A stretch of 64,000 bases of DNA from Plotosus lineatus (Eukaryota > Chordata > Actinopteri > Siluriformes > Plotosidae): positions 16,982,001 to 17,046,000 of the forward strand of contig CM045733.1 of NCBI GenBank assembly GCA_024760905.1, given 5' to 3'. Positions 1 through 64,000 of this stretch are shown here, piece by piece. The position numbers and the translations under genes were made by a program. Position 1 is the stretch's first letter. Each line of letters starts with the position of its first letter. The notes beneath the pieces are model-generated. The model had not been told where the DNA came from, searched no databases, and saw only the letters and a list, made by a program, of their open reading frames with translations.

Positions 1-671
1 TGGGCCACTAGGGGGCGCTACACAATTGACAAATCTATATCTCAAGACTGGGTCATTCCAGTTGGACGATACTGGCACTTTTGGCCACTCATGTGTCCTT
101 GACTACAGTAGTGTTGTGATTGCTTCAAATGGGCGTGGTCTATTATGCTAACAAATACAATGTTTAGAACTAACCAGTTAGATCCAAATGAATAGACTCA
201 AATTTACAATGTTGACCATATCTGAAATAACAAAAGTGGCACATGTGCACCACCTGCCATTGCGAGAGAGACAAGATCTGAAAGGGACATCTAGCTTTGT
301 TCACTCATTTAAATTTAAACAGTCCCTTCTACTTGGACACTTCCTCCCTGCCCCTTTTCCTCTTTAACACTTCTGGCTTAATGCTACTCTTGTACCCCTG
401 AACCTTGAACCTAGAGTAAGGTTCTGTTCTTGATGGATTCTACAAAGTAAATGAAGCAAATGTAAATATAAAATAATATGGTGACCTTTAAGTGTCTTTG
501 TGCAGCTCTTAAGAGTGAATCACCAGCAGTCACCTGAGGCAGATGTTACAAAAAGGTTAACTGGGCTAATCCTCTCCCCATCTTTTATGTATAAAAAGAA
601 ATAATTGTCAGAAAAATATAGAGAGCACCATGAAGACACAAAGCTGGAGCCTGACTTCTTTCTATCCCAGA
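1..671. other. Unique sequence, no gene seen
   Basis: No repeat of the families recognised elsewhere in the window and no convincing coding frame. Composition is ordinary A+T-rich fish intergenic DNA. It ends at the target-site duplication of the hAT MITE that follows. Confidence 0.5.
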
Positions 672-679
672 CTGTAGAG

Positions 680-1260
<581 letters not shown>

Positions 1261-1268
1261 CTGTAGAG

Positions 1269-1928
1269 TCATGTGTTCTATCAGTGACATCTGTATTAAA
1301 TGTAAAGTGATGCCCAACCCCCACTCCAACTTAAATTGTATTTGGGCTGATATTTTTCATGTAATGAACACAATCAGTAAGTTTTTTTTTGTTGTTGTTG
1401 TTGTTTTATTATTTATTATTCTAGAAGAAACAATAAGTATAATAGGCACACATTGTCCAATCAAAATACAGTATACACAAAAGAATGATGCCCGAACACT
1501 AGTTTCTGGATGAAGTATAGGTTAAACCTGGAAATGTATTAATGACAGGATAATACTACAGACAATGTACGGTAGCTGTTTATTAAGGGCTTCACTTCTT
1601 ATGGATGAATAGGTACTGTGCAGTAAGGGCATCAACATTTCAAGGCTTCTCCACAAATTATGTAGCTGAGAATGCTAGACATGAAATAACACGTAGCATA
1701 CAACCAGACTGGGGAAGAGAAACTCAACCAACTCCTTTAAATAGTACATAGACTGAACTGTTCGCTAGCCTCAGATGATGCTAAGAGAAGACATGGGTGG
1801 ACAAAAGGGACAGGAGATTTCCTGTCTAAGATGTTTATCCATGTTTTTTCAGCAGACAACCACAGGTACAACATACCAGTGTATTTGTATTCAGACTTAA
1901 ACCTGCTGTGAACATTGCCCAAATAAAG

Positions 1929-1929
<1 letters not shown>
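1269..1929. other. Unique sequence, no gene seen
   Basis: Contains a short T/GTT-rich run near 1381-1406 and otherwise nothing recognisable. Short open frames look like chance. Confidence 0.45.

Positions 1930-1985
<56 letters not shown>
1930..1985. repeat. (CT)n microsatellite
   Basis: About 28 uninterrupted CT units. They run into a short AC tract and then directly into MITE-A copy 1. Confidence 0.95.
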
Positions 1986-1988
<3 letters not shown>

Positions 1989-2004
1989 CACACACATACA
2001 CACA

Positions 2005-2477
2005 CAGGGATCCCTCACCACTTTGCCCTTCAATTCATGCGGCTTCAGTGCATCGCGTTTTTTTTTTAAATATACATTGAAATAAAAAATAAGGAAATTA
2101 AGGAAGAATAGGGGAAAAGTTAAGGAAAATGCCACAAAACAAGGCCAATTATGCAAAAAAACAAACAAACAAACAAACAAAAACAAAAAAACAACCCAAA
2201 ACCCCCAAGAAAACTACTTACTACTTATGTGAGGTGCACATCTGTGTGTGCGTGCATGTGTCTGTATGTGTGTGTATTTATATTTTATTTACATCTTTTG
2301 CATTATTTTTGAACGTTTAATTGTTATCATAAGCATTTGTAGCATTGAATATGTATTTCTTGACATGATATACACATATACATGTACGTATACGTCAGTC
2401 AGGGGGGTTGATCCTACTTCGGAATTCGGCTGGTCGCGGGGGATCTCAGTCCCAATTAACCGGGAAAAATGAGGGAT

Positions 2478-2480
<3 letters not shown>
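2005..2480 (+). mobile_element. MITE-A copy 1 (pogo/Tigger-like, non-coding)
   Basis: Begins CAGGGATCCCTCAC and ends GAGGGATCCT, the two ends shared by about a dozen copies in this window. The family order is: terminal repeat; CTTCAGTGCATCGCG block; A-rich block with GGCCAATTATGC; a GT-prone segment; an AT-rich block ending near GTACGTATACGTCAGT; GATCCTACTTCG; terminal repeat. Both ends abut simple repeats, so the TA duplication is not readable in this copy. The CAG start and the TA duplications of sister copies suggest the pogo/Tigger branch of Tc1/mariner; no transposase is present. Confidence 0.75.

Positions 2481-2573
<93 letters not shown>
2480..2573. repeat. (TA)n followed by (TG)n compound microsatellite
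   Basis: About 32 TA units to 2543, then about 15 TG units. It starts at the last base of MITE-A copy 1 and leads directly into the palindrome. Confidence 0.95.
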
Positions 2574-2574
<1 letters not shown>

Positions 2575-2657
2575 TCTCTTCAGGTGATTATAGAAGAATG
2601 ATTATCATTCATATCAATGATTATCAGAATCATTCTTCTATAATCACCTGAAGAGAG
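2574..2657. repeat. 84-bp palindrome with perfect 30-bp arms
   Basis: The left arm at 2574-2603 and the right arm at 2628-2657 are exact reverse complements over 30 bases. The 24-base loop holds a further 6-base stem (ATCATT at 2604-2609, AATGAT at 2616-2621). Arms begin CTCTCTTCAGGTGATTATAG. It could extrude as a cruciform or be a foldback element; no TSD is seen. Confidence 0.9.
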
Positions 2658-2806
2658 AAGATGGTTTCACCACCCCTCGAAACAGATCTGTAGTGATAAA
2701 TGGAATTTCAATAGAAAGTCTTTGTCCTGTCCTTTTATTTTTATTGTTATTTGCTCTACCAAAAAGTATTGAGCACTCTCCTACGGAAGGATCTACTCAG
2801 AAAATC

Positions 2807-2808
<2 letters not shown>

Positions 2809-2880
<72 letters not shown>
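2809..2880. repeat. (AT)n microsatellite
   Basis: About 36 AT units, ending exactly where SINE-1 copy a begins. Confidence 0.95.
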
Positions 2881-2882
<2 letters not shown>

Positions 2883-3216
2883 TCTTCTCCTTTCGGCTTT
2901 TTTCCCTTTCTTGGGAGTCGCCACAGCAAATCGTCTGATTCGTACATTTGATTTGGCAGAGGTTTTTACGTCGGATGCCCTTCCTATCACAACCCTTTAG
3001 CAAGGGACAGAAACACGCTGACGGCTTTGCAGCCACTCTTTACGAAAGTCAGCAATTGTTCTTTTACATGCCTCTCACCATAGACAGTGACAGACATGGC
3101 CCGCCTTTGATAAGCCAGTTAGCTGCACTGGGGGGGACAGTGACAACCTTGTGGGGACTCGAACCTCCAACCTTAGGATCAGCGATCCTGCACCCTATCC
3201 ACTGGACCACCACTGC

Positions 3217-3219
<3 letters not shown>
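2881..3219 (-). mobile_element. SINE-1 copy a, RTE-tailed
   Basis: Reading the minus strand: a tRNA-like head (GGGCAGTGGTGGTCCAGTGG A-box region, GGTTCGAGTCC B-box region), a central body (GTTATCAAAGGC..., TGAGAGGCATGTAAAAG), a block with GAAGGGCATCCGACG, and the tail GATTCGCTGTGGCGACTCCC followed by CGAAAGG. Full length is about 340 bp. (AT)n tracts touch both ends, so the TSD cannot be read. Transcription by RNA polymerase III from the internal boxes is inferred from the SINE type. Confidence 0.8.

Positions 3220-3266
<47 letters not shown>
3220..3266. repeat. (AT)n microsatellite
   Basis: About 23 AT units lying between SINE-1 copy a and an RTE fragment. Confidence 0.95.
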
Positions 3267-3268
<2 letters not shown>

Positions 3269-3450
3269 TCTTTTCCTTTCAGCTTTTCCCTTCAGGGGTC
3301 GCCACAGCGAATCATCTGCCTCCATCTCACCCTATCCTTTGCATCTTCTTCTCTTACACCAACGACCTTCATGTCCTCCTTCACCACATCCATGAATCGT
3401 CTCTTTGGTCTTCCTCTAGGCCTTCTGCCTGGTAGTTCCAGAGTCAGCAT

Positions 3451-3452
<2 letters not shown>
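3267..3452 (-). pseudogene. RTE retrotransposon 3' end, 5'-truncated
   Basis: The minus strand encodes the C-terminus of the RTE reverse transcriptase polyprotein: LPGRRPRGRPKRRFMDVV, then EEDAKDRVRWRQMIRCGDP and a stop, followed by the short 3' UTR (GGGAAAAGCTGAAAGG). Only about 55 residues remain. 5' truncation is normal for target-primed insertions. It matches the 3' ends of the copies at 21.8-23.3 kb and 30.5-34.4 kb and is bounded on both sides by (AT)n. Confidence 0.85.

Positions 3453-3536
<84 letters not shown>
3453..3536. repeat. (TA)n then (CA)n microsatellite
   Basis: About 36 TA units followed by six CA units, ending two bases before the Tigger-like element. Confidence 0.95.
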
Positions 3537-3538
3537 TA

Positions 3539-4300
3539 CAGGGAGTCCTCGGTTTACGACGCTGATCCGTTTTTAAGACGCGATGTCACCCGAATTTCAG
3601 TGTAAGTCTGAACATAACATAAAATATACTGAAAAGTCCTGTACGTACAGTGCTATAATAAAATGTAACAGTTAATGACATAAAAAAGTATTAAGAAAAG
3701 AGAAAACAATTCCTTACCACAAGAATGAAATACAATAAGAGAGGGCGAGACAGGCTCATTGTGCTGGAGAAGCTCGGGCAGGTGAGCCTGGAGTAGGAGA
3801 TGCAGCTGAGGTAGAGGGTACAGGATCTGTTGCAGGCCTCTCTCTACCTTCTTAAAATACTGCTCCAGGTTAGACTGGACAGAGAGCAACCTCTTCTCAT
3901 CCAAGATCTTATTGTAGCATTGCATCAAATCCATGATGCCTCTGGAAACCGTAGTGAACCTTTCCAAGTTGGGATCCTGAGCCTCAAAAGTTGCCAACGC
4001 TTTCTACATCTCGCGCATCCGAAACTAGTTCGTGTTTGTTTACGTAACCGCGTAAGATGTAATGATGCGTAATATTACAGTACCGAGACTGAGCGAAGGG
4101 AAGCGACATCGTCTTCCTCGGCCCACAACCACAACATAGCGTATTCTTCCGCCTCGCGCGCCCGAAACTAGTTCGCGTTTGTTTACGTAACCGCGAAAGA
4201 CGGAATGACGTGTAATATTGTTTTTTTATATTTTTATGGGGGCGTGTTTGTAACGACAAAACGGTGTAAGTCGGGACTGGTGTAAACCGAAGACTCCCTG
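3539..4300. mobile_element. Tigger-like DNA transposon, internally deleted
   Basis: Ends CAGGGAGTCCTCGGTTTACG and (reverse complement) CAGGGAGTCTTCGGTTTAC, with TA on both sides (3537-3538, 4301-4302). The 762 bp carry the C-terminal remnant of a transposase on the minus strand and two copies of a block of roughly 65 bp (about 4010-4075 and 4155-4220, both with CGAAACTAGTTCG and GTTTGTTTACGTAACCGCG). TA duplication, CAGGG ends and the transposase remnant together support the pogo/Tigger superfamily. Confidence 0.8.
3653..3997 (-). pseudogene. Tigger-like transposase, C-terminal remnant
   Basis: The minus-strand frame reads FEAQDPNLERFTTVSRGIMD, then LMQCYNKILDEKRLL, then NLEQYFKKVER. This pattern (FEAxDPxxER, a short helix, YDEK, then a terminal FFKK-like motif) is what I recall at the C-terminus of Tigger/CENP-B-like transposases. 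The DDE catalytic core and HTH domains are missing, so the protein cannot be functional. Assignment is from memory of the family, not from a search. The open frame runs on past the probable end into non-transposase sequence. Confidence 0.65.
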
Positions 4301-4329
4301 TATATATATTTTAATGAACCAATACTACT

Positions 4330-4698
4330 TCTCCTTTCGGCTGTTCCCTTTCGGGAGTCGCCACAGCGAATCATCTGCCTCCATTTTGATGGAAGTCATA
4401 TTAATGATTCGCATGTTTGATTTGGCATAGGTTTTTACGTCGGGCGTCCTTCCTGACACAACCCTTTTAGCAAGGGACAGAGACACGCTCACGGCTATGC
4501 AGCTACTCTTGATAAAAGTCAGCAATGGTTCTTTTACATGAACCTCTCACCTTGGACAGTGAGAGACAATGCCGGCCTTTGATAACCCAGTTAGCTGCAC
4601 TGGGGGGGACAGTGACAGCCTTGTGGAGAGTGGGACTCGAACCCCCAACTCTAGGATCAGCGATCCAGCACCTTTTACCACCAGGCCTCCACTGCCCC
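4330..4698 (-). mobile_element. SINE-1 copy b, RTE-tailed, 18-bp TSD
   Basis: Full-length SINE-1 on the minus strand, flanked by the perfect duplication TAATGAACCAATACTACT at 4312-4329 and 4699-4716. The tail contains the longer variant with a CATTAATATGACTTCC-like block before the RTE-derived end. The A-box region reads less well than in other copies. Confidence 0.9.
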
Positions 4699-4724
4699 TA
4701 ATGAACCAATACTACTATATTACT

Positions 4725-5076
4725 GTCTGTCTGTCTTTCGGCTTTTTCCCTTTTACTCGGGAGTCGCCACAGCGAATCATCTGATTTGCACGTTTGATTT
4801 GGCATAGGTTTTTACGTCGGATGCCCTTCCTGTCACAACCCTTTTAGCAAGGGACAGAAACACGTTGACGACTTTGCAGCTACTCTTTACGAAAGTCAGC
4901 AATGCTTCTTTTACATGCCTCTCACCATAGACAGTGAGAGACATGGCCCGCCTTTGAAAACCCAGTTAGCCGCACTGAGGGGGACAGTGACAACCTTGTG
5001 GAGAGTGGGACTCGACCCCCCAACCTTTGGATCAGCAATCCAGCGCCCTATACCACTAGACCACCACTGCCCCCAT
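4725..5076 (-). mobile_element. SINE-1 copy c, RTE-tailed, 15-bp TSD
   Basis: Full-length copy on the minus strand flanked by TACTACTATATTACT at 4710-4724 and 5077-5091. The left duplication overlaps the right duplication of SINE-1 copy b, so this element landed at the edge of an earlier insertion. The tail ends in GACAGACAGAC-type repeats. Confidence 0.9.
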
Positions 5077-5164
5077 TACTACTATATTACTATATATCTG
5101 AAAACACTGGAAAACCCCTGAGAAAATAACACAGAGGTGAAAATATCAGCACTGACTAACAGAC

Positions 5165-5653
5165 TGTCACATCCATGTCCATTTCAGCCTCACTGCTGAC
5201 CCCATTAGCGTCACTGTACACCACCTAGAGTTCCAAGCTTCACGCTAAGTCACTTAAATATTGACTCCCACATCACATGATCTCGCCCACCTGTTTCCTT
5301 TGTTCACTGATTGCCCTGCAGATGAATTCAGCTTCTCACATATCAGTGTGAAGTATTGTTCGGTGTGCTTCTGAATAACCTGCATGTTGTGTTCTGACTG
5401 TGATTCTGTTATCGGCCTGCTTTGTCCTCAAATTCCCGTATTCTAAATCCGCCTCTCATACTCTACTCTCTTTATGTATATAAACTTTGCCTGTTTACTT
5501 ATACAGTATCTGTGTTTATGGATTAGCCTACACCGTCTAGTCTGTGTGATCTTTTAATCTATTTAATTTATTTTGGAAAGCTGGACAGTATTTTCAATTT
5601 GTCTGATCTTTTTATTAAACCTGTCTATCTGCACTTACATCCCCTGGTTCATC

Positions 5654-5656
<3 letters not shown>
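5165..5656 (+). mobile_element. Possible solo LTR, truncated
   Basis: Starts TGTCACATCC and has an LTR-like course: a T/C-rich middle, then TTTTTATTAAACCTGTCTAT followed by CTGCACTTACATCCC, which resembles the R/U5 end of fish Gypsy-type LTRs as I remember them. There is no terminal CA or TSD because a poly-T run follows at once. It could equally be unique sequence. Confidence 0.3.

Positions 5657-5690
<34 letters not shown>
5657..5690. repeat. poly-T tract
   Basis: 34 uninterrupted T residues. Possibly the poly-A tail of a minus-strand retroposed sequence, but no body is recognisable on its right. Confidence 0.9.
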
Positions 5691-5693
<3 letters not shown>

Positions 5694-5814
5694 GAAACTG
5701 ATTGATTGCTAATTCCAGTTTTGAAAGTTCATAATCAGGCTTAAATAAAGGTGCATGCTTGAATTTTGAACCTTGCATTCTGTTTTTGATCTGATGGTCT
5801 GGCAGAATACGGCC

Positions 5815-6030
5815 TGATCACCTTGTCAGTCCATTGCAGGATCTCAGACATCCACAACCATTCACACACAAGACTAGGTGCAATTTGGAGGAGCTGATAG
5901 ATATAATGTGCATGTCTTTGTACTATTGGAGCAAAGTCTACAAAGAACTGGCCACACTGAGCCTGGACTCGAACCCAGGACCTTCTTGCTGTGAGGGGGA
6001 GGGGCTAACCAGTACACCACTATACCACTT
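5815..6030 (-). mobile_element. SINE-2 copy, old and diverged
   Basis: The minus strand shows a tRNA-like head with GGTTAGCCCC near the A box, CTCACAGCAAGAAGGTCCTG, and the B-box region GGGTTCGAGTCC; then degraded body. SINE-2 copies elsewhere have GTTTGCATGTTCTCCCC and GGTTTCCTCC in the middle and a tail GGATTAAGCGGTTCAGAAAA. Confidence 0.6.
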
Positions 6031-8150
6031 ACAAATAATTTTTTTTTCATAAGGTAAATTTTATTGTTATTTGGAAGTCATTCGAAGTAATAAAAACAGT
6101 CCAATGTTGTTTATCTGATTGTTTTATTAAAGCTGGAGTATTCCAACAGCATTATCGCAAATAAACAGACAAGGAGCAGTTGATTTATTTCACTGAGGCC
6201 TTATTTTTAGCTTTCTTTGACCTCATTAGAATGCATTTATCCTCTTGAGATATTCTGTCTTTTATTTCAAAGTGATTCTATGCAAAGAAGGTCTGGGTGT
6301 GCTCTTGTTTCATTTGAACATATTATTAGCACTGTGCTGTTCCTGATATGTCTGTTTTAATTATCGCACTTCGCCTACTTCATATGTGACTTCACGGTGT
6401 AAACACAATACACAGAAATGATCCGCAAACTATCTCGACTCTTTCTGACTGCTGAGACAAAAATGTTTTTGCAAAAGGAAATGTGTTTAAAAAAAAAAAA
6501 AAAAAATTACAGAAATTTTTCCTGGATGTATTTTAGCAGGTTGATTTTCTCCACTTCAGGACAAGCGGTCGTTCTCATCTCTGCACACAGTTAAGCCCTT
6601 GAGGTCAGATACACTCCCTAATGTTTCCTGTACATATGAAAGATAATGTAGGTTGCAGTGTAATTAATTAATTGAGTGCTCTCGAAAGGCCGTCCTCGGG
6701 GATCTGAGTCACAGATGGTTACCACGTTTTTAAAGACTTTGTCTGTGCCAGAGTTTACACAGCCTGGAGTTGTAGCTCAACCTTTGATTCGCTGTGGGAC
6801 ACTTTGCCTTAATAATTCTTTATGAACCAATAGATATGTGTATACATTAATATTAAATCTCTTTGTGCATGTTTAACGATATTTTCTATCCTGCAGGGTT
6901 GAGAGACACTTACATATTCTTAATCTTTGTTGAGAAAATACTGTTTAATGCAATACCTTTAGGTCTTTCTGCGGCGCTCTGTGTGTGAATGCGTTCATGA
7001 GGAAATCATTTCAGTGTGTAAATTTAAAGTCTTAAGCAGCATATGTAATTTGTTTATGCTAATCTAATAAAGTGAATAATGCAATTGAGCATGAATTCAT
7101 GCAAAAGCAGTATTGTCTGTACATGAGATGTTTTGGCAAAACCCAGGCTGTTGATTGGCAGCGCTGTTCACTGGGTGAAATGTGATGACAGCATTGAGTG
7201 CAGGTCAGCCTACTTATTGCCATGAGCCACGTTTGCAACTTTACGCTTTTCACTTGTTTTCCTCGATGCACAGCCAGAAACAAGGTGCCTCCTCTTTCTA
7301 ATGATTTCTCCCAGGTTCCCTGTACCTCTCCACGCCTAATTCCCCCCAGTGCGCGCAACACTTTTAAACTCAGCAGAAAGCCTATTTACCCACAAATTAA
7401 AGTACAGCATCGGTGTGGCGCCGGTCTCCAGTCAAAAAAAAAAAAAAAAAAACTAACAAACAAAAAACAGGGCAATTACTTGGAAAGAATTGGAAAGAAT
7501 GCACCATGGGAATAGTGCTCATTGCGGGAGTGTGGGTGCGAGAGCCGAGCCGGCATGAGCAGTCTCCATCTCTGAGCTTGCACTGAGAAAGAGGAAGATA
7601 CGCTGTATGCAGGGGAAAAAAAAAAAAAAAAAAACCTTCTATTCTGAAGTCAAAAGGAATTGGCACATCCCCAAAAGTGTAGAGAAGGTGGAAAAGAAAA
7701 AGAATTTTTTTAAGGGGAGGGGAGGGGAGCCTTGCAGGTTCATTACATCATGGGTATGGGAAGCAGCATTCCAGCTTAGGACGGCCAGGTTCCAGTGGGG
7801 TTTCTTTGTTGCCTTTGTTTTTGGGTGTAGATGTACACCCTCCTGGGACATAATGGGAACGAAGGGATTGTAGTACGAGCTGGGAAATGGAGTGAGCCTT
7901 ATCTTCTTGAGTTTTTCTCATTTTTCAATTCTTCCATTTCCTCAGCCAACTTCTACTGTTGTTTGATGCGATGGAACCTTTGGAGAAAAAAAAGGGGGGG
8001 GGGGTAATAACTTCATGCTCAAATTTCCCTTGGTGAGAAACAACATTAAGGGAATGGAGAGAACGAGAGGGTACCTAAAGTACCATAATTCATCTGAAAC
8101 ACTTTTCCTAAAACTTCACTTGGAAAAGTAATCATTAGGGATGTCACAAT
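6031..8150. other. Mostly unique sequence, no gene seen
   Basis: About 2.1 kb with three poly-A runs (6488-6506, 7434-7451, 7615-7634) and no recognised element. Frames longer than 100 residues overlap the poly-A runs and lack codon bias, so none is called. Confidence 0.45.
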
Positions 8151-8159
8151 ACCACGTTA

Positions 8160-8669
8160 TACCGCGGTTACCTCATCCGCCTCACAGTAAGAAGGTCCAA
8201 GGTAGTTTCTGTGTGACCTTTGAATGTCCTCCTTGTGTTCTTTCATGGTACCCAAAGGAAACAGCAGTGATGGCCTGGGGTTAAGGTGCTGGATTGACGA
8301 TCCTAAGGTTGGGGGTTCAAGCCCCACTGTCAATGGTTGTCACTGCTGTCTCCAACAGTGCAGTTAACTGGGTTATCCGAGGCTGGCCGTGTATCTCACG
8401 CTCTATGGTGTGACGCATGTAAAAGAACCATTGCTGACTTTCGACAAGAGTAACCGCATAGCAGTCAGAGTGTGGCGAGCTGTCCAGGGTGTAATCTGCC
8501 CTACCCTAGTGTTGGCTGAGATGCGCACTAGCCTCCCTCAGATATTAATTAGGATTAAACAGTTCAGAAAATGAATGAATGAATGTTTCCTCCTGCAGTC
8601 CAAATACACGCACACCAAGCTAATTCGCTGTATTAACTTGCACCTCAGTGTATGTAGCAGCATGAATGG

Positions 8670-8722
<53 letters not shown>

Positions 8723-8830
8723 TCAATGGACTGGCGAGCTATTCAGTGTGTACTCCACTTTCGCCTAGAATCGGCTGTGATATGCCTCACCATGACCCAA
8801 ATTGGATTAAGCGATTCACCAAGCAAATGA
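8160..8830 (+). mobile_element. SINE-2 copy interrupted by SINE-1 copy d
   Basis: The left part at 8160-8268 has CCGCCTCACAGTAAGAAGGTC and a degraded start. The right part resumes at about 8586 with TTTCCTCCTGCAGTCCAAA, a (GT)n tract at 8670-8720, then GGCGAGCTATTCAGTGTGTA and a tail GGATTAAGCGATTCA. The interruption is a whole SINE-1. Confidence 0.65.
8269..8585 (+). mobile_element. SINE-1 copy d, with the SINE-2 type tail
   Basis: Head (CAGCAGTGATGGCCTGGGGT, B-box region GGGTTCAAGCCCC) and body (GTGACGCATGTAAAAGAACC, CGACAAGAGTAACCGC) are SINE-1. After the body it changes to GGCGAGCTGTCCAGGGTGTA, then TTAATTAGGATTAAACAG, TTCAGAAAATGAATGAATGA. It has no RTE tail. This is the second structural form of SINE-1. 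Confidence 0.75.
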
Positions 8831-8842
8831 TAGAGGTGTATA

Positions 8843-10098
8843 TTGATCCCTCGCTACTTTGTGCTTCAGTTTCCACGGCTTCAGTGCATCGCGGGTTTTT
8901 CAAAAATATTACTCGAAAAATTCAGTACAGTGGTACCTCACCTTACGAAATTAATCCGTTCCAGAGCCTTTTTCTTAACCTGGACTTTTCGTAAATTGAA
9001 CGGCATTTTACATGTAAAACATGTGATTTGTTCCAAGGCCCCCAATACTGCCCCCTAAACCCTTTAAAAATTATAAAAGCGTACCTTTTAACACCTCCTT
9101 CTGCTTCAATATCGTACTGATGGTAGCCGGGTTTGGCCATATTCCTTTGCAATATCACTCAACCTCATGCCACAAGCCCGCTTCTTTTCACTCGCACTGG
9201 GAATCATACGAGTGTGTGTATGTGTGTGTGTGTGTGTGTATATGTGTGTGTGTATGTGTGTGTGCGCGTGTGTTGACCATGTCTGAGCAGAGTTATAATC
9301 TTACAAATGTTTATGGAAGGTTAAAAGCCTGAGTCAAGAAATAAAGCATGAAACAACAGTAAGTCTGTCCTTTACACGAAAAGCATTATGGGAGGGAGCT
9401 GCGTCAGCCCTCCTAGCCAATGGGAGGCCAGCGGGGCAGGATGTTGAGAGATCGGCAATGGGAGGTAACTGCTGCGTCATCCATCCTAGCCAATGGGAGG
9501 CCAGCGGGGCAGGATGTTTGAACGTCATTGATGGGAGAGCAGCTCGTGCATTGTTTGAATGTTTGAATGCCGCGTTTTAACGTTTGAATGGCGCATTTGA
9601 ATGTTTGAATGATGCGTCTGAATGTTTGAATGGCGCGTTTAGCGTGTTTCGTGAAGAGAACTTCTTTCGTATACAGAGACAAAAAATTTTGGAAAATGTT
9701 TTTCATAACCTGGATTTTTCATTTTCTGGGACTATCGTAAGGTGGGGTACTACTGTATTGGGAAATTAAGTAAAAATAAGGAAAAAATTAAGGAAAATGC
9801 TGCAAAACAAAGCCAATTATGCAAAAAAAACCCCAAACAAACAAAAAACACCAACTCAAAACCTCCCAACAAAACTACTTTTTTTTTTTTTTACGTGACG
9901 TGTGCATCTGAGTGTGTGCACGTGCGTCTGTATGTGTGTGCATTTATATTTTATGCACATCTTATATTATTTTTGGATGTTTAATTGTTATTATAAGCAT
10001 TTATAGTATTGAATATGTATTTATTGATATTATATACAGTCGCGCGGGGGTGGGGGGGTGTCTCGTTCCCCATTAATGGCGGAAAGTGAGGATCCCTG
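8843..10098 (+). mobile_element. MITE-A copy 2, split by MITE-B
   Basis: The left part at 8843-8927 begins GATCCCTCGCTACTTTGTGC and reaches the AAAAATTCAG block. The right part resumes at 9758 with GGGAAATTAAG and ends GGATCCCTG followed by TA at 10099-10100. Rejoining the parts across the TA at 8926-8927 and 9756-9757 restores the family order, so MITE-B inserted second. Confidence 0.85.
8928..9755 (+). mobile_element. MITE-B copy 1, TA-flanked, nested in MITE-A
   Basis: Begins CAGTGGTACCTCACCTTACG and ends GGGGTACTACTG, with TA at 8926-8927 and 9756-9757. Ends and duplication suggest a pogo/Tigger-type non-autonomous element. Inside are a (GT)n-rich stretch at about 9213-9272, two copies of a 29-base block with CCAATGGGAGGCCAGCGGGG (9418-9515), and a run of GTTTGAATG repeats at 9553-9633. 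No coding sequence. Confidence 0.85.
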
Positions 10099-10100
10099 TA

Positions 10101-11833
10101 TTTTGTCCTGGTGTTCCTGATTCATGATGATTCTGCACAATGCCAGCTTGTTTATAGTGTTTGATCTCCCACCCATTTGCTTTTATATATATATATATAT
10201 ATATTTTATTTTTTTATTTATTTTTATTTTTTTTGTGCTAAGCTACCTTTATTTGCTTCATTTACTAATCTGAGTTTCCTCCATCAGTGAGAAACCCAAC
10301 ATTCCCTGAACTCGTCTGAGCTTGGAGCCTGATATCATATAATAATATCCCTTTAATTTAAAATTGCACACAATCTTACTTGGTATTTTATAATGAATAA
10401 GTCAAGGTCTATCTGTATAAGTAAATAATTGAAGACTTCAGATGGTTCCAACTTATAAAAGGCAATTAATACCAAGGCTCATGAACGAGAAACACGCCAT
10501 TGAACCGCACCATTCAGCTCTCTTCTTTTTCGACCAGGAGACGATCGTTCGTTCAGATCTCTTTCAAATATAAAAGAGAAACTTGAAATACTTATTTAGG
10601 TCATTTTACATTCCATGTAATATCCATAGCTGCTGTAGGAGCACAAGGCGGTGTGACAATTAATTGATTTCTTATTCTTTGTCATGATCACAGGGCCCAT
10701 CTGTGTATAAGTACAGCGGATTGAATGCGCAAAAAGAAAGAAAAGAAAAATCACGGGTTCCTTTAAGTCTGCATCACTGGCCCTACCATCCCTTTAGCCA
10801 CTTTGCTATTGACTCAAATTATATATCTGGTAACCCTAGTGCCCTCTGTTCAGATAGCTTTTGACTGTAATAAATTGCCTTCTGAGTTTGTACCTCATAA
10901 AAGGCTCTTAAATCGAGATCTAGAGTGGTCTGATGATGTTTTAATTGTAACTCACAGAATGTATTAACCGTGACCTACAGGCTTTTTGTGGCAGTTTCCA
11001 TTCAATATGTATGTGTGTTCCCGACACTTTGGGGTTTATAAAGGTTAATTAACCTCTGGTGGTAGACCTTTCCTTTGCACTTAAGTTGGTCTATGTCCTG
11101 ATAGTACCATTAACCCCTGCCCTAGCCTCTAAACCTCTCCTGTCGTTACCCACATAAAAGCTATTAAAACTTCCTATTGATTCCTCCATCCTTCCTCACA
11201 CTAGCACTTTTTCATCGACGATTTGCTAGTTTTATTATCTTGCCAGCTGAAAATGCTTCCCCGAACGACAACTGGAGACTGTAACGCTTTTGAGATGGTA
11301 AATGTCGCAATTTAAAGCTCATATTATTCGATTCTACAGTAGAACGGGAAGCTCACGGTAGCCGTGTGGCCTATAGTTTGCTGTCAGAGCACAAAGATAC
11401 ACATATAAATGTACTTAGTAGCTTTGTGTAAACCCGTCTGAATGAGTCTGACCATAATTGATTGAAACCTTCATCAGCTGCGAGGTGCTCGCATTTGTTA
11501 ATGAAAGCAACATCCAAGGTAAGTCTGATGGAGAGACAGCAGTTAAAACGAAACAGGAACGTTGATCTTTATGATAGACCTCAACCTGAAGTCCTCTTTG
11601 CTCTTAATGTGCTGTCTAAAACAATAAAGCCCAATTAGCAGTGCCCTCGCTGTTTGTTCCGTCGTCGTGGCAACGGCATTGATTAACACTTCAGCGATCT
11701 CTAAATTAATGAAGTGAAAGCTCCAATAAACAGCTATTCAGTTCACATCACTGAATCTGTGCAGGTGGGTTTTTTAATCCGCAACATTCATTGGAATAGA
11801 TTGCAATTTTTCAAAGTACAGCTAGAATTTGAG

Positions 11834-11834
<1 letters not shown>
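10101..11834. other. Unique island, candidate conserved non-coding DNA
   Basis: 1.7 kb with almost no recognisable repeat apart from a short (AT)n at 10183-10204. It is rich in TAAT/ATTA motifs and carries mixed, non-repetitive stretches such as the one around 11630-11760. No coding frame. Whether it is conserved cannot be judged without alignment. Confidence 0.35.
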
Positions 11835-11835
<1 letters not shown>

Positions 11836-11880
<45 letters not shown>

Positions 11881-11881
11881 T

Positions 11882-11920
<39 letters not shown>

Positions 11921-12120
11921 AAGTATCATGTTTTGGTTTACACAGTCACAAAATGCAAGTCCCCATAATGTAAATCATTACAGTTTAAGGTGAATACATG
12001 CTGTAAGTATAGGGTTAGGGTCAGGATTAGCATTAGGGTTTAGCAAGTAGGGGCTATGGTTAGAGTAAGTCTCCAGAACATTAATGTAAGTCCATGAATT
12101 GTCCCCTAAATTTACAGAAA

Positions 12121-12212
<92 letters not shown>

Positions 12213-12406
12213 CGTCACATTTTTGTTGACACATTCACAATAGTCCCTATAATGTAAATCATTACATTTTAAGGTGAAGACATGTTTAAGTTTACAGTTA
12301 GGGTTGTGTTAAGATAAGGGCTGGGGTTGGTTGTGATTAATCTAAGTCTCCAGAAAATTGGATGCAAGTCCATGTATGGTCCCCTGAAGTGTGTGAGTGA
12401 GTGAGT

Positions 12407-12453
<47 letters not shown>

Positions 12454-13269
12454 AAGTATCATGTTTTGATTTACACAGTCACAAAATGCAAGTCCCCATG
12501 ATGTAAATCATTACAGTTTAAGATGAATACATGCTGTAAGTATAGGGTTGGGGTCAGGATTAGCATTAGGGTTTAGCAAGTAGAGGCTATGGTTAAAGTA
12601 AGTCTCCAGAACATTAATGTAAGTGAGTGCTTCTTAAATAGTGGGGCAAGGGACACGCAGTATGATGGGGGGGGGGGGGGTGACCCTGGGGAACATGCTT
12701 TTCTGGAATAGTGTATGAGAATTAAGTGTAATTGCACCTCCGGTCCACTAGTTGGCATTGGTGCTCTCATTGTCGGGCTATGGCGTAACGTTTTTTTCGC
12801 ACGAGCAAACGATATGAAGTGCAGTGAACAACCTCTCAAGAAAAAAACACTCAAAAATTTCTAACAGGAACGAAGAGAAAGGTGGAGAGGGAGAGACGGA
12901 GATATTAAGACATAAATGAGTTGAATGAGTTTAAATAAGTTAAATAAGGATGTATTTTTTTTATTTCAGGCACATTGTTACAGATTAAAAAACAATGTTA
13001 ATGAAGTTTTTCTTTATTGTAAGTTGAACTATATTTCTTTCTTTTTTATTTTTAATGTTAATAAAGATACAATGTTATGCAGAGGTGTACTAATAACAAT
13101 TTTATAGACAAATAATACTATTTATAGTTGCGCGTGGGGTGGTGGGGGAGGGGGGTGAAATGTTTTTTTCCTCCAAGAGGGGGCATCACAGAATATAATT
13201 GAGAAGCACTAATGTAAGCCCATGAATTGTCCCCTAAAGTTACAAAAACAAGTTTGTGTGCGCGCGCGC

Positions 13270-13316
<47 letters not shown>
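11836..13316. repeat. Tandem block of (GT)n(GA)n plus spacer units
   Basis: Four (GT)n or (GT)n(GA)n arrays begin at 11836, 12124, 12389 and 13253. The first three are followed by related spacers that share CAAGTCCCCATAATGTAAAT, CATTACAGTTTAAGGTGAA, GTCTCCAGAACATTAATGTA and CATGAATTGTCCCCTAAA. Unit length is roughly 270-290 bp. The third spacer is split by a hAT element at 12624-13210; the fourth array starts with CG units and runs into unique DNA. Confidence 0.8.
12624..13210. mobile_element. Non-autonomous hAT inserted in a tandem unit
   Basis: Ends TGAGTGCTTCTTAAA and (reverse complement) AGTGCTTCTCAATTATATT; flanked by AATGTAAG at 12616-12623 and 13211-13218. The sister unit at about 12090-12105 has a single AATGTAAGTCCATGAATTG, an intact empty site that confirms the 8-bp duplication. 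The first 150 bp resemble the end of the BED-type hAT at 42.9 kb (GTGGGGC, AAGTGTAATT, then CCACTA and GGCA). No useful frame. Confidence 0.8.
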
Positions 13317-13317
<1 letters not shown>

Positions 13318-13964
13318 TTTGAGCCCAGGCTTTGTAATACCATTGAATTATGTTAGACCGTTCTTCTTCCAGCTTGAAAACATGTTCATTTTCAATTGTG
13401 GCTTCACAATTAACTTATGTTTGTTCTTTGGAGTGAGGTTAATCACCAATCTTGCTGGCATTGCACCCCTTCAGCAAAGCCTGCAACAATGTTCAGGTGT
13501 TTTCAGCTCCCTGCCTTTATTTTAATCCATTGATCTAGAATAGATTTGTGCAGCAGAAAAAGAAATGGCCATGTCACCTTGAATGGTCAGAACCTAATTA
13601 CCACCTAGCTAACATGGGCAACTGTGGATTGTTCGATGCTGTTTAAACTCCAGGGACGGAAAGCAGACAGCAGCGTTCGGCCTTTGGCCGGCACTAAGCA
13701 AAGAACACAAGTGTTTTAAAGCACACCTCCACACATGCTCTTGTAATCACCATTGATGTGGGTTTAGTGCAGCACTCTGCAGGCAACACAACGAGAGAAA
13801 CATTAACTCCTATTAACTATAGCCTCTCGCCAGGAGCGAGGCAGCTGATCAAAGGTGTAATGCTGGGGGAATCAGAAATTGCAGGCTTTGTTAGGAAATC
13901 TGAAAAGTAGCAGGGATTTAATTATGCTGAGGATTAGCGACATGCTACAAAGCAAAGAGATTTT
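13317..13964. other. Unique sequence, no gene seen
   Basis: Contains mixed-composition stretches (about 13560-13960) that look single-copy. No frame supported. Confidence 0.4.
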
Positions 13965-14161
13965 GAAAGATTCTGAGCCATGGGCTGGATATTGTTAAAG
14001 CTGTCAGAGCAGGCACGGAAATTTTGATTGGAGACATCATGTCAGTTGGCATTGACTAATATCGGCTTGGTGATGGGACTGTACTACATGGCTGCATGGG
14101 ACTTTACTGTAACTGTAATTGTATTGGACCTTGATTGTTGAAACAGATGCAAACAGCTGGT
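13965..14161 (+). repeat. Segment duplicated in inverted orientation at 27691-27892
   Basis: About 200 bp beginning GAAAGATTCTGAGCCATGGG and ending AAACAGATGCAAACAGCTGG. The reverse complement of 27691-27892 matches it nearly base for base, apart from a few substitutions, a short deletion and an insertion near the middle. It matches no TE family recognised here. A MITE-A lies 33 bp to its right. Confidence 0.85.
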
Positions 14162-14194
14162 AGGGACCCTTATGTCCCCTGGTAGTGATGTATA

Positions 14195-14669
14195 CAGGGA
14201 TCCGCCATTTTCCGTGGTTAATTGGGACCGAGATCACCCCGTGACCACCGAATTCCGCGAAGTAGGATCAAACCCCCCACCCCACTCCAAGTGACGTATA
14301 CGTACATGTATATGTGTCTATAATATCAATAAATACATAATGCTATAAATGCTTATAATAACAATTAAACATTCAAAAATAATGCATAAGATGTAAATAA
14401 AATGTTAATACACACATGCAGATGCGCGTGCACGCCCTCAGATACACACCTCACAAAAATGTAACTAGCTTTGATGGGAGGTTTTGGGTTGTTTTTTGTT
14501 TTGTCTTTGTTGAGGGTTTTTTGGGGTTTTTTTGCGTAATTGGCCTTGTTTTTGTGACGTTTTCCCCTATTCTTCTTTCATTTCCTTATTTTGTAATTCG
14601 ATTAATATTTTAAAAAAAAACTGTCATGCATTAAAGTCCCAATGAACTGCGGAAAATGAGGGATTCCTG
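14195..14669 (-). mobile_element. MITE-A copy 3, same terminus at both ends
   Basis: TA-flanked (14193-14194, 14670-14671). The left end is the usual right terminus in reverse (GGATCCGCCATTTTCCGTGG). The right end reads AACTGCGGAAAATGAGGG, which is that same terminus again rather than the expected GAAGTAGCGAGGG. The core is ordinary MITE-A. Confidence 0.8.
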
Positions 14670-14867
14670 TAAATGAATGAATGAATTTAAGGCTGTGACC
14701 TGCATGAGGCAGTCAATAAGTATCTGCAAAACTGAAGAACTGTGTGCTTAGGTGGCGCTCTTTCACTGGTAAAATTCCTTTTGTCATTTTCATATCTTTC
14801 AGGGGTATGTTTTGGGTGTAGCACTGTTGCCATCATGAAAAAATTTAACTGTACTATGAATATGCTT

Positions 14868-15438
14868 CCCCCCAGTGCAGATGACTGGGTTATCAAGGCC
14901 GGCCATGTTTCTCACAGTCTATGGTAAAAAGGTAAAGTCCATTGGACTTTTTACACCTGAGCCATAGTGGCTCATCAGACCGGTGCGTATCTCCAGTTTC
15001 CATAGCGTGAAGCGTCTAGGAGTTCAACTCCTCCTGGATGGGACGCTAGTCCATCACAGGTTACCTTCCCAGTATATTTTACTGGTACCCATTTATACTG
15101 CTGGGTGAACAGAGGCTCACTTGAGGTTAAGACCTTGCCCAGGGGTCTTAGCACAGTGGGGGTCTAACTGGGATTTGAACTCACAACCTCCCGATCATGA
15201 GCTCAGCACCCTAACCACTACACCACCGGCCCCCACTGTCTATGGTGAGAGGTGTAAAAGAACCATTGCTGACTTTCGACAAGAGTAGCTGCATAGCGGT
15301 CAGCATGTTTCTGCCCTGCAATAGCCTGGCGAGCTGTCCAGGGTGTACTCTGCCCTCGCCCAGACTTGGATGAGATGGGTGCCAGCCTCCCTACGACCCT
15401 TAATTAGGATTAGGCGGTTCAGAAAACGAATGAATGAA
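14868..15438 (+). mobile_element. SINE-1 copy e, 5'-truncated, SINE-2 type tail, split by SINE-3
   Basis: Starts inside the body at CCCAGTGCAGATGACTGGG, is interrupted at about 14925, resumes at about 15235 with CTGTCTATGGTGAGAGG, and ends GGATTAGGCGGTTCAGAAAA plus GAATGAATGAA. The tRNA head is missing. Confidence 0.75.
14926..15234 (-). mobile_element. SINE-3 copy a, nested in SINE-1
   Basis: The minus strand gives GGGGGCCGGTGGTGTAGTGG (A-box region), TTCAAATCCC-type B box, GACCCCTGGGCAAGGTC, TATACTGGGAAGGTAACC and a GTAAAAAGTCC end. Flanks are CAC(A/T)GTCTATGGT on both sides, a 13-bp TSD with one mismatch, and they rebuild the host SINE when joined. Confidence 0.85.
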
Positions 15439-17228
15439 CATGCTTGGTAGTTCATGGTTTACTGGCTTTCATCATTATGCACATAAACATGAAGACTATC
15501 GGAGCCACTAGAATTTATTAGAAAAATGAAACAAACAAAATTTCGTTTGGTTTCGCCTATAAAAACATTTAAACTCAATTTTATGTAACGACTGATAAGT
15601 AAGGCTCATTGTGTGGCTCTGTGCTTAGTTTCAAAGAAGCCAGCATTGCCCCACATTCAGCGTTAAGCCTCAGCATGAGTCAGTGGCAGTCCCCCTGCCC
15701 CCTTCACCGTCCATTTAGCCCAGATAATTTAAGACACACGCCAGCCGTAACGAAGTGACAGGTGGGACGCACGGCAAGACAGCGTGCTCGCAAAGGTTGA
15801 CTCTCATTAGGTCTCCAAAAGCCTCTTCGACAGACACTCGCAGCTGCCACATGGAACGTCTGCCCATCCACACCTGCATCTGTGAACCGCAATAAGACAG
15901 TCAGCGAGAGCAGAGCAGGCAGAACTTAAAAGGAAGGCGAGAGAAACAGAGCGATGTCCTTAAGTCTCCCTGTACTTTCAGATTACCTCCTGACGGAAAA
16001 GCAATGGGGAAACTTCCTATCCTCAGTCGCCTAGCAGGCCTAACCCCTGTCAGGTGTACGCTGACACGCTGTGCACTCCATAGCATGCATTTTATATTCT
16101 CTAATCCCAATTAAAGTCCATGAGGAACAAGGGAGAGAAAGAATCAAAAGAGAAGCTGTCCCAGAGATGGGGTGCGGGCTGGTGGGGGCGAACCAATTAT
16201 TTTGAAGGGTATTAAGTCATCAGATTTACTTTTATCTTGATTGCATTGTGGAAGTCGTGCATAATTAATGGCGGGAGCTTATTAGGAAAAGATGATTAGG
16301 CAAATTACACAGGTGTCGGATGCATTTTTCATGACGAATTTTGCCGGGACAATCCTGTATTTCCATCTGTTCTGCTCCTATCAGAATGTCACTGCAGGCG
16401 AAATTAATGCGACGGCATCGATAGCAAACAAATGAAAGGCTGGTGGAAACACAAAATAAAGGAAAATAAATGAGGCTTAGAGTTTTGTGTTGCCATAAAC
16501 ATAAACGCAGCAGTATCTTCTTCAGAGACAGCATAATTATTATGGCTCTAGGAAGAATTCGGGTTGAAACAGCTTTATAAAGACTATTTGGGATTTCCGC
16601 TTCACTGCTTAGTGCATAACTCAGCAAGTGAAGCAGATTTGTGCATGGATAGTCTCAGGTCATTTATTTACCGCTTTCTGTAATGACACAATCAAGGCTT
16701 TTTTTCTAATTAGTCCATTGTAAGGACAGAAGGTGAGAAAACTCAATGCTGCAGCTTTTTGTCATTCTGTTGTCCTCACTATTTAATGGTAATCAATTTC
16801 ATTAAACACGGATATCGATGCTCAGGACCTGCACTTAATCCGAGTTCTTTTTCCAGCCCATTTACAACAATAGGGCTGAAAGAGACTGAACAAAATGTCT
16901 TGGCAGAAATAGTGTGACTTTGCAGGAGTCACTTATAACATTGAAATGACATATTGGCCGGGTCACTACAAAATGTGTCTAGAGTAACAAACATTCTTTC
17001 TGAGAGCAAATTATTTAAATGAAGCATCCAAAAAAAAAAAAAAAAAAAAAAAACCCACCAAAAAATAAATGACCCACCCATTGTTTTTCTGATTTTTGCC
17101 ATAAATAAATTCCTTAATCTAGAATTTATCACCAAAATATTAAACTATGCACCTATACATGTGACTTTGTAAAGGACTTCCCAAGTGCAAAGTCCATACA
17201 GTGAAGTTCTATTATAAGATGGAAAATA
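15439..17228. other. Unique island, candidate conserved non-coding DNA
   Basis: About 1.8 kb without recognised elements except a poly-A run at 17031-17053. The 16200-16650 part is rich in TAAT/ATTA (CATAATTAATGGCGGGAGC, AAAAGATGATTAGGC) and balanced in composition, the look of developmental enhancers in vertebrates. The minus-strand frame at 16265-16627 is most likely chance. Confidence 0.35.
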
Positions 17229-17459
17229 TGGTGGGTGGTAGGGTGGTGTAGTGCTTAGCGTGTACAGCTCACAGCAAAAAGGTCTTGGGTTTAAGTCCTG
17301 GGCTCCTCAAGGGTGTATCTCTGTGGAGTTTGCATGTTCTCTGTCCCTGTGCTTGTGTGGGTTTTCTCCGGATACTCTGGTTTCTTCCCACAGTCCAAAA
17401 ACATATATGACTTTGGTGTACTGGCTGTTCTAAGTTGCCCCAGATGTGAGTGTGAATGG

Positions 17460-17514
<55 letters not shown>

Positions 17515-17605
17515 GGCTGTACTACACTTTGGCAAGCTCTTCAGGGTGTACCCCATATCAACCAGTGGCTGCAGCCTTCCTGTTGCCTGAATAAGGTGAA
17601 GTGGA
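17229..17605 (+). mobile_element. SINE-2 copy with internal (GT)n
   Basis: Head GGTGGTGTAGTGCTTAGCG, B-box region GGGTTTAAGTCCTGG, then GGAGTTTGCATGTTCTCTG, CCACAGTCCAAAAACATA, and a (GT)n tract at 17464-17513 grown from the GTGTGAATGGTTTGTGT segment. The tail (TTCAGGGTGTACCCC) is degraded. Adjacent SINE-1 copy f lies in opposite orientation. Confidence 0.75.
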
Positions 17606-17643
17606 CAGCAAATGTAAGTGAAAAAGTCAGAAACTATGGTCAG

Positions 17644-17949
17644 CCTAATTAGGGTCGTGGGGAGGCTGGTGCCCATCCCAGCCAACTTCGGGTGAGGGCA
17701 GAGTACACCCTGGACAGCTTGCCAGGCCATCGCAGGGCGGAAACACGCTGATGGCTTTGCAGCTAGTCTTGTTGAAAGTCAGCAATGGTTCTTTTACATG
17801 CCTCTCACCATAGACAGTGAGAGACATGGCCGGCCTTTGATAACCCAGTTAGCTGCACTGGGGGGGACAGTGACAACCCTGTGGGGACTCGAACCCCCAA
17901 CTTTAGGATCAGCAATCCTGCGCCCTATCCACTAGACCATCACTGCCCC

Positions 17950-17950
<1 letters not shown>
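17644..17950 (-). mobile_element. SINE-1 copy f, SINE-2 type tail
   Basis: The minus strand runs from the head (GGGCAGTGATGGTCTAGTGG; GGGTTCGAGTCCCC) through the usual body to GGCAAGCTGTCCAGGGTGTA and AATTAGG. The end close to 17644 lacks the GAATGAATG repeats. Confidence 0.8.

Positions 17951-17993
<43 letters not shown>
17950..17993. repeat. (TTA)n microsatellite
   Basis: About 14 TTA units directly at the head end of SINE-1 copy f. Confidence 0.95.
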
Positions 17994-18127
17994 GAGCTGT
18001 TTTGGTCGTCTGATGATCCGCATGCGTGCCACCACAGCCTTGCTGCCCACAAACCAGAAAAATCCTATTTAATAAAGTAAAACTGCTCCAAATATTAAAT
18101 ATTTTGACTTACGATGAAATTATAGTG

Positions 18128-18400
18128 GCCCCAGTGCAGCAAACTGGGTTATCAAAGACCGGCCATGTCTCTCACTGTCTATGGTGTGAGGCATGTAAAA
18201 GATTGTTGACTGCATTGATTGCTTTGACAAGTGTAAGCTGTTTAGCCGTCAGCGTTTTCCTGCCCTGCGATGGCCCTGTGATGGCCTGGCGAGCCATCCA
18301 GGGTATACTCTGTCCTCACCCAGAGTCGGCTGAAATGGGCACCAGCTTCACCGTAACCCTAACTAAGATTAAACGGTTCAGAAAATGAATGAATGAATGA
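18128..18400 (+). mobile_element. SINE-1 copy g, 5'-truncated with TSD
   Basis: Begins in the body (CCCAGTGCAGCAAACTGGG) and ends ACGGTTCAGAAAATGAATGA. The 14-bp duplication ATGAAATTATAGTG flanks it (18114-18127, 18401-18414), so the truncation occurred at insertion, as in target-primed reverse transcription. Confidence 0.85.
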
Positions 18401-18528
18401 ATGAAATTATAGTGTCCATGGTTATCTGATATAGTTTTAAGTTTGATCTTTATTTCTTCTCAAATCAGCGGCTAAGACGTTTTCTCATGAGAAAATATTT
18501 TTTTTTCTCTTTATTTTTTTATCCACAG

Positions 18529-18785
18529 TTGATTTTTAGCTCAGCATTTAACCCATCCAAAGTGAGCACACACATACATAAACAGTGAGAACACACACAG
18601 GAGCAGTGTTCGGCCACATTGTGGCGCCCAGAGAGCAGTTGGGGGTTATGTGAATTGCTCAGGGGCACGTCTGTTATGAATGTGGAGGAAGAAGACGCCA
18701 CCGCACATTTTTCCTGCTATTACATGAATCGAACCAGAAACCTTTTTTGGTCTCAAACCAGCTTCTCTAACCATTAGGTCCAGGT
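18529..18785 (-). mobile_element. SINE-4 copy a (tRNA-derived)
   Basis: The minus strand reads CTAATGGTTAGAGAAGC (A-box region), TCTGGTTCGATTCATG (B box), then GGAGGAAGAAG-type linker, CCCCTGAGCAATTCACATAA, CCCCCAACTGCTCTCTGG and TGGATGGGTTAAATGCTGAG. A second copy lies at 38.15 kb. This body is, from memory, widespread in teleosts. Confidence 0.7.
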
Positions 18786-19149
18786 TTAGCTTCCGTTGCG
18801 GAAATAAAAATGCTGATCACAGACGGTAAGTAGAATGCAGCATTATTGGCAAACAACAGGAGTTTTCCGATGCTTTTACCTTTTGCTTTTTGAGAAAATG
18901 GCTTCAACTTTTAAAATAGTTATGTAATAATTACATTTTAAATATCAGAGAAGCTCAAAAATATCTTATGGGGAGCTCCACTTTTACGCAATGAGTACTT
19001 ATGCAGTGAGTGCCAGCCAAAAAAAAATAAAAAAAAAATAGTCACACATTCATTTATCTTTGCTTAGAGCAGGTAATCATCCTGACATTGTTTCAACAAA
19101 CTTCAGCAACATAACACTTACTTCATACAGTGTGCTAGGTTCATTTCTC

Positions 19150-19290
19150 ACCGACGTCTTAAAACTGAACCACTCTATAAAGTCTTCTCCAGGACATCTC
19201 GAAAACTTTCATTAGGGTCAAGAGCAGGACTCCGGGGTGCCAATACATATGTGAAAATGATTCCTCATGCTCTCTGAACCACTTTTCCAT
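19150..19290 (-). pseudogene. Tc1-like transposase relic, C-terminal part
   Basis: The minus strand encodes KWFREHEESFSHMYW, then after a one-base shift PRSPALDPNESFRDVLEKTL followed by a stop. This corresponds to the SPDLNPxExxWDxLE segment around the last catalytic acidic residue of Tc1/mariner transposases. The Asp of SPDLN is Ala here. Terminal repeats are no longer recognisable. It is a lineage distinct from the Tc1 copies at 33 and 35 kb. Confidence 0.65.
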
Positions 19291-19504
19291 TACTTGAGTC
19301 CCCATTTTATATCCGTGCAACCAGAGTAGTAAAAGTACATTGATGTGATAACCTGTTCATTGAGTACATTCAGCCTATCAGCTGCTTCATTTTATTGCCA
19401 CATTCATGTTGCTGAGCCTCAACCGGGCCAACTGGAGCAAAAGCGCCATGGAGATTACATGCTGTGATCGAGGCTAAATGCTTTTCATAAAAATATCAGT
19501 TTGT

Positions 19505-19507
<3 letters not shown>

Positions 19508-19564
<57 letters not shown>
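19508..19564. repeat. (AC)n microsatellite
   Basis: About 28 AC units, no recognised element attached. Confidence 0.95.
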
Positions 19565-19565
<1 letters not shown>

Positions 19566-19676
19566 GGCTGGGCAATTGCATATACCAAGCCTAGTAAATA
19601 TGAGTTTAGATTTGTTTGCTACACAGTTTTCATCTGATTTTCTTCAAAGACGATGATACCTTACACCAGGGGTGTC

Positions 19677-19935
19677 AAACTCGTGCCGCAAAGGGCCATG
19701 TGGCTGCAGGTTTTTGTTTCGACCAAGCAGCAGCACACCTGACTTTGATAATTTGAAAGAAACTATTCTTCAGGCAGTTGATTGGTCAATCTGTGTGCTC
19801 TGTACAGAGACTGACCAATCAACTGCCTAAAGACTCAGATCAGTTGTTTAAAGGAGCAAAGTCAGGTCTGCTGCTGCTTTGTTGAAACAAAAATCTGCAG
19901 CCACATGGCCCTTTGTGGTACGAGTTTAACACCTG
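19677..19935. mobile_element. hAT-like foldback MITE
   Basis: Ends CAGGGGTGTCAAACTCGTGC and (reverse complement) CAGGTGTTAAACTCGTACC. The inverted repeat continues for about 80 bp per arm, through GGGCCATGTGGCTGCAG, so the whole 259-bp element is nearly palindromic; a second internal pair (CAGTTGATTGGTCA / TGACCAATCAACTG) lies near the centre. Flanks TACCTTAC and TGCCTTAA form an imperfect 8-bp duplication. Confidence 0.75.
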
Positions 19936-20012
19936 TGCCTTAAACACTCTAGTCTGAATTTCTTGATTGGCTGTACCAAACTTAACAAACAATCTCTTAT
20001 ACATTGAAAAGA

Positions 20013-20272
20013 TAATTCATTCATTTTCTGTAACTGCTTAACATTAATTAGGGTCACGGGGAGGCTGGCGCCCATCCCAGCCTACACCGGGCGAGGGCAG
20101 AGTACACCCTGGACAGCTTGCCAGGCCATCGCAGGGTAGAAACACGCTGACGGCTATGCAGCTACTCCTGTCGAAAGTCAGCAATGGTTCTATGGTTCTT
20201 TTACAGCCTCACACCACAGACAGTGAGAGACATGGCCGGCCTTTGATAACCCAATTAACTGCACGGGGTGGG
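20013..20272 (-). mobile_element. SINE-1 copy h, 5'-truncated, SINE-2 type tail
   Basis: The minus strand starts in the body (TGGGTTATCAAAGGCCGGCC) and ends with CCCTAATTAATGTTAAGCAG, TTACAGAAAATGAATGA. The tRNA head is missing. A small duplication (GGTTCTATGGTTCT) lies in the body. Confidence 0.75.
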
Positions 20273-20365
20273 GGGCATAAGGAGACTAACTAAATAAGGC
20301 TATATATAAGGTGACTATAAGGCAATATACTGTATAAGGAGACTAGCTATATATAAGGTGATATA
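20273..20365. repeat. AT-rich minisatellite, first block
   Basis: Repeats of a unit near CTATATATAAGGAGACTAAC, imperfect. Further blocks of the same unit lie at 20721-20757, about 21649-21770 and 23306-23395, separated by SINE and RTE insertions, so all were probably one array. Confidence 0.7.
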
Positions 20366-20720
20366 GGGGGCAGTGGTGGTCTAGTGGTATAGGGTGCTGG
20401 ATCGCTGATCCAAAGGTTGGGGGTTCGAGTCTCACTCTCCACAAGGTTGTCACTGTCCCCCCCAGTGCAGCTAACTGGGTTATCAAAGGCGGGCCATGTC
20501 TCTCACTGTCTATGGTGAGAGGCATGTAAAAGAACCATTGCTGACTTTCGTAAAGAGTAGCTGCAAAGTCGTCATCGTATTTCTGTCCCTTGCTAAAAAA
20601 GGGTTGTGACAGGAAGGGCATCCGACGTAAAAACCTCTGCTAAATCAAATGTGCGAATCAGATGATTCGCTGTGGCGACTCCCGAGTAAAAGGAAAAAAG
20701 CCGAAAGGAAGACAGACAGA
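20366..20720 (+). mobile_element. SINE-1 copy i, full length, RTE-tailed
   Basis: The best-preserved copy. A box TGGTCTAGTGGTA at 20377-20389 and B box GGTTCGAGTCT at 20422-20432; body to about 20570; RTE 5'-UTR-like block (GGTTGTGACAGGAAGGGCAT) at about 20596-20660; RTE 3' tail GATGATTCGCTGTGGCGACT, CCGAAAGGAAGACAGACAGA. Flanks CTATATATAAGG(TG/CT)ATATA form an 18-19 bp near-perfect duplication, though the flank is itself repetitive. Confidence 0.9.
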
Positions 20721-20786
20721 CTATATATAAGGCTATATATATATATATATATATATGGAGAATAATACGCCTGGTTCTAGGTGAAA

Positions 20787-21102
20787 TGATGGGGCCGGTG
20801 ACGTAGTGTTTAGGGTGCTGGGCTCATGATCGGGAGGTTGTGTGTTCGAATCCCAGTTAGACCCCCACTGTGCTAAGACCCCTGGGCAAGGTCTTAACCT
20901 CAAGTGTTCCTCTGTCCACCCAGCAGTATAAATGGTTACCAGTAAAAATATACTGGGAAGGTAACCTGCGATGGACTAGTGTCCAATCCAAGAATAGTTC
21001 AACTCCTGGTCGCTTCACGCTATGGAAACCAGGAATAAGCACCAGCCTGATGAGCCACTAGGCTCAGGTGTAAAACGCCCAACAGACTTTACCTGCTTAC
21101 CC
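20787..21102 (+). mobile_element. SINE-3 copy b, full length with TSD
   Basis: GGGGCCGGTGACGTAGTGTT holds the A box and GTGTTCGAATCCCAG the B box. The body has CCCCTGGGCAAGGTCTTAAC, CCCAGCAGTATAAATGG, ATATACTGGGAAGGTAACC and GCTTCACGCTATGGAAACC. Flanked by CTAGGTGAAA at 20777-20786 and 21103-21112. Confidence 0.9.
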
Positions 21103-21335
21103 CTAGGTGAAAGGACTGAATCCGCACATTTCTGAGGACATTATAAAACATTATAAAACACAGGAAGGAACAGACCTGTCAAAGGAGGGTGTCTTCAGGT
21201 TGAATGGTTCAAGAATACTTTGGGAATATTTTCAGGAACTTCATTGGTAATATATGGGGTGTGTCATCAACAAATGAATGCAGGTTGACAAAAATGTTTT
21301 ATTGGCTATTCTAAATCTACAATGAATTATCTTTT

Positions 21336-21648
21336 ACGGGCAGTAGCGGACTGGTGTGAAAGGTGCTAAGTCACTGATCCTCAGGTTAGAGGTTCAAGTC
21401 TCACTCTCAACGGGTTGTGACAACAGTACTTCTTACTCGGGAGTCGCCACAGCGAATCATCTGATTCGCATGTTTGATTTGGCAGAGGTTTTTACATCGG
21501 ATGCCCTTCCTTTCACAACCCTTTTAGCAAGGGACAGAAACACGCTGACGACTTTGCAGCCTACTCTTTACGAAAGTCAGCAATGGTTCTTTAGACACCA
21601 TAGACAGTGAGAGACATGGCCCGCCTTTGATAACCCAGTTATCTGCAC
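21336..21648. mobile_element. Foldback SINE-1 copy j: plus-strand head joined to minus-strand body
   Basis: 21336-21426 is a SINE-1 head on the plus strand (GGGCAGTAGCGGACTGGTGT, GAGGTTCAAGTCTCACTCTC). It is followed at once by SINE-1 in the opposite strand: RTE tail (CGGGAGTCGCCACAGCGAAT), then body up to CCAGTTATCTGCACT. The minus-strand part lacks its own head. Confidence 0.7.
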
Positions 21649-21770
21649 TATATATATATATAGTTTCTTTATATATACCCTTATATATACTATATATAAG
21701 GCCATATATAAGGAAACTAACCAACTATATATACCCTTATATATAGTTAGTTAGTTTCCTTATATAAGGA

Positions 21771-23278
21771 AAATGAGAGAGAAAAAAGAGAAGAAGAGGT
21801 GACTGTTGAGGACCAGGAAGTAGCAAAAATTAGTAAGGGTGAAGTGAGGAGGGCATTGAAGAGGATGAAGAATGGAAAGGCAGGTGGTCCTGATGACATA
21901 CCGGTGGAGGTATGGAAGTGTCTAGGAGAGGTAGCAGTAGATTTTCTGACAAGAACATTTAACAGGGTCTTAGAGAGTGAGAGGATGCCAGAGGAATGGA
22001 GGAGAAGTGTGCTGGTGCCCATTTTTAAGAACAAGGGAGACGTGCAGAATTGTGGCAACTACAGAGGGATAAAGTTGATGAGCCATACGATGAAGTTATG
22101 GGAAAGAATAGTGGAAGCTAGATTAAGGGCAGAGGTCAGCATTTGTGAACAACAGTTTGGTTTCATGCCAAGAAAGAGCACCACAGATGCAGTGTTTGCC
22201 TTGAGGATGTTAATGGAGAAGTACAGAGAAGGTCAGAGGGAGCTGCATTGTGCCTTTGTGGATCTGGAGAAAGCATATGACAGGGTGCCAAGAGCTGTGG
22301 TATTGCATGAGGAAGTCTGGAGTGGCAGAGAAGTATGTTAGAGTGGTGCAGGACATGTATGAGAGATGTAAGACAGTGGTGAGGTGTGCTGTCGGTGTGA
22401 CACAAGAGTTCAAGGTGGAGGTGGGACTGCATCAAGGGTCAGCTCTCAGCCCCTTCTTGTTTGCTATGGTGATGGACAGGCTGACAGACGAGGTTAGACA
22501 AGATTCCCCATGGACTATGATGTTTGCAGATGACATTGTGATCTGTAGTGAGAGCAGAGAACAAGTGCAGGAAAATCTAGAGAGGTGGAGGTATGCCCTG
22601 GAAAGGAGGGGAATGAGGATTAGCCTCAGTAAGACAGAATACATGTGCATGAATGACAAGGACCCAAGAGGACCGGTGAGATTACAGGGAGCAGAGATAA
22701 GAAAGGTGGAGGATTTTAAGTACTTAGGCTCAACAATCCAGAGCAGTGGAGAGTGTGGAAAAGAGGTCAAGAAGCGTGTGCAAGCAGGTTGGAATGGTTG
22801 GAGAAAAGTGTCCGGTGTGATGTGTGATAGGAAGGTATCGGCAAGAATGAAAGGAAAAGTGTACAAGACGGTGTTGAGGCCAACGATGTTGTATGGCTTA
22901 GAAACAGTGGCCCTGGGGAAAAGACAGGAGGCAGAGCTGGAGGTAGCAGAGATGAAAATGTTGAGGTTCTCTTTGGGAGTAACGAGGATGGATAGGATTA
23001 GGAATGAGCACATCAGAGGGACAGCACATGTAAGACGTTTTGGAGACAAAGTCAGAGAGGCTAGATTGAGATGGTTTGGACATGTACAGAGGAGGGATAG
23101 TGAGTATATTGGTAATAGGATGCTGAGGCTGGAACTACCAGGCAAAAGGCCTAGAGGAAGACCAAAGAGACGATTCATGGATGTGGTGAAGGAGGACATG
23201 AAGGTCGTTGGTGTAAGAGAAGAAGATGCAAAGGATAGGGTGAGATGGAGGCAGATGATTCGCTGTGGCGACCCCTGA
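21771..23278 (+). pseudogene. RTE retrotransposon copy 1: reverse transcriptase frame, 5'-truncated
   Basis: The frame encodes most of the reverse transcriptase and the C-terminus of an RTE-clade (BovB-like) polyprotein. Visible motifs: SVLVPIFKNKGD, NYRGIKLMSHTMKLWERI, FGFMPRKSTTDA, motif A with FVDLEKAYDRVP, motif B GLHQGSALSPFLFA, the catalytic FADDIVICS at about 22522, then YLGST and the C-terminal GRPKRRFMDVVKEDMK, RWRQMIRCGDP. A deletion of about 5 bp near 22295 (compare AGAGAGGAACTGTGG in copy 2) shifts the frame; otherwise the frame stays open to the stop. The endonuclease and N-terminus are absent through truncation. It sits inside the AT-rich minisatellite. Confidence 0.9.
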
Positions 23279-23305
23279 AGGGAAAAGCCGAAAGGAAAAG
23301 AAGTC
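23279..23305 (+). mobile_element. RTE 3' UTR, shared with SINE-1 tail
   Basis: GGGAAAAGCCGAAAGGAAAA follows the stop codon directly. Together with the preceding 30 bases of coding sequence it is the segment found at the 3' end of RTE-tailed SINE-1 copies. This is the likely recognition end for RTE reverse transcription (inferred). Confidence 0.8.
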
Positions 23306-23395
23306 TCCTTATATATACAGTAAAGCCTTATATATAGTTAGTCTCCTTATATATAGTTAGTCTACTTATATATAGCCTTGTATATAGTTATTCTT
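23306..23395. repeat. AT-rich minisatellite, last block
   Basis: Imperfect units of the CTCCTTATATATAGTTAGT type, the same unit as at 20.3 and 21.7 kb. Confidence 0.75.
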
Positions 23396-24622
23396 TATAT
23401 TTTCCACAGTTCTTTCTTAATTTCTCTCCACACACCTTCGCACAACCTACCATTTGTCTTTGCTTTCTCTTCTCAGTTTAATTCCAAGTGGTGCCAAGCA
23501 AGCACACTTGTTTAGTCTGCATAGGTATTTGTTTATGCTCCACCGGTGTTCTCACTTCGTGTGAATAATGTGTAGGTGTGAGTGTTAAACCACCTGCCTT
23601 ACAATGTGCTTCAAAGACCGAAGTGAATGAGTTTATCTTTTCAGTATATGGAAGCAAGCACCTATCCTCGGGTTTTACAAATAAACCTTCGTTCCTATGA
23701 CGATTACCGTGACAGATAGGTGAGGATAGGTTTGACGAACAGTTAAATGGACTGACAGTGGACTGACACGTGGTGGAGGCAAAATTGGATGTGGTTGCCA
23801 TCCCCTGGCACAGGCTGAGGGTGGCGCTGATCTCTGTAAACAGTTCAATGCCATTTCCATTTCTTTTCTTTTTTTTTTCTTTCTGTCCCTGCAAAGCATG
23901 AAATGAAAGCTATTTATAACCTGGACGATAATTACATTATACTTATTCCATCGTGATTAGATTCCTGCTTTTTATGATACAATGTCACAGTTTTAATTAA
24001 AAACGTCTCTCAGGCAGAGCGGCTGGCCAACTGGGCTGTTTGTTCATTTGCTCTCATTTGCAAGGGCCTCTCTCTCACCGATTTTCACGCTGTCACTATC
24101 ATGCTCTGCTGAAACCTACAGATTTACCTGATTGAGATTACAGGGATTAAAATCATAATACGAATGTGGATCTTTATTTGCGTCAGACCTTCATACCTTA
24201 TCTGATATTTCTGGCATGCAGCTATATTCAGTTAAACCTCTAACCATCTGTCAGTCTTTTACTATTCGCTAATTAGCGTGTTGGGATTTCGCTGGACTGC
24301 AGCTCGTGATTCATAGTTATGATGATTCACATCGAATTAGGAGGTAATTTACAGCACGCAAAGGGACTGAGAAGAAAAGAACAGAACTTAGACCGTTGAA
24401 ATACTTCATGCCCCAACAATAATGATGTGCTATTGTACTCTCTAAACTTCAGTGCAAGGTCTATTTAACACATAAATACCTTTAGGATAAAAAAAAAAAA
24501 AAAAAGAAAGAAAACCTTGTTTTCTTTTTTAAACTCGTTGGACTTCTATTAGAATTACGAAACATGAACTCCCAGGGTGCATAAAGAAAGTTTTGAGTTA
24601 ATGTTAGCAGTGATACTTGTAA

Positions 24623-24667
<45 letters not shown>

Positions 24668-25550
24668 AAGAAAGAAGGAAAGAAAGAAAGAAAGAAGGAG
24701 AAAAAAGAATGTGAGAATACCCTCTAGGTAGTATGCACCGAGACCAAACTTAGGGCGAAGAAAGAAGTAGGCAATACTTCCTAAATATTTAATGACCGAT
24801 ATATACTCAATAATAAATCACTGATAAATAAAAGATGCTTACTTGTCTTGATTAAGGTGTGTGTATTCCCTTCCCCTGATGCCAACATGCCTTTGATTCA
24901 TATATCTGTGTGTGCGTACCGCTCCTTCCTCTCTCTATTCAACATTTCCACTTTATGTAGCACACTTGAAAAGAGAACGGCTCATGGCTGGGGGGATGTT
25001 GTACAGAAATAAGCCAAAGAAACGTTTCGCCGAAGGCATTGACTCAGGGCATTGTTAGACGCTGAGGCCACCCCGGATGCTCATTCATGTTTTATAGTGG
25101 AGAGACTATCACTTTAAATGTGTCCCTCTCCAACAGAAGTGGGTATGTGGCACTGGGAGATGGAGAACGGCAGTAATTAATACCTTGTGGATATCCTATG
25201 TTTCTGACGATCAATTAAATCATGCAAAACACTCCTAATTATAAAACCCCCCACCGGATGCTGAGTTTCTCACTGTTGACTGCAAATGTCATGACAGGGG
25301 TGTGAAGTGACAGCACTTATCCAATTATTCATATTTACCAGTTGTTTGTCTGCCTATGTGTTGTTAGCTTCATCAAAACGAAGTCATATACTATAAATAC
25401 ACAAGCATAAGGCTATCAAAAAGTAAAATGTGTCTAATTTGTAAGGCTACCTGCTCAATCTGTTTGGTGAAGTTGCTATGTGCAGAAAGCTTTACAGTTG
25501 GCATAAAATTGGTACAACATTTTAGGATTTTGTACTTTAGTTCTGAGGAT
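23396..25550. other. Unique island with a (GA)n/(GAAA)n tract
   Basis: About 2.1 kb without recognised TEs. A poly-A/(GA)n/(GAAA)n tract lies at 24621-24700. The stretch 23930-24420 looks single-copy and homeodomain-motif-rich. The short minus-strand frame at 23478-23894 has no recognisable domain. Confidence 0.4.
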
Positions 25551-25566
25551 ATTTTTGAAACCCATA

Positions 25567-25954
25567 GGGAAATGGCAGCCTGGTGGTGAAAAGTGCTGGA
25601 TCGCTGATCCTAGGGTTGGGGGATCGAGTCCCACTCTCCACAAGGCTGTCACCGCCCCAACCCCCTCCAGTGCAGCTAACTGGGTTATCAAAGGCCGGGC
25701 CATGTCTCTCACTGTCTATGGTGAGAGGTTCATGTAAAAGAACCATTGCTGACTTTTGTAAAGAGTAGCTGCATAGCCGTGAGCGTGTTTCTGCCCCTTG
25801 CTAAAGGGTTGTGTCAGGAAGGGCATCCGACGTAAAAACCTATGTCAAATCGAATATGCGAATCATTAATATGACTTCCGTGAGGATGGAGGCAGATGAT
25901 TCGCTGTGGCGTCCCCTGAAGGGAACAGCCGAAAGGAAAAGAAGAAAAAAGGAG
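25567..25954 (+). mobile_element. SINE-1 copy k, full length, RTE-tailed, 16-bp TSD
   Basis: Flanked by ATTTTTGAAACCCATA at 25551-25566 and 25955-25970. Shows the long tail: GAAGGGCATCCGACGTAAAA, AATATGCGAATCATTAATAT, GATGGAGGCAGATGATTCGC, CCCCTGAAGGGAACAGCCGA, AAGGAAAAGAAG. This copy is the clearest for comparing with RTE ends. Confidence 0.92.
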
Positions 25955-25984
25955 ATTTTTGAAACCCATAAAATGAGCATTGGG

Positions 25985-26535
25985 GACATAATGGCTCACT
26001 CGTTAGTAGTATTGGCACTGAGCCAGAAGGTGCTGGGTTCGAAGCTTGTAGCCAACTGGGGCCTTTTTGTGTGGTGTTTATGTTCCGTGTTCCTGATGTT
26101 CTTGCATGGGTTCTTCTACGTCAAGGGGTGCTCAATCCTGCTCCTGGAGATCTACCTTCCAGATGACTTTATCTCCAACCCGAATGTGACATGTTTGACA
26201 TGTAAGATCCAGTCAGGTCTTAAGACGTTTCAAAGTCCCTTGATGAGATGATTGGATGGTTAAGTGGGCATGATTATGGTTGGAGCGAACACTTTCTGGA
26301 AGATAGATCTACAGGAGCAGGATTCAGCACCCCTATTCTACGTGCTCCATCCAAGAGCATGCAGATCAGGTCAACTGGTTGCACTGAATCGCCCGTGGGT
26401 GTGAATATGATTGTCAGTGGTTGTTTGTGTCTCTACTAATCCTACAGTGGATTGGTGACCTGTTCAGGGTGTACCCCACCTTTTGTCTGAAATCAGGTTG
26501 TGTCGGTTCCAGCTTCCCCCACAACCCTGGCAGAT
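25985..26535 (+). mobile_element. SINE-2 copy split by a hAT MITE
   Basis: Head and B box (GTGCTGGGTTCGAAGC), TTCCGTGTTCCTGATGTTC, then interruption at 26122-26335, then TCCAAGAGCATGCAGATCAG, GTGGGTGTGAATATGATTGT and GACCTGTTCAGGGTGTACCC. Diverged. Confidence 0.65.
26122..26335. mobile_element. Short hAT MITE with perfect TSD
   Basis: 214 bp. Ends AAGGGGTGCTCAATCCTGCT and (reverse complement) AGGGGTGCTGAATCCTGCTC, matching over about 39 bases with few mismatches. TTCTACGT flanks both sides (26114-26121, 26336-26343). No frame. Confidence 0.85.
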
Positions 26536-26978
26536 GACTTCATTAAAGTTATCATAAAGTTTAAGGTGTCATTAAAGTTGACTGTGAGCAGAGCATTGTC
26601 TCACTCTTAAAAAGAGTTCTCCTTGAGGATCCAAGAAAAAACATCTAAAGTATATAAAGAAACTTTCCTCCAAAAGAAGATTTAAAAGTGAAACAAGTCA
26701 GGGAACAAGGTACACGGCAAAAAAAATTACTGATCTTCCCTTATGAGGTTTAATAAGATACTAATAAATAGCTCTATTATTATAGTTGAGACTTTGGTTA
26801 TACTGCACTGATGTTCTCTTTTTCCTCTGTCTGCTTCCAATCTGGTGGTTTCAGCAGGATAACTCCAAAAAAAGAAAAAGAAAGAAAAAAAAAAGTAATG
26901 AATCACCACAAAACTTTCAGAATGTCCTAATACACTCAAAAAAAAAGTACAAGTTTTATTTCTGATATAATCTGAAAT
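26536..26978. other. Unique sequence, no gene seen
   Basis: A-rich in part (26868-26895, 26935-26947). Nothing recognisable. Confidence 0.4.
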
Positions 26979-27275
26979 GGGGCCGGTGGTGTAGTGGTTC
27001 GGGTGCTGCTCTCATGATCAGGAGGTTGTGTGTTCAAATCCCAGTTAGACCCCCACTGTGATAAGACCCCTGGGCAAGCTCTCAACTACAAGTGTATCTC
27101 TGTTCACCCAGCAGTATAAATGGGAACCAGTAAAAATATACTGGGAAGGGAACCTGCGATGGACTAGCGTCCCATCCAGGAGGAGTTGAACTCCTAGTCG
27201 CTTCACGCTATGGAAACCGGGGATAAGCACCGGCCTGATGAGCCACTATGTCTCGGGTGTAAAAAGCCCAAAGGA
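26979..27275 (+). mobile_element. SINE-3 copy c, 3' end abutting MITE-A
   Basis: A box GGTGGTGTAGTGGTTCGGG, B box GTTCAAATCCCAG, then CCCCTGGGCAAG and GCAGTATAAATGGGAACC. It ends at GTGTAAAAAGCCCAAAGGA, where MITE-A copy 4 begins. Confidence 0.85.
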
Positions 27276-27690
27276 CAGTGACCCCTCACAACTTCGTGCT
27301 TCAGTTTCTGTGGCTTCAGTGCATCGTGGGTTTTTCAAAAATATTCATCAAAAATTAAGGAAAAATAGGAAAAGGTTAAGAAAAATGCCACAAAACAAGG
27401 CCAATTATGCAAAACAAAACAAAACAAAACAAAAAAAAAAACTGCTTACATTTTTATGTGAAGTGCGCATCTGTATGTGTGTATTTATATTTAATCTACA
27501 TCTTATGCATTATTTTTGAATGTTTAATTGTTATTATAAGCATTTATTGCTTTGAGTATGTATTTATTGATATTATATACACATATACATGTACGTATCC
27601 ATCAGTCGGGGGAGGTGATCCTACTTCGCGGAATTCGGTGGTCACGGGGGGATCTCGATCCCAATTAACCACAGAAAGTGAGGGATCCTG
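27276..27690 (+). mobile_element. MITE-A copy 4
   Basis: Begins CAGTGACCCCTCACAACTTC and ends GAAAGTGAGGGATCCTG. Internal order is normal. No TA on the left, where it joins SINE-3, nor on the right, where it joins the inverted duplicate. Confidence 0.8.
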
Positions 27691-27892
27691 ACCAGCTGTT
27701 TGCATCTGTTTCAACAGTCAAGGTCCAATACAATTACAGTTACAGTACAATCCCATGTAGCCATTGGGTAGTCCCATGTAGTACAGTCCCATCGCCAAGT
27801 CAATGCCAACTGACATGATGTCTCCAATCAAAATTTCCATGCCTACTCTGACAGCTTTAACAATATCCAGCCCATGGCTCAGAATCTTTTAA
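27691..27892 (-). repeat. Inverted duplicate of 13965-14161
   Basis: Begins ACCAGCTGTTTGCATCTG and ends near CCATGGCTCAGAATCTTTT. The reverse complement follows the 14-kb copy closely, including GGAGACATCATGTCAGTTGG. It sits exactly between MITE-A copy 4 and a partial MITE-A (27893-28029). Confidence 0.85.
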
Positions 27893-28029
27893 AGAATATG
27901 AATATGTATTTATTGATATTATATACACATATACATGTACGTATTACGTCAGTTAGGGGGGGTTGATCCTACTTCTTGGAAATCGGCGGTCACGGGGAGA
28001 GGGTCTCGGTCCCCATTAACTACTGAAAG
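27893..28029 (+). mobile_element. MITE-A fragment (3' third)
   Basis: Starts inside the family at GAATATGTATTTATTGATAT and continues through GTACGTATTACGTCAGTTA and GATCCTACTTC to ATTAACTACTGAAAG, then loses the terminal repeat. Confidence 0.75.
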
Positions 28030-29724
28030 TTTTTTGGTCATTGTATCCAGATATACTTTCATATAGCATAGTGGAGAACTGACAGAGACCCGGCACATAA
28101 TTTTTGTTGCGCCTGGGGTCATACATTTGCCGTTTAAGGTAGGTAAGAATAGTTTGATGACTTCAAAGTGGGCGAAATCATCAAAATTATGGGTTACATT
28201 ATAAGAATTTTGTTGAAGCTGTAAAAAGACAAAGCTTGTTCAACTTCCAAAGCTGTCAGACTTTCAACAAACAGAATAAACTCTCCTAAGGCTCATTTAT
28301 GAATTATACAAACACTATTTCATCATATTCAAGGCCAATCAGGAGAATCCTTTTATCCCAGAAAAGACGTCCAACCCATCCGTGATAGATTTTCAAGTCA
28401 GCAAACAATAAACCCAAGGAGAGAAGACTAAAGGGTAAAACAAGTAAGCAACATATATGGCCTTTAAGATGATGGTGAGCTAAAGCAAGCACTGCAACTT
28501 AATGCTCAGGCACTAAAGGTTGTAGACCTTCACTTGACAGGGACTCATGCCGCAATGTGCAGGTTTGACAGTCCCTCAGCATGCGCCCTTCATAGAAGCA
28601 AAACAAAAGGCCGCTGAAGCTTTTAGCCTGCAGAGCATGTGACCTTTTCTTAACAGCTCACGTATGTGTAAGTGGTAGGCCTGCAAGTCTAAATCACTGG
28701 GTTGATGGTTTTTTTCACCCGCACTGTAGCCGAGTCGAACGCGAAATCTGAGACAACAGAAGTTGTTGAAAGGCCGTTAGATGATTAATTACGCAAAACA
28801 AAGGTGGGACCTCCTTGTCAGATCTAGCTCACCCTAAAGGTGTTGGCACTAGGAGTGCTACTGCAAACTTAGATGATGTTTTTAGGTGTAAATTTTGTAG
28901 ATTTATGCAGCCAGTTTGGATTCGAGTTCATTTCTGGTGCTCTAATTAGGCTGCACAAAAAAGGTTCACTTGGTTTTGAATCAACAAACTGGAAGATGCC
29001 GAATTGGGATTCAATAGATGTTAGTAAGCTGGCTGTGAGATAACAAAACTCTTACCATTAGGCAAAAAAAAAAAAAAACGTCATCTTGTGAATTAGTTGT
29101 GCTCTTACCATAGTAAACTCCAAAGCAAAATCTTTGTTCTTGATTAACCGCTCGAAAGCATCCTTTCATGATAATAATGAAAACACCCTCTTCGTAAACA
29201 AAGCCTTTACTGGGAATAAAAGGCCATTTTCCAATACATTATAGACCGAGGTATGCAACAAAACCCCTCCTGTTAATGGGTATCAGTTCCTTCTTTTTGG
29301 AATGTCTCATTACTGGAGCTTTGAACTGAGAGCCCTCCTTTGGTTTTGGAGGCCACACAAGCATACCATTCCTATGAGTGCTTCTCATCTGCCTGCCTGC
29401 TTCACTCAAGTTTGGTGAAGTGATTAGCATATGAATCGCTGTTAATTAAAAACACCAAAACACTGGACCACTTGCTATCAGCTCGACTAGCTGTGATGCT
29501 GGGGGAAAATAAGAGTTGCATTATTGATCATTGTTGTAGTAATGGTGATAATGAACGAACATTAATAATCTTTAATAGTCTACAAAACATGATGGCTCAT
29601 TACTGCTTCATCCATGAGATTTTAAGCATAAAAGGTAAACGTAATTCCATGGCCACTGTATTAAACATGCTTTATGTTCGCTAATTTCTTGAATTCAACT
29701 CAATTTTATCTGTAAAGAAATTGG
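28030..29724. other. Unique sequence, no gene seen
   Basis: 1.7 kb of apparently single-copy sequence with one poly-A run at 29064-29078. Minus-strand frames near 28304 and 29239 are short and featureless. Confidence 0.4.
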
Positions 29725-29984
29725 AACAATGAATATTATATACACGTTCAGTGAGAGACTGATACCATCTTAATGCTCCACTGAAGGACACAGGAAGATC
29801 ATTCCTACCTGAGGCCATTCAACTGTACAACTCCTCCATATATCAACAACATCCACTGCTATACATTTACATTTTGTACTACATTTACATTCTACTGTTC
29901 ATCATGTTGATAATACTGTACATATCACTCACTGACAGAATTCACTCTCTATCTGTTTATATATTAGTAACTTCTCATTTTTGA
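29725..29984 (+). mobile_element. Rex1/CR1-like LINE 3' fragment
   Basis: One frame reads LKDTGRSFLPEAIQLYNSS, which resembles the C-terminal end of fish Rex1/CR1-group reverse transcriptase proteins (a SFLPxAIxLYNSS motif, from memory). The following T-rich 3' UTR runs into (AC)n. Truncated and without a TSD. Confidence 0.5.
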
Positions 29985-29985
29985 C

Positions 29986-30485
<500 letters not shown>

Positions 30486-30486
30486 G

Positions 30487-30816
30487 ATCCAATGCAGCCG
30501 TGAGGGGGCACAAACCAGTGTCCATCCTTACGCCGATCCCAAGCCTGGATAAATGCAGAGGGTTGCGACAGGAAGGGCATTCGGCGTATAACTTTTGACA
30601 GAATACAGAATGCGAATCGTCAAAACAAATTTCATATCGGCTCAGTCGAGGCCTGGGTTAATAATGACCGCCGTCAGTGCTGTTAACTAACAGGGTGCTG
30701 GTGGAAATTGGATTACTGTTGGTCGAAGGAGAGGTCGAAGAAGGAGAGGCGGGAGGCGTGTCCGTAGGCAGAGAGAGAAGAGGAAAGGCATAAGTCTAGG
30801 ACTGAGAGTAGGGACT
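30487..30816 (+). mobile_element. 5' UTR of RTE copy 2
   Basis: Starts near CAGCCGTGAGGGGGCACAAA and includes GGGTTGCGACAGGAAGGGCA, ACAGAATGCGAATCG and GGTGCTGGTGGAAATTGG before the endonuclease frame. The 30547-30617 part closely resembles the block before the tail of SINE-1, for example 25806-25870. Its presence makes this copy near full length at its 5' end. Confidence 0.75.
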
Positions 30817-31908
30817 TTGAATGTTGGAACTATGACAGGAAAAGGTAGAGAGCTGGCTGACATGATGCAGAGGAGGAAGGTGGACATACTGTGTGTTCAG
30901 GAGACCAGGTGGAAAGGTAGCAAGGCTAGAAGCTTAGGAGCAGGGTTTAAGCTCTTTTATCATGGTGTGGATGGGAAGAGAAATGCAGTAGGGGACATCT
31001 TGAAGGAGGGATTGGTCAGGAATGTTCTAGAAGTGAAAATAGTGTCAGACAGAGTGATGAGTCTCAAGTTAGAAATTGAAGGCATGATGTTCAATGTTGT
31101 TAGTGCTTATGCCCCACAGGCAGGATGTGATCTAGAAAAGGAGAGATTCTGGAGTGAGTTAGATGAAGTGATGCAGAGTAACCCCAGAAGTGAAACAGTG
31201 GTCATTGGTGCAGACTTCAATGGACATGTTGGTGCAGGCAACAAAGGGGACCAGGAAGTGAAGGGCAGGTTTGGTATCCAGGACAGGAACGCAGAGGGAC
31301 AGATGTTGACAGCTTTTGCAAAAAGGATGGACATGGCTGTGGTGAATACTTTCTTCCAGAAGAGACAGGAACATAGGGTGACTTATGAAAGCAGTGGTAG
31401 GAGCACACCGGTAGACTACATCTTGTGTAGACGATGTAATTTGAAGGAAGTCAGTGACTGAAAAGTAGTAGTGGGTGAGAGTGTTGCCAAACAGCATAGA
31501 ATGGTGGTAAAGGTGAAGAAGGCAAAGGCAGAGCAGAAGACAAAGTGGTGGAAGCTGAAAAAGGAAGAGGGTCGTGTTGTCTTCAAGGAGGAGTTGAAAC
31601 AGGCTTTGGGTGGTCAGGAATTGCTTCCAGATGACTGGACAACCAGAGCAAATGTGATCAGGGAGACAGGTAAGAGAGTACTTGGTGTGTCCTCTGGAAG
31701 GACAGTAGATAAGGAGACTTGGTGGTGGAATGAGGAAGTGCAGGAGTGTGTACAAAGGAAGAGGTTAGCTAAGCAGAAGTGGGACATTGAGAGGGCCGAA
31801 GAGAGTAAACAGGAGTACAGGGAGACACAGCGTAAGGCGAAGGTAGCAGTGTCAAAGGCCAAGCAGAGGGCGTATGATGACTTGTATGATAGGTTGGACA
31901 GTAAGGAA
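30817..31908 (+). pseudogene. RTE copy 2: AP-endonuclease and linker region, broken
   Basis: Frame from MNVGTMTGKGRELADMM. AP-endonuclease signatures: ILCVQETRWKG (catalytic Glu), NVVSAYAPQAG, VIGADFNGHVG (Asp and Asn), STPVDYILCRR, and AKQHRMVV with the terminal His. TGA at 31459-31461 breaks the frame at a probable Trp codon just before KVVVGESVAKQ. The second open part (31471-31908) is the linker rich in K and E: KTKWWKLKKEEGRVVFKEEL and ETWWWNEEVQECVQRKRLAK. The endonuclease nicks target DNA to prime reverse transcription (family knowledge). Such frames are often labelled 'craniofacial development protein 2-like' in fish databases. Confidence 0.9.
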
Positions 31909-32165
31909 GATAAGATAAGATAAGATAAGATACAGCTTTATTAATCTCACAATGGAGAAATTCACTGTTACAGGCTCTTGAGGTACTATCAGTAGGTGGT
32001 GCAAAAATAGATACAAGTACAAACATACACACATACATATATATTATATAAGTAAATAAATAAATAGATACATAAATAGTATAAATTACTAAACAATAAA
32101 AGAAAAGAAAAGAATGGAGCAACTTTATAGACTGGCCTATATTAAAGTGTAATGTATCTGAGTGC
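31909..32165 (-). mobile_element. Rex1/CR1-like LINE 3' UTR inserted in RTE copy 2
   Basis: The minus strand ends TTTCTCCATTGTGAGATTAA, TAAAGCTGTATC, then TTATC repeats, a 3' end I associate with Rex1-type LINEs of fish. About 255 bp. Around it the RTE coding sequence continues (KEDK... then LYRLAQQRNRDRKDVQQVRM), so this insertion is younger than RTE copy 2. Confidence 0.65.
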
Positions 32166-32899
32166 AGAGAACATGATCTATAAAGGTTGGCACAGCAGAG
32201 AAATAGAGATAGGAAGGACGTGCAGCAAGTTAGAATGATTAAGGACAGAGTGGGAAATGTATTGACTGATGACAGAAGAGTGCTGGGAAGATCGGAAGAG
32301 TACTTAGAAGGGCTGATGAATGAGGAAAATGAGAGGGAAAAAAGAGTAGACTAGGTGACTGTTGAGGACCAGGAAGTAACAAAGATTAGTAAGGGTGAAG
32401 GGAGGAGGGCATTGAACAGGATGAAGAGTGGAAAGGCAGTTGGTTCTGATGACATACCGGTAGAGGTAGCAGTAGATTTTCTGACAAGACCATTCAACAA
32501 GGTCTTAGAGAGTGAGCAGATGCCGGAGGAATGGAGGAGAAGTGTGCTGGTGCCCTTTTTTAAGAAGAAGGGAGATGCGCAGAGTTGTGGCAACTACAGA
32601 GGGATAAAGTTGATGAGTCATACGATGAAGTTATGGGAAAGAATAGTGGAAGCTAGACTAAGGGCAGAGGTCAGCATTTGTGAACAACAGTTTGGTTTCA
32701 TGCCAAGAAAGAGCACCACAGATGCAGTGTTTGCTTTGAGGATGTTAATAGAGAAGGTCAGAGGGAGCTGCATTGTGCCTTTGTAGGTCTGAAGAAAGCA
32801 TATGGCAGGATGCCGAGAGAGGAACTGTGGTATTGCATGAGGAAGTCTGGAGTGGCAGAGAAGTTATGTTAGAGTGGTGCATGACATGTAAGAGAGATG
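32166..32899 (+). pseudogene. RTE copy 2: reverse transcriptase, first part, broken
   Basis: Begins LAQQRNRDRKDVQQVRMIKD and LMNEENEREKRVD then a TAG. Continues RMKSGKAVGSDDIPVE (with about 24 bp lost relative to copy 1), FLTRPFNKVLESEQMPEEW, GNYRGIKLMSHTMKLW and PRKSTTDAVFALRMLIEK, then frameshift near 32755 and stops. The full AGAGAGGAACTGTGG sequence lost in copy 1 is present at about 32815. Cut at 32900 by a Tc1-like element. Confidence 0.85.
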
Positions 32900-32901
32900 T
32901 A

Positions 32902-33602
32902 CAGTGGTATGAAAAAGTATCTGAACCTTTTGGAATTTCTCACATTTCTGCATAAAATCACCATCAAATGTGATCTGATCTTTGTCAAAATCACACAGAT
33001 GAAAAAACAGTGTCTGATTTAACTAAAACCACCCTAACATTTATAGGTTTTCATATTTTAATGAGGATAGCATGCAAACAATGACAGAAGGGGGAGGAAT
33101 CAGTAACTGAACCATCACATTTAATATTTTGTGGCCCCCCCCTTTGGCAGCAATAACTTCAACCAGACGCTTCCTGTAGCTGCAGATCAGTCTGACACAT
33201 CGATCAGGACTAATCTCGGCCCATTCTTCTTTACAAAACTGCTGTAGTTCAGTCAGATTCCTGGAATGTCTGGCATGAATCGCTGTCTTGAGGTCATGCC
33301 ACAGCATCTCAGTGGGGTTCAAGTCTGGACTTTGACTTGGCCACTCCAGAACGTGTATTTTGTTCTTCTGAAACCATTCTGAAGTTGATTTACTTCTGTG
33401 TTTTGGATTATTGTCTTGTTGCAGCATCCGTCCTCTTTTTATCTTCAACTGTCTGACAGACGGCCTCAGGTTTTCCTGCAAAACATCCTGATAAACTTTT
33501 GAATTCATTTTTCCATTAATGATTGCAAGTTGTCCAGGCCCCGAGGCAGCAAAACAGCCCCAAACCATGATGCACCCTCCCCCATGCTTCACGGTGGGGA
33601 TG
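32902..33602 (-). mobile_element. Tc1-like transposon, one end missing
   Basis: The left terminus CAGTGGTATGAAAAAGTATC follows TA at 32900-32901, the rule for Tc1/mariner. The element carries the 3' half of a transposase on the minus strand and stops abruptly at about 33602, followed by about 30 unassigned bases before RTE sequence resumes. RTE sequence corresponding to 22371-22489 of copy 1 is missing there, so a deletion removed the other Tc1 end with adjoining RTE DNA. Confidence 0.8.
33041..33592 (-). pseudogene. Tc1-like transposase, C-terminal half
   Basis: Minus-strand frame MKHGGGCIMVWGCFAASGPG, then MLQQDNNPKHRSKSTSEWF with the second catalytic Asp, then [20 protein letters not shown] with the catalytic Glu. 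The N-terminal paired-type HTH domains and the first catalytic Asp are missing. The open frame near the C-terminus may run past the natural stop. Confidence 0.85.
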
Positions 33603-33631
33603 AGGTGTTGATGTTGGTGACCTTAGAAGTT

Positions 33632-34420
33632 AGAGGTTAGACAAGAATCTCCATGGACTGTGATGTTTGCAGATGACATTGTGATCTGTAGTGAGAGCAG
33701 AGAACAAGTGTAGGAAAATCTAGAGAGGTGGCGGTATGCCCTGGAAAGGAAAGGAATGAAGGCTAGCCTCAGTAAGACAGAATACATGTGTGTGAATGAC
33801 AAGGACCCAAGAGGAACATTGAGGTTACAGGGTGCAGAGATAAGGTAGGTGGAGGATTTTAAGTACTTCGGCTCAACATTCCAGAGCAATGGAGAGTGTG
33901 GAAAAGAGATGAAGAAGCGTGTGCAGGCAAGTTGGAATGGTTGGAGAACACGTCCGGTGTGATGTGTGATAGGAAGGTATCAGCAAGAATGAAAGGAAAA
34001 GTGTACAAGACGGTGTTGAAGCCAGCAATGTTGTATGGTTTAGAAACAGTGGCACTGAGGAAAAGACAGGAGGCAGAACTGGAGGTAGCAGAGATGAAAA
34101 TGTTGAGGTTCTCTTTGGGAGTAACGAGGATGGATAGGATCAGGAATGAGTACATCAGAGGGACAGCACATGTAACAGGTTTTGGAGACAAAGTCAGAGA
34201 GGCTAGATTGAGATGGTTTGGACATTTACAGAGGAGGGATAGTGAATATGTTGGTAGAAGGATGCTGAGGTTGGAACTACCAGGCAGAAGGACTAGAGGA
34301 AGACCAAAGAGAAGATTTATGGATGTGGTAAAGGAGGGCATGAAGGTAGTTGGAGTAAGAGTCGAAGATGCAGAGGATAGGGTGAGATGGAGGCAGATGA
34401 TTCACTGTGGCGACCCCTGA
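33632..34420 (+). pseudogene. RTE copy 2: reverse transcriptase, second part to C-terminus
   Basis: Resumes at RLDKNLHGL-type sequence with MFADDIVICSESREQV followed by TAG at about 33711. Continues with several small defects (TAG at about 33846, a one-base change near 33945) and ends GRRTRGRPKRRFMDVVKEGM, RWRQMIHCGDP and TGA. The 3' UTR GGGAACAGCCGAAAGTAAAA follows to about 34460. Confidence 0.85.
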
Positions 34421-34530
34421 AGGGAACAGCCGAAAGTAAAAGAAGAAAAAAGAAGAAGAGAATTAATGGATCCCCAAGGAAATTGTGTGTAGTAAAGAAT
34501 AAGATCAAGTTCCAATATAAGAAAAATTAC

Positions 34531-34535
34531 ACACA

Positions 34536-34566
<31 letters not shown>

Positions 34567-34646
34567 CCACACACACACACACCCACACACAACCACACAC
34601 ACACACACACACACACACACAGATATATATAAATATATATATATAC
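34531..34646. repeat. (AC)n with CCACAC variants, then short (AT)n
   Basis: About 90 bases of AC units broken by CCC interruptions, then AT-rich to 34646. Confidence 0.9.
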
Positions 34647-34902
34647 TGGAGATTTAGCTCAGTTAGTAGAGCGTCCACTTTATCCTTTGGAAGGTTGGAG
34701 TTCGAATCTGGCTGCGTCATACCATAAGATGTTAAAATTTGGTAGTTGTTGCTTCCTGCTTGGTGCTCAGCATCAAAGGATAGAACAATGCAATAACTGG
34801 CGCTGCACAATGGCGACAGGTGCCCAAAGCACAAAAAACACCAAAGAGCACTTTGAGCATAATATTCAGTATGGATCAAGCGCTATATAAATCTACTACT
34901 AT
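34647..34902 (+). mobile_element. SINE-5 (tRNA-derived)
   Basis: The head GGAGATTTAGCTCAGTTAGT with AGAGCG closely follows a tRNA 5' half and A box; GGTTGGAGTTCGAATCTGG holds the B box. The body has GCTTCCTGCTTGGTGCTCAG and GTGCCCAAAGCAC. The tail AAGCGCTATATAAATC resembles ends found on L2-mobilised SINEs. The anticodon arm region is disturbed, so it is not a functional tRNA gene. Confidence 0.75.
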
Positions 34903-34942
34903 ATATATATACAATAAGTATTGGGCAATAAATATATATATA

Positions 34943-36498
34943 CAATAAGTATTGGGCAATGTAAAAATGTGCAAGTTCACCCATTTAAAAAGACAAGAGA
35001 GGTTTGTAATTTTCATCACAGGTACACATCAAGCTTAAGAGACAGAATATAAAAAAAAAAAAAAAAATCCAGGAAATCACATTGTATGATTTTTAAACAA
35101 TTTATTTGTGAAAATGGGAGGTGAATAAATATTGGGCAGCTAGAAAACAAACATTATTTCGGCCCCCACTCGTTAACAGTATGAATGACACCTGTTTGAA
35201 CTGATTAGATGCAGAAGAGACACCTTCAAACCTGCACACACCTTCAAACTGTCAGACTGCAGTCTTCACCATGACCAAGACCAGAGAGCTTCCCAAAGAC
35301 ACCAGAGATAAAATTGTACAACTGCACAAAGCTGGGATGAGTAAAACTGCAATTGGTAAACAACTTTGTGAGAAAAGATCAACAGTTGGAAACATTATTA
35401 GAAAATAGAAGAAGTATAATATCACTGACAACCTCCCTCGGAGTGGCGCTCCATGCAAGATCTCACCTCGTGGGGTTCAAAGGATCCTGAGAACAGTGAG
35501 TAATCAGCCCAGAACTACACGGCAGGAACCGGTCAATGATTTGAAGATGGCAGGAACCAACGTCACAAAGATGACAATAACTAACACACTACATCGTCAT
35601 GAGATGAAATCCTGCATTGCCCGAAAGGTTCCCCTACTAAACAAAAAACATGTAAAGGCCCGTCTGAAATATGCTAAAGACCATCTGGACGATCCAGAGG
35701 AGGATTGGGAGAATGTGATGTGGTCAGATGAGACCAAAATTGAACTTTTTGGTTTAAACAGCACTCGCCGTGTTTGGAGGAAGAAGAATGCTGAGGTGCA
35801 TCCCAAGAACACCATACCTACTGTGAAGCATGGGGGTGGACACATCATGCTTTGGGGATGCTTTTCTGCAAAAGGGAGAGGAAGACTGCACCGTATCAAT
35901 GGCAACATGAATGGGGCCATGTATTGTGACATTTTGGGTAAAAACCTCCTTCCCTCGGTCAGAGCATTAAAGATGAAACATGGCTGGGTCTTCCAGCATC
36001 ATAACGATCCAAAGCACACAGCCAAGAAAACCAAGGAGTGGCTCCGTAAAAAGCATATCAAGGTTCTGGAGTGGCCTAGCCAGTCTCCAGACCTCAACCC
36101 AATCGAAAACCTGTGGAGGAAGTTAAAACTTCGAGTTGCCAAGCGACAGCCCTCAAACATCACAGCTCTAGAGAAGATCTGTGCAGAGGAGTGGAACAAA
36201 ATACCAACTAAAGTGTGTGTAGATCTGGTCAAGAACTACAAGAACCGTTTGACCTCTGTCATTGCCAACCAAGGCTACATTACAAAGTATTAAAAGTAAC
36301 TTTTGCTGGCTGCCCAATACTTATTGGCCTCCCATTTTCACAAATAAATTGCTTAAAAATCATACAATGTTATCTCCTGGATTTTTTTTTACATTCTGTC
36401 TCTCAAGCTTGATGTGGACCTATGATGAAAATTACAAATCTCTCTTATCTTTTTAAATGGGTGAACTGGCACATTTTTACGTTGCCCAATACTTATTG
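34943..36498 (+). mobile_element. Tc1-like transposon with both inverted ends
   Basis: Left end CAATAAGTATTGGGCAATGT, right end TTGCCCAATACTTATTG. The inverted repeats are about 200 bp long and include inner repeats (GTGAAAATGGGAGG / CCTCCCATTTTCAC; AATATTGGGCAGC / GCTGCCCAATACT), an IR/DR layout as in other fish Tc1 elements. TA lies at 34941-34942; the right TA is eroded. The left 17 bases are also present at 34911-34927 as a tandem copy. The core is one transposase gene. Confidence 0.9.
35271..36293 (+). pseudogene. Tc1-like transposase, 340 codons, one nonsense codon
   Basis: Starts [20 protein letters not shown] and ends [11 protein letters not shown], 340 codons, the normal length for fish Tc1 transposases. 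N-terminal paired-like HTH at about residues 8-110; DDE domain from about 145. Catalytic positions: D153 in MWSDETK; position 244 is His (QHHNDPKHT, where the family has Asp before N-D-P-K-H); E279 in [14 protein letters not shown] at 35406-35408 replaces codon 46, a Trp codon in relatives as I recall. Everything else is open. The protein would be inactive for two independent reasons. Confidence 0.92.
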
Positions 36499-36530
36499 GC
36501 CTTATTTTATTTTTTATTTACTTTATTATA

Positions 36531-36533
<3 letters not shown>

Positions 36534-36573
<40 letters not shown>

Positions 36574-36631
36574 TTATTTATGCATGTATATTTGAAATGT
36601 TTCTTATGGGCAGTGATGGCCTGGTGGTATA

Positions 36632-36678
<47 letters not shown>
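36534..36678. repeat. (AT)n, SINE-1 head fragment and poly-T
   Basis: (AT)n at 36534-36569; at 36607-36634 a SINE-1 head start (GGGCAGTGATGGCCTGGTGG); then 44 T residues at 36635-36678. The head fragment directly meeting the poly-T is unusual. Confidence 0.75.
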
Positions 36679-36683
<5 letters not shown>

Positions 36684-37200
36684 CTACTAGTCTGTGTTGT
36701 GCTGCTTAGTTATCATGCATGTGCAAGACTGTTCCTGCAGTCTTGTTATTGTTATTGTAAACAGACACAGAAACAAAACATGATATTAAATAGGCGAATG
36801 AGCTTGGGAGCTGGGATTGTTTTTACCAGGAACTAATACAGGAAGATAAATTACACTGGCTATTCATTAGTGGATCAGCATCTTTAATATGAAAAAATAT
36901 GAAGTAATCATTGGGTTGAAGTTATCAACTTTTCACTGATGGAGACCTGAGTGCAAAATCTATTCATGGAAATCACAGCTCAAGTCAACCTTGATATTTT
37001 CTAAATGTGTCCTTAGGAGGTCCATACAGGGTTATCCTCAACAAGAGGCTAAAGATAAACAAATAATAAATAAGGATGGGCAAAACAAGGTCTATCAAAC
37101 TATCCTACTGTGATTTTTATATTCCAATGCTATTTACTGCTTGCCTAGCGACAGAGACATATTATCTGCCTAATAATAACAATGTACTGAAGAGTCTGAG
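36679..37200. other. Unique sequence, no gene seen
   Basis: About 520 bp without recognised repeats or frames. Confidence 0.4.
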
Positions 37201-37479
37201 CGGGGTCGGTGTCGTAGTGGTTAGGGTGCTGCACTCGTGATCAGGAGGTTGTGTGTTCAAATCCCAGTTCAACCCCCACTGTGCTAAGTCCCCTGGGCAA
37301 GGTCTTAACCACAAGTGTGCCTCTGTTCACCCAGCAGTATAAATGGGTACCAGTAAAAATATACTGGGAAGGTAACCTGCGATGGACTAGCGTACCATCC
37401 AGGATAGGTTGAGCTCCTAGTAGCTTCACGCTATGGAAACCAGGGATAAGCATCGGTACGATGAGCTGTTATGGCTCGG

Positions 37480-37516
<37 letters not shown>
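37201..37516 (+). mobile_element. SINE-3 copy d with poly-A tail
   Basis: GGGGTCGGTGTCGTAGTGGT (A box), GTGTTCAAATCCCAG (B box), usual body, end GGCTCGGGTGTAAAA then about 30 A residues to 37516. Confidence 0.88.
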
Positions 37517-37518
<2 letters not shown>

Positions 37519-37529
37519 GAAGCGTCTGT

Positions 37530-37820
37530 GCAGGAGAGTCTGTTGATGGAGTATTTACCACATTTGTCTCAGAGCAAGAAGGCCCTGGTTTGGGTCCCCA
37601 TGCTTGCATGAGTCTCCTGTGGGTACTCAAGTTTCTTCTGACAGTCCAACGTCATGCATATTAGGCTAATTGGTTATCCCATCCATCCCTGGGAGTGAAT
37701 GTTAATAGCAATGGCAACAACTACAATAGCAAGATGTTCAGGGTGTAACCTGCCCTTGCCCAGTGTTGGTTGGGATAGGCATCAGCCACCGGCAACCCTA
37801 GTAGGATTAAGTTGTTTATT
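37530..37820 (+). mobile_element. SINE-2 copy
   Basis: CAGAGCAAGAAGGCCCTGG and GGTTTGGGTCCCC mark the head; ATTAGGCTAATTGGTTATCC the body; GTTCAGGGTGTAACCTGCCC and CAACCCTAGTAGGATTAAG the tail. A SINE-1 inserted in its last bases. Confidence 0.7.
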
Positions 37821-38110
37821 TGCCTTCCCCCTCCCCCTTAGCTGTTCCCTTTCAGGGATCTCCACAGCGAATGATCTGCCTCCATCTTCATGGAAATCAT
37901 ATTAATGATTCGCATATTCGATTTGATATAGTTTTTTACATCGGATGCCCTTCCTGACACAACCCTTAGCAAGGGGGCAGAAACATGCTGACGGCTATAC
38001 AGCTACTCTTGTCGAAAGTCAGCAATGGTTCTCTTACATGAACCTCTCACCCTAGACAGTGAGAGACATGGCCGGCCTTTGATAACCCAGTTAGCTGCAC
38101 TGGTAGTATT
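37821..38110 (-). mobile_element. SINE-1 copy m, 5'-truncated, RTE-tailed, long TSD
   Basis: Minus strand: body from CCAGTGCAGCTAACTGGG, then GAAGGGCATCCGATG, then the tail GATCATTCGCTGTGGAGATC and GGGAACAGCT. Flanked by AACCCTAGTAGGATTAAG plus T(T/A)GTTT on each side, about 24 bp, at about 37794-37818 and 38111-38134. Confidence 0.85.
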
Positions 38111-38139
38111 AACCCTAGTAGGATTAAGTAGTTTGACAA

Positions 38140-38420
38140 ATTTTGAGGCTTTTACCTAACGGTAAGAGAAGCTACTTTGGAACTGAAAGGTTGCTCGTTC
38201 AGTTCCCTAAACCGGCAGAAAAAAATGTGTGGTGGTGGAGTGAGCTGCAACTTCCCTTCCTCCACCTTCATGGCTGAAGTGCCCTTGATTAAAGCACCTA
38301 CACCCCCCACCCAACTGCTCTCCTGGTGCCCCAAAAAAGTGTGTGGCAGCCCAGTGTTCCAAATGTGTGCTCGCCTGGATGGATTAAATGCAGAGGAAGT
38401 AATTTCCCTTAATTAACACA
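38140..38420 (+). mobile_element. SINE-4 copy b
   Basis: ACCTAACGGTAAGAGAAGC (A-box region), GTTGCTCGTTCAGTTCCC (B box), a GGTGGTGGAGTGAGCTGC linker, CCCAACTGCTCTCCTGG, TGGATGGATTAAATGCAGAG. Same organisation as 18529-18785 on the other strand. Confidence 0.7.
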
Positions 38421-39640
38421 GTATAGCAAAATATACAGAAAGAGAGATAAGTGACGAGTGAAGAGTTTGAAAGATGAAGATTAGACGCTTGATGTTTATA
38501 CTTTTTGCTGTAACTTCATTGATTTATGTAATAAGATGAAACCCAACTACCTGTCCTTGTTCCAGGCTTTCGTATTCAAGTTTTTCATGAAATCATGTTT
38601 CAGTATCAGTAACTTTTTCCGAGTCTGCATATGCTCATAGTACGGCAAGTATTACATCCCAAACACCACCGGCGAGAAAAATCAGACAGCTAGCAGCACA
38701 GCAGGAATTTTTGGTCCTTTATTAACTACAGCTTCTACTGCGCAAACAGCAGACACCATTAGATATGCACTAAAACAGACTAGAATGAAAAAAAAAAAAA
38801 AAGCCGTGGTTCCTGAGTCTAGGCTGTGTTGCTTTTGGCCTGTGGTACAGTTTTTCTGTGTCTCCTGCTGGTGTAAAGTGTGGAAGGGGAGTTTAGGTAA
38901 GGGGAGGGCGGTGCACGCAATCACACATCCCTAATAGCTCAATCTGAGACCTGCCAGCATTTCTATTTTTAAAAGCAGTCCCTGCGCCTTCGTTAATGAA
39001 CACACGTGCACCTCTCGCCACTGCGACTGCCATCTCCATTGTGCAGGCTTTCATTAGGCTCCTACGCATTGGTGGAGACAATAGAGCAATTCCAAGGTAA
39101 TCTTTATGGAAGGTTGAAAAACAATGGACCGCTGAGAAGAAGTTCACATGCTAATAAGTGGACAAACCCAGGAGCGATTAACTCTGCTGTAATCCCATTG
39201 AGTTCAGTCAAAGCGAAGCAAGTGGGGACCATTTAGGAATCAAGCGAAGAGTGACGGGCAAAAGAGGCAAGGGACTTTGAGTGCAGCACCTGTCGTGTAG
39301 GACCCACTTGTCTTAGTTCCACATGGACTGCATGACTGGGCAAAGAGGCTGTAAAAAGAGATTAATTTAACTACCAACAACATTCTTAGCAGGAGCTCAT
39401 ACTGACGAAGTATTAAACAAAGTTTCAGAAATATGCTCGCTCTCAGGTGAAGTATGTACTTATGAAACAAACAAGTGTGAGTAACAAGCAAGTATCATCA
39501 TTTTTTTGCGAGTGTGTGGTATAAAAAAACCTCTTTATTCTTTATACCTTTCTACTACCTTGCCTAGTTTTGAGCTTTATTGTTATTGTCATGGTTGTGT
39601 ATAGCTCAAGGATGTCTATATCTAATCAGGTAGATAAAAT
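38421..39640. other. Unique sequence, candidate conserved block
   Basis: 1.2 kb with one poly-A run at 38789-38802. The 38930-39240 segment is balanced and non-repetitive, with octamer-like TTCATTAGG and AATTCCAAGG motifs. No gene supported. Confidence 0.35.
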
Positions 39641-39649
39641 AAGACTCCC

Positions 39650-39930
39650 TATACATTAATGGCGAGAGCATTTCTCGACAGCAAGAAGGTCCTGGGTTTG
39701 AGTCCTGGGCTTAGCTAGGGCATTTCTGTGTGGAATTTGCATGATTTCCCCATGCTTATGTTGGTTTCCTCCAGCTACAGTCCAAAGACATTAAAAAAAA
39801 AAAAAAAAAAAAAAAAAAGGCTAATTGGCTGCTTTGGAATCATCCAAGGTAGGTGTATGGTATGTGTGTTGCCCTGCAGTGGTCTGACGGAATGTTTAAG
39901 GTGGACACACACCTTCACTCAGTGTTGGCT
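39650..39930 (+). mobile_element. SINE-2 copy with internal poly-A
   Basis: Head ACAGCAAGAAGGTCCTGGG, B box GGGTTTGAGTCCTGG, GTGTGGAATTTGCATGATTT, ACAGTCCAAAGACATT, then a 26-base A run, GGCTAATTGGCTGC and a degraded tail. Confidence 0.7.
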
Positions 39931-40299
39931 GACATACTGAAAATGCAGTCAGTATATAATCAGTATACTGACTTGTGGAATGACGTGCTATTCATACACC
40001 GACAATATCAAAACTGAAAAGTTAGGCGTAAACCGGAGAATCTTTTCTTCAGTTAGTGGGTAACATTGATTGGCTCTTTTACGAATTTGAATTCACAACT
40101 GCTTTCTTTCACATGAATTCCTTGTGCATTCTGTGTGCCCTTGCTATTTTAACCAATCACGACAACTTTCATGCATATTTGACCAATCGTTGTATTATAC
40201 TGAAATTTTCACCAATCAGAGCAGTCCGCCACACAAACAATGTCCCCACATTCCCATATACTGTATGATCTTGTCACTTCCCTGTTTATTCTTTTTTGA

Positions 40300-40300
<1 letters not shown>
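39931..40300. other. Unique sequence with three ACCAATC motifs
   Basis: ACCAATC occurs at about 40150, 40183 and 40210 (CCAAT-box-like). No gene start or exon can be tied to them. Confidence 0.3.
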
Positions 40301-40301
<1 letters not shown>

Positions 40302-40367
<66 letters not shown>

Positions 40368-40395
40368 ACACACTGAATACTGAAAAGAAAAAAAA

Positions 40396-40480
<85 letters not shown>
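40302..40480. repeat. (AT)n / (AT)n / (GT)n cluster
   Basis: AT units at 40302-40363 and 40397-40444, then GT at 40446-40475 and a few GTAT units leading into MITE-A. Confidence 0.95.
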
Positions 40481-40488
<8 letters not shown>

Positions 40489-40489
40489 A

Positions 40490-40896
40490 CAGGGATCCCT
40501 TGCTACTTCGTGCTTCAGTTTCTGCGGCTTCAGTATATTTTCAGTATTCAGTATATACGCCAATTATGCAAAAAAAAAAAAAAAATCCAAACCAACAACA
40601 GCAAAAAACAACCCAACAAAACTACTTACATTTTTATGCGAAGCGCGCATCTGCATGCATGCTCACGAGTCTGTATGTGTGTGTATTTATATTTTATTTA
40701 TATCTTCTGCATTATGTTTGAATGTTTAATTGTTATAATAAGCATTTATAGCATTGAATATGTATTTGTTGATATTTTATACATATATACATGCATGTAT
40801 ATGTCAGTCAGGGGTGGTCGATCCTACTTCGTGGAAATCGGCGGTTGCAGGGGGGGGTCTTGGTCCCCAATAACTGCGGAAAGTGAGGGATCCCTG
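40490..40896 (+). mobile_element. MITE-A copy 6
   Basis: Starts CAGGGATCCCTTGCTACTTC after TA, ends GAGGGATCCCTG before TA (40897-40898). The segment after CTTCAG is replaced by a short ATATTTTCAGTATTCAGT stretch, so about 80 bp of the usual left part is missing. Confidence 0.88.
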
Positions 40897-40902
40897 TATG
40901 TG

Positions 40903-40944
<42 letters not shown>

Positions 40945-40949
40945 AATGT

Positions 40950-41154
40950 ATACATGTAAAATGTGTGATTCGTTCCAAGGCCCCCAAATACTACCCCTAA
41001 ACCCTTTAAAAATTATAAAAGCATACCTTTTAAGACCTTCTGCTTCAATATTGTACCGATGGTACACGGGTTTGGCCATATTCTGTTGCAATGTCACTCA
41101 ATCGCATGCCACGAGCCCATTCTTCTTTTCACTCACACCGGAAATCACATGTGC

Positions 41155-41250
<96 letters not shown>

Positions 41251-41741
41251 GCGCACGTGTGTTGACCATGTCTTCTTAGCAGAGACATCTTACATCTTCT
41301 TAACATCTTACAAATGTTTATGGAAGGTTAAAAGTCTGAGTCAAAAAATAAAGTTGCAATGACTCAAAAAACTCATGAAACAACAGCAACTCTGTCCTTT
41401 ACACGAAAAGCATTATGGTAGATGCAGCTCCATAATAGCCAATGGGATTGAGCTGAATCATCCCTCCTAGCCAGTGGGAGGCCAGCGGGGCGGGATATTG
41501 GAGATAGCCAATGGGAGGGAGCTGTGTTATCCCTCCTAGACAATGGGAGGCCAGCGGGGCGGGATGTTGGAAGATAGTCAATGGAGAGCAGCTCGTGTAT
41601 TGTTTGAATGTTTGAATGGCACGTTTGGTGCGTTTCGTAAGGCGAACTTATTTTGTATACAGAGACAAAAAAATATGGAAAATGTTTTTCGCAATGTGGA
41701 TTTTTCGTTTGCTGGGACTATCATAACGTGAGGTACCACTG
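40950..41741 (+). mobile_element. MITE-B copy 2, left end lost
   Basis: Begins inside the family (CATGTAAAATGTGTGATTCG) after an (AT)n tract at 40908-40941, and ends GAGGTACCACTG followed by TA at 41742-41743. Contains a large (GT)n at 41158-41247 at the same place where copy 1 has GT-rich sequence, and three copies of the 29-base block with CCAGCGGGGCGGGAT at about 41437-41575. Confidence 0.85.
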
Positions 41742-41743
41742 TA

Positions 41744-42106
41744 GTGTTATTTGTCTAAAAATTGTTATAAGTAATCCTCTGCATAACACTGTATTCTTAT
41801 TATCATTATGGTATACAAAAAATTTAAGAAATATAGATCAACTTCCAACAAAGGATAACTTTATTAAATTTTTTTTAGTTTTTAAACAAAAAGATTTAAA
41901 GTGCATCAATTTGCCTGAAATAAAAAGTATACTTATTTAAACTCTAAACATTTTCTAACCAACAATTTGAACCATTTAATACTGAAAAATAAAATTAAAT
42001 AAAATCAAGAAATTATAATAAATTCAAATTGATCAGCAATATTAACTCAGGAGCACAATATATACAACACTTTAGCCTACAAAACAAAAATGCATAAAAC
42101 AATTTG

Positions 42107-42108
<2 letters not shown>
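41744..42108. other. A+T-rich sequence, no gene seen
   Basis: Strongly A+T-rich. It may be the untranslated end of the adjoining hAT element, but no left terminal repeat was found. Confidence 0.35.

Positions 42109-42149
<41 letters not shown>
42109..42149. repeat. (ATT)n microsatellite
   Basis: About 13 ATT units, just beyond the stop codon of the hAT transposase relic. Confidence 0.95.
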
Positions 42150-42170
42150 GTCAAAATGATTAAGTCCAGA

Positions 42171-42690
42171 TTAATGGCTATAATGAGCACGTTTCTCAGT
42201 GCACAGCTTTTCGAAGCCGGGTTTAAAGCACGATACTGAACTCTCAGCTCCTGCTCAATGCTGAACTGGGACCTGGACTTATTTTCGCAGCAGTGACGTC
42301 ATCCAGCATGATCGAGACCCTGTGTGCTGCAGGGAGGATCAGTTCCTCTGCTGTGCTGTGGGGTTTTCTACACTGAGCAGTTTGGACCTCCACCTTATCT
42401 GATGCTCATAGAGCTCGCTGGTTTGCTGGAGTAACATTTACAAAACGGGATGGTTGTTGGCAATATTCGGCAGGTTTTTGCTGAAAAAACTCACACGGCT
42501 CATCACGTGATCGGGGTGTGACGTCTTTAAGTGACGCCTGAATTTATTTGGGTTCATACTGTCCGCTGCCAATGTTTTCAGACACAGTAAACACGGCGGT
42601 CTTTCCTTGTTTCTCACCGCAGCACAGTGAAGCCGAGTGCTACATCCACTTCGTCATACCTCCGCGACTTAACTTCCGGGAGACTTTTGA
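42171..42690 (-). pseudogene. BED-zinc-finger hAT transposase relic, middle deleted
   Basis: The minus strand first encodes a BED finger: RRYDEVDVALGFTVLR, YC, then KTLAADSMNPNKFRRHLK, DVTPRSRDEPCEFFQQKPAE and AQCRKPHSTAEELILPAA. It then jumps near 42285 to the C-terminus: SRSQFSIEQELRVQYRA and, after a frameshift, FKPGFEKLCTEKRAHYSH and a stop. The motif series is that of ZBED5-like hAT transposases (from memory). The catalytic and dimerisation core is absent, and stops and shifts are present. Confidence 0.75.
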
Positions 42691-42913
42691 TTCTCTCACC
42701 GTCTCCGTCTCTCTCTGCCTCTCTTTCTGTCCCTGTTAAAAATTCCCATGGTGGGTTTATTAACTTCACTTCTTATTTTATCTCAGGGCACACTCTAACA
42801 TTGAGGAAGCCACTGCCACCTGCTGTAGTGGATGTAGAATTACACTTTACCCTGCTCGCACCGTGACCCCTCCGGGGGGGGGGGGGGCATGCCCCACTTT
42901 TTGAGAACCACTG
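42691..42913 (-). mobile_element. 5' end of the BED-type hAT element
   Basis: Reverse complement begins CAGTGGTTCTCAAAAAGTGG and contains a poly-C run, AAGTGTAATTCTACATCC and ACTACAGCAGGTGGCAGTGG. It resembles the end of the element at 12624. No 8-bp TSD could be established because the far end is not recognised. Confidence 0.7.
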
Positions 42914-42916
42914 GTG

Positions 42917-43325
42917 TACATGTATATGTGTAGATAATATCAATAAATACATGTTCAATGTTTTAAATGCTTATAATAACAATTAAACATTCAATAATAA
43001 TGCATAAGATGTAAATAAAATATAAATACACACACATACAGACGCGCATGTACGCATGCAGATGTGCGTGCACCACGCAGATGCGCACCTCACAAAAATG
43101 TAAGTAGTTTTAATGGGAGGTTTTGGGTTGTTTTTTGTTTTGTGTTGGTTTTGGGTTGGGTTTTTTTTTTTTGTATAATTGGCCTTGTTTTTGTGGCATT
43201 CCCCCCCCCCCCCATTATTCATTAATTTCCCCTTTTTTTTAATTCAATTAATATTAAAAAAAACAAAAAAAACATGATGCACTGAAGCTGCATGAATTGA
43301 AGCGCGAAGTAGCAAGGGATCCCTG
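42917..43325 (-). mobile_element. MITE-A copy 7, one end missing
   Basis: Starts inside the family (GTACATGTATATGTGTAGAT) right beside the hAT end, and ends GAAGTAGCAAGGGATCCCTG before TA. A poly-C run interrupts the A-rich segment at 43201-43214. Confidence 0.82.
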
Positions 43326-43390
43326 TATATACTAGTATATATATAATAGTATATATATATATATAATGTCTCCTGGAATTTAATTACAAT

Positions 43391-43690
43391 TCTTCTTCTT
43401 TTTCTTTTTGGCTCTTTCCCGTTCTTGAGAGTCGCCACAGCAGATCATCTGTTTTGCACATTTGATTTGGCGTGGGTTTTTGTCAGATGCCCTTCCTGTC
43501 ACAACCCTTCAACAAGGGACAGAAGCACATTGACGGCTTTGCAGCTACTCTTTACGAAAGTCAGCAATGGTTCTTTTATATGCCTTTTACATCACCAGAG
43601 ACAGTGAGAGACATGGCCCGCCTTTGATAACCCAGTTAGCTGCACTGGGGGGGGCAGTGACAACCCTGTGGGGACTTGAACCCCCAACCT
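43391..43690 (-). mobile_element. SINE-1 copy n, head truncated, RTE-tailed
   Basis: The minus strand ends in the tail (GATCTGCTGTGGCGACTCTC). The body is normal; the head stops at GGTTGGGGGTTCAAGTCCCC, so the A-box half is missing. Several mutations mark it as older. Confidence 0.78.
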
Positions 43691-44149
43691 AAATTAAAAA
43701 AAAAAAAAAACATAAAATGTGTCATTTTACTTTACCACAAAGAACATAAAAAGGTCAATGTAATAATGAAGGAAGTGATTAATCGTAATCTTTGTCACAG
43801 GTATATTTCGAATCAGAAACACTGGACTATTGTATCGTGGTCCATCAAGACGTTACTGGCGATGATGTAAATGACATACTGCTGATATTGTGATGAAATG
43901 ACTGACACCATTAGAAATTGACTGGATGCAGAAACATGAAAGCATCGTACTGCTGTTGTTTTATGTAAAGAAGTATGTTTTTATCTTTTATCTTTTATTG
44001 AATGTAATTAATGGTCATAAGCAACAAAAGAACTGTCAAGTCTCAGTTTGGGCTTTTCACCACAATTTTATTTGGATTTGTAAATGAAATGCTATAGCCA
44101 TTCTAGCATGTCTCTCCAAAATCTGAAGTCTATTTAATATATTGATTAT
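43691..44149. other. Unique sequence, no gene seen
   Basis: Poly-A run at 43695-43710, otherwise featureless. Confidence 0.4.
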
Positions 44150-44775
44150 ATCACGACTCTGGTTTCCTTCCACAGTCCAAAAACATGCACAGTAAACTAT
44201 TTGGCCCATCTGAATCGCCTCTAGGTGTGAAAATGAGTGTGAACGGTTGTATTTGTGTTGGCTCTTTAAAGGGGATGGTGGCAGTGGTGGTCTAGTGGTA
44301 TAGGGCGCTGGATCGCTGATCCAAAGGTTGGGGGTTCAAGTCCCACTCTCCACAAGGTTGTCACTGTCCCTCCCAGTGCAGCTAACTGGGTTATCAAAGG
44401 TGGGCCATGTCTCTCACTGTCTATGGTGTGAGGCATGTAAAAGAACCATTGCTGACTTTCGTAAAGAGTAGACTGCAAAGTCGTCAGCGTGTTTCTGTCC
44501 CTTGCTAAAAGGGTTGTGACAGGAAGGGCATCCGACGTAAAAAAAAAAAAAAAAAAAAACCTCTGCCAAATTAAAAACGTGCGAATCAGATGATTCGCTG
44601 TGGCGACTCCCGAGTTAAAAGGGAAAAAGCCGAAAGGAAGACAGACTTTAAAGGGGATGGTGAGCTGTTCAGGGTGTTCAGGGTGTACCCTGCCCTCTCA
44701 CAGAGTCCACTGAGATGGGCACCAGCCTCCCCGCGACTCTAATTAGGATTAAGCTGTTCAGAAAATGAATGAAAA
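44150..44775 (+). mobile_element. SINE-2 copy split by SINE-1 copy o
   Basis: Left part: CTGGTTTCCTTCCACAGTCC to GTGTTGGCTC. Right part from 44663: GAGCTGTTCAGGGTGTACCC (with one small repeat) to GGATTAAGCTGTTCAGAAAA. The head is missing. Confidence 0.75.
44281..44646 (+). mobile_element. SINE-1 copy o, full length, RTE-tailed, 16-bp TSD
   Basis: Flanked by TTTAAAGGGGATGGTG at 44265-44280 and 44647-44662. A box TGGTCTAGTGGTA, B box GGTTCAAGTCC. A run of about 20 A residues interrupts the segment after CATCCGACGTAA. Ends CCGAAAGGAAGACAGAC. Confidence 0.92.
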
Positions 44776-45594
44776 ACCAGATTAAATTGTAAAAACTGAA
44801 CGTTTTCCTTATACAGTATTGTGATATTGTATTGTATCTGGTGGTTGGTCAGGCCCTTGTGTACCTCTTCTGACACACTGTACAACACGGATATAAAATC
44901 ATACAGTTGAAAAGCAACAATATGAGACATGCTCTGTTACTTGATACACTCCCACATCCTGCTGATATAAATATCCATGCTTACCCTGAAGGATACGAGA
45001 AATTCAAATCTGCTCATAGATTTGGTATTTACTGAAATGATATGCTCATATGGTATGTGAATATGTGGCCAGTCTTTGTGTCATATAAAGCATTCCCATA
45101 AGGAGGCAGGTCGATTTCTAATCATCACAATGGCAATTCATATAGACTGAGAAATATCGATTGGTGGGTGTGTCCACAGACCAATGGAGACCATAGGAGA
45201 CATGGATATAATGAGAAATCATAGACCAGTGAAACATTTGTTTGCTTTTTGACACAAGAGAAAGTATGACCCCTGGATCAATAAGGGCCAAAAAAAGATT
45301 GATCGAAGCATCTAACTTTTGTCATAACTTACACAGCATTTCTTTCAGTTTAAAGTAACTGATGGGAGTTAAAGAGAATCATATTCATGTAATTTGTAAA
45401 CTCAAATGTGTATCAGGAAATAAATGCTCCTCTCATGTCCAATAGTTTTAAGCTCAATATGCTGCTTGAAAGTTGAGATTGTGTGCATTCGGTTCGGAAT
45501 CATGATGAGTTTAAAGAAAGTTTTTACAACTTTGCAATCTTTTAACAAATAAATACATATAATCGCTTTTAAAATGATTGATATATATACAGTA
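44776..45594. other. Unique sequence, no gene seen
   Basis: About 820 bp with no recognised element. Confidence 0.4.
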
Positions 45595-46194
45595 CAGGGA
45601 TCCCTCACTTTCCGTGGTTAATGGGGACCGAGACCCCTCCCTCTCCCCCAGCGACCAATGATTTCCTCAATGTAGGATCGACCCCTCTGACTGACGTATA
45701 CGGACATGTATATGTGTATATAATATCAATAAATACATATTCAATGCTATACATGCTTATAATAACAATTCATCAGTTCAGTTCATTTTCTGTACACGCT
45801 TAATCCTAGTTTGGGTCGCGGGGAAGCTGGTGCCCATCCCAGCCAACTTCGGGCGAGGGCAGAGTACACCCTGGACAGCTCGCCAGGCCATCGCAGGGCG
45901 GAAACACGCTGACGACTTTGCAGCCTACTCTTGTCGAAAGTCAGCAATGGTTCTTTTACATGCCTCACACCATAGACAGTGAGAGACACGGCCAGCCTTT
46001 GATAACCCAGTTAGCTGCACTGGGGGGACAGTGACAACCTTATGGAGGGTGGGGCTCGAACCCCCAACCTTTGGATCAGTGATCCAGGACCCTATACCAC
46101 TAGACCACCACTGCCCTGTAATAACAATTAAACATTCAAAAATAATGCATAATGCATAAGATGTAAATAAAATATAAATGCACACATACAGACG

Positions 46195-46232
<38 letters not shown>

Positions 46233-46490
46233 TGCACACCTCACATGAAAAAAACAACCCAAGCCCCACCCCCCGAAAAAAAACAAAACATTTTTGTTTT
46301 TCTTTGTTTGGGTTTTGTTTTTGTTTATTTGTTTTTGCATAACTGGCCTTGTTTTATGCCATTTTCCTTAACTTTTTTCTTATTTTTCCTAAATTTCCTT
46401 ATTTTTTTAATTTTTTGATGAATATTTTTGGAAAACCCGCGATACACTGAAGCCGCAGAAACTGAATCACGAAGTAGCGAGTGATCACTG
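45595..46490 (-). mobile_element. MITE-A copy 8, split by SINE-1 copy p
   Basis: Starts CAGGGATCCCTCACTTTCCG after TA (45593-45594), ends GCGAGTGATCACTG before TA (46491-46492). The two parts (45595-45770, 46119-46490) join into a normal MITE-A. A (CA)n of about 17 units at 46196-46230 has grown in its GT-prone segment. Confidence 0.88.
45771..46118 (-). mobile_element. SINE-1 copy p, SINE-2 type tail, 11-bp TSD
   Basis: Flanked by TAATAACAATT at 45760-45770 and 46119-46129. The minus strand has the full head (GGGCAGTGGTGGTCTAGTGG, GGTTCGAGCCCC), body, GGCGAGCTGTCCAGGGTGTA and TTAAGCGTGTACAGAAAATG. Confidence 0.9.
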
Positions 46491-46718
46491 TACTTTCCAA
46501 AAGTCTTATGACTATGCAAAGGAATGGTGTAGAGTAAAGATGCCTTATAATCACATAAAATAATGAATAGAATAGCACCAGGTCCAGTTTGTGCGGTTTT
46601 ACAAGTACAGTATCTACCAGGTTTCCTACAGAACCAGCCACAGTTCTCCTGGAAATGCTGACTGTTGCACTTGATTCTTTATTTGCATGTAATTGCAGCA
46701 GCCTTCATTATATTTTTG

Positions 46719-47112
46719 TAGGATCGACCCTCCTGACTGATGTATACGTACATGTATATGCATATATAATATCAATAAATACATATTCAATGCTATAAAT
46801 GCTTATAATAACAATTAAATATTAAAAAATAATACATAAGATGTAAATAAAATATAAATGCACACACATACAGAACCTACGCACACACTCAGATGCGCAC
46901 CTCACATAAAAATGTAAGTAGTTTTGTTGGGGGTTTTGGGTTGTTTTTTGTTTTTGTTTGTTTGAGGTTTTCGCATAACTGGCCTTGTTTTTGTGGCATT
47001 TTCCTTCACTTTCCCCCTATTTTTCTTTAATTTCCATATTTTTTATTTTTCAATGAATATTTTTGAAAAACCCGCGATGCACTGAAACCGCAGAAGTAGT
47101 GAGGGATCACTG
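46719..47112 (-). mobile_element. MITE-A copy 9, one end missing
   Basis: Starts at GGATCGACCCTCCTGACTGA and ends GTAGTGAGGGATCACTG before TA. The terminal repeat on the left is missing. Confidence 0.85.
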
Positions 47113-47299
47113 TATACATATTCTAAAATAAAAAGCTACAGCAAAGTTTATCCAAAAATGGGTGTGGCAGTACTGTAAAACACGAATTATTTTCACTAGT
47201 CTGAAGACACCTGTCAGAGGTTCCAGGTTGACCTGAGAAATGTACTGTTGATGCTGTCCTTGCCTTTGCTGGTGACGTGTACAATCACTCTGTTGAATG

Positions 47300-47543
47300 C
47301 CCATCCCTTTTCCAATCCTAATTAGCGGCGCGGGGAGGCTGGCGTCCATCCCAGCTGACTCCGGGCGAGGGCAGAGTACATCCTGGACAGCTGGCCAGGC
47401 CATCGCAGGGTAGAAACACGCTGATGGCTATGTAGCTACTCTTGTGAAAAGTCAGCAATGGTTCTTTTACATGAACCTCTCAGCGTAGTAGACAGTGAGA
47501 GACATGGATGGCCTTTGATAACCCAATTAGCTGCACTGGGGGG
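47300..47543 (-). mobile_element. SINE-1 copy q, 5'-truncated with TSD, SINE-2 type tail
   Basis: Flanked by TCTGTTGAATG at 47289-47299 and 47544-47554. The minus strand starts in the body (CCAGTGCAGCTAATTGGG) and ends CGCGCCGCTAATTAGGATTG. Truncation happened at insertion. Confidence 0.85.
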
Positions 47544-47637
47544 TCTGTTGAATGTAGCAAGAGGAATCCAAAGTTTTTGTGCAATATGAATCAGCTGTCC
47601 ACCCTCAGACTGATGTCCAAAAATATCTTTGAAAATC

Positions 47638-47905
47638 ACTCATTCATTTTCTGAACCGCTTAATCCTAATTATGGTCGCGGGGCTGGTGCCAATTGAAGC
47701 CAACTCTTTGGGAGGGTGAGATACACCCTGAACATTTTGTATTACCATCACAGGGTCAACACTCACACATCCATTCACACTCACACCTATCTCTGATTTA
47801 AAGCAGCCAATTAACCTACTGTGCATGTTTTTGGACCGTGGGAGGAAACCGAAGGCCTTCCTGCTGTGAGGCGGACATGCTAAACAGTAGGCTGTTGTGC
47901 CACCC
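47638..47905 (-). mobile_element. SINE-2 copy
   Basis: Minus strand: head ending CTCACAGCAGGAAGGCC, GGTTTCCTCCCACGGTCCAA, TTAGGTGTGAGTGTGAATGG-type segment, tail GGATTAAGCGGTTCAGAAAA and TGAATGA. The B-box part is lost. Confidence 0.75.
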
Positions 47906-48002
47906 TTGAAAATTACACATCTCTTTTATTCCTTCTGTTTATGACATAAACATAATTGTTTATAGCTCATTGCTTTAAACAGTTATATTCTAATCTGATG
48001 TA

Positions 48003-48457
48003 GAGGGATCCCTCACTTTCCACGGTTAATTGGGACCGAGATCCCCCCGAGACCACTGAATTCCGTGAAGTAGGATCACCCCACAACCCCCTCCCTGACT
48101 GATGTATAAGTACATGTATATGTGTATATAATATCAATAAATACATATTCAATGCTATAAATGCTTATAATAACAATTAAACATTCAAAAGTAATGCATA
48201 AGATCTGAATACAATATAAATACACATACATACAGATGCATGCGCATGCACGCAGATGCACGCACACGCACTCAGATGTGCAACTCACAAAAATGTAACT
48301 TGTTTTGATGGGGGGTTTTGGGTTGTTTTTTGTTTTGTGTTTGTTTCGAGTTTTTTTTTTTGTTTTTTTTTTGCATAATTGGCCTTGTTTTTTTATTTGA
48401 TGAATATTTAAAAAAAACGCGATGCACTGAAGCTGCATGAATTAAAGCGCGAAGTCG
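48003..48457 (-). mobile_element. MITE-A copy 10, one end eroded
   Basis: Starts GAGGGATCCCTCACTTTCC and runs through the whole family to GAATTAAAGCGCGAAGTCG; the last terminal repeat is lost. Confidence 0.85.
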
Positions 48458-48584
48458 TATTATAAGAAGTTATAAATGTTTATATCAACAACTTTGATCA
48501 GAGGAGTTTTACATGTAAAAATCTGTAATGAGGGCGCTTAAATTAACTGTTATATTTCTCACTGTATTCATAACATTTTGTTTT

Positions 48585-48765
48585 ACGAGGCAGTGATGGC
48601 TCATGGGTCTCGGTTACTGTTCAGGAGAAGGTTGATGGTTCCTGCGGCCACTGTTGGGTCGTTGATCAAAGTTCTTAAGTTTTAACTGCTAGAAATCCCC
48701 TCACCAAGCCTGGAACCCTTCTTGCTGTGAGGTAGTTGCGCTAACCATTACGCAACTGTGCCACG
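48585..48765. mobile_element. SINE head fragments
   Basis: 48592-48680 has GGCAGTGATGGCTCATGGGT and a B-box-like GGTTGATGGTTCC on the plus strand. 48705-48765 is a SINE-2 head on the minus strand (TGGCACAGTTGCGTAATGGT, CTCACAGCAAGAAGGGTTCC). Both are old. Confidence 0.5.
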
Positions 48766-48824
48766 CTGAATCCAATGGTTTTTACTGTAAACGTTTGCCT
48801 ACATTGTGTTATCTCGAGTGGAGG

Positions 48825-49168
48825 AGTTCACCTTATAGCAGGATCCTGGGTTCAATTCTTGGGCTCGGGAGTATTAATGTGAAGTTTGTATCGTCTCCTC
48901 GTACTCGCGTGGGTTTCCTTTGGGTACACTGTTTTTTTCCCCCCCACAGTCCAAAGACATGCACATTGGGCTAAGTGGCTGTTCCAAATCACCTTGGGGT
49001 TTGACTGCATGTGTGAATGGTTGTATTTCTGTTAGTCCTGCGATGGCCTGGCGAGTTGTCCCGGGTGTACCCTGCCCTCAGTCAGAGTTGGCTGAGATGA
49101 GCACCAGCCTCCCCGTGACTCAAACTAGGATTAAACAGCTTAGAAAATGAATGAATGAATGTTTTGCA
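48825..49168 (+). mobile_element. SINE-2 copy, nearly complete
   Basis: B box GGGTTCAATTCTTGG, GTGGGTTTCCTTTGGGTAC, CACAGTCCAAAGACATGCAC, GGCGAGTTGTCCCGGGTGTA, GGATTAAACAGCTTAGAAAA and GAATGAATGAATG. The A-box half is degraded. Confidence 0.78.
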
Positions 49169-49336
49169 GTTGATCTAAAAATGTTAAATGTGAAAACTGG
49201 TTGTAGTTGTAAAAGGTAAAGTGCAAAATAAGCAGAAAACCTAAAAATCAAACTCAAAAAAAAAATTTTCTGTCTTTAACATCTAAAGTCCTATACCTTA
49301 ACATGCACTTTTAAGGATATAAAGTCACTGAGATGG

Positions 49337-49600
49337 GGCAGTGGTGGTCTGGTAGTAAAAGCTGCTGGATCACTGATCCTACGGTTGGGTAGGTTGGGTT
49401 ACGGTTGAGTAGCTGCATAGCCATGAGTGTGTTCCTGTCCCTTGCTAAAGGGTTGTGTCAGGAAGGGCATCCGACGTAAAAACTCATGCCAAATCAAACA
49501 TGCGAATCATTAATCTGACTTCCATGAAGACGGAGGCAGATGATTCGCTGTGGCGACCCCTAAAGGGAACAGCCAAAAGGAAAAGATGAAGAAGAAAATG
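49337..49600 (+). mobile_element. SINE-1 copy r, internally deleted, RTE-tailed
   Basis: Flanked by ACTGAGATGG at 49327-49336 and 49601-49610. The head is present; most of the central body is missing between GGGTTACGGTT and GAGTAGCTGCATAGCC; the long tail is intact through CGACCCCTAAAGGGAACAGC. Confidence 0.88.
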
Positions 49601-49927
49601 ACTGAGATGGCAGGAGCTTGGAGATCCCAGAAAGAATAAATTTATACACAGGGATTAGGGTATGTATAGAGTCTGTGCTAAGATTATCCTGAGCTCGGTT
49701 ACCATAGCGTAACCCATGATCCTGATACTAGCAAGTACAGTAGCCAGTGTTGCTTGACTACATCATAAGTTGGTAGAAGTTGACTTTTGGATCAGCAACA
49801 ACTTTTAAAATAGCCATATACAAGCATACACAATTTGGAATGTATATGCTAAATATATCTTTGTAGGTGCATACCGTTAATATAAACATTTGCATTCAGC
49901 CTCATTTTTTCAAAGACCTCATGAATA

Positions 49928-50213
49928 CCAAAATTTCTGGACTATAAGCCGCTACCTTTTTTCACATGCTTTGAATCCTGCGGCTTAAACAACGGTACAG
50001 CTAATCTATGGGGTTTTTTATGGGCTAACGGCCTCCAGGGGGTGCTCTAGCAGGAAGCACAAGACCAAGACAGACACCTGCGGCTTATAAAGAGGTGCGG
50101 CCTATATACATGCAAATTCTTTTTCTTCTTCTTCTTCTTCTTCTTTTTTAAAAAAAAAAAAAATAGTTGGTGCGGTTTATATTCTGGTGCGCTGAATAGT
50201 CTGGAAATTACGG
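49928..50213. mobile_element. TA-flanked MITE, superfamily unsure
   Basis: Ends CCAAAATTTCTGGACTATAA and (reverse complement) ACCGTAATTTCCAGACTATT, with TA at 49926-49927 and 50214-50215. Further internal copies of GCGGCTTATAAAGAGGTGCG-type sequence suggest the common vertebrate element beginning CCGTATTTTCCGGACTATAA. A (TTC)n and poly-A tract lies at 50117-50163. No frame. Confidence 0.75.
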
Positions 50214-50215
50214 TA

Positions 50216-51808
50216 GATTTAATTAAATATGTCAGTGTAAAATGAGTGCTATTAATTAAATTCTTCATGAGTTTGACAACGGACTTACTGCATATGGTAC
50301 AACTACATTAACACATGCTTATAAAACAAAACAAAACAAAAAAAACTGGTGACTGGAAGCGACAGAGGCCAAGGAAACGACTGTATTGATAATATGAGAA
50401 ACATGATCATCCAGTCTGCCTCACTGTTTTACAGATAGAGGGAGAAACAGCACAAAAATAAGACAATGTATGGTTTAGGAGATTGTATGTGTGTCCCTTT
50501 GCTTCTCTCTCACTCCCCATGCTCCATTCTAATCAGGTGTCCTGTTGTTGCAGTCACTTGGCTGCCATTCCTCAGGCTATTGATGGGACTTTGGGACAGG
50601 GGATGGCCCAGCCCAGCACTTTCTCATCTAGCATTGGAGTCAGGCCGTCTGTCCGCCTCCCGTCCAAAAAGAGACACCCTGAATTTAATCTGACTTGGAG
50701 TAGGGTGGCAGACAGTTAGCTGGTGTATCATATCAGCTTGTCTGATAATGCCTTAGCTATGAGAGATTGCAAAGGGGCACCTTGTATTAAACTGATCTGA
50801 TCAATGGTGCTTATGTATTGGGTCAAGCAGCCTGGAGCAGATGTATGGTTGCGCTTGTCTGCTTGCAATTAAAGAGGAGAAATAGATTGCCAAAGCACTG
50901 CAAAGTAAGACGAAACCATGTGGATCCCACGTCCCACCAGAGCTATTTGTCTTCTACACTGAAGTATGAAAAGAAAGGCTTTGCTTCAGGGATGAAACCA
51001 TACTTGAACCCATGGAGGTAAAATGATTTATATGTTGATCCATTTTGGGGCAATCAAGAAATCATTTACTGTTGACATGTGTAAGTGACGATGCAAATAG
51101 GTTTCAGTCCAACATCAATTCATATGAATCCTTTGCATCTTGGAGCACACCTTGCCAGAAAAGCCATAACTTGGTTACAGGTGTAGTAATGCGACCCAAT
51201 GATGTGCTATTTACTTTGATGCTTATTGGGTGTGGGTTATCTGGATGAGACAGAACCCACATTCACAGTGTTCTTAAGGCCACAGTGTGGGTAATTACCA
51301 TTCATGTGAGAAAGGGGTTAAGAGATTTCACTTGGTGCAGAAGAGCTCAGTGCTTGCACCTCCTTTTTGAAGTGGAGGCAGTTGGCTCTCCCCTCCATCC
51401 ACCTGAATGTCAACCAATTGGGACAGCACAAGGGCTTGACATTATGTCTGCGGGTTATCATTATGTGTGTTTTTTCCCCTCCACCTGATCGATTGGCTCT
51501 CGTCCGCAGTGGTGCTTCTAGGGGGAACTGTCATTGCTAGTTAGGGATTGACCAGTGGGGATCATTAAGAGAGAGCCCAGGCTTGGGGGAGGCTTTGTTG
51601 CATGGTGGAGGGAGGAGAGGGGAGGGCAGGGTTTTCTGAAGAAGCCAAGCCTTTCTCTTTTAGCCTCCTGGACTTGCTTGACCTTTCACTTAGGGAGCAG
51701 CTGGAGCTGAGAGATATTTAATTGAATGGAGTCTTCAGATGTATTTTGGAAAGAGGAATGCAAGAGAGAGCATGGGAGACACAGCCAGATCAAGATGAGC
51801 GAGTCCAG

Positions 51809-51853
<45 letters not shown>

Positions 51854-53362
51854 GGGGGGATGGTGGTGGTGGGGGGGGGACGGAGAGTTTGCTTGACCTT
51901 CAAAGCCTAATTGATAGGCTTTTCATAGAACTTGTTTGAGATGTGCACAGTCCCTGTTGTTCCGTAGACCCTTACAACTCCAGCACAAGTACAAAGTCAA
52001 CTGCAGGTAGGGAGCCTCCAGCGGCCCACCACAATCAATAGTGAGTAGGCACGGCTAACGAGGACTCCAGTCACTCTCTGGCTTCAGCAGGCTGTATTAA
52101 CAGAAAAAAAAATACTAGGCCTAATTCCATAGCTTGGGCTCATTAACACAGCCAAATATGGTAGTGCTGCACTATTAAGCAGTGGCCAGATGCTTAGTCT
52201 AAATATGTTAAGAAGCACAAATGAAAATGATGTATCACTGGTGTTGCTGGAGATGAAACCCCAGTCCACTATCCAAGGCATACATTAAAACAAATCAGCC
52301 TTGCACCTGACAGCTTTTACCAACACAGCTTCCCCCATAAATCTGCTTACTTTAATACTATCAGTGTCATATACCCTGCAGCTTGAGTTTTCTGTCTGCA
52401 CATCTTTCACTGTCTTTTTTTTTTTTTTTTTTTTTTTCTGGACTATATTATATAAGACAGAAGTGTATGAATGACATTTCATGCATTTTTGAAAAATCCC
52501 ACCCAACTAATAAGTAAAAGCTTGGGGCTCAGAATGCAAACAGAAGTCAGACAGGAAGCACACAGAGGTAGAAGTCTAACCCCTTATAGTCGTTAAATGC
52601 AATTTAATTAGCTCTAGTATTCCCTCTGAGGACAGGAGTGAGGGGTTCGGGGGGAAAAAAATGGAGGCTGGGGAGCGGTTCTTATAGATAGACTCAAATG
52701 AAGGAGGGAGCCTTGGACACACAGAAAGGATTTCACAGGGATCATGTACAGAGATCAACAGATAAGCAGCTAATTTTGTGTACTTAAGGGAGCAAACGAT
52801 TGAGTGCGGCCCCCCTCTGGAATTCTGCCAGAGGAGAGGATGAAAGGCGGGAACGGAGCAGAGATCTTAGGCTGTTTCGACCATTAATGCTGATCTCTAA
52901 AATTAAAGATTTATACCACTTGATAGAGCACTCTAATGGCATACACCAGATAGGAAAAAAAAAAAAAAGCAGAGAGGGTCTGTCTTTAATCCTGTCTTTT
53001 AAAATATTTGAATAAGTAGAGGCACACACGCTATCATAAAGTTCAGGGATCCGACTAATTGGGTATCGCAGAGTAGGATTTTTTTTCTTATGTGGACAAA
53101 TGATTAATATTCTCAAAGAAAAAAAGAACTTGTCTTTTCTTACATGGAAGTGGTGTAGTTGGTCTTCATACGAGATATTGTAGATGGGTCTGATCACGAA
53201 ACTGGTTCATTTTCCAACTACCCAACTTCAAGCTTGAATAACTATTTCCATGTTCATGTTTATTTGTGAATCAATGCATCAAAATCTTTAGTGCATCCCT
53301 GGGCGATAAAACCATATCAAAATATGTACATATGGCGAACACAGTTTTTGAAATAATTCAAA
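50216..53362. other. Long unique island with a (GA)n tract
   Basis: 3.1 kb without any recognised TE, the longest such stretch in the window. (GA)n at 51811-51845 with G-rich sequence after it; poly-T 52418-52437; poly-A 52955-52968. Parts such as 50540-50800, 51040-51560 and 52560-53000 look single-copy. No frame longer than about 140 codons; none shows domains or splice-linked continuity. Confidence 0.4.
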
Positions 53363-53364
53363 TA

Positions 53365-53592
53365 CAGGGATCCCTCGCTATTTCGTGCTTTCAGTTTCTG
53401 TGGCTTCAGTGCATCGCGGGGGTTTTCAAAAATATTCATCAAAAGAGAAAAAAAAAGGAAATTATGAAAAATAGGGAGAAAGTTATGGAAAATGCGGCAA
53501 AACAAGGCCAATTATGCAAAAAAAAAACAAAAAACAAAAAAACAACCCAAAACCCCCAACAAAACTACTTACATTTTTATGTGAGGTGCGCA

Positions 53593-53625
<33 letters not shown>

Positions 53626-54210
53626 ACGCGTGCACGAGTCTGTATGTGTGTGCTTTTATACTTTATTTACATCTTATGCTTTATTTTTGAATATTTACTT
53701 GTTATTATAAGCATTTATAGCATTGAATATGTATTTATTGATATTATATACACATATACATGTACGTATACGTCAGTTGGGGGGTGGGGGTGGGGTGGGG
53801 GTTCTCGGTCCTCATTAAGCGTGGAAAGTGAGGTCTGTCTGTCTTCCTTTCGGCTTTTTCCCTTTTACTCAGGAGTCGCCACGGCGAATCATCTGATTCG
53901 CACATTTGATTTGGCAGAGGTTTTTACGTCGGATGCCCTTCCTGTCACAACCCTTTTAGCAAGGGACAGAGACACGCGGACGACTTTGCAGCTACTCTTT
54001 ACGAATGTCAGCAATGGTTCTTTTACATGCCTCTCACCATAGACAGTGAGAGACATGACCCGCCTTTGATAACCCAGTTAGCCGCACTGGGGGGGGACAG
54101 TGACAACCTTGTGGAAAGTGGGACTCGATCCCCCAACCTTTGGATCAGCGATCCAGCGCCCTATACCACTAGACCACCACTGCCCAAGCGTGGAAAGTGA
54201 GGGTTTCCTG
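53365..54210 (+). mobile_element. MITE-A copy 11, split by SINE-1 copy s
   Basis: Starts CAGGGATCCCTCGCTATTTC after TA (53363-53364) and ends GAGGGTTTCCTG before TA. A (GT)n tract at 53595-53622 sits in the GT-prone segment. Interrupted close to the right terminus by a whole SINE. Confidence 0.9.
53833..54185 (-). mobile_element. SINE-1 copy s, full length, RTE-tailed, 16-bp TSD
   Basis: Flanked by AAGCGTGGAAAGTGAG at 53817-53832 and 54186-54201. The minus strand has an intact A box (TGGTCTAGTGGTA), a B-box region GGGATCGAGTCCCAC and the tail GATTCGCCGTGGCGACTCCT, CGAAAGGAAGACAGACAGAC. Confidence 0.93.
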
Positions 54211-54214
54211 TAAA

Positions 54215-54330
54215 TGGTTTCGTGTTTTGCCCTGCAATGTTCAAGCTGAATACAGTGTTGGCTGAGATGGGATTTGGCCTCCGGTCAACCCTAAATTATC
54301 ATTAAGTGGTGAATAAAGTGAGTAAGTGAA
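54215..54330 (+). mobile_element. SINE-2 tail fragment
   Basis: TTTTGCCCTGCAATGTTCAA, GTGTTGGCTGAGATGGGAT and CAACCCTAAATTATCATTAA preserve the tail order only. Confidence 0.5.
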
Positions 54331-54341
54331 TAATTATTTGT

Positions 54342-54342
54342 A

Positions 54343-54376
<34 letters not shown>
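54342..54376. repeat. (TTA)n microsatellite
   Basis: About 11 TTA units. Confidence 0.95.
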
Positions 54377-55637
54377 GCTTTGATTGTGTTGAGAATGTAA
54401 CGTCCACTCATTAGTTTTATATTGTACTATTGTCTCTGAGACCTCAGCAGAAATAAAAAATAATAAAATAGGATTCTTCTTTTAAGCATTGTGTCTTTTA
54501 TGTCAAACTTTTGGCAGTTTTGTCTCCATATCGGTAATCTCATCAAAGTGACATTGTTATGCCTTGTTATGCATATCAAGCCTATAAAAAGGGGGAAAAA
54601 TGAAATTACACATGAACATGTGCCTTGTTTCAGAAAAAAAACCCTCATTGTTTTATTCATGCTGTTCTTATACTTTTCTTCAAAATGGGGCACAGTCTAC
54701 CTAGGGACACCATCCCTGCAGACCCAGTGGATCCATGACAAACATGAATCAACATGAACTTATTAATAAAAACCTTGATATTCAAATTACAGTTGATGCT
54801 GCCAGTCAAGAGCACCCCCACCCACCACATCTCTCAGCCGCACCCGACACTCCATGTTGTCACATACTTTTCCTCCAGTTTTGAAAGTTTTGAAGCTTTC
54901 GTGAATTTTCTATGGCTGCCATGTTGAATGTGAACCTGACCTTAAACCATCAAAAGGGACGAAGCAGCCAACAGGTCAATGGACCGAGGTCAGGAAACAA
55001 ACAAACAAACAAACAAACACCCCCCCCCCCTCCCCTCCCCTCCCCTCCACAACAACCAGTGGATTCTTAATGGAGGAGGGAGGTGCTCCTGGGAGTCCAT
55101 GGCAGTAATATATGACTGGTCTTTTTCAGGGGGAAATCCCTCAATGTTTAATCAAAAGGCCCAATCTGGCATGTCGTTAAGGTTTTTCTGCAGAGCTCCA
55201 CTTTCTTTCAGTACATAGACTTGCTTCGGAAAAGATCAAAACGGCTGGATAATATGATCCGTTTCCAAGTTTGATAATGAGCCTCTAAATGAGTTTGCCC
55301 TATTAAATGTACCTCTGGATAATGAATAAACCATTCAACTAACAACTCTGATGTGGTCCTTAATTGGGTTATGAAAAGGAAGATTCCAATACTGGCCGAG
55401 TACTTTTAAAATAAATCTTTAGTGTTCTTCAGTTAGGAGAGTTCAGTAAGTTAAATTATAGGAAACAAATAGGCAATAGCTTGAGTTCAGGTCTATGCTG
55501 AATATTATGGAATATAATGTAATGTAATAATTATTTTTGAGCAAAATGATGGATCCTGCTATATATTATGTACAGTTTTGCTAAGCTAGATGAAAAATAG
55601 AACTGGTTTTGCAAAATCATTTTTCTATTTATGTATA
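54377..55637. other. Mostly unique sequence, no gene seen
   Basis: 1.26 kb. Short (CAAA)n and poly-C/CCCCT run at 55000-55048. No domain-bearing frame. Confidence 0.4.
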
Positions 55638-56135
55638 CAGTGATCCCTCGCTACTTCGTGCTTCAGTTTCTGCGGCTTCAGGGCATCGCGGGTTTTTCAA
55701 AGATATTCATCAAAAAAAATTTAAAAATAAGGAAATTAAGGAAAAATAGGGAAACAGTCCAGGAAAATGCCACAAAACAAGGCCAATTATGCAAAAAAAA
55801 ACAAACAAACAAAAACAACAACAACAAAAAAAAAAACTAACCCAAAACCCCCCAACAAAACTATTGTACTGTACTTACTTTTTTATGTGAGGTGCGCATC
55901 TGAGTGTGTGTGTCTGCGTGTCTGTATGTGTGTGTATTTATATTTTATTTACAGCTATGCATTACTGTATTTTTGAATGTTTGTTGTTATAAGCATTTAT
56001 AGCATTGAATATATACTAATTGAGATTATATACACATATACATGTACGTATACGTCATTCGGTGGGGTCGAGCCTACTTTGCAGAAATTGGGGGGATCTC
56101 GGTACCCATTAACCGCGGAAAGTGAAGGATCCCTG
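55638..56135 (+). mobile_element. MITE-A copy 12, uninterrupted
   Basis: The clearest single-piece copy: CAGTGATCCCTCGCTACTTC after TA (55636-55637), CTTCAGGGCATCGCGGG, GGCCAATTATGC, GTGAGGTGCGCATCTG, GTACGTATACGTCATTC, ACCGCGGAAAGTGAAGGATC and CCTG before TA (56136-56137). 498 bp. Confidence 0.92.
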
Positions 56136-56139
56136 TATA

Positions 56140-56390
56140 TCTAAAGTGGCACGATACTGGGTTCAAGTCCCAGATTTGAGGGTTTCATTGTGGCGTTTGC
56201 ATGTTTCCCCAATGCTTGCATGACTTTCCTCCAGGTACTCCTGTTTCCGCCCACAGATCAAAAACATGCACCTTAGACTACTGTTTCATACTTGCCCTGG
56301 GAATGACTCTGATTGTGTGTTTGCCCTGTGATGATCTGATGATCTGTTCAGGGTGTACCCCGCCTTTACCCTGTGCCTGCTGAAATAAGG
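56140..56390 (+). mobile_element. SINE-2 copy
   Basis: B box GGGTTCAAGTCCCAG, GTGGCGTTTGCATGTTTCC, CCACAGATCAAAAACATGCA, GTTCAGGGTGTACCCCGCC. Truncated at both ends. Confidence 0.72.
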
Positions 56391-56399
56391 ATAGATATA

Positions 56400-57050
56400 G
56401 AGAGGTGGCTAAGTGGTTAGCACAGTGAGTTCTGGGGTCGAATTCCAGCCAAGAGCCTTTCTCAGGGCAGCGGGCAGTGGTGGTTTCTCAGGGGGGGCAG
56501 TGGTGGTCTGGTGGTAAAGGGCGCTGGATCGCTGATCCTAGGTTTGAGGGTTCAATTCCCACTCTCCACAAGGTTGTCTCTGTCCCCCAGTGCAGCTGAC
56601 TGGGTTATCAAAGGCCGGCCATGTCTCTCACTGTCTATGGTGAGAGGTTCATGTAAAAGAACCATTGCTGACTTTGGTAAAGAATAGCTGCATAGCTGTC
56701 AGCGTGTTTCTGTCCCTTGCTAAAGGGTTGTGTCAGGAAGGGCATCCGACGTAAAAACCTATACCAAATCAAATATGCGATGATTCGCTGTGGCAACCCC
56801 TGAGAAAAAGGGAACAGCTGAAAAGGAAATGAAGACGCCTTTCTCTATGGAGTTTGCATGTTCTCCCCACTTGCATGAGTTTCTTCCTGGTACTCTGGTG
56901 TCCTCCCACAGTCCAAATACATGCACATAAGACTAATTGGATGTTTTCACATTGCCCCTTGGAGTGAGTGTGCACTGTGATGGTCTGGTGAGCTGTTCAG
57001 GATGTACCCCGCCTTCGACCAGTGTCAACTGAGATATTCTTCAGGATCAT
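56400..57050 (+). mobile_element. SINE-2 copy split by SINE-1 copy t
   Basis: Left: GGTGGCTAAGTGGTTAGCAC (A box) and GGGTCGAATTCCAGC (B box). Right from 56846: TATGGAGTTTGCATGTTCTC, CCCACAGTCCAAATACATGC, GTTCAGGATGTACCCCGCC. The RNA polymerase III boxes are better preserved here than in most SINE-2 copies. Confidence 0.78.
56464..56836 (+). mobile_element. SINE-1 copy t, RTE-tailed, with duplicated 5' end
   Basis: Flanked by GCCTTTCTC at 56455-56463 and 56837-56845. The first 40 bp (CGGGCAGTGGTGGTTTCTCA) repeat the start of the head before the full head begins (GGGGGGGCAGTGGTGGTCTG). The tail is TGATTCGCTGTGGCAACCCC. Confidence 0.85.
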
Positions 57051-57059
57051 GCAGTGGCT

Positions 57060-57360
57060 GTGCTTGTTCAGGGTGTACAGCTCAGTGGTGAACACTGTCA
57101 TCTCTCAGTGAGATAGTTCTGGGGTTGAATTCTGGATAAGAACTTTGCATGTTCTACGATTGCTTGTTGTTTGGGTTTCCTCTGGGTATTAAGACATGCA
57201 CATTCGGCTAAATGCCTGTTCCAAAATTGCCCCTAGCAGTGAGTGTTAATCGTATGTATGTGTGTAGTGTGTGTTTTGGTCCTGCGATGAACTGGTGAGC
57301 TGTTCAGGGTGTACCTTTGGCTGGTGTCGGCTGAGATAGGCTCCAGCCTTTTACGTCAGA
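57060..57360 (+). mobile_element. SINE-2 copy
   Basis: CAGCTCAGTGGTGAACACTG, GGGGTTGAATTCTGG, TTTGCATGTTCTACG, then CTAAATGCCTGTTCCAAAAT, GTGAGCTGTTCAGGGTGTAC and GATAGGCTCCAGCC. Confidence 0.72.
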
Positions 57361-57413
57361 TGGCTACTCTAAGCTGCACATTGGTGTGAATTTGAGTATG
57401 AATATGTGGTATA

Positions 57414-57747
57414 GAAGGGCAGTGGTGGCCTAGTAGTAAAGGTAATGGATCACTGATCCTAAGGTTGGGGGTTCAAGCCCCACTCTCCCTGGGTTGTCAC
57501 TGTCCCCCCCAGTGCAGCTAACTGGGTTATCAAAAGTCGGCCATGTCTCTCACTGTCTATAGTTAGAGGTTCATGTAAAAGAACCATTGCTGACTTTCGA
57601 CAAGAGTAGCTGTATAGCCGTCAGCATGTTTAAGCCCTGTGATGGCCTGGCAAGCTGTCCAGGGTGTACTCTGCCCTTGCTTGAAGTCGGCTGGGATTAT
57701 CGCCAGCCTCCTCGCGACCCTAATTAGGATTAAGTGGTTACAGAAAA
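57414..57747 (+). mobile_element. SINE-1 copy u, full length, SINE-2 type tail, 15-bp TSD
   Basis: Flanked by TGAATATGTGGTATA at 57399-57413 and 57748-57762. Head, body (CTGACTTTCGACAAGAGTAG), then GGCAAGCTGTCCAGGGTGTA and GGATTAAGTGGTTACAGAAA. This full-length example proves that the alternative tail is part of the mobile unit. Confidence 0.93.
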
Positions 57748-57762
57748 TGAATATGTGGTATA

Positions 57763-58484
57763 CATAATGGACAGATATATAGATAAACGTTTACGTGTAG
57801 TAGAATTGCGGCTTCGAGGCTCCAGGATTCAATATTGCATAATATGTTAATATTTATGTTCCATGACAAATTATTCATAGGCGTGCGTGAATGCTTGGAA
57901 GCATGATACCCTATGATGGACTGCCATCATATCCAGGGTGTATTCCTGCCTCATGCCGGTTCTGGATTAAGCTCTTGTTCCATTGTAACAGAGACCAAGA
58001 TAAAGCAGATTGCTATGGAAACTCATTATAGATGCATATGCAAATTCATTAGCAGCAATAAGTGCCTGTGTATTGCATAATGTTACCTTTCAAAAACCGC
58101 AGTGTAAATGTACTGTCGACTTTAATGTACTAACGCTTGTACACCTGTTCATTTATACTGCTATGCAATCAACTATTCACATGACATCAGCACACTGTAT
58201 GAAGTCATGCAGATTCAGGTCAAGCACTTCAGACATTCACGCCAAAGTTCTGATCTTAATCCGAGAGAAATACTGTGTTAGCAGTTTATATGATAAAAAC
58301 ACAGCAATATCTGAGCTAAAATTCATCCAAGCTGATGTGCAAGACTGATCAAAAGCCACCAGAAACCTTAAGTTGCACTTACTGTATTGCTACACAAGGG
58401 GGTCTAGATGGTTCCCTCTTCTTTGTAAACTCTGAAGACTGCTGTCTTTGAAAGTTCACGTTGATCAGAAGTTTCCGAAGTACT
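57763..58484. other. Unique sequence, weak SINE-2 trace
   Basis: 57895-57985 has a faint SINE-2 tail order (GATGGACTGCC, TCCAGGGTGTATTCCTGCC). The plus frame 58010-58348 (112 codons) shows no domain and is not called. Confidence 0.35.
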
Positions 58485-58487
58485 TAA

Positions 58488-59031
58488 TACCCCCATTTCA
58501 CTGGAGCACGGCATGCAATGATTGTGGCGGAAATGCGCGGAACGCAGTCTACGGAAGAGCTTCGGCATTTTTACACGGAAAGTGGGTGAAAATCCTACGG
58601 AAAAGTAGAAATTCTTATACCCTCCCATTTCACTGGACTACAGCATGCAAGGATCGTGTAGCGGAAAGGCGTGGAACGCAGTCTACAGAAGAGCTTCGGC
58701 ATTTTTACACGGAAAATGGGTGAAAATCCTACGGAAAAGTGGAAATTCTTACACTCTCGGAACGTTCACAGCATGTGCGGAATAGGCACGCTAAAGTACG
58801 CCAAAGTGACCCCACATAACACTCAGGGAATTTTTCTCCATGAACGTGCTTTTGAACATGTTCAAAAGCACGTTCACGGAATGTTTTGGCCTGCCGGAAG
58901 CATACGGATGGAGGAAGACTTGAGGAATAACTACGGAATGACACGGAAGATGAGGGAATAAATGCGAAACGTTTGCGGATGACAACATTTTTGCTTCCGT
59001 AAGTCTGCCGTGCTCCAGTGAAATGGGGGTA
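58488..59031. mobile_element. PIF/Harbinger-like MITE, TAA-flanked
   Basis: Ends TACCCCCATTTCACTGGAGC and its exact reverse complement, with TAA on both sides (58485-58487, 59032-59034); a 3-bp TWA duplication is the Harbinger rule. The first 130 bp are tandemly duplicated (second unit from about 58622, starting CCCATTTCACTGGACTACAG). ACGGAA/TTCCGT motifs recur throughout. The centre has a 36-bp perfect palindrome at 58841-58876. No frame. Confidence 0.8.
58841..58876. repeat. 36-bp perfect palindrome inside the Harbinger-like MITE
   Basis: TGAACGTGCTTTTGAACA is followed at once by its reverse complement with no loop. Extending outward adds a few more paired bases with one mismatch. Confidence 0.95.
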
Positions 59032-59034
59032 TAA

Positions 59035-59429
59035 AGGTGCCCGTTCAATAATGAATAGCTGATTTGTTTTGTCTTCCATTATCAGTTCATTTTTGCCTGA
59101 ATACAGAACGATTTCCTGATGAAGCTTGTGGACTTTGTATTTCCGAATCACCTGTTTTACATCTTGTTTTGGTTACAGTAACAATAACAAGACTATGTGA
59201 CCAGAGGAATCTTGATCTTGTACATGCGTGATAACTTGGCAGTGCAAGACGGATTCATGGAAGCTGGAAAAGTCTGAGATCAAGTGTTAGGTTGGGAAAA
59301 AAGAAAACCTACAATTTCAAGAGGAATAAAACGATTGTGATGTTTACTAATATCATTGTGTCTGTGGCAGGGGTTTTTGAAAAGTGCATACAGGAGTAAG
59401 CAAATGGTTTCAGAAATCCATTTCCATTT
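59035..59429. other. Unique sequence, no gene seen
   Basis: No recognised element or frame. Confidence 0.4.
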
Positions 59430-59603
59430 CCAGCATTTTGTAGACACTCTTATCCAGAGCGACTTACAATTATCATTTTGTTTTGTACAACTGAGCAATT
59501 GAAAGTTAAGGGCCTTGCTCAAGGGCCCAATAGTGGTGACAGTGGGGATTGAACCACTGACCTTCAGATTAGAAACCCGAACCACTAAGCCGCCACTGCC
59601 CTA
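59430..59603 (-). mobile_element. SINE-6 (tRNA-derived, 'TTATCCAGAGCGACTTACA' type)
   Basis: Minus strand: GGGCAGTGGCGGCTTAGTGG (A box), GTCAGTGGTTCAATCCCC (B box), then GGGCCCTTGAGCAAGGCCCT, TGTAAGTCGCTCTGGATAAG and AGTGTCTACAAAATGC. This is one of the most common repeat types of teleost genomes as I recall. Confidence 0.8.
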
Positions 59604-59699
59604 TAATGAAAGACATGACGGTATCTTTTTTCTTTTTTTTTTTTGGGGGGGTTAACCATAGAGTAAGCTAATTTTTACTTGGGTTATTTGGTTGACTTG

Positions 59700-60150
59700 G
59701 TGGAACCATGGTGGCATAGCAGTTGTCACATCTGTCTCACAGGAAGAAGGTCCTGGGTTCAAGTCCCAGGTTCAGCACGGATGTGAGTTCCATTTTCTCC
59801 TAAAGCTTGCATAGGTATACTCCGGGTTCCTCCCAAAGGCCAAAGACATGCATGTTAGGCTAATGGGCTGTTTCAAAATGGTCCCTAGGTGTGAGTGTAA
59901 ATTGTGCGTTTGTTGGCCCTATGATGAGCTGTTCAGGGTGTACTTTGCCTTCACCCCAAGGGAGCTGAGAGCCTAATAGGATTAAGCAGATTTGCAACTG
60001 AATGAATGAATTTTGGTCTGAAGGGCCTGCGATGACCTGGCGAGGTGTCCAGGGTGTACCCCACCCTCATCCAGAGTCCTTTGAGATGGCCGCCATCCTC
60101 CCAGCGATCGTAATTAGGATTAAGCGGTTCAGAAAATGAATGAATGAATG
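59700..60150 (+). mobile_element. SINE-2 copy followed by a SINE tail fragment
   Basis: 59700-60012: ATGGTGGCATAGCAGTTGTC, CAGGAAGAAGGTCCTGGG, GGTTCAAGTCCCAGG, GCCAAAGACATGCATGTTAG, GAGCTGTTCAGGGTGTAC, AGGATTAAGCAG and GAATGAATGAA. 60025-60150 is a second tail: GGCGAGGTGTCCAGGGTGTA to GGATTAAGCGGTTCAGAAAA and GAATGAATGAATG. Confidence 0.78.
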
Positions 60151-60999
60151 GCATTTTCCATAACAACATGGAGTGAATCTCTTACAGCACACCGATAATT
60201 CTCCTTGGAAATTGCCCAAGTTTCTGTTGTTTTCCTCTCGTACGACTGATATAACCGGGGTTTAAGTCCTTTTTATGAATAGATAGTACAGTACTAGTAT
60301 AATCCACTCTGTTGGTTTTATTGATGAATTTTGGTCTGCGGTTGTACCCACTTTGAGGGGGAGAAGTAAGAATAAATACAGTAGGCCCTTGACCATTCGC
60401 GGTTCAGTGTTTATGCCTCCGCATACTCGCGGATTAGCGGCAAACCTGGAAGTTTCTGGCACGTTATTCAAATTTAGCCAATGGCTGAGAGCTTTTATTT
60501 CTCCCTCTTGCTGATTGGTTGAAATAATGTGTACACCTCATTTTTTTTCTCCTTCGCACACATGTCATCAACGTGATTGCGTGAATTGTGAATTCACGTT
60601 TTTTTAATGATTATTTAATGATGTCACTCCAACGCCCTGCATCTTCTCTAGCTTCTGGTAATGAGCCTAAACACTTTATTTATTAATAAATACTAACACA
60701 TTACAAAATTTAAAAGTTTTTACTTAATCATTACTACATTTTACTGCATTATTACTGTATTAATGAGTAAGACTGTCTATAGCAGTGGTCCCCAAATCAC
60801 GGCCCGCCTCCACATTTGGCCCGGCCCCCTGAATAATACTAGAGACGCATTATGATTATTATTTTTTTTAGTCTGGCCACATGATCAAGACTAATACACA
60901 TCTAGAACATGACACCCTATTCCACTGTTCTGCCGTCTGTGCCCCTGTTGAACTCCGCCCCCAAACAAAAATCCTAGACTCCCCCTGTCAAACAGAATA

Positions 61000-61711
61000 A
61001 TGGTGAAAAGGTTATGGAAGAGAAAATTTGATTCAGAATGCAGGGTATTTAACCTGCAGTGGACAAACAATTATTTTTTGTTCAATGCCAAGAAACGTTT
61101 GTTTGTATTGTTACGTACGCCTACTGGATTCTATCGGATGAGCCCCCAATTTTGTTATGTATGGAATTCAGAAGTAAACTTAAAGGATATGCGCGCCGAA
61201 GAGACCCGAAGAGCCTCGAAGAGACTGGAAGAGGCTGGACGAGATGGAAAGAGGCTCGAGCCAGTCGGCACCAGGTCCTTAATATAACCTCCCCAAAGTT
61301 CCAGAAAGTTCCCTTCTCAAAGTTTCTGAGTCACCTGACCCAACACCAGGGTAATGCGTAACCAGGTCCATCTCGAAGTTTCCAGACCCCCTTACAGCTG
61401 AGTCATACCATGTGATACTAGTTACAGCACACCCTGAATCTAATTATGTACACCGTTTACACACTCACATTTATATACATGCCCCTAACAGTATCATCTC
61501 TCAAGAGGCAGTGGCGGTATTCAAAGAATACAATCTGCGCCGACACTTTGAATCCCGTCACAAAGACGAGTTTGATCGCTTGCAAGGCCAAATGCGAGTA
61601 GACAAACTCTCAAAGCTAAACAGTGGACCCTTCGCTCAGGAGAATACATCTGTACGCCAGGCTCGGCCGATCCAGTCGTCTGTTCAAGTTGTTTTCAGGT
61701 TGCTCAACTGA
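61000..61711 (+). pseudogene. hAT transposase N-terminal relic, split by an LTR
   Basis: First part at 61000-61108: RKFDSECRVFNLQWTNNYF, FNAKKRL. Second part from 61495: SQEAVAVFKEYNLRRHFESR, then HKDEFDRLQGQMRVDKLSKL. Order and motifs (CRVFN..W...YFF, VAVFKEYNLxRHxExxH) match the N-terminal zinc-finger region of hAT transposases related to GTF2IRD2, from memory. The first Cys pair is lost and the frames of the two parts differ. The protein after about 61690 is unrelated. Confidence 0.72.
61109..61490. mobile_element. Putative solo LTR with 4-bp TSD
   Basis: 382 bp starting TGTTACG and ending CCTAACA, a TG...CA terminal pair with a 5-base inverted match (TGTTA/TAACA). GTAT lies on both sides (61105-61108, 61491-61494). 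Removing it brings the two halves of the hAT frame together. No inner retroviral or retrotransposon genes are present, and the superfamily is not assigned. Confidence 0.6.
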
Positions 61712-62064
61712 TAGCCACCAGTGTTTCTTTTATTATTTATTTCCTGACTTTTTTCTGTGAAGGTCCGGGAAAGGGTTAATAATATTTGGTTATGCGTGGG
61801 CTTATTGGAAAACAATAAATATTTATGTTTAAGCAGCCCTGCAATCGTCATACTTTTACCTTTAGAAACTGACCCCCCCCCCAATCAGAGAACGGGATAG
61901 TAATGTGGCCCCCGCAGGAAAAAGTTTGGGGACCCTGGTCTATAGAATGTGTTTACGAAGCATATTTTAGCGCATGTAATATCATGCATAGGGTTTTAAT
62001 ACTGCGTCAATAACTCGCGGAAGAGCCGGAACTGAACCATCGCGCAAAACGGGGGCCTACTGTA

Positions 62065-62888
62065 CCAAACAAATACAGCCTTGGTCATGCCATGGCTTCT
62101 TCTCTTATCCTGAGTATTTTGTGATCTGAGCTAGACCAGGATTTAAGAGCATCATCAATCAGGTAAATCATACAGGTTTGATTTATTCTTTCATCCAAAG
62201 TTAATTAAAAAAGTCACAGAACTTTGACCAAGAGAAGAAATGAAAGAAATAAGCAAGGCGGTTTAGTAAACAGGGGTAAATGAAGCAAAGCTTTTGCTGT
62301 CTAATCAGAGCAGTCGGTTTAGGGTTGTGTAATTTATTTCAATTGCTTTCTGACATTTAGAGAACGGCTCCTGTAATCACTTCGCCATGGCACTCTGTCC
62401 AGTAATTATTCAATTACAAAACCTAATTGACATCCACTGTTGTCTTTTATTGTCTGAATTTCTTTCCCTGCAGTAATTGCACTGCCACTAATAAAGGCTT
62501 TTCACCCTTGATTGTAAAAATAGATAGTAGTTTTGGGTAACAAGGCCCTTACCATGCCACGGAACAACAGTACGAAAAGCCTGAAGTGCGTCCCCGATCT
62601 GTTGGACAGCGCTTTTGTTTATGTGTCGTTCAGGTTCGAATTATAATTACAAGTGTATTAAAAAGGAACGATTGCCTATGACCAGCAATTATGATGTGAA
62701 CCCTTGGGGGTAAAATAACACTTTATAAAAGATACAGAGTGCTTGGGTTGTAGCCCGGCGCAGTTAAAGCAAACCCAAGTATCCAGTAAACTGTTTCTAA
62801 TACATCTTCCTCATGTCAGGCCCTTAACCATTCCCTTGTCCTTTGCCTCGGAAAAAAAGGATTTAATTCTTCTTCACATGTGAGAGGG

Positions 62889-62957
<69 letters not shown>

Positions 62958-64000
62958 TACACACACACACACACAACCTCATTTTCTATTTCCTTTGATG
63001 ACTAGCGGGAGAAGGTTTACAACTACAGAAGCACTCTTGAAAATAATAAATCATGAGAGTGTCTTCCTGTACTAATTGACATTTGACAACATCATTTGCA
63101 TAATGATTCAAAACACCCTCGAGGGAGATGCTTAAGAGGAGGAAAACATTATGGATTTACTAATTAGCTATCGTCAGTTCCTTTTTTTTTTTCCTTCCTC
63201 CGTTGCATTCGTTAGTTTGAGCACAGTAACTTGATCAGACAACCGTAGCTTTCGCAACACTCATCATCACTATTCAATCGGGATTATTGGTGATGCTGTC
63301 ATGCAGGAGTTACTCTTGCTTCATGGAGGCATTAATCTAAATTTGGAAGTTTTTAAGCTTGGCTCTTCTTTTGAATAGTTCACAGAAACTGAGCTCAGAT
63401 CACCCACCTACAGTGTCCGTATTAAGATACTGTATATCGCTAATGTAGGGGTTGAAATAAACATGCAGAAGTTTTGGATAAGTGGTTCGAAAGTCATTCT
63501 GGAAATGAGCACCATCCACGTTTGCTGTCAGTATGGCTTAATTTACGATGCACAGTATTGTTTAAACCAATTAGATGAAGGTCATCTTTCCTCATACTCG
63601 GTGCTTGGAGTGCCATTATGTTTTTGTTATTCCCATGTTTTTGATTGAGTGCCACTCACAACACCCTGCTCCTCTACAGTGCTCGCAAGAGCTTCTGCTG
63701 CAAATCCGAGTGCCTGAGCGTGAACTTGTTAATAGAGTGTGCTGCATATTATAGTGCGAGAGTGCGAGTTGCAAACAAGTGCCTCCCCTGTAAGTGAAAT
63801 ATTATGAGATCCCATTCCCAGGTGTGACTCAGTTATGAATTTTGAACCATGTTAATTTGGTTGGAACACTACTTATTTTTTTTATGGCTCATATTGTATG
63901 CCATCCTGTATTTGTCTATTTACTGCTGCCCTGAGTAATTGGAAGAACATGGCAATTTTGTGCTTGAACTTCAAAGGTTCCTGTTGAAACAAAACACAAA
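62065..64000. other. Unique island with (CT)n(AC)n, candidate conserved DNA
   Basis: About 1.9 kb without recognised TEs. (CT)n at 62890-62941 is followed by (AC)n to 62974. The 62330-62500 part (CAGTAATTATTCAATTACAA, ACCTAATTGACATCCACTG, AGTAATTGCACTGCCAC) is dense in homeodomain-type TAATT cores and looks single-copy. No gene is supported up to the window end. Confidence 0.4.

What the first reader, a model, noticed from the sequence alone, without database searches (positions are those of the whole stretch)
25567..25954. SINE-1 is assembled from both ends of the RTE retrotransposon
Seen: the last ~60 bp of RTE-tailed SINE-1 copies (e.g. 25885-25950) match the RTE 3' end at 23245-23305 and 34385-34450, including codons for the final RWRQMI.CGDP residues. 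In addition, SINE block 25806-25870 (GGTTGTGTCAGGAAGGGCAT ... GCGAATCATTAA) resembles the RTE 5' UTR at 30547-30617. So the SINE is: tRNA head, unknown body, RTE 5'-UTR piece, RTE 3' end. Known: ruminant Bov-tA/ART-2 SINEs have a comparable relation to BovB RTE. Inferred: an RTE with an internal deletion fused to a tRNA-headed SINE, possibly an independent parallel to the ruminant case.
Basis: partly seen in the sequence, partly recalled or inferred. Interest (0 to 1): 0.75.

Follow-up and report, generated by a model that had tools for sequence, protein, structure and literature searches.

The report
Fish SINE built on shrunken retrotransposon
A short parasitic DNA element in a fish genome carries a miniature of a larger retrotransposon, with pieces from near its front end and from its back end behind a tRNA-like start, and likely stepping-stone elements are still present in the same genome.

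Summary
Confirmed and extended. SINE 25567-25954 is one retrotransposed unit (perfect 16-bp target-site duplication): tRNA head, body, then ~80 nt of the RTE 5' UTR joined to the last ~70 nt of the same RTE. The 5'-UTR block is real: score 48-50 against at most 30 in 1000 shuffles, present in 12 of 12 RTE-tailed window copies. The same head and body also occur with an L2-like tail (9 copies, more diverged), so the RTE tail looks like a replacement. RTE copies start at the predicted cleavage site of a type-P1 twister-like sequence (20 of 20 loci searched plus the window copy; all below Rfam's curated cut-off). Twelve internally deleted mini-RTEs, plus one doubtful, were found elsewhere in the genome (six read in full); reversed-pattern controls gave none. 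The SINE's RTE block begins where the twister ends, so the catalytic core is absent. Best explanation: recurrent internal deletion of the RTE, then template jumping that joined an L2-tailed SINE to RTE sequence at the ribozyme edge. This parallels what is printed on ruminant Bov-tA/Bov-A2: a new variant of a known kind. A 5'-3' RNA stem is suggestive, not shown.

The parts
25551..25566 (+). left target-site duplication ATTTTTGAAACCCATA
25567..25642 (+). tRNA-like head (presumed Pol III promoter)
   Evidence: Rfam tRNA 25583-25642 at 17 bits here; better kept copies reach 33.6 and 33.4 bits, above the 29-bit cut-off (44281-44354; 4997-5070 minus)
25643..25798 (+). SINE body, shared with L2-tailed copies, no match to the RTE above shuffles
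25799..25881 (+). piece of the RTE 5' UTR (RTE positions about 65-146)
   Evidence: ends read by eye
25858..25866 (+). 5' arm GCGAATCAT of a possible RNA stem
   Evidence: suggestive only
25882..25954 (+). RTE 3' end (last codons and 3' tail)
   Evidence: 93-95% to RTE 34382-34455 and 23240-23303; start read by eye
25896..25904 (+). 3' arm ATGATTCGC, complementary to 25858-25866
   Evidence: suggestive only
25955..25970 (+). right target-site duplication
30491..34454 (+). RTE copy starting at the predicted twister cleavage site, interrupted by later insertions; flanks AGAGAATTAATTGATCC / AGAGAATTAATGGATCC
   Evidence: (flank score 14; one of 60 random placements reached 15)
30486..30566 (+). 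type-P1 twister-like sequence, 44.1 bits (curated cut-off 67.2)
30554..30635 (+). RTE 5'-UTR stretch found in the SINE
   Evidence: ends read by eye
30817..31461 (+). RTE endonuclease reading frame
   Evidence: Pfam PF14529 and PF03372; fish relatives, several named craniofacial development protein 2-like
34382..34454 (+). RTE 3' end found in the SINE
23158..23303 (+). second RTE 3' end
3266..3412 (-). third RTE 3' end
4325..4697 (-). RTE-tailed SINE copy, same junction type A, 18-bp duplication
20368..20715 (+). RTE-tailed SINE copy of the shorter-junction type B
44281..44645 (+). RTE-tailed SINE copy, type B, 17-bp duplication
57417..57752 (+). L2-tailed copy of the same SINE head and body
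45777..46116 (-). L2-tailed copy of the same SINE head and body
30157..30484 (+). L2-tailed SINE copy directly upstream of the RTE; its 3' end is read by eye

Best explanation
SINE-1 with the RTE tail is a three-part chimera. Shown: an RTE whose copies start at a predicted twister cleavage site; mini-RTEs that keep twister sequence and the RTE 3' end but lack nearly the whole reading frame; and SINEs that keep the stretch just after the twister plus the RTE 3' end, behind a tRNA head and body which in other, more diverged copies end in an L2-like tail. Inferred: RTE reverse transcriptase repeatedly skips the middle of its RNA and leaves mini-RTEs; during one such reverse transcription it left the RTE or mini-RTE template at the twister edge and went on along an L2-tailed SINE RNA, giving a SINE with an RTE tail. 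Also inferred: transcription is by Pol III from the tRNA head, insertion is by the RTE protein through the shared 3' end, and loss of the ribozyme core was needed because an active ribozyme inside the SINE would cut the promoter-bearing head from the tail.
For: Both RTE blocks and their order. RTE 5' ends: 26 of 30 copies begin AATGCAGC-like at the expected base; the 12 flanking columns carry 0.07-0.53 bits, columns 1-9 carry 1.56-2.00 bits in 28 rows. Twister-P1 hits in 20 of 20 RTE loci given to (20 of the 29 fetched besides the window copy), 35-60 bits; in 5 of 5 mini-RTEs, 34-58 bits, and in 0 of 8 SINE loci. Mini-RTEs: 5 hits, control 0; 12 hits, control 0; 13 separate loci, one of them doubtful. 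Three of the 5 have 16-17-bp duplications. Element L073 (339 bp between 15-bp duplications with one mismatch) joins a SINE fragment ending GACTTCC to a twister-bearing mini-RTE that has the SINE's own junction, so sequences of the two kinds were joined in one insertion. L2-tailed copies are more diverged than RTE-tailed ones (mean identity 0.837 in 36 pairs, 0.904 in 153).
Against: The direct parent is not proved. The multi-copy mini-RTE form breaks near GCGARTCAC, not at the SINE's TTCCAT; the only mini-RTE found with the SINE's junction is L073 (exact patterns), which may have got that part from a SINE by a further jump. The direction L2 to RTE rests on a weakly supported tree (2 of 18 inner branches starred; 21 of 27 rows used), and 7 of the 18 RTE-tailed rows were picked by similarity to an RTE-tailed query. 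Twister scores are below Rfam's cut-off, the alignment shows no double-sided changes, and activity is untested. The 30 RTE copies were the best matches to a query that itself starts at 30491, so full-length copies were favoured. Pol III use and RTE dependence are inferred.
Confidence: 0.8

Rival explanations
1. The SINE took its tail straight from a full-length RTE RNA in one multi-jump event (3' end to 5' UTR to SINE body); the mini-RTEs are independent side products.
For: Three of 12 pattern hits have other break points, plus one doubtful, so such skips recur; no mini-RTE with the SINE's junction other than L073 was found by exact patterns.
Against: A multi-copy mini-RTE form exists. The SINE subfamily A block scores 65-81 against the 5 mini-RTEs and 62 against the RTE consensus; for subfamily B only 3 of 5 score above the RTE consensus. 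L073 carries the SINE's junction behind a twister.
Confidence: 0.25
2. Ordinary 3'-tail sharing only; the internal block is a chance match or a stretch unrelated to the RTE 5' UTR.
For: The 5' block is less alike (77% in the window) than the 3' block (93-95%).
Against: None of 1000 shuffles came near the score; 30 RTE copies carry the stretch between twister and reading frame; mini-RTEs carry twister, block and 3' end in one piece.
Confidence: 0.02
3. The RTE 5' UTR acquired the block from the SINE rather than the reverse.
For: Sequence alone does not polarise a shared block.
Against: In the RTE and in mini-RTEs the block is continuous with the twister-like sequence; the 9 L2-tailed relatives in the window have another sequence in its place.
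Confidence: 0.03

Closest known systems
Bov-tA and Bov-A2 SINEs with BovB (ruminants)
   Same: Table 1 of PMC3747384 lists Bov-A2 with a promoter from the 5' end of BovB and a Bov-B tail, and Bov-tA with a tRNA-Glu promoter and a Bov-B tail. PMC4324840 (passages) reports a proposal that Bov-A2, whose two units are homologous to Bov-B, is a Pol II retroposon. Same logic: mini-RTE plus tRNA-headed derivative.
   Different: Different host, and here the SINE body is shared with an L2-tailed relative. No ruminant sequence was compared; whether Bov-A2 carries a twister remnant was not tested.
RTESINE1, MAR4, RTE1-N1_LA (mammals)
   Same: Listed with promoter '5'-end of RTE' and an RTE tail (PMC3747384 Table 1); they correspond to the mini-RTEs here.
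   Different: Mammalian; the fish section of that table lists no SINE with an RTE tail.
Short internally deleted elements: Persaeus, NARTc/RIME, R2 SIDEs
   Same: Internally deleted LINEs with both ends kept (PMC6740152 passages; PMC4035085 passages); NARTc-type elements and an R2 SIDE are described with a 5' ribozyme.
   Different: Those ribozymes are HDV-like; here the sequence is twister-like and the LINE is RTE.
Truncated twister ribozymes at RTE 5' ends
   Same: PMC7761336 (passage) states that truncated but catalytically competent twisters are conserved at the 5' end of RTE retrotransposons (cited there as in preparation).
   Different: No link to SINEs or mini-RTEs in the passages seen.
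Chimeric SINEs HaSE1/HaSE2/HaSE3
   Same: Similar head with different 3' parts (HaSE1 with an RTE tail), and template switching proposed for HaSE3 (PMC3272025 passages).
   Different: Insect; no LINE 5'-end block mentioned in the passages seen.

Membership tests
tRNA-headed SINE | tRNA-like Pol III promoter head | tested here: met
   Rfam tRNA above cut-off in two window copies, 33.6 and 33.4 bits; other copies, the one of the finding included, score below it
tRNA-headed SINE | target-site duplications around the unit | tested here: met
   7 of 12 RTE-tailed copies score above all 60 random placements (one of the 7 is an AT repeat), 5 of 12 do not; none of 9 L2-tailed copies does
tRNA-headed SINE | 3' tail shared with a partner LINE | tested here: met
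Bov-tA/Bov-A2-type two-ended RTE SINE | RTE 5'-region piece joined to RTE 3' end | tested here: met
Bov-tA/Bov-A2-type two-ended RTE SINE | common descent with the ruminant elements | not tested
   no ruminant sequence was compared
Short internally deleted element (the mini-RTEs) | LINE 5' and 3' ends without the reading frame, inserted with duplications | tested here: met
   L039-L041: duplications of 16-17 bp; L042 and L043: none found
RTE/BovB-type LINE | endonuclease and reverse transcriptase domains | tested here: met
   PF14529, PF03372, PF00078; relatives
RTE/BovB-type LINE | place in a clade tree | not tested
   clade name rests on protein names and on recall
Type-P1 twister ribozyme | Rfam curated score | tested here: not met
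   35-60 bits against 67.2 in 20 RTE loci, 34-58 in 5 mini-RTEs, 44.1 in the window; E-values 8e-4 to 6e-11 in the RTE loci
Type-P1 twister ribozyme | helices kept by compensatory changes | tested here: inconclusive
   92.7% of cells paired, slid controls 24-46%, but no double-sided change, and shuffles do as well or better
Type-P1 twister ribozyme | self-cleavage | not testable with these tools
   only the agreement of the element's 5' end with the predicted cleavage site

The most novel reading that the evidence does not exclude
SINE birth at a ribozyme edge: the RTE needs its twister to make its RNA 5' end, a tRNA-headed SINE must lose it, and what both keep is a 5'-UTR arm (GCGAATCRTC) that pairs with the RTE 3' end (GATGATTCGC). 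The multi-copy mini-RTEs and the main SINE types would then keep the 5' block because the 5'-3' stem helps the RTE protein recognise its template, with only the loop between the arms shrinking.
Probability: 0.25. Interest if true: 0.75.

Novelty: new variant of a known kind. Interest (0 to 1): 0.55.

Why it matters
How SINEs acquire LINE sequences is usually reconstructed from end products. Here the LINE, internally deleted forms of it, the more diverged L2-tailed SINE, the RTE-tailed SINE and one chimera of SINE and mini-RTE lie in one genome, so the steps can be ordered and dated. The link to a twister-like sequence gives a concrete, testable reason for where the fusion point lies and why mini-RTEs and tRNA-headed SINEs differ at their 5' ends. 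It would also be a counterpart, probably independent, of the ruminant Bov-A2/Bov-tA pair.

Tried and rejected
Chance match and tail-sharing-only: rejected. HDV-like ribozyme: not among the hits listed. Covariation support for the twister within this family: none. Longest complementary stretch between RTE 5' UTR and 3' end, Watson-Crick / with G-U, shuffles at least as long out of 1000: window RTE 818 / 824, RTE consensus with the 23240 end 998 / 992, L061 357 / 682, SINE A 8 / 73, mini-RTE L040 24 / 341. In the window RTE (Watson-Crick) and in the RTE consensus the longest stretch was not the proposed arm. Pairing of the two arms inside the same RTE copy: 16 of 30 copies usable (14 dropped, 3' end missing or partial), 144 of 160 positions paired against 139.9 permuted, p = 0.009, rows not independent, five of the 16 with the same C.A mismatch. 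Folds show the stem in SINE A, SINE B and L040; z of the whole stretch -2.8, -0.8, -3.6. Three of 12 deleted elements, plus a doubtful fourth, end upstream of the 5' arm, which counts against the arm being needed for a single jump. Viral contigs: two patterns, no hit. Paper search with short DNA strings: none. PDB: no relative of the endonuclease piece.

Papers: passages only of PMC7761336, PMC10085705, PMC6740152, PMC8620236, PMC4324840, PMC4035085, PMC3272025, PMC6951006; passages and part 1 of the figures-and-tables section of PMC3747384. Others only in search listings. No whole text was read.

Full report
What was checked. The given coordinates, 25567-25954, are exactly one retrotransposed unit: it lies between perfect 16-bp duplications (25551-25566, 25955-25970). 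BLAST within the window finds the last 75 nt in the RTE 3' end at 34382-34455 (93%) and most of them at 23240-23303 (95%), and an internal stretch 25805-25864 in the RTE 5' UTR at 30559-30618 (77%, E = 1e-5). Alignment of the 12 RTE-tailed copies in the window shows the internal block in all 12. Consensus blocks of the two subfamilies score 48 and 50 against the window RTE; 1000 dinucleotide shuffles of each reached at most 29 and 30; the body of the SINE shows no signal (19, shuffle mean about 22).

Two tails on one SINE. Nine further copies in the window share head and body but end in a different tail, which gives 19 BLAST hits in the window, some without this head. The tail looks L2-like; that label is from recall. 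RTE-tailed copies resemble each other more (mean 0.904, 153 pairs of 18 rows: 11 of the 12 window copies and 7 genome loci) than L2-tailed copies do (0.837, 36 pairs of 9 rows); between groups 0.854. The tree, on 21 of the 27 rows, needs two label changes and is weakly supported, and the 7 genome rows were chosen by similarity to an RTE-tailed copy. The RTE tail is probably a younger replacement.

The RTE. Its frames carry endonuclease and reverse transcriptase domains. A search with the endonuclease piece gave 1026 related proteins; the 120 listed, where named, are mostly from fishes, several called craniofacial development protein 2-like, a name I recall as attached to BovB-type RTE proteins. 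The genome holding the window has 1.33 Gb in 30 contigs. First-look candidates, only 40 of them scored in each case, numbered 7444 for the SINE and 5184 for the RTE 5' end.

The RTE starts at a predicted twister cleavage site. Rfam finds a type-P1 twister at 30486-30566 (44.1 bits), the only twister hit listed for the window at E up to 0.5. Its model puts the cleavage between C30490 and A30491 (which bond is cut is recalled), and the flank repeat around the RTE copy ends at 30490 (score 14, which one of 60 random placements exceeded). Of 30 copies, the window's included, 26 start AATGCAGC-like at this base; of the four others L035 and L036 differ by a letter, L027 starts there when read by eye, L016 is unclear; flanking columns carry 0.07-0.53 bits, columns 1-9 1.56-2.00 bits. 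The copies were the best matches to a query starting there, so full-length ones were favoured; the abrupt end of conservation upstream does not depend on that. Of 12 RTE copies examined for duplications, 6 had a clear one (score 13 or more), each ending within 3 nt of the AATGC start. Twister hits occur in 20 of 20 loci given. All scores are below the curated cut-off, and the outer P1 strand lies in flanking DNA, in line with a published remark on truncated but competent twisters at RTE 5' ends (PMC7761336, passage). The one-family alignment gives no compensatory changes.

Mini-RTEs. A pattern joining the twister's 3' part to the RTE 3' end across 60-90 nt matched 5 places, control 0. Each has an AATGCAG start, a twister hit (34-58 bits), the 5'-UTR block and then the RTE 3' end, with no tRNA head of its own. 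Three have 16-17-bp duplications, two have none found. A second pattern gave 12 places, control 0: four known, L073 (below), and seven new ones seen only as the first 80 letters of the match, since the loci could not be cut out. Together 13 loci. One of them (C12:19664672) shares only the nine pattern letters with the twister before RTE frame sequence and may be a chance flank, which leaves 12. The patterns are exact, so this is a lower bound. By the letters shown, 8 of the 12 places run through the 5' block to the arm; three have other break points (in or just after GAGGG, at ATGCA, after CATCCG), and the fourth is the doubtful one. Internal deletion is therefore recurrent, and one form is multi-copy.

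How regular the two-ended SINE is. Among 77 RTE 3'-end hits with at least 150 nt upstream in the window and 70 loci (333 kb; loci chosen for SINE, RTE or mini-RTE, overlapping ones counted twice, hits with less upstream sequence left out), 31 have SINE body plus 5' block, 37 have RTE frame only, 5 are the mini-RTEs, and four are mixed or partial, among them one SINE body without a detected block and one SINE body with RTE frame.

SINE against mini-RTE. The SINE block starts at TGC, within the 3' strand of the twister's P2, and continues to TTCCAT; the ribozyme core before it is gone. At the join, L2-tailed SINEs read CTGCCCTGC, the RTE AAATGCAGAGGG and the fused SINE CTGCCCCTTGCTAAAGGG, so TGC may have served as microhomology (read by eye). 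Subfamily B has a shorter junction (GCGAATCAGATGATTCGC) and copy 56495 another.

A chimera caught. Element L073, 339 bp between 15-bp duplications with one mismatch, consists of a fragment matching about SINE positions 223-310 followed by a mini-RTE with twister sequence and the SINE's own junction. A second pattern found no other such junction. It shows that sequences of SINE and mini-RTE were joined in one insertion, most simply by a template jump. It does not prove that such a mini-RTE was the SINE's parent, as its 3' part may itself have come from a SINE.

A possible 5'-3' stem. The retained 5' block holds GCGAATCAT and the 3' end ATGATTCGC, reverse complements. RNA folds form this helix in SINE A, SINE B and mini-RTE L040. 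In RTE copies, 5' GCAAACCGTA goes with 3' GATGGTTTGC (3 copies exactly, 2 with one further change), and GCGAATCGTC with GATGATTCGC (2 copies exactly, the window copy with one change), but five copies have a C.A mismatch; 144 of 160 positions pair against 139.9 permuted, p = 0.009 with non-independent rows, 16 of 30 copies usable. Helix length alone is not unusual in the RTE, and with G-U pairs not in L040 either; at least three deleted elements lack the arm. This is a lead, not a result.

Mechanism. Most likely: reverse transcription of the RTE skipped the middle of the template and left mini-RTEs; a further jump at the twister edge joined such a template to an L2-tailed SINE RNA. The product is transcribed from its tRNA head and moved by the RTE protein through the shared 3' end. 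Loss of the ribozyme would be a condition of success, since it would cut the head off the transcript. The jumps are supported by L073 and by the varied break points; Pol III use, RTE dependence and ribozyme activity are inferred.

Known relatives. Bov-A2, RTESINE1, MAR4 and RTE1-N1_LA are listed with promoters from an RTE 5' end, Bov-tA with a tRNA-Glu head and Bov-B tail; the same table's fish section has no RTE-tailed SINE (PMC3747384 Table 1). Nine paper searches were answered. In the listings of those on twister with RTE or SINE and on RTE-tailed fish SINEs no title or abstract start pointed to this fish SINE; I read no further into most of them, and repeat databases were not available. 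I file it as a new variant of a known kind.

Noticed in passing
window 59427-59480 (-): Rfam UnaL2 3' element (51.6 bits, cut-off 55) at the end of a separate tRNA-headed SINE-like element, unlike SINE-1.
   Followed up: partly
window 32905-33620: A Tc1/mariner-like DNA transposon (DDE_3 domain, ORF 33044-33592 minus) inserted in the RTE copy; another insertion of about 300 bp lies near 31915-32220 (by eye).
   Followed up: partly
window 49040-49158, 60029-60147, 44675-44773, 47636-47734: Copies of the L2-like tail with no SINE-1 body directly in front, perhaps from its partner LINE or other SINEs.
   Followed up: no
window 34649-34720 and 25985-26400: Further tRNA-like or SINE-like stretches beside the RTE and beside the SINE of the finding, seen by eye.
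   Followed up: no
window 56495-56835: An RTE-tailed SINE copy with a third junction type (ATGC joined to GATGATTCGC) that has lost most of the 5' arm.
   Followed up: no
window 49336-49600: An RTE-tailed SINE copy that lacks the stretch from the middle of its head to the last part of the body, an internal deletion of the SINE itself.
   Followed up: no
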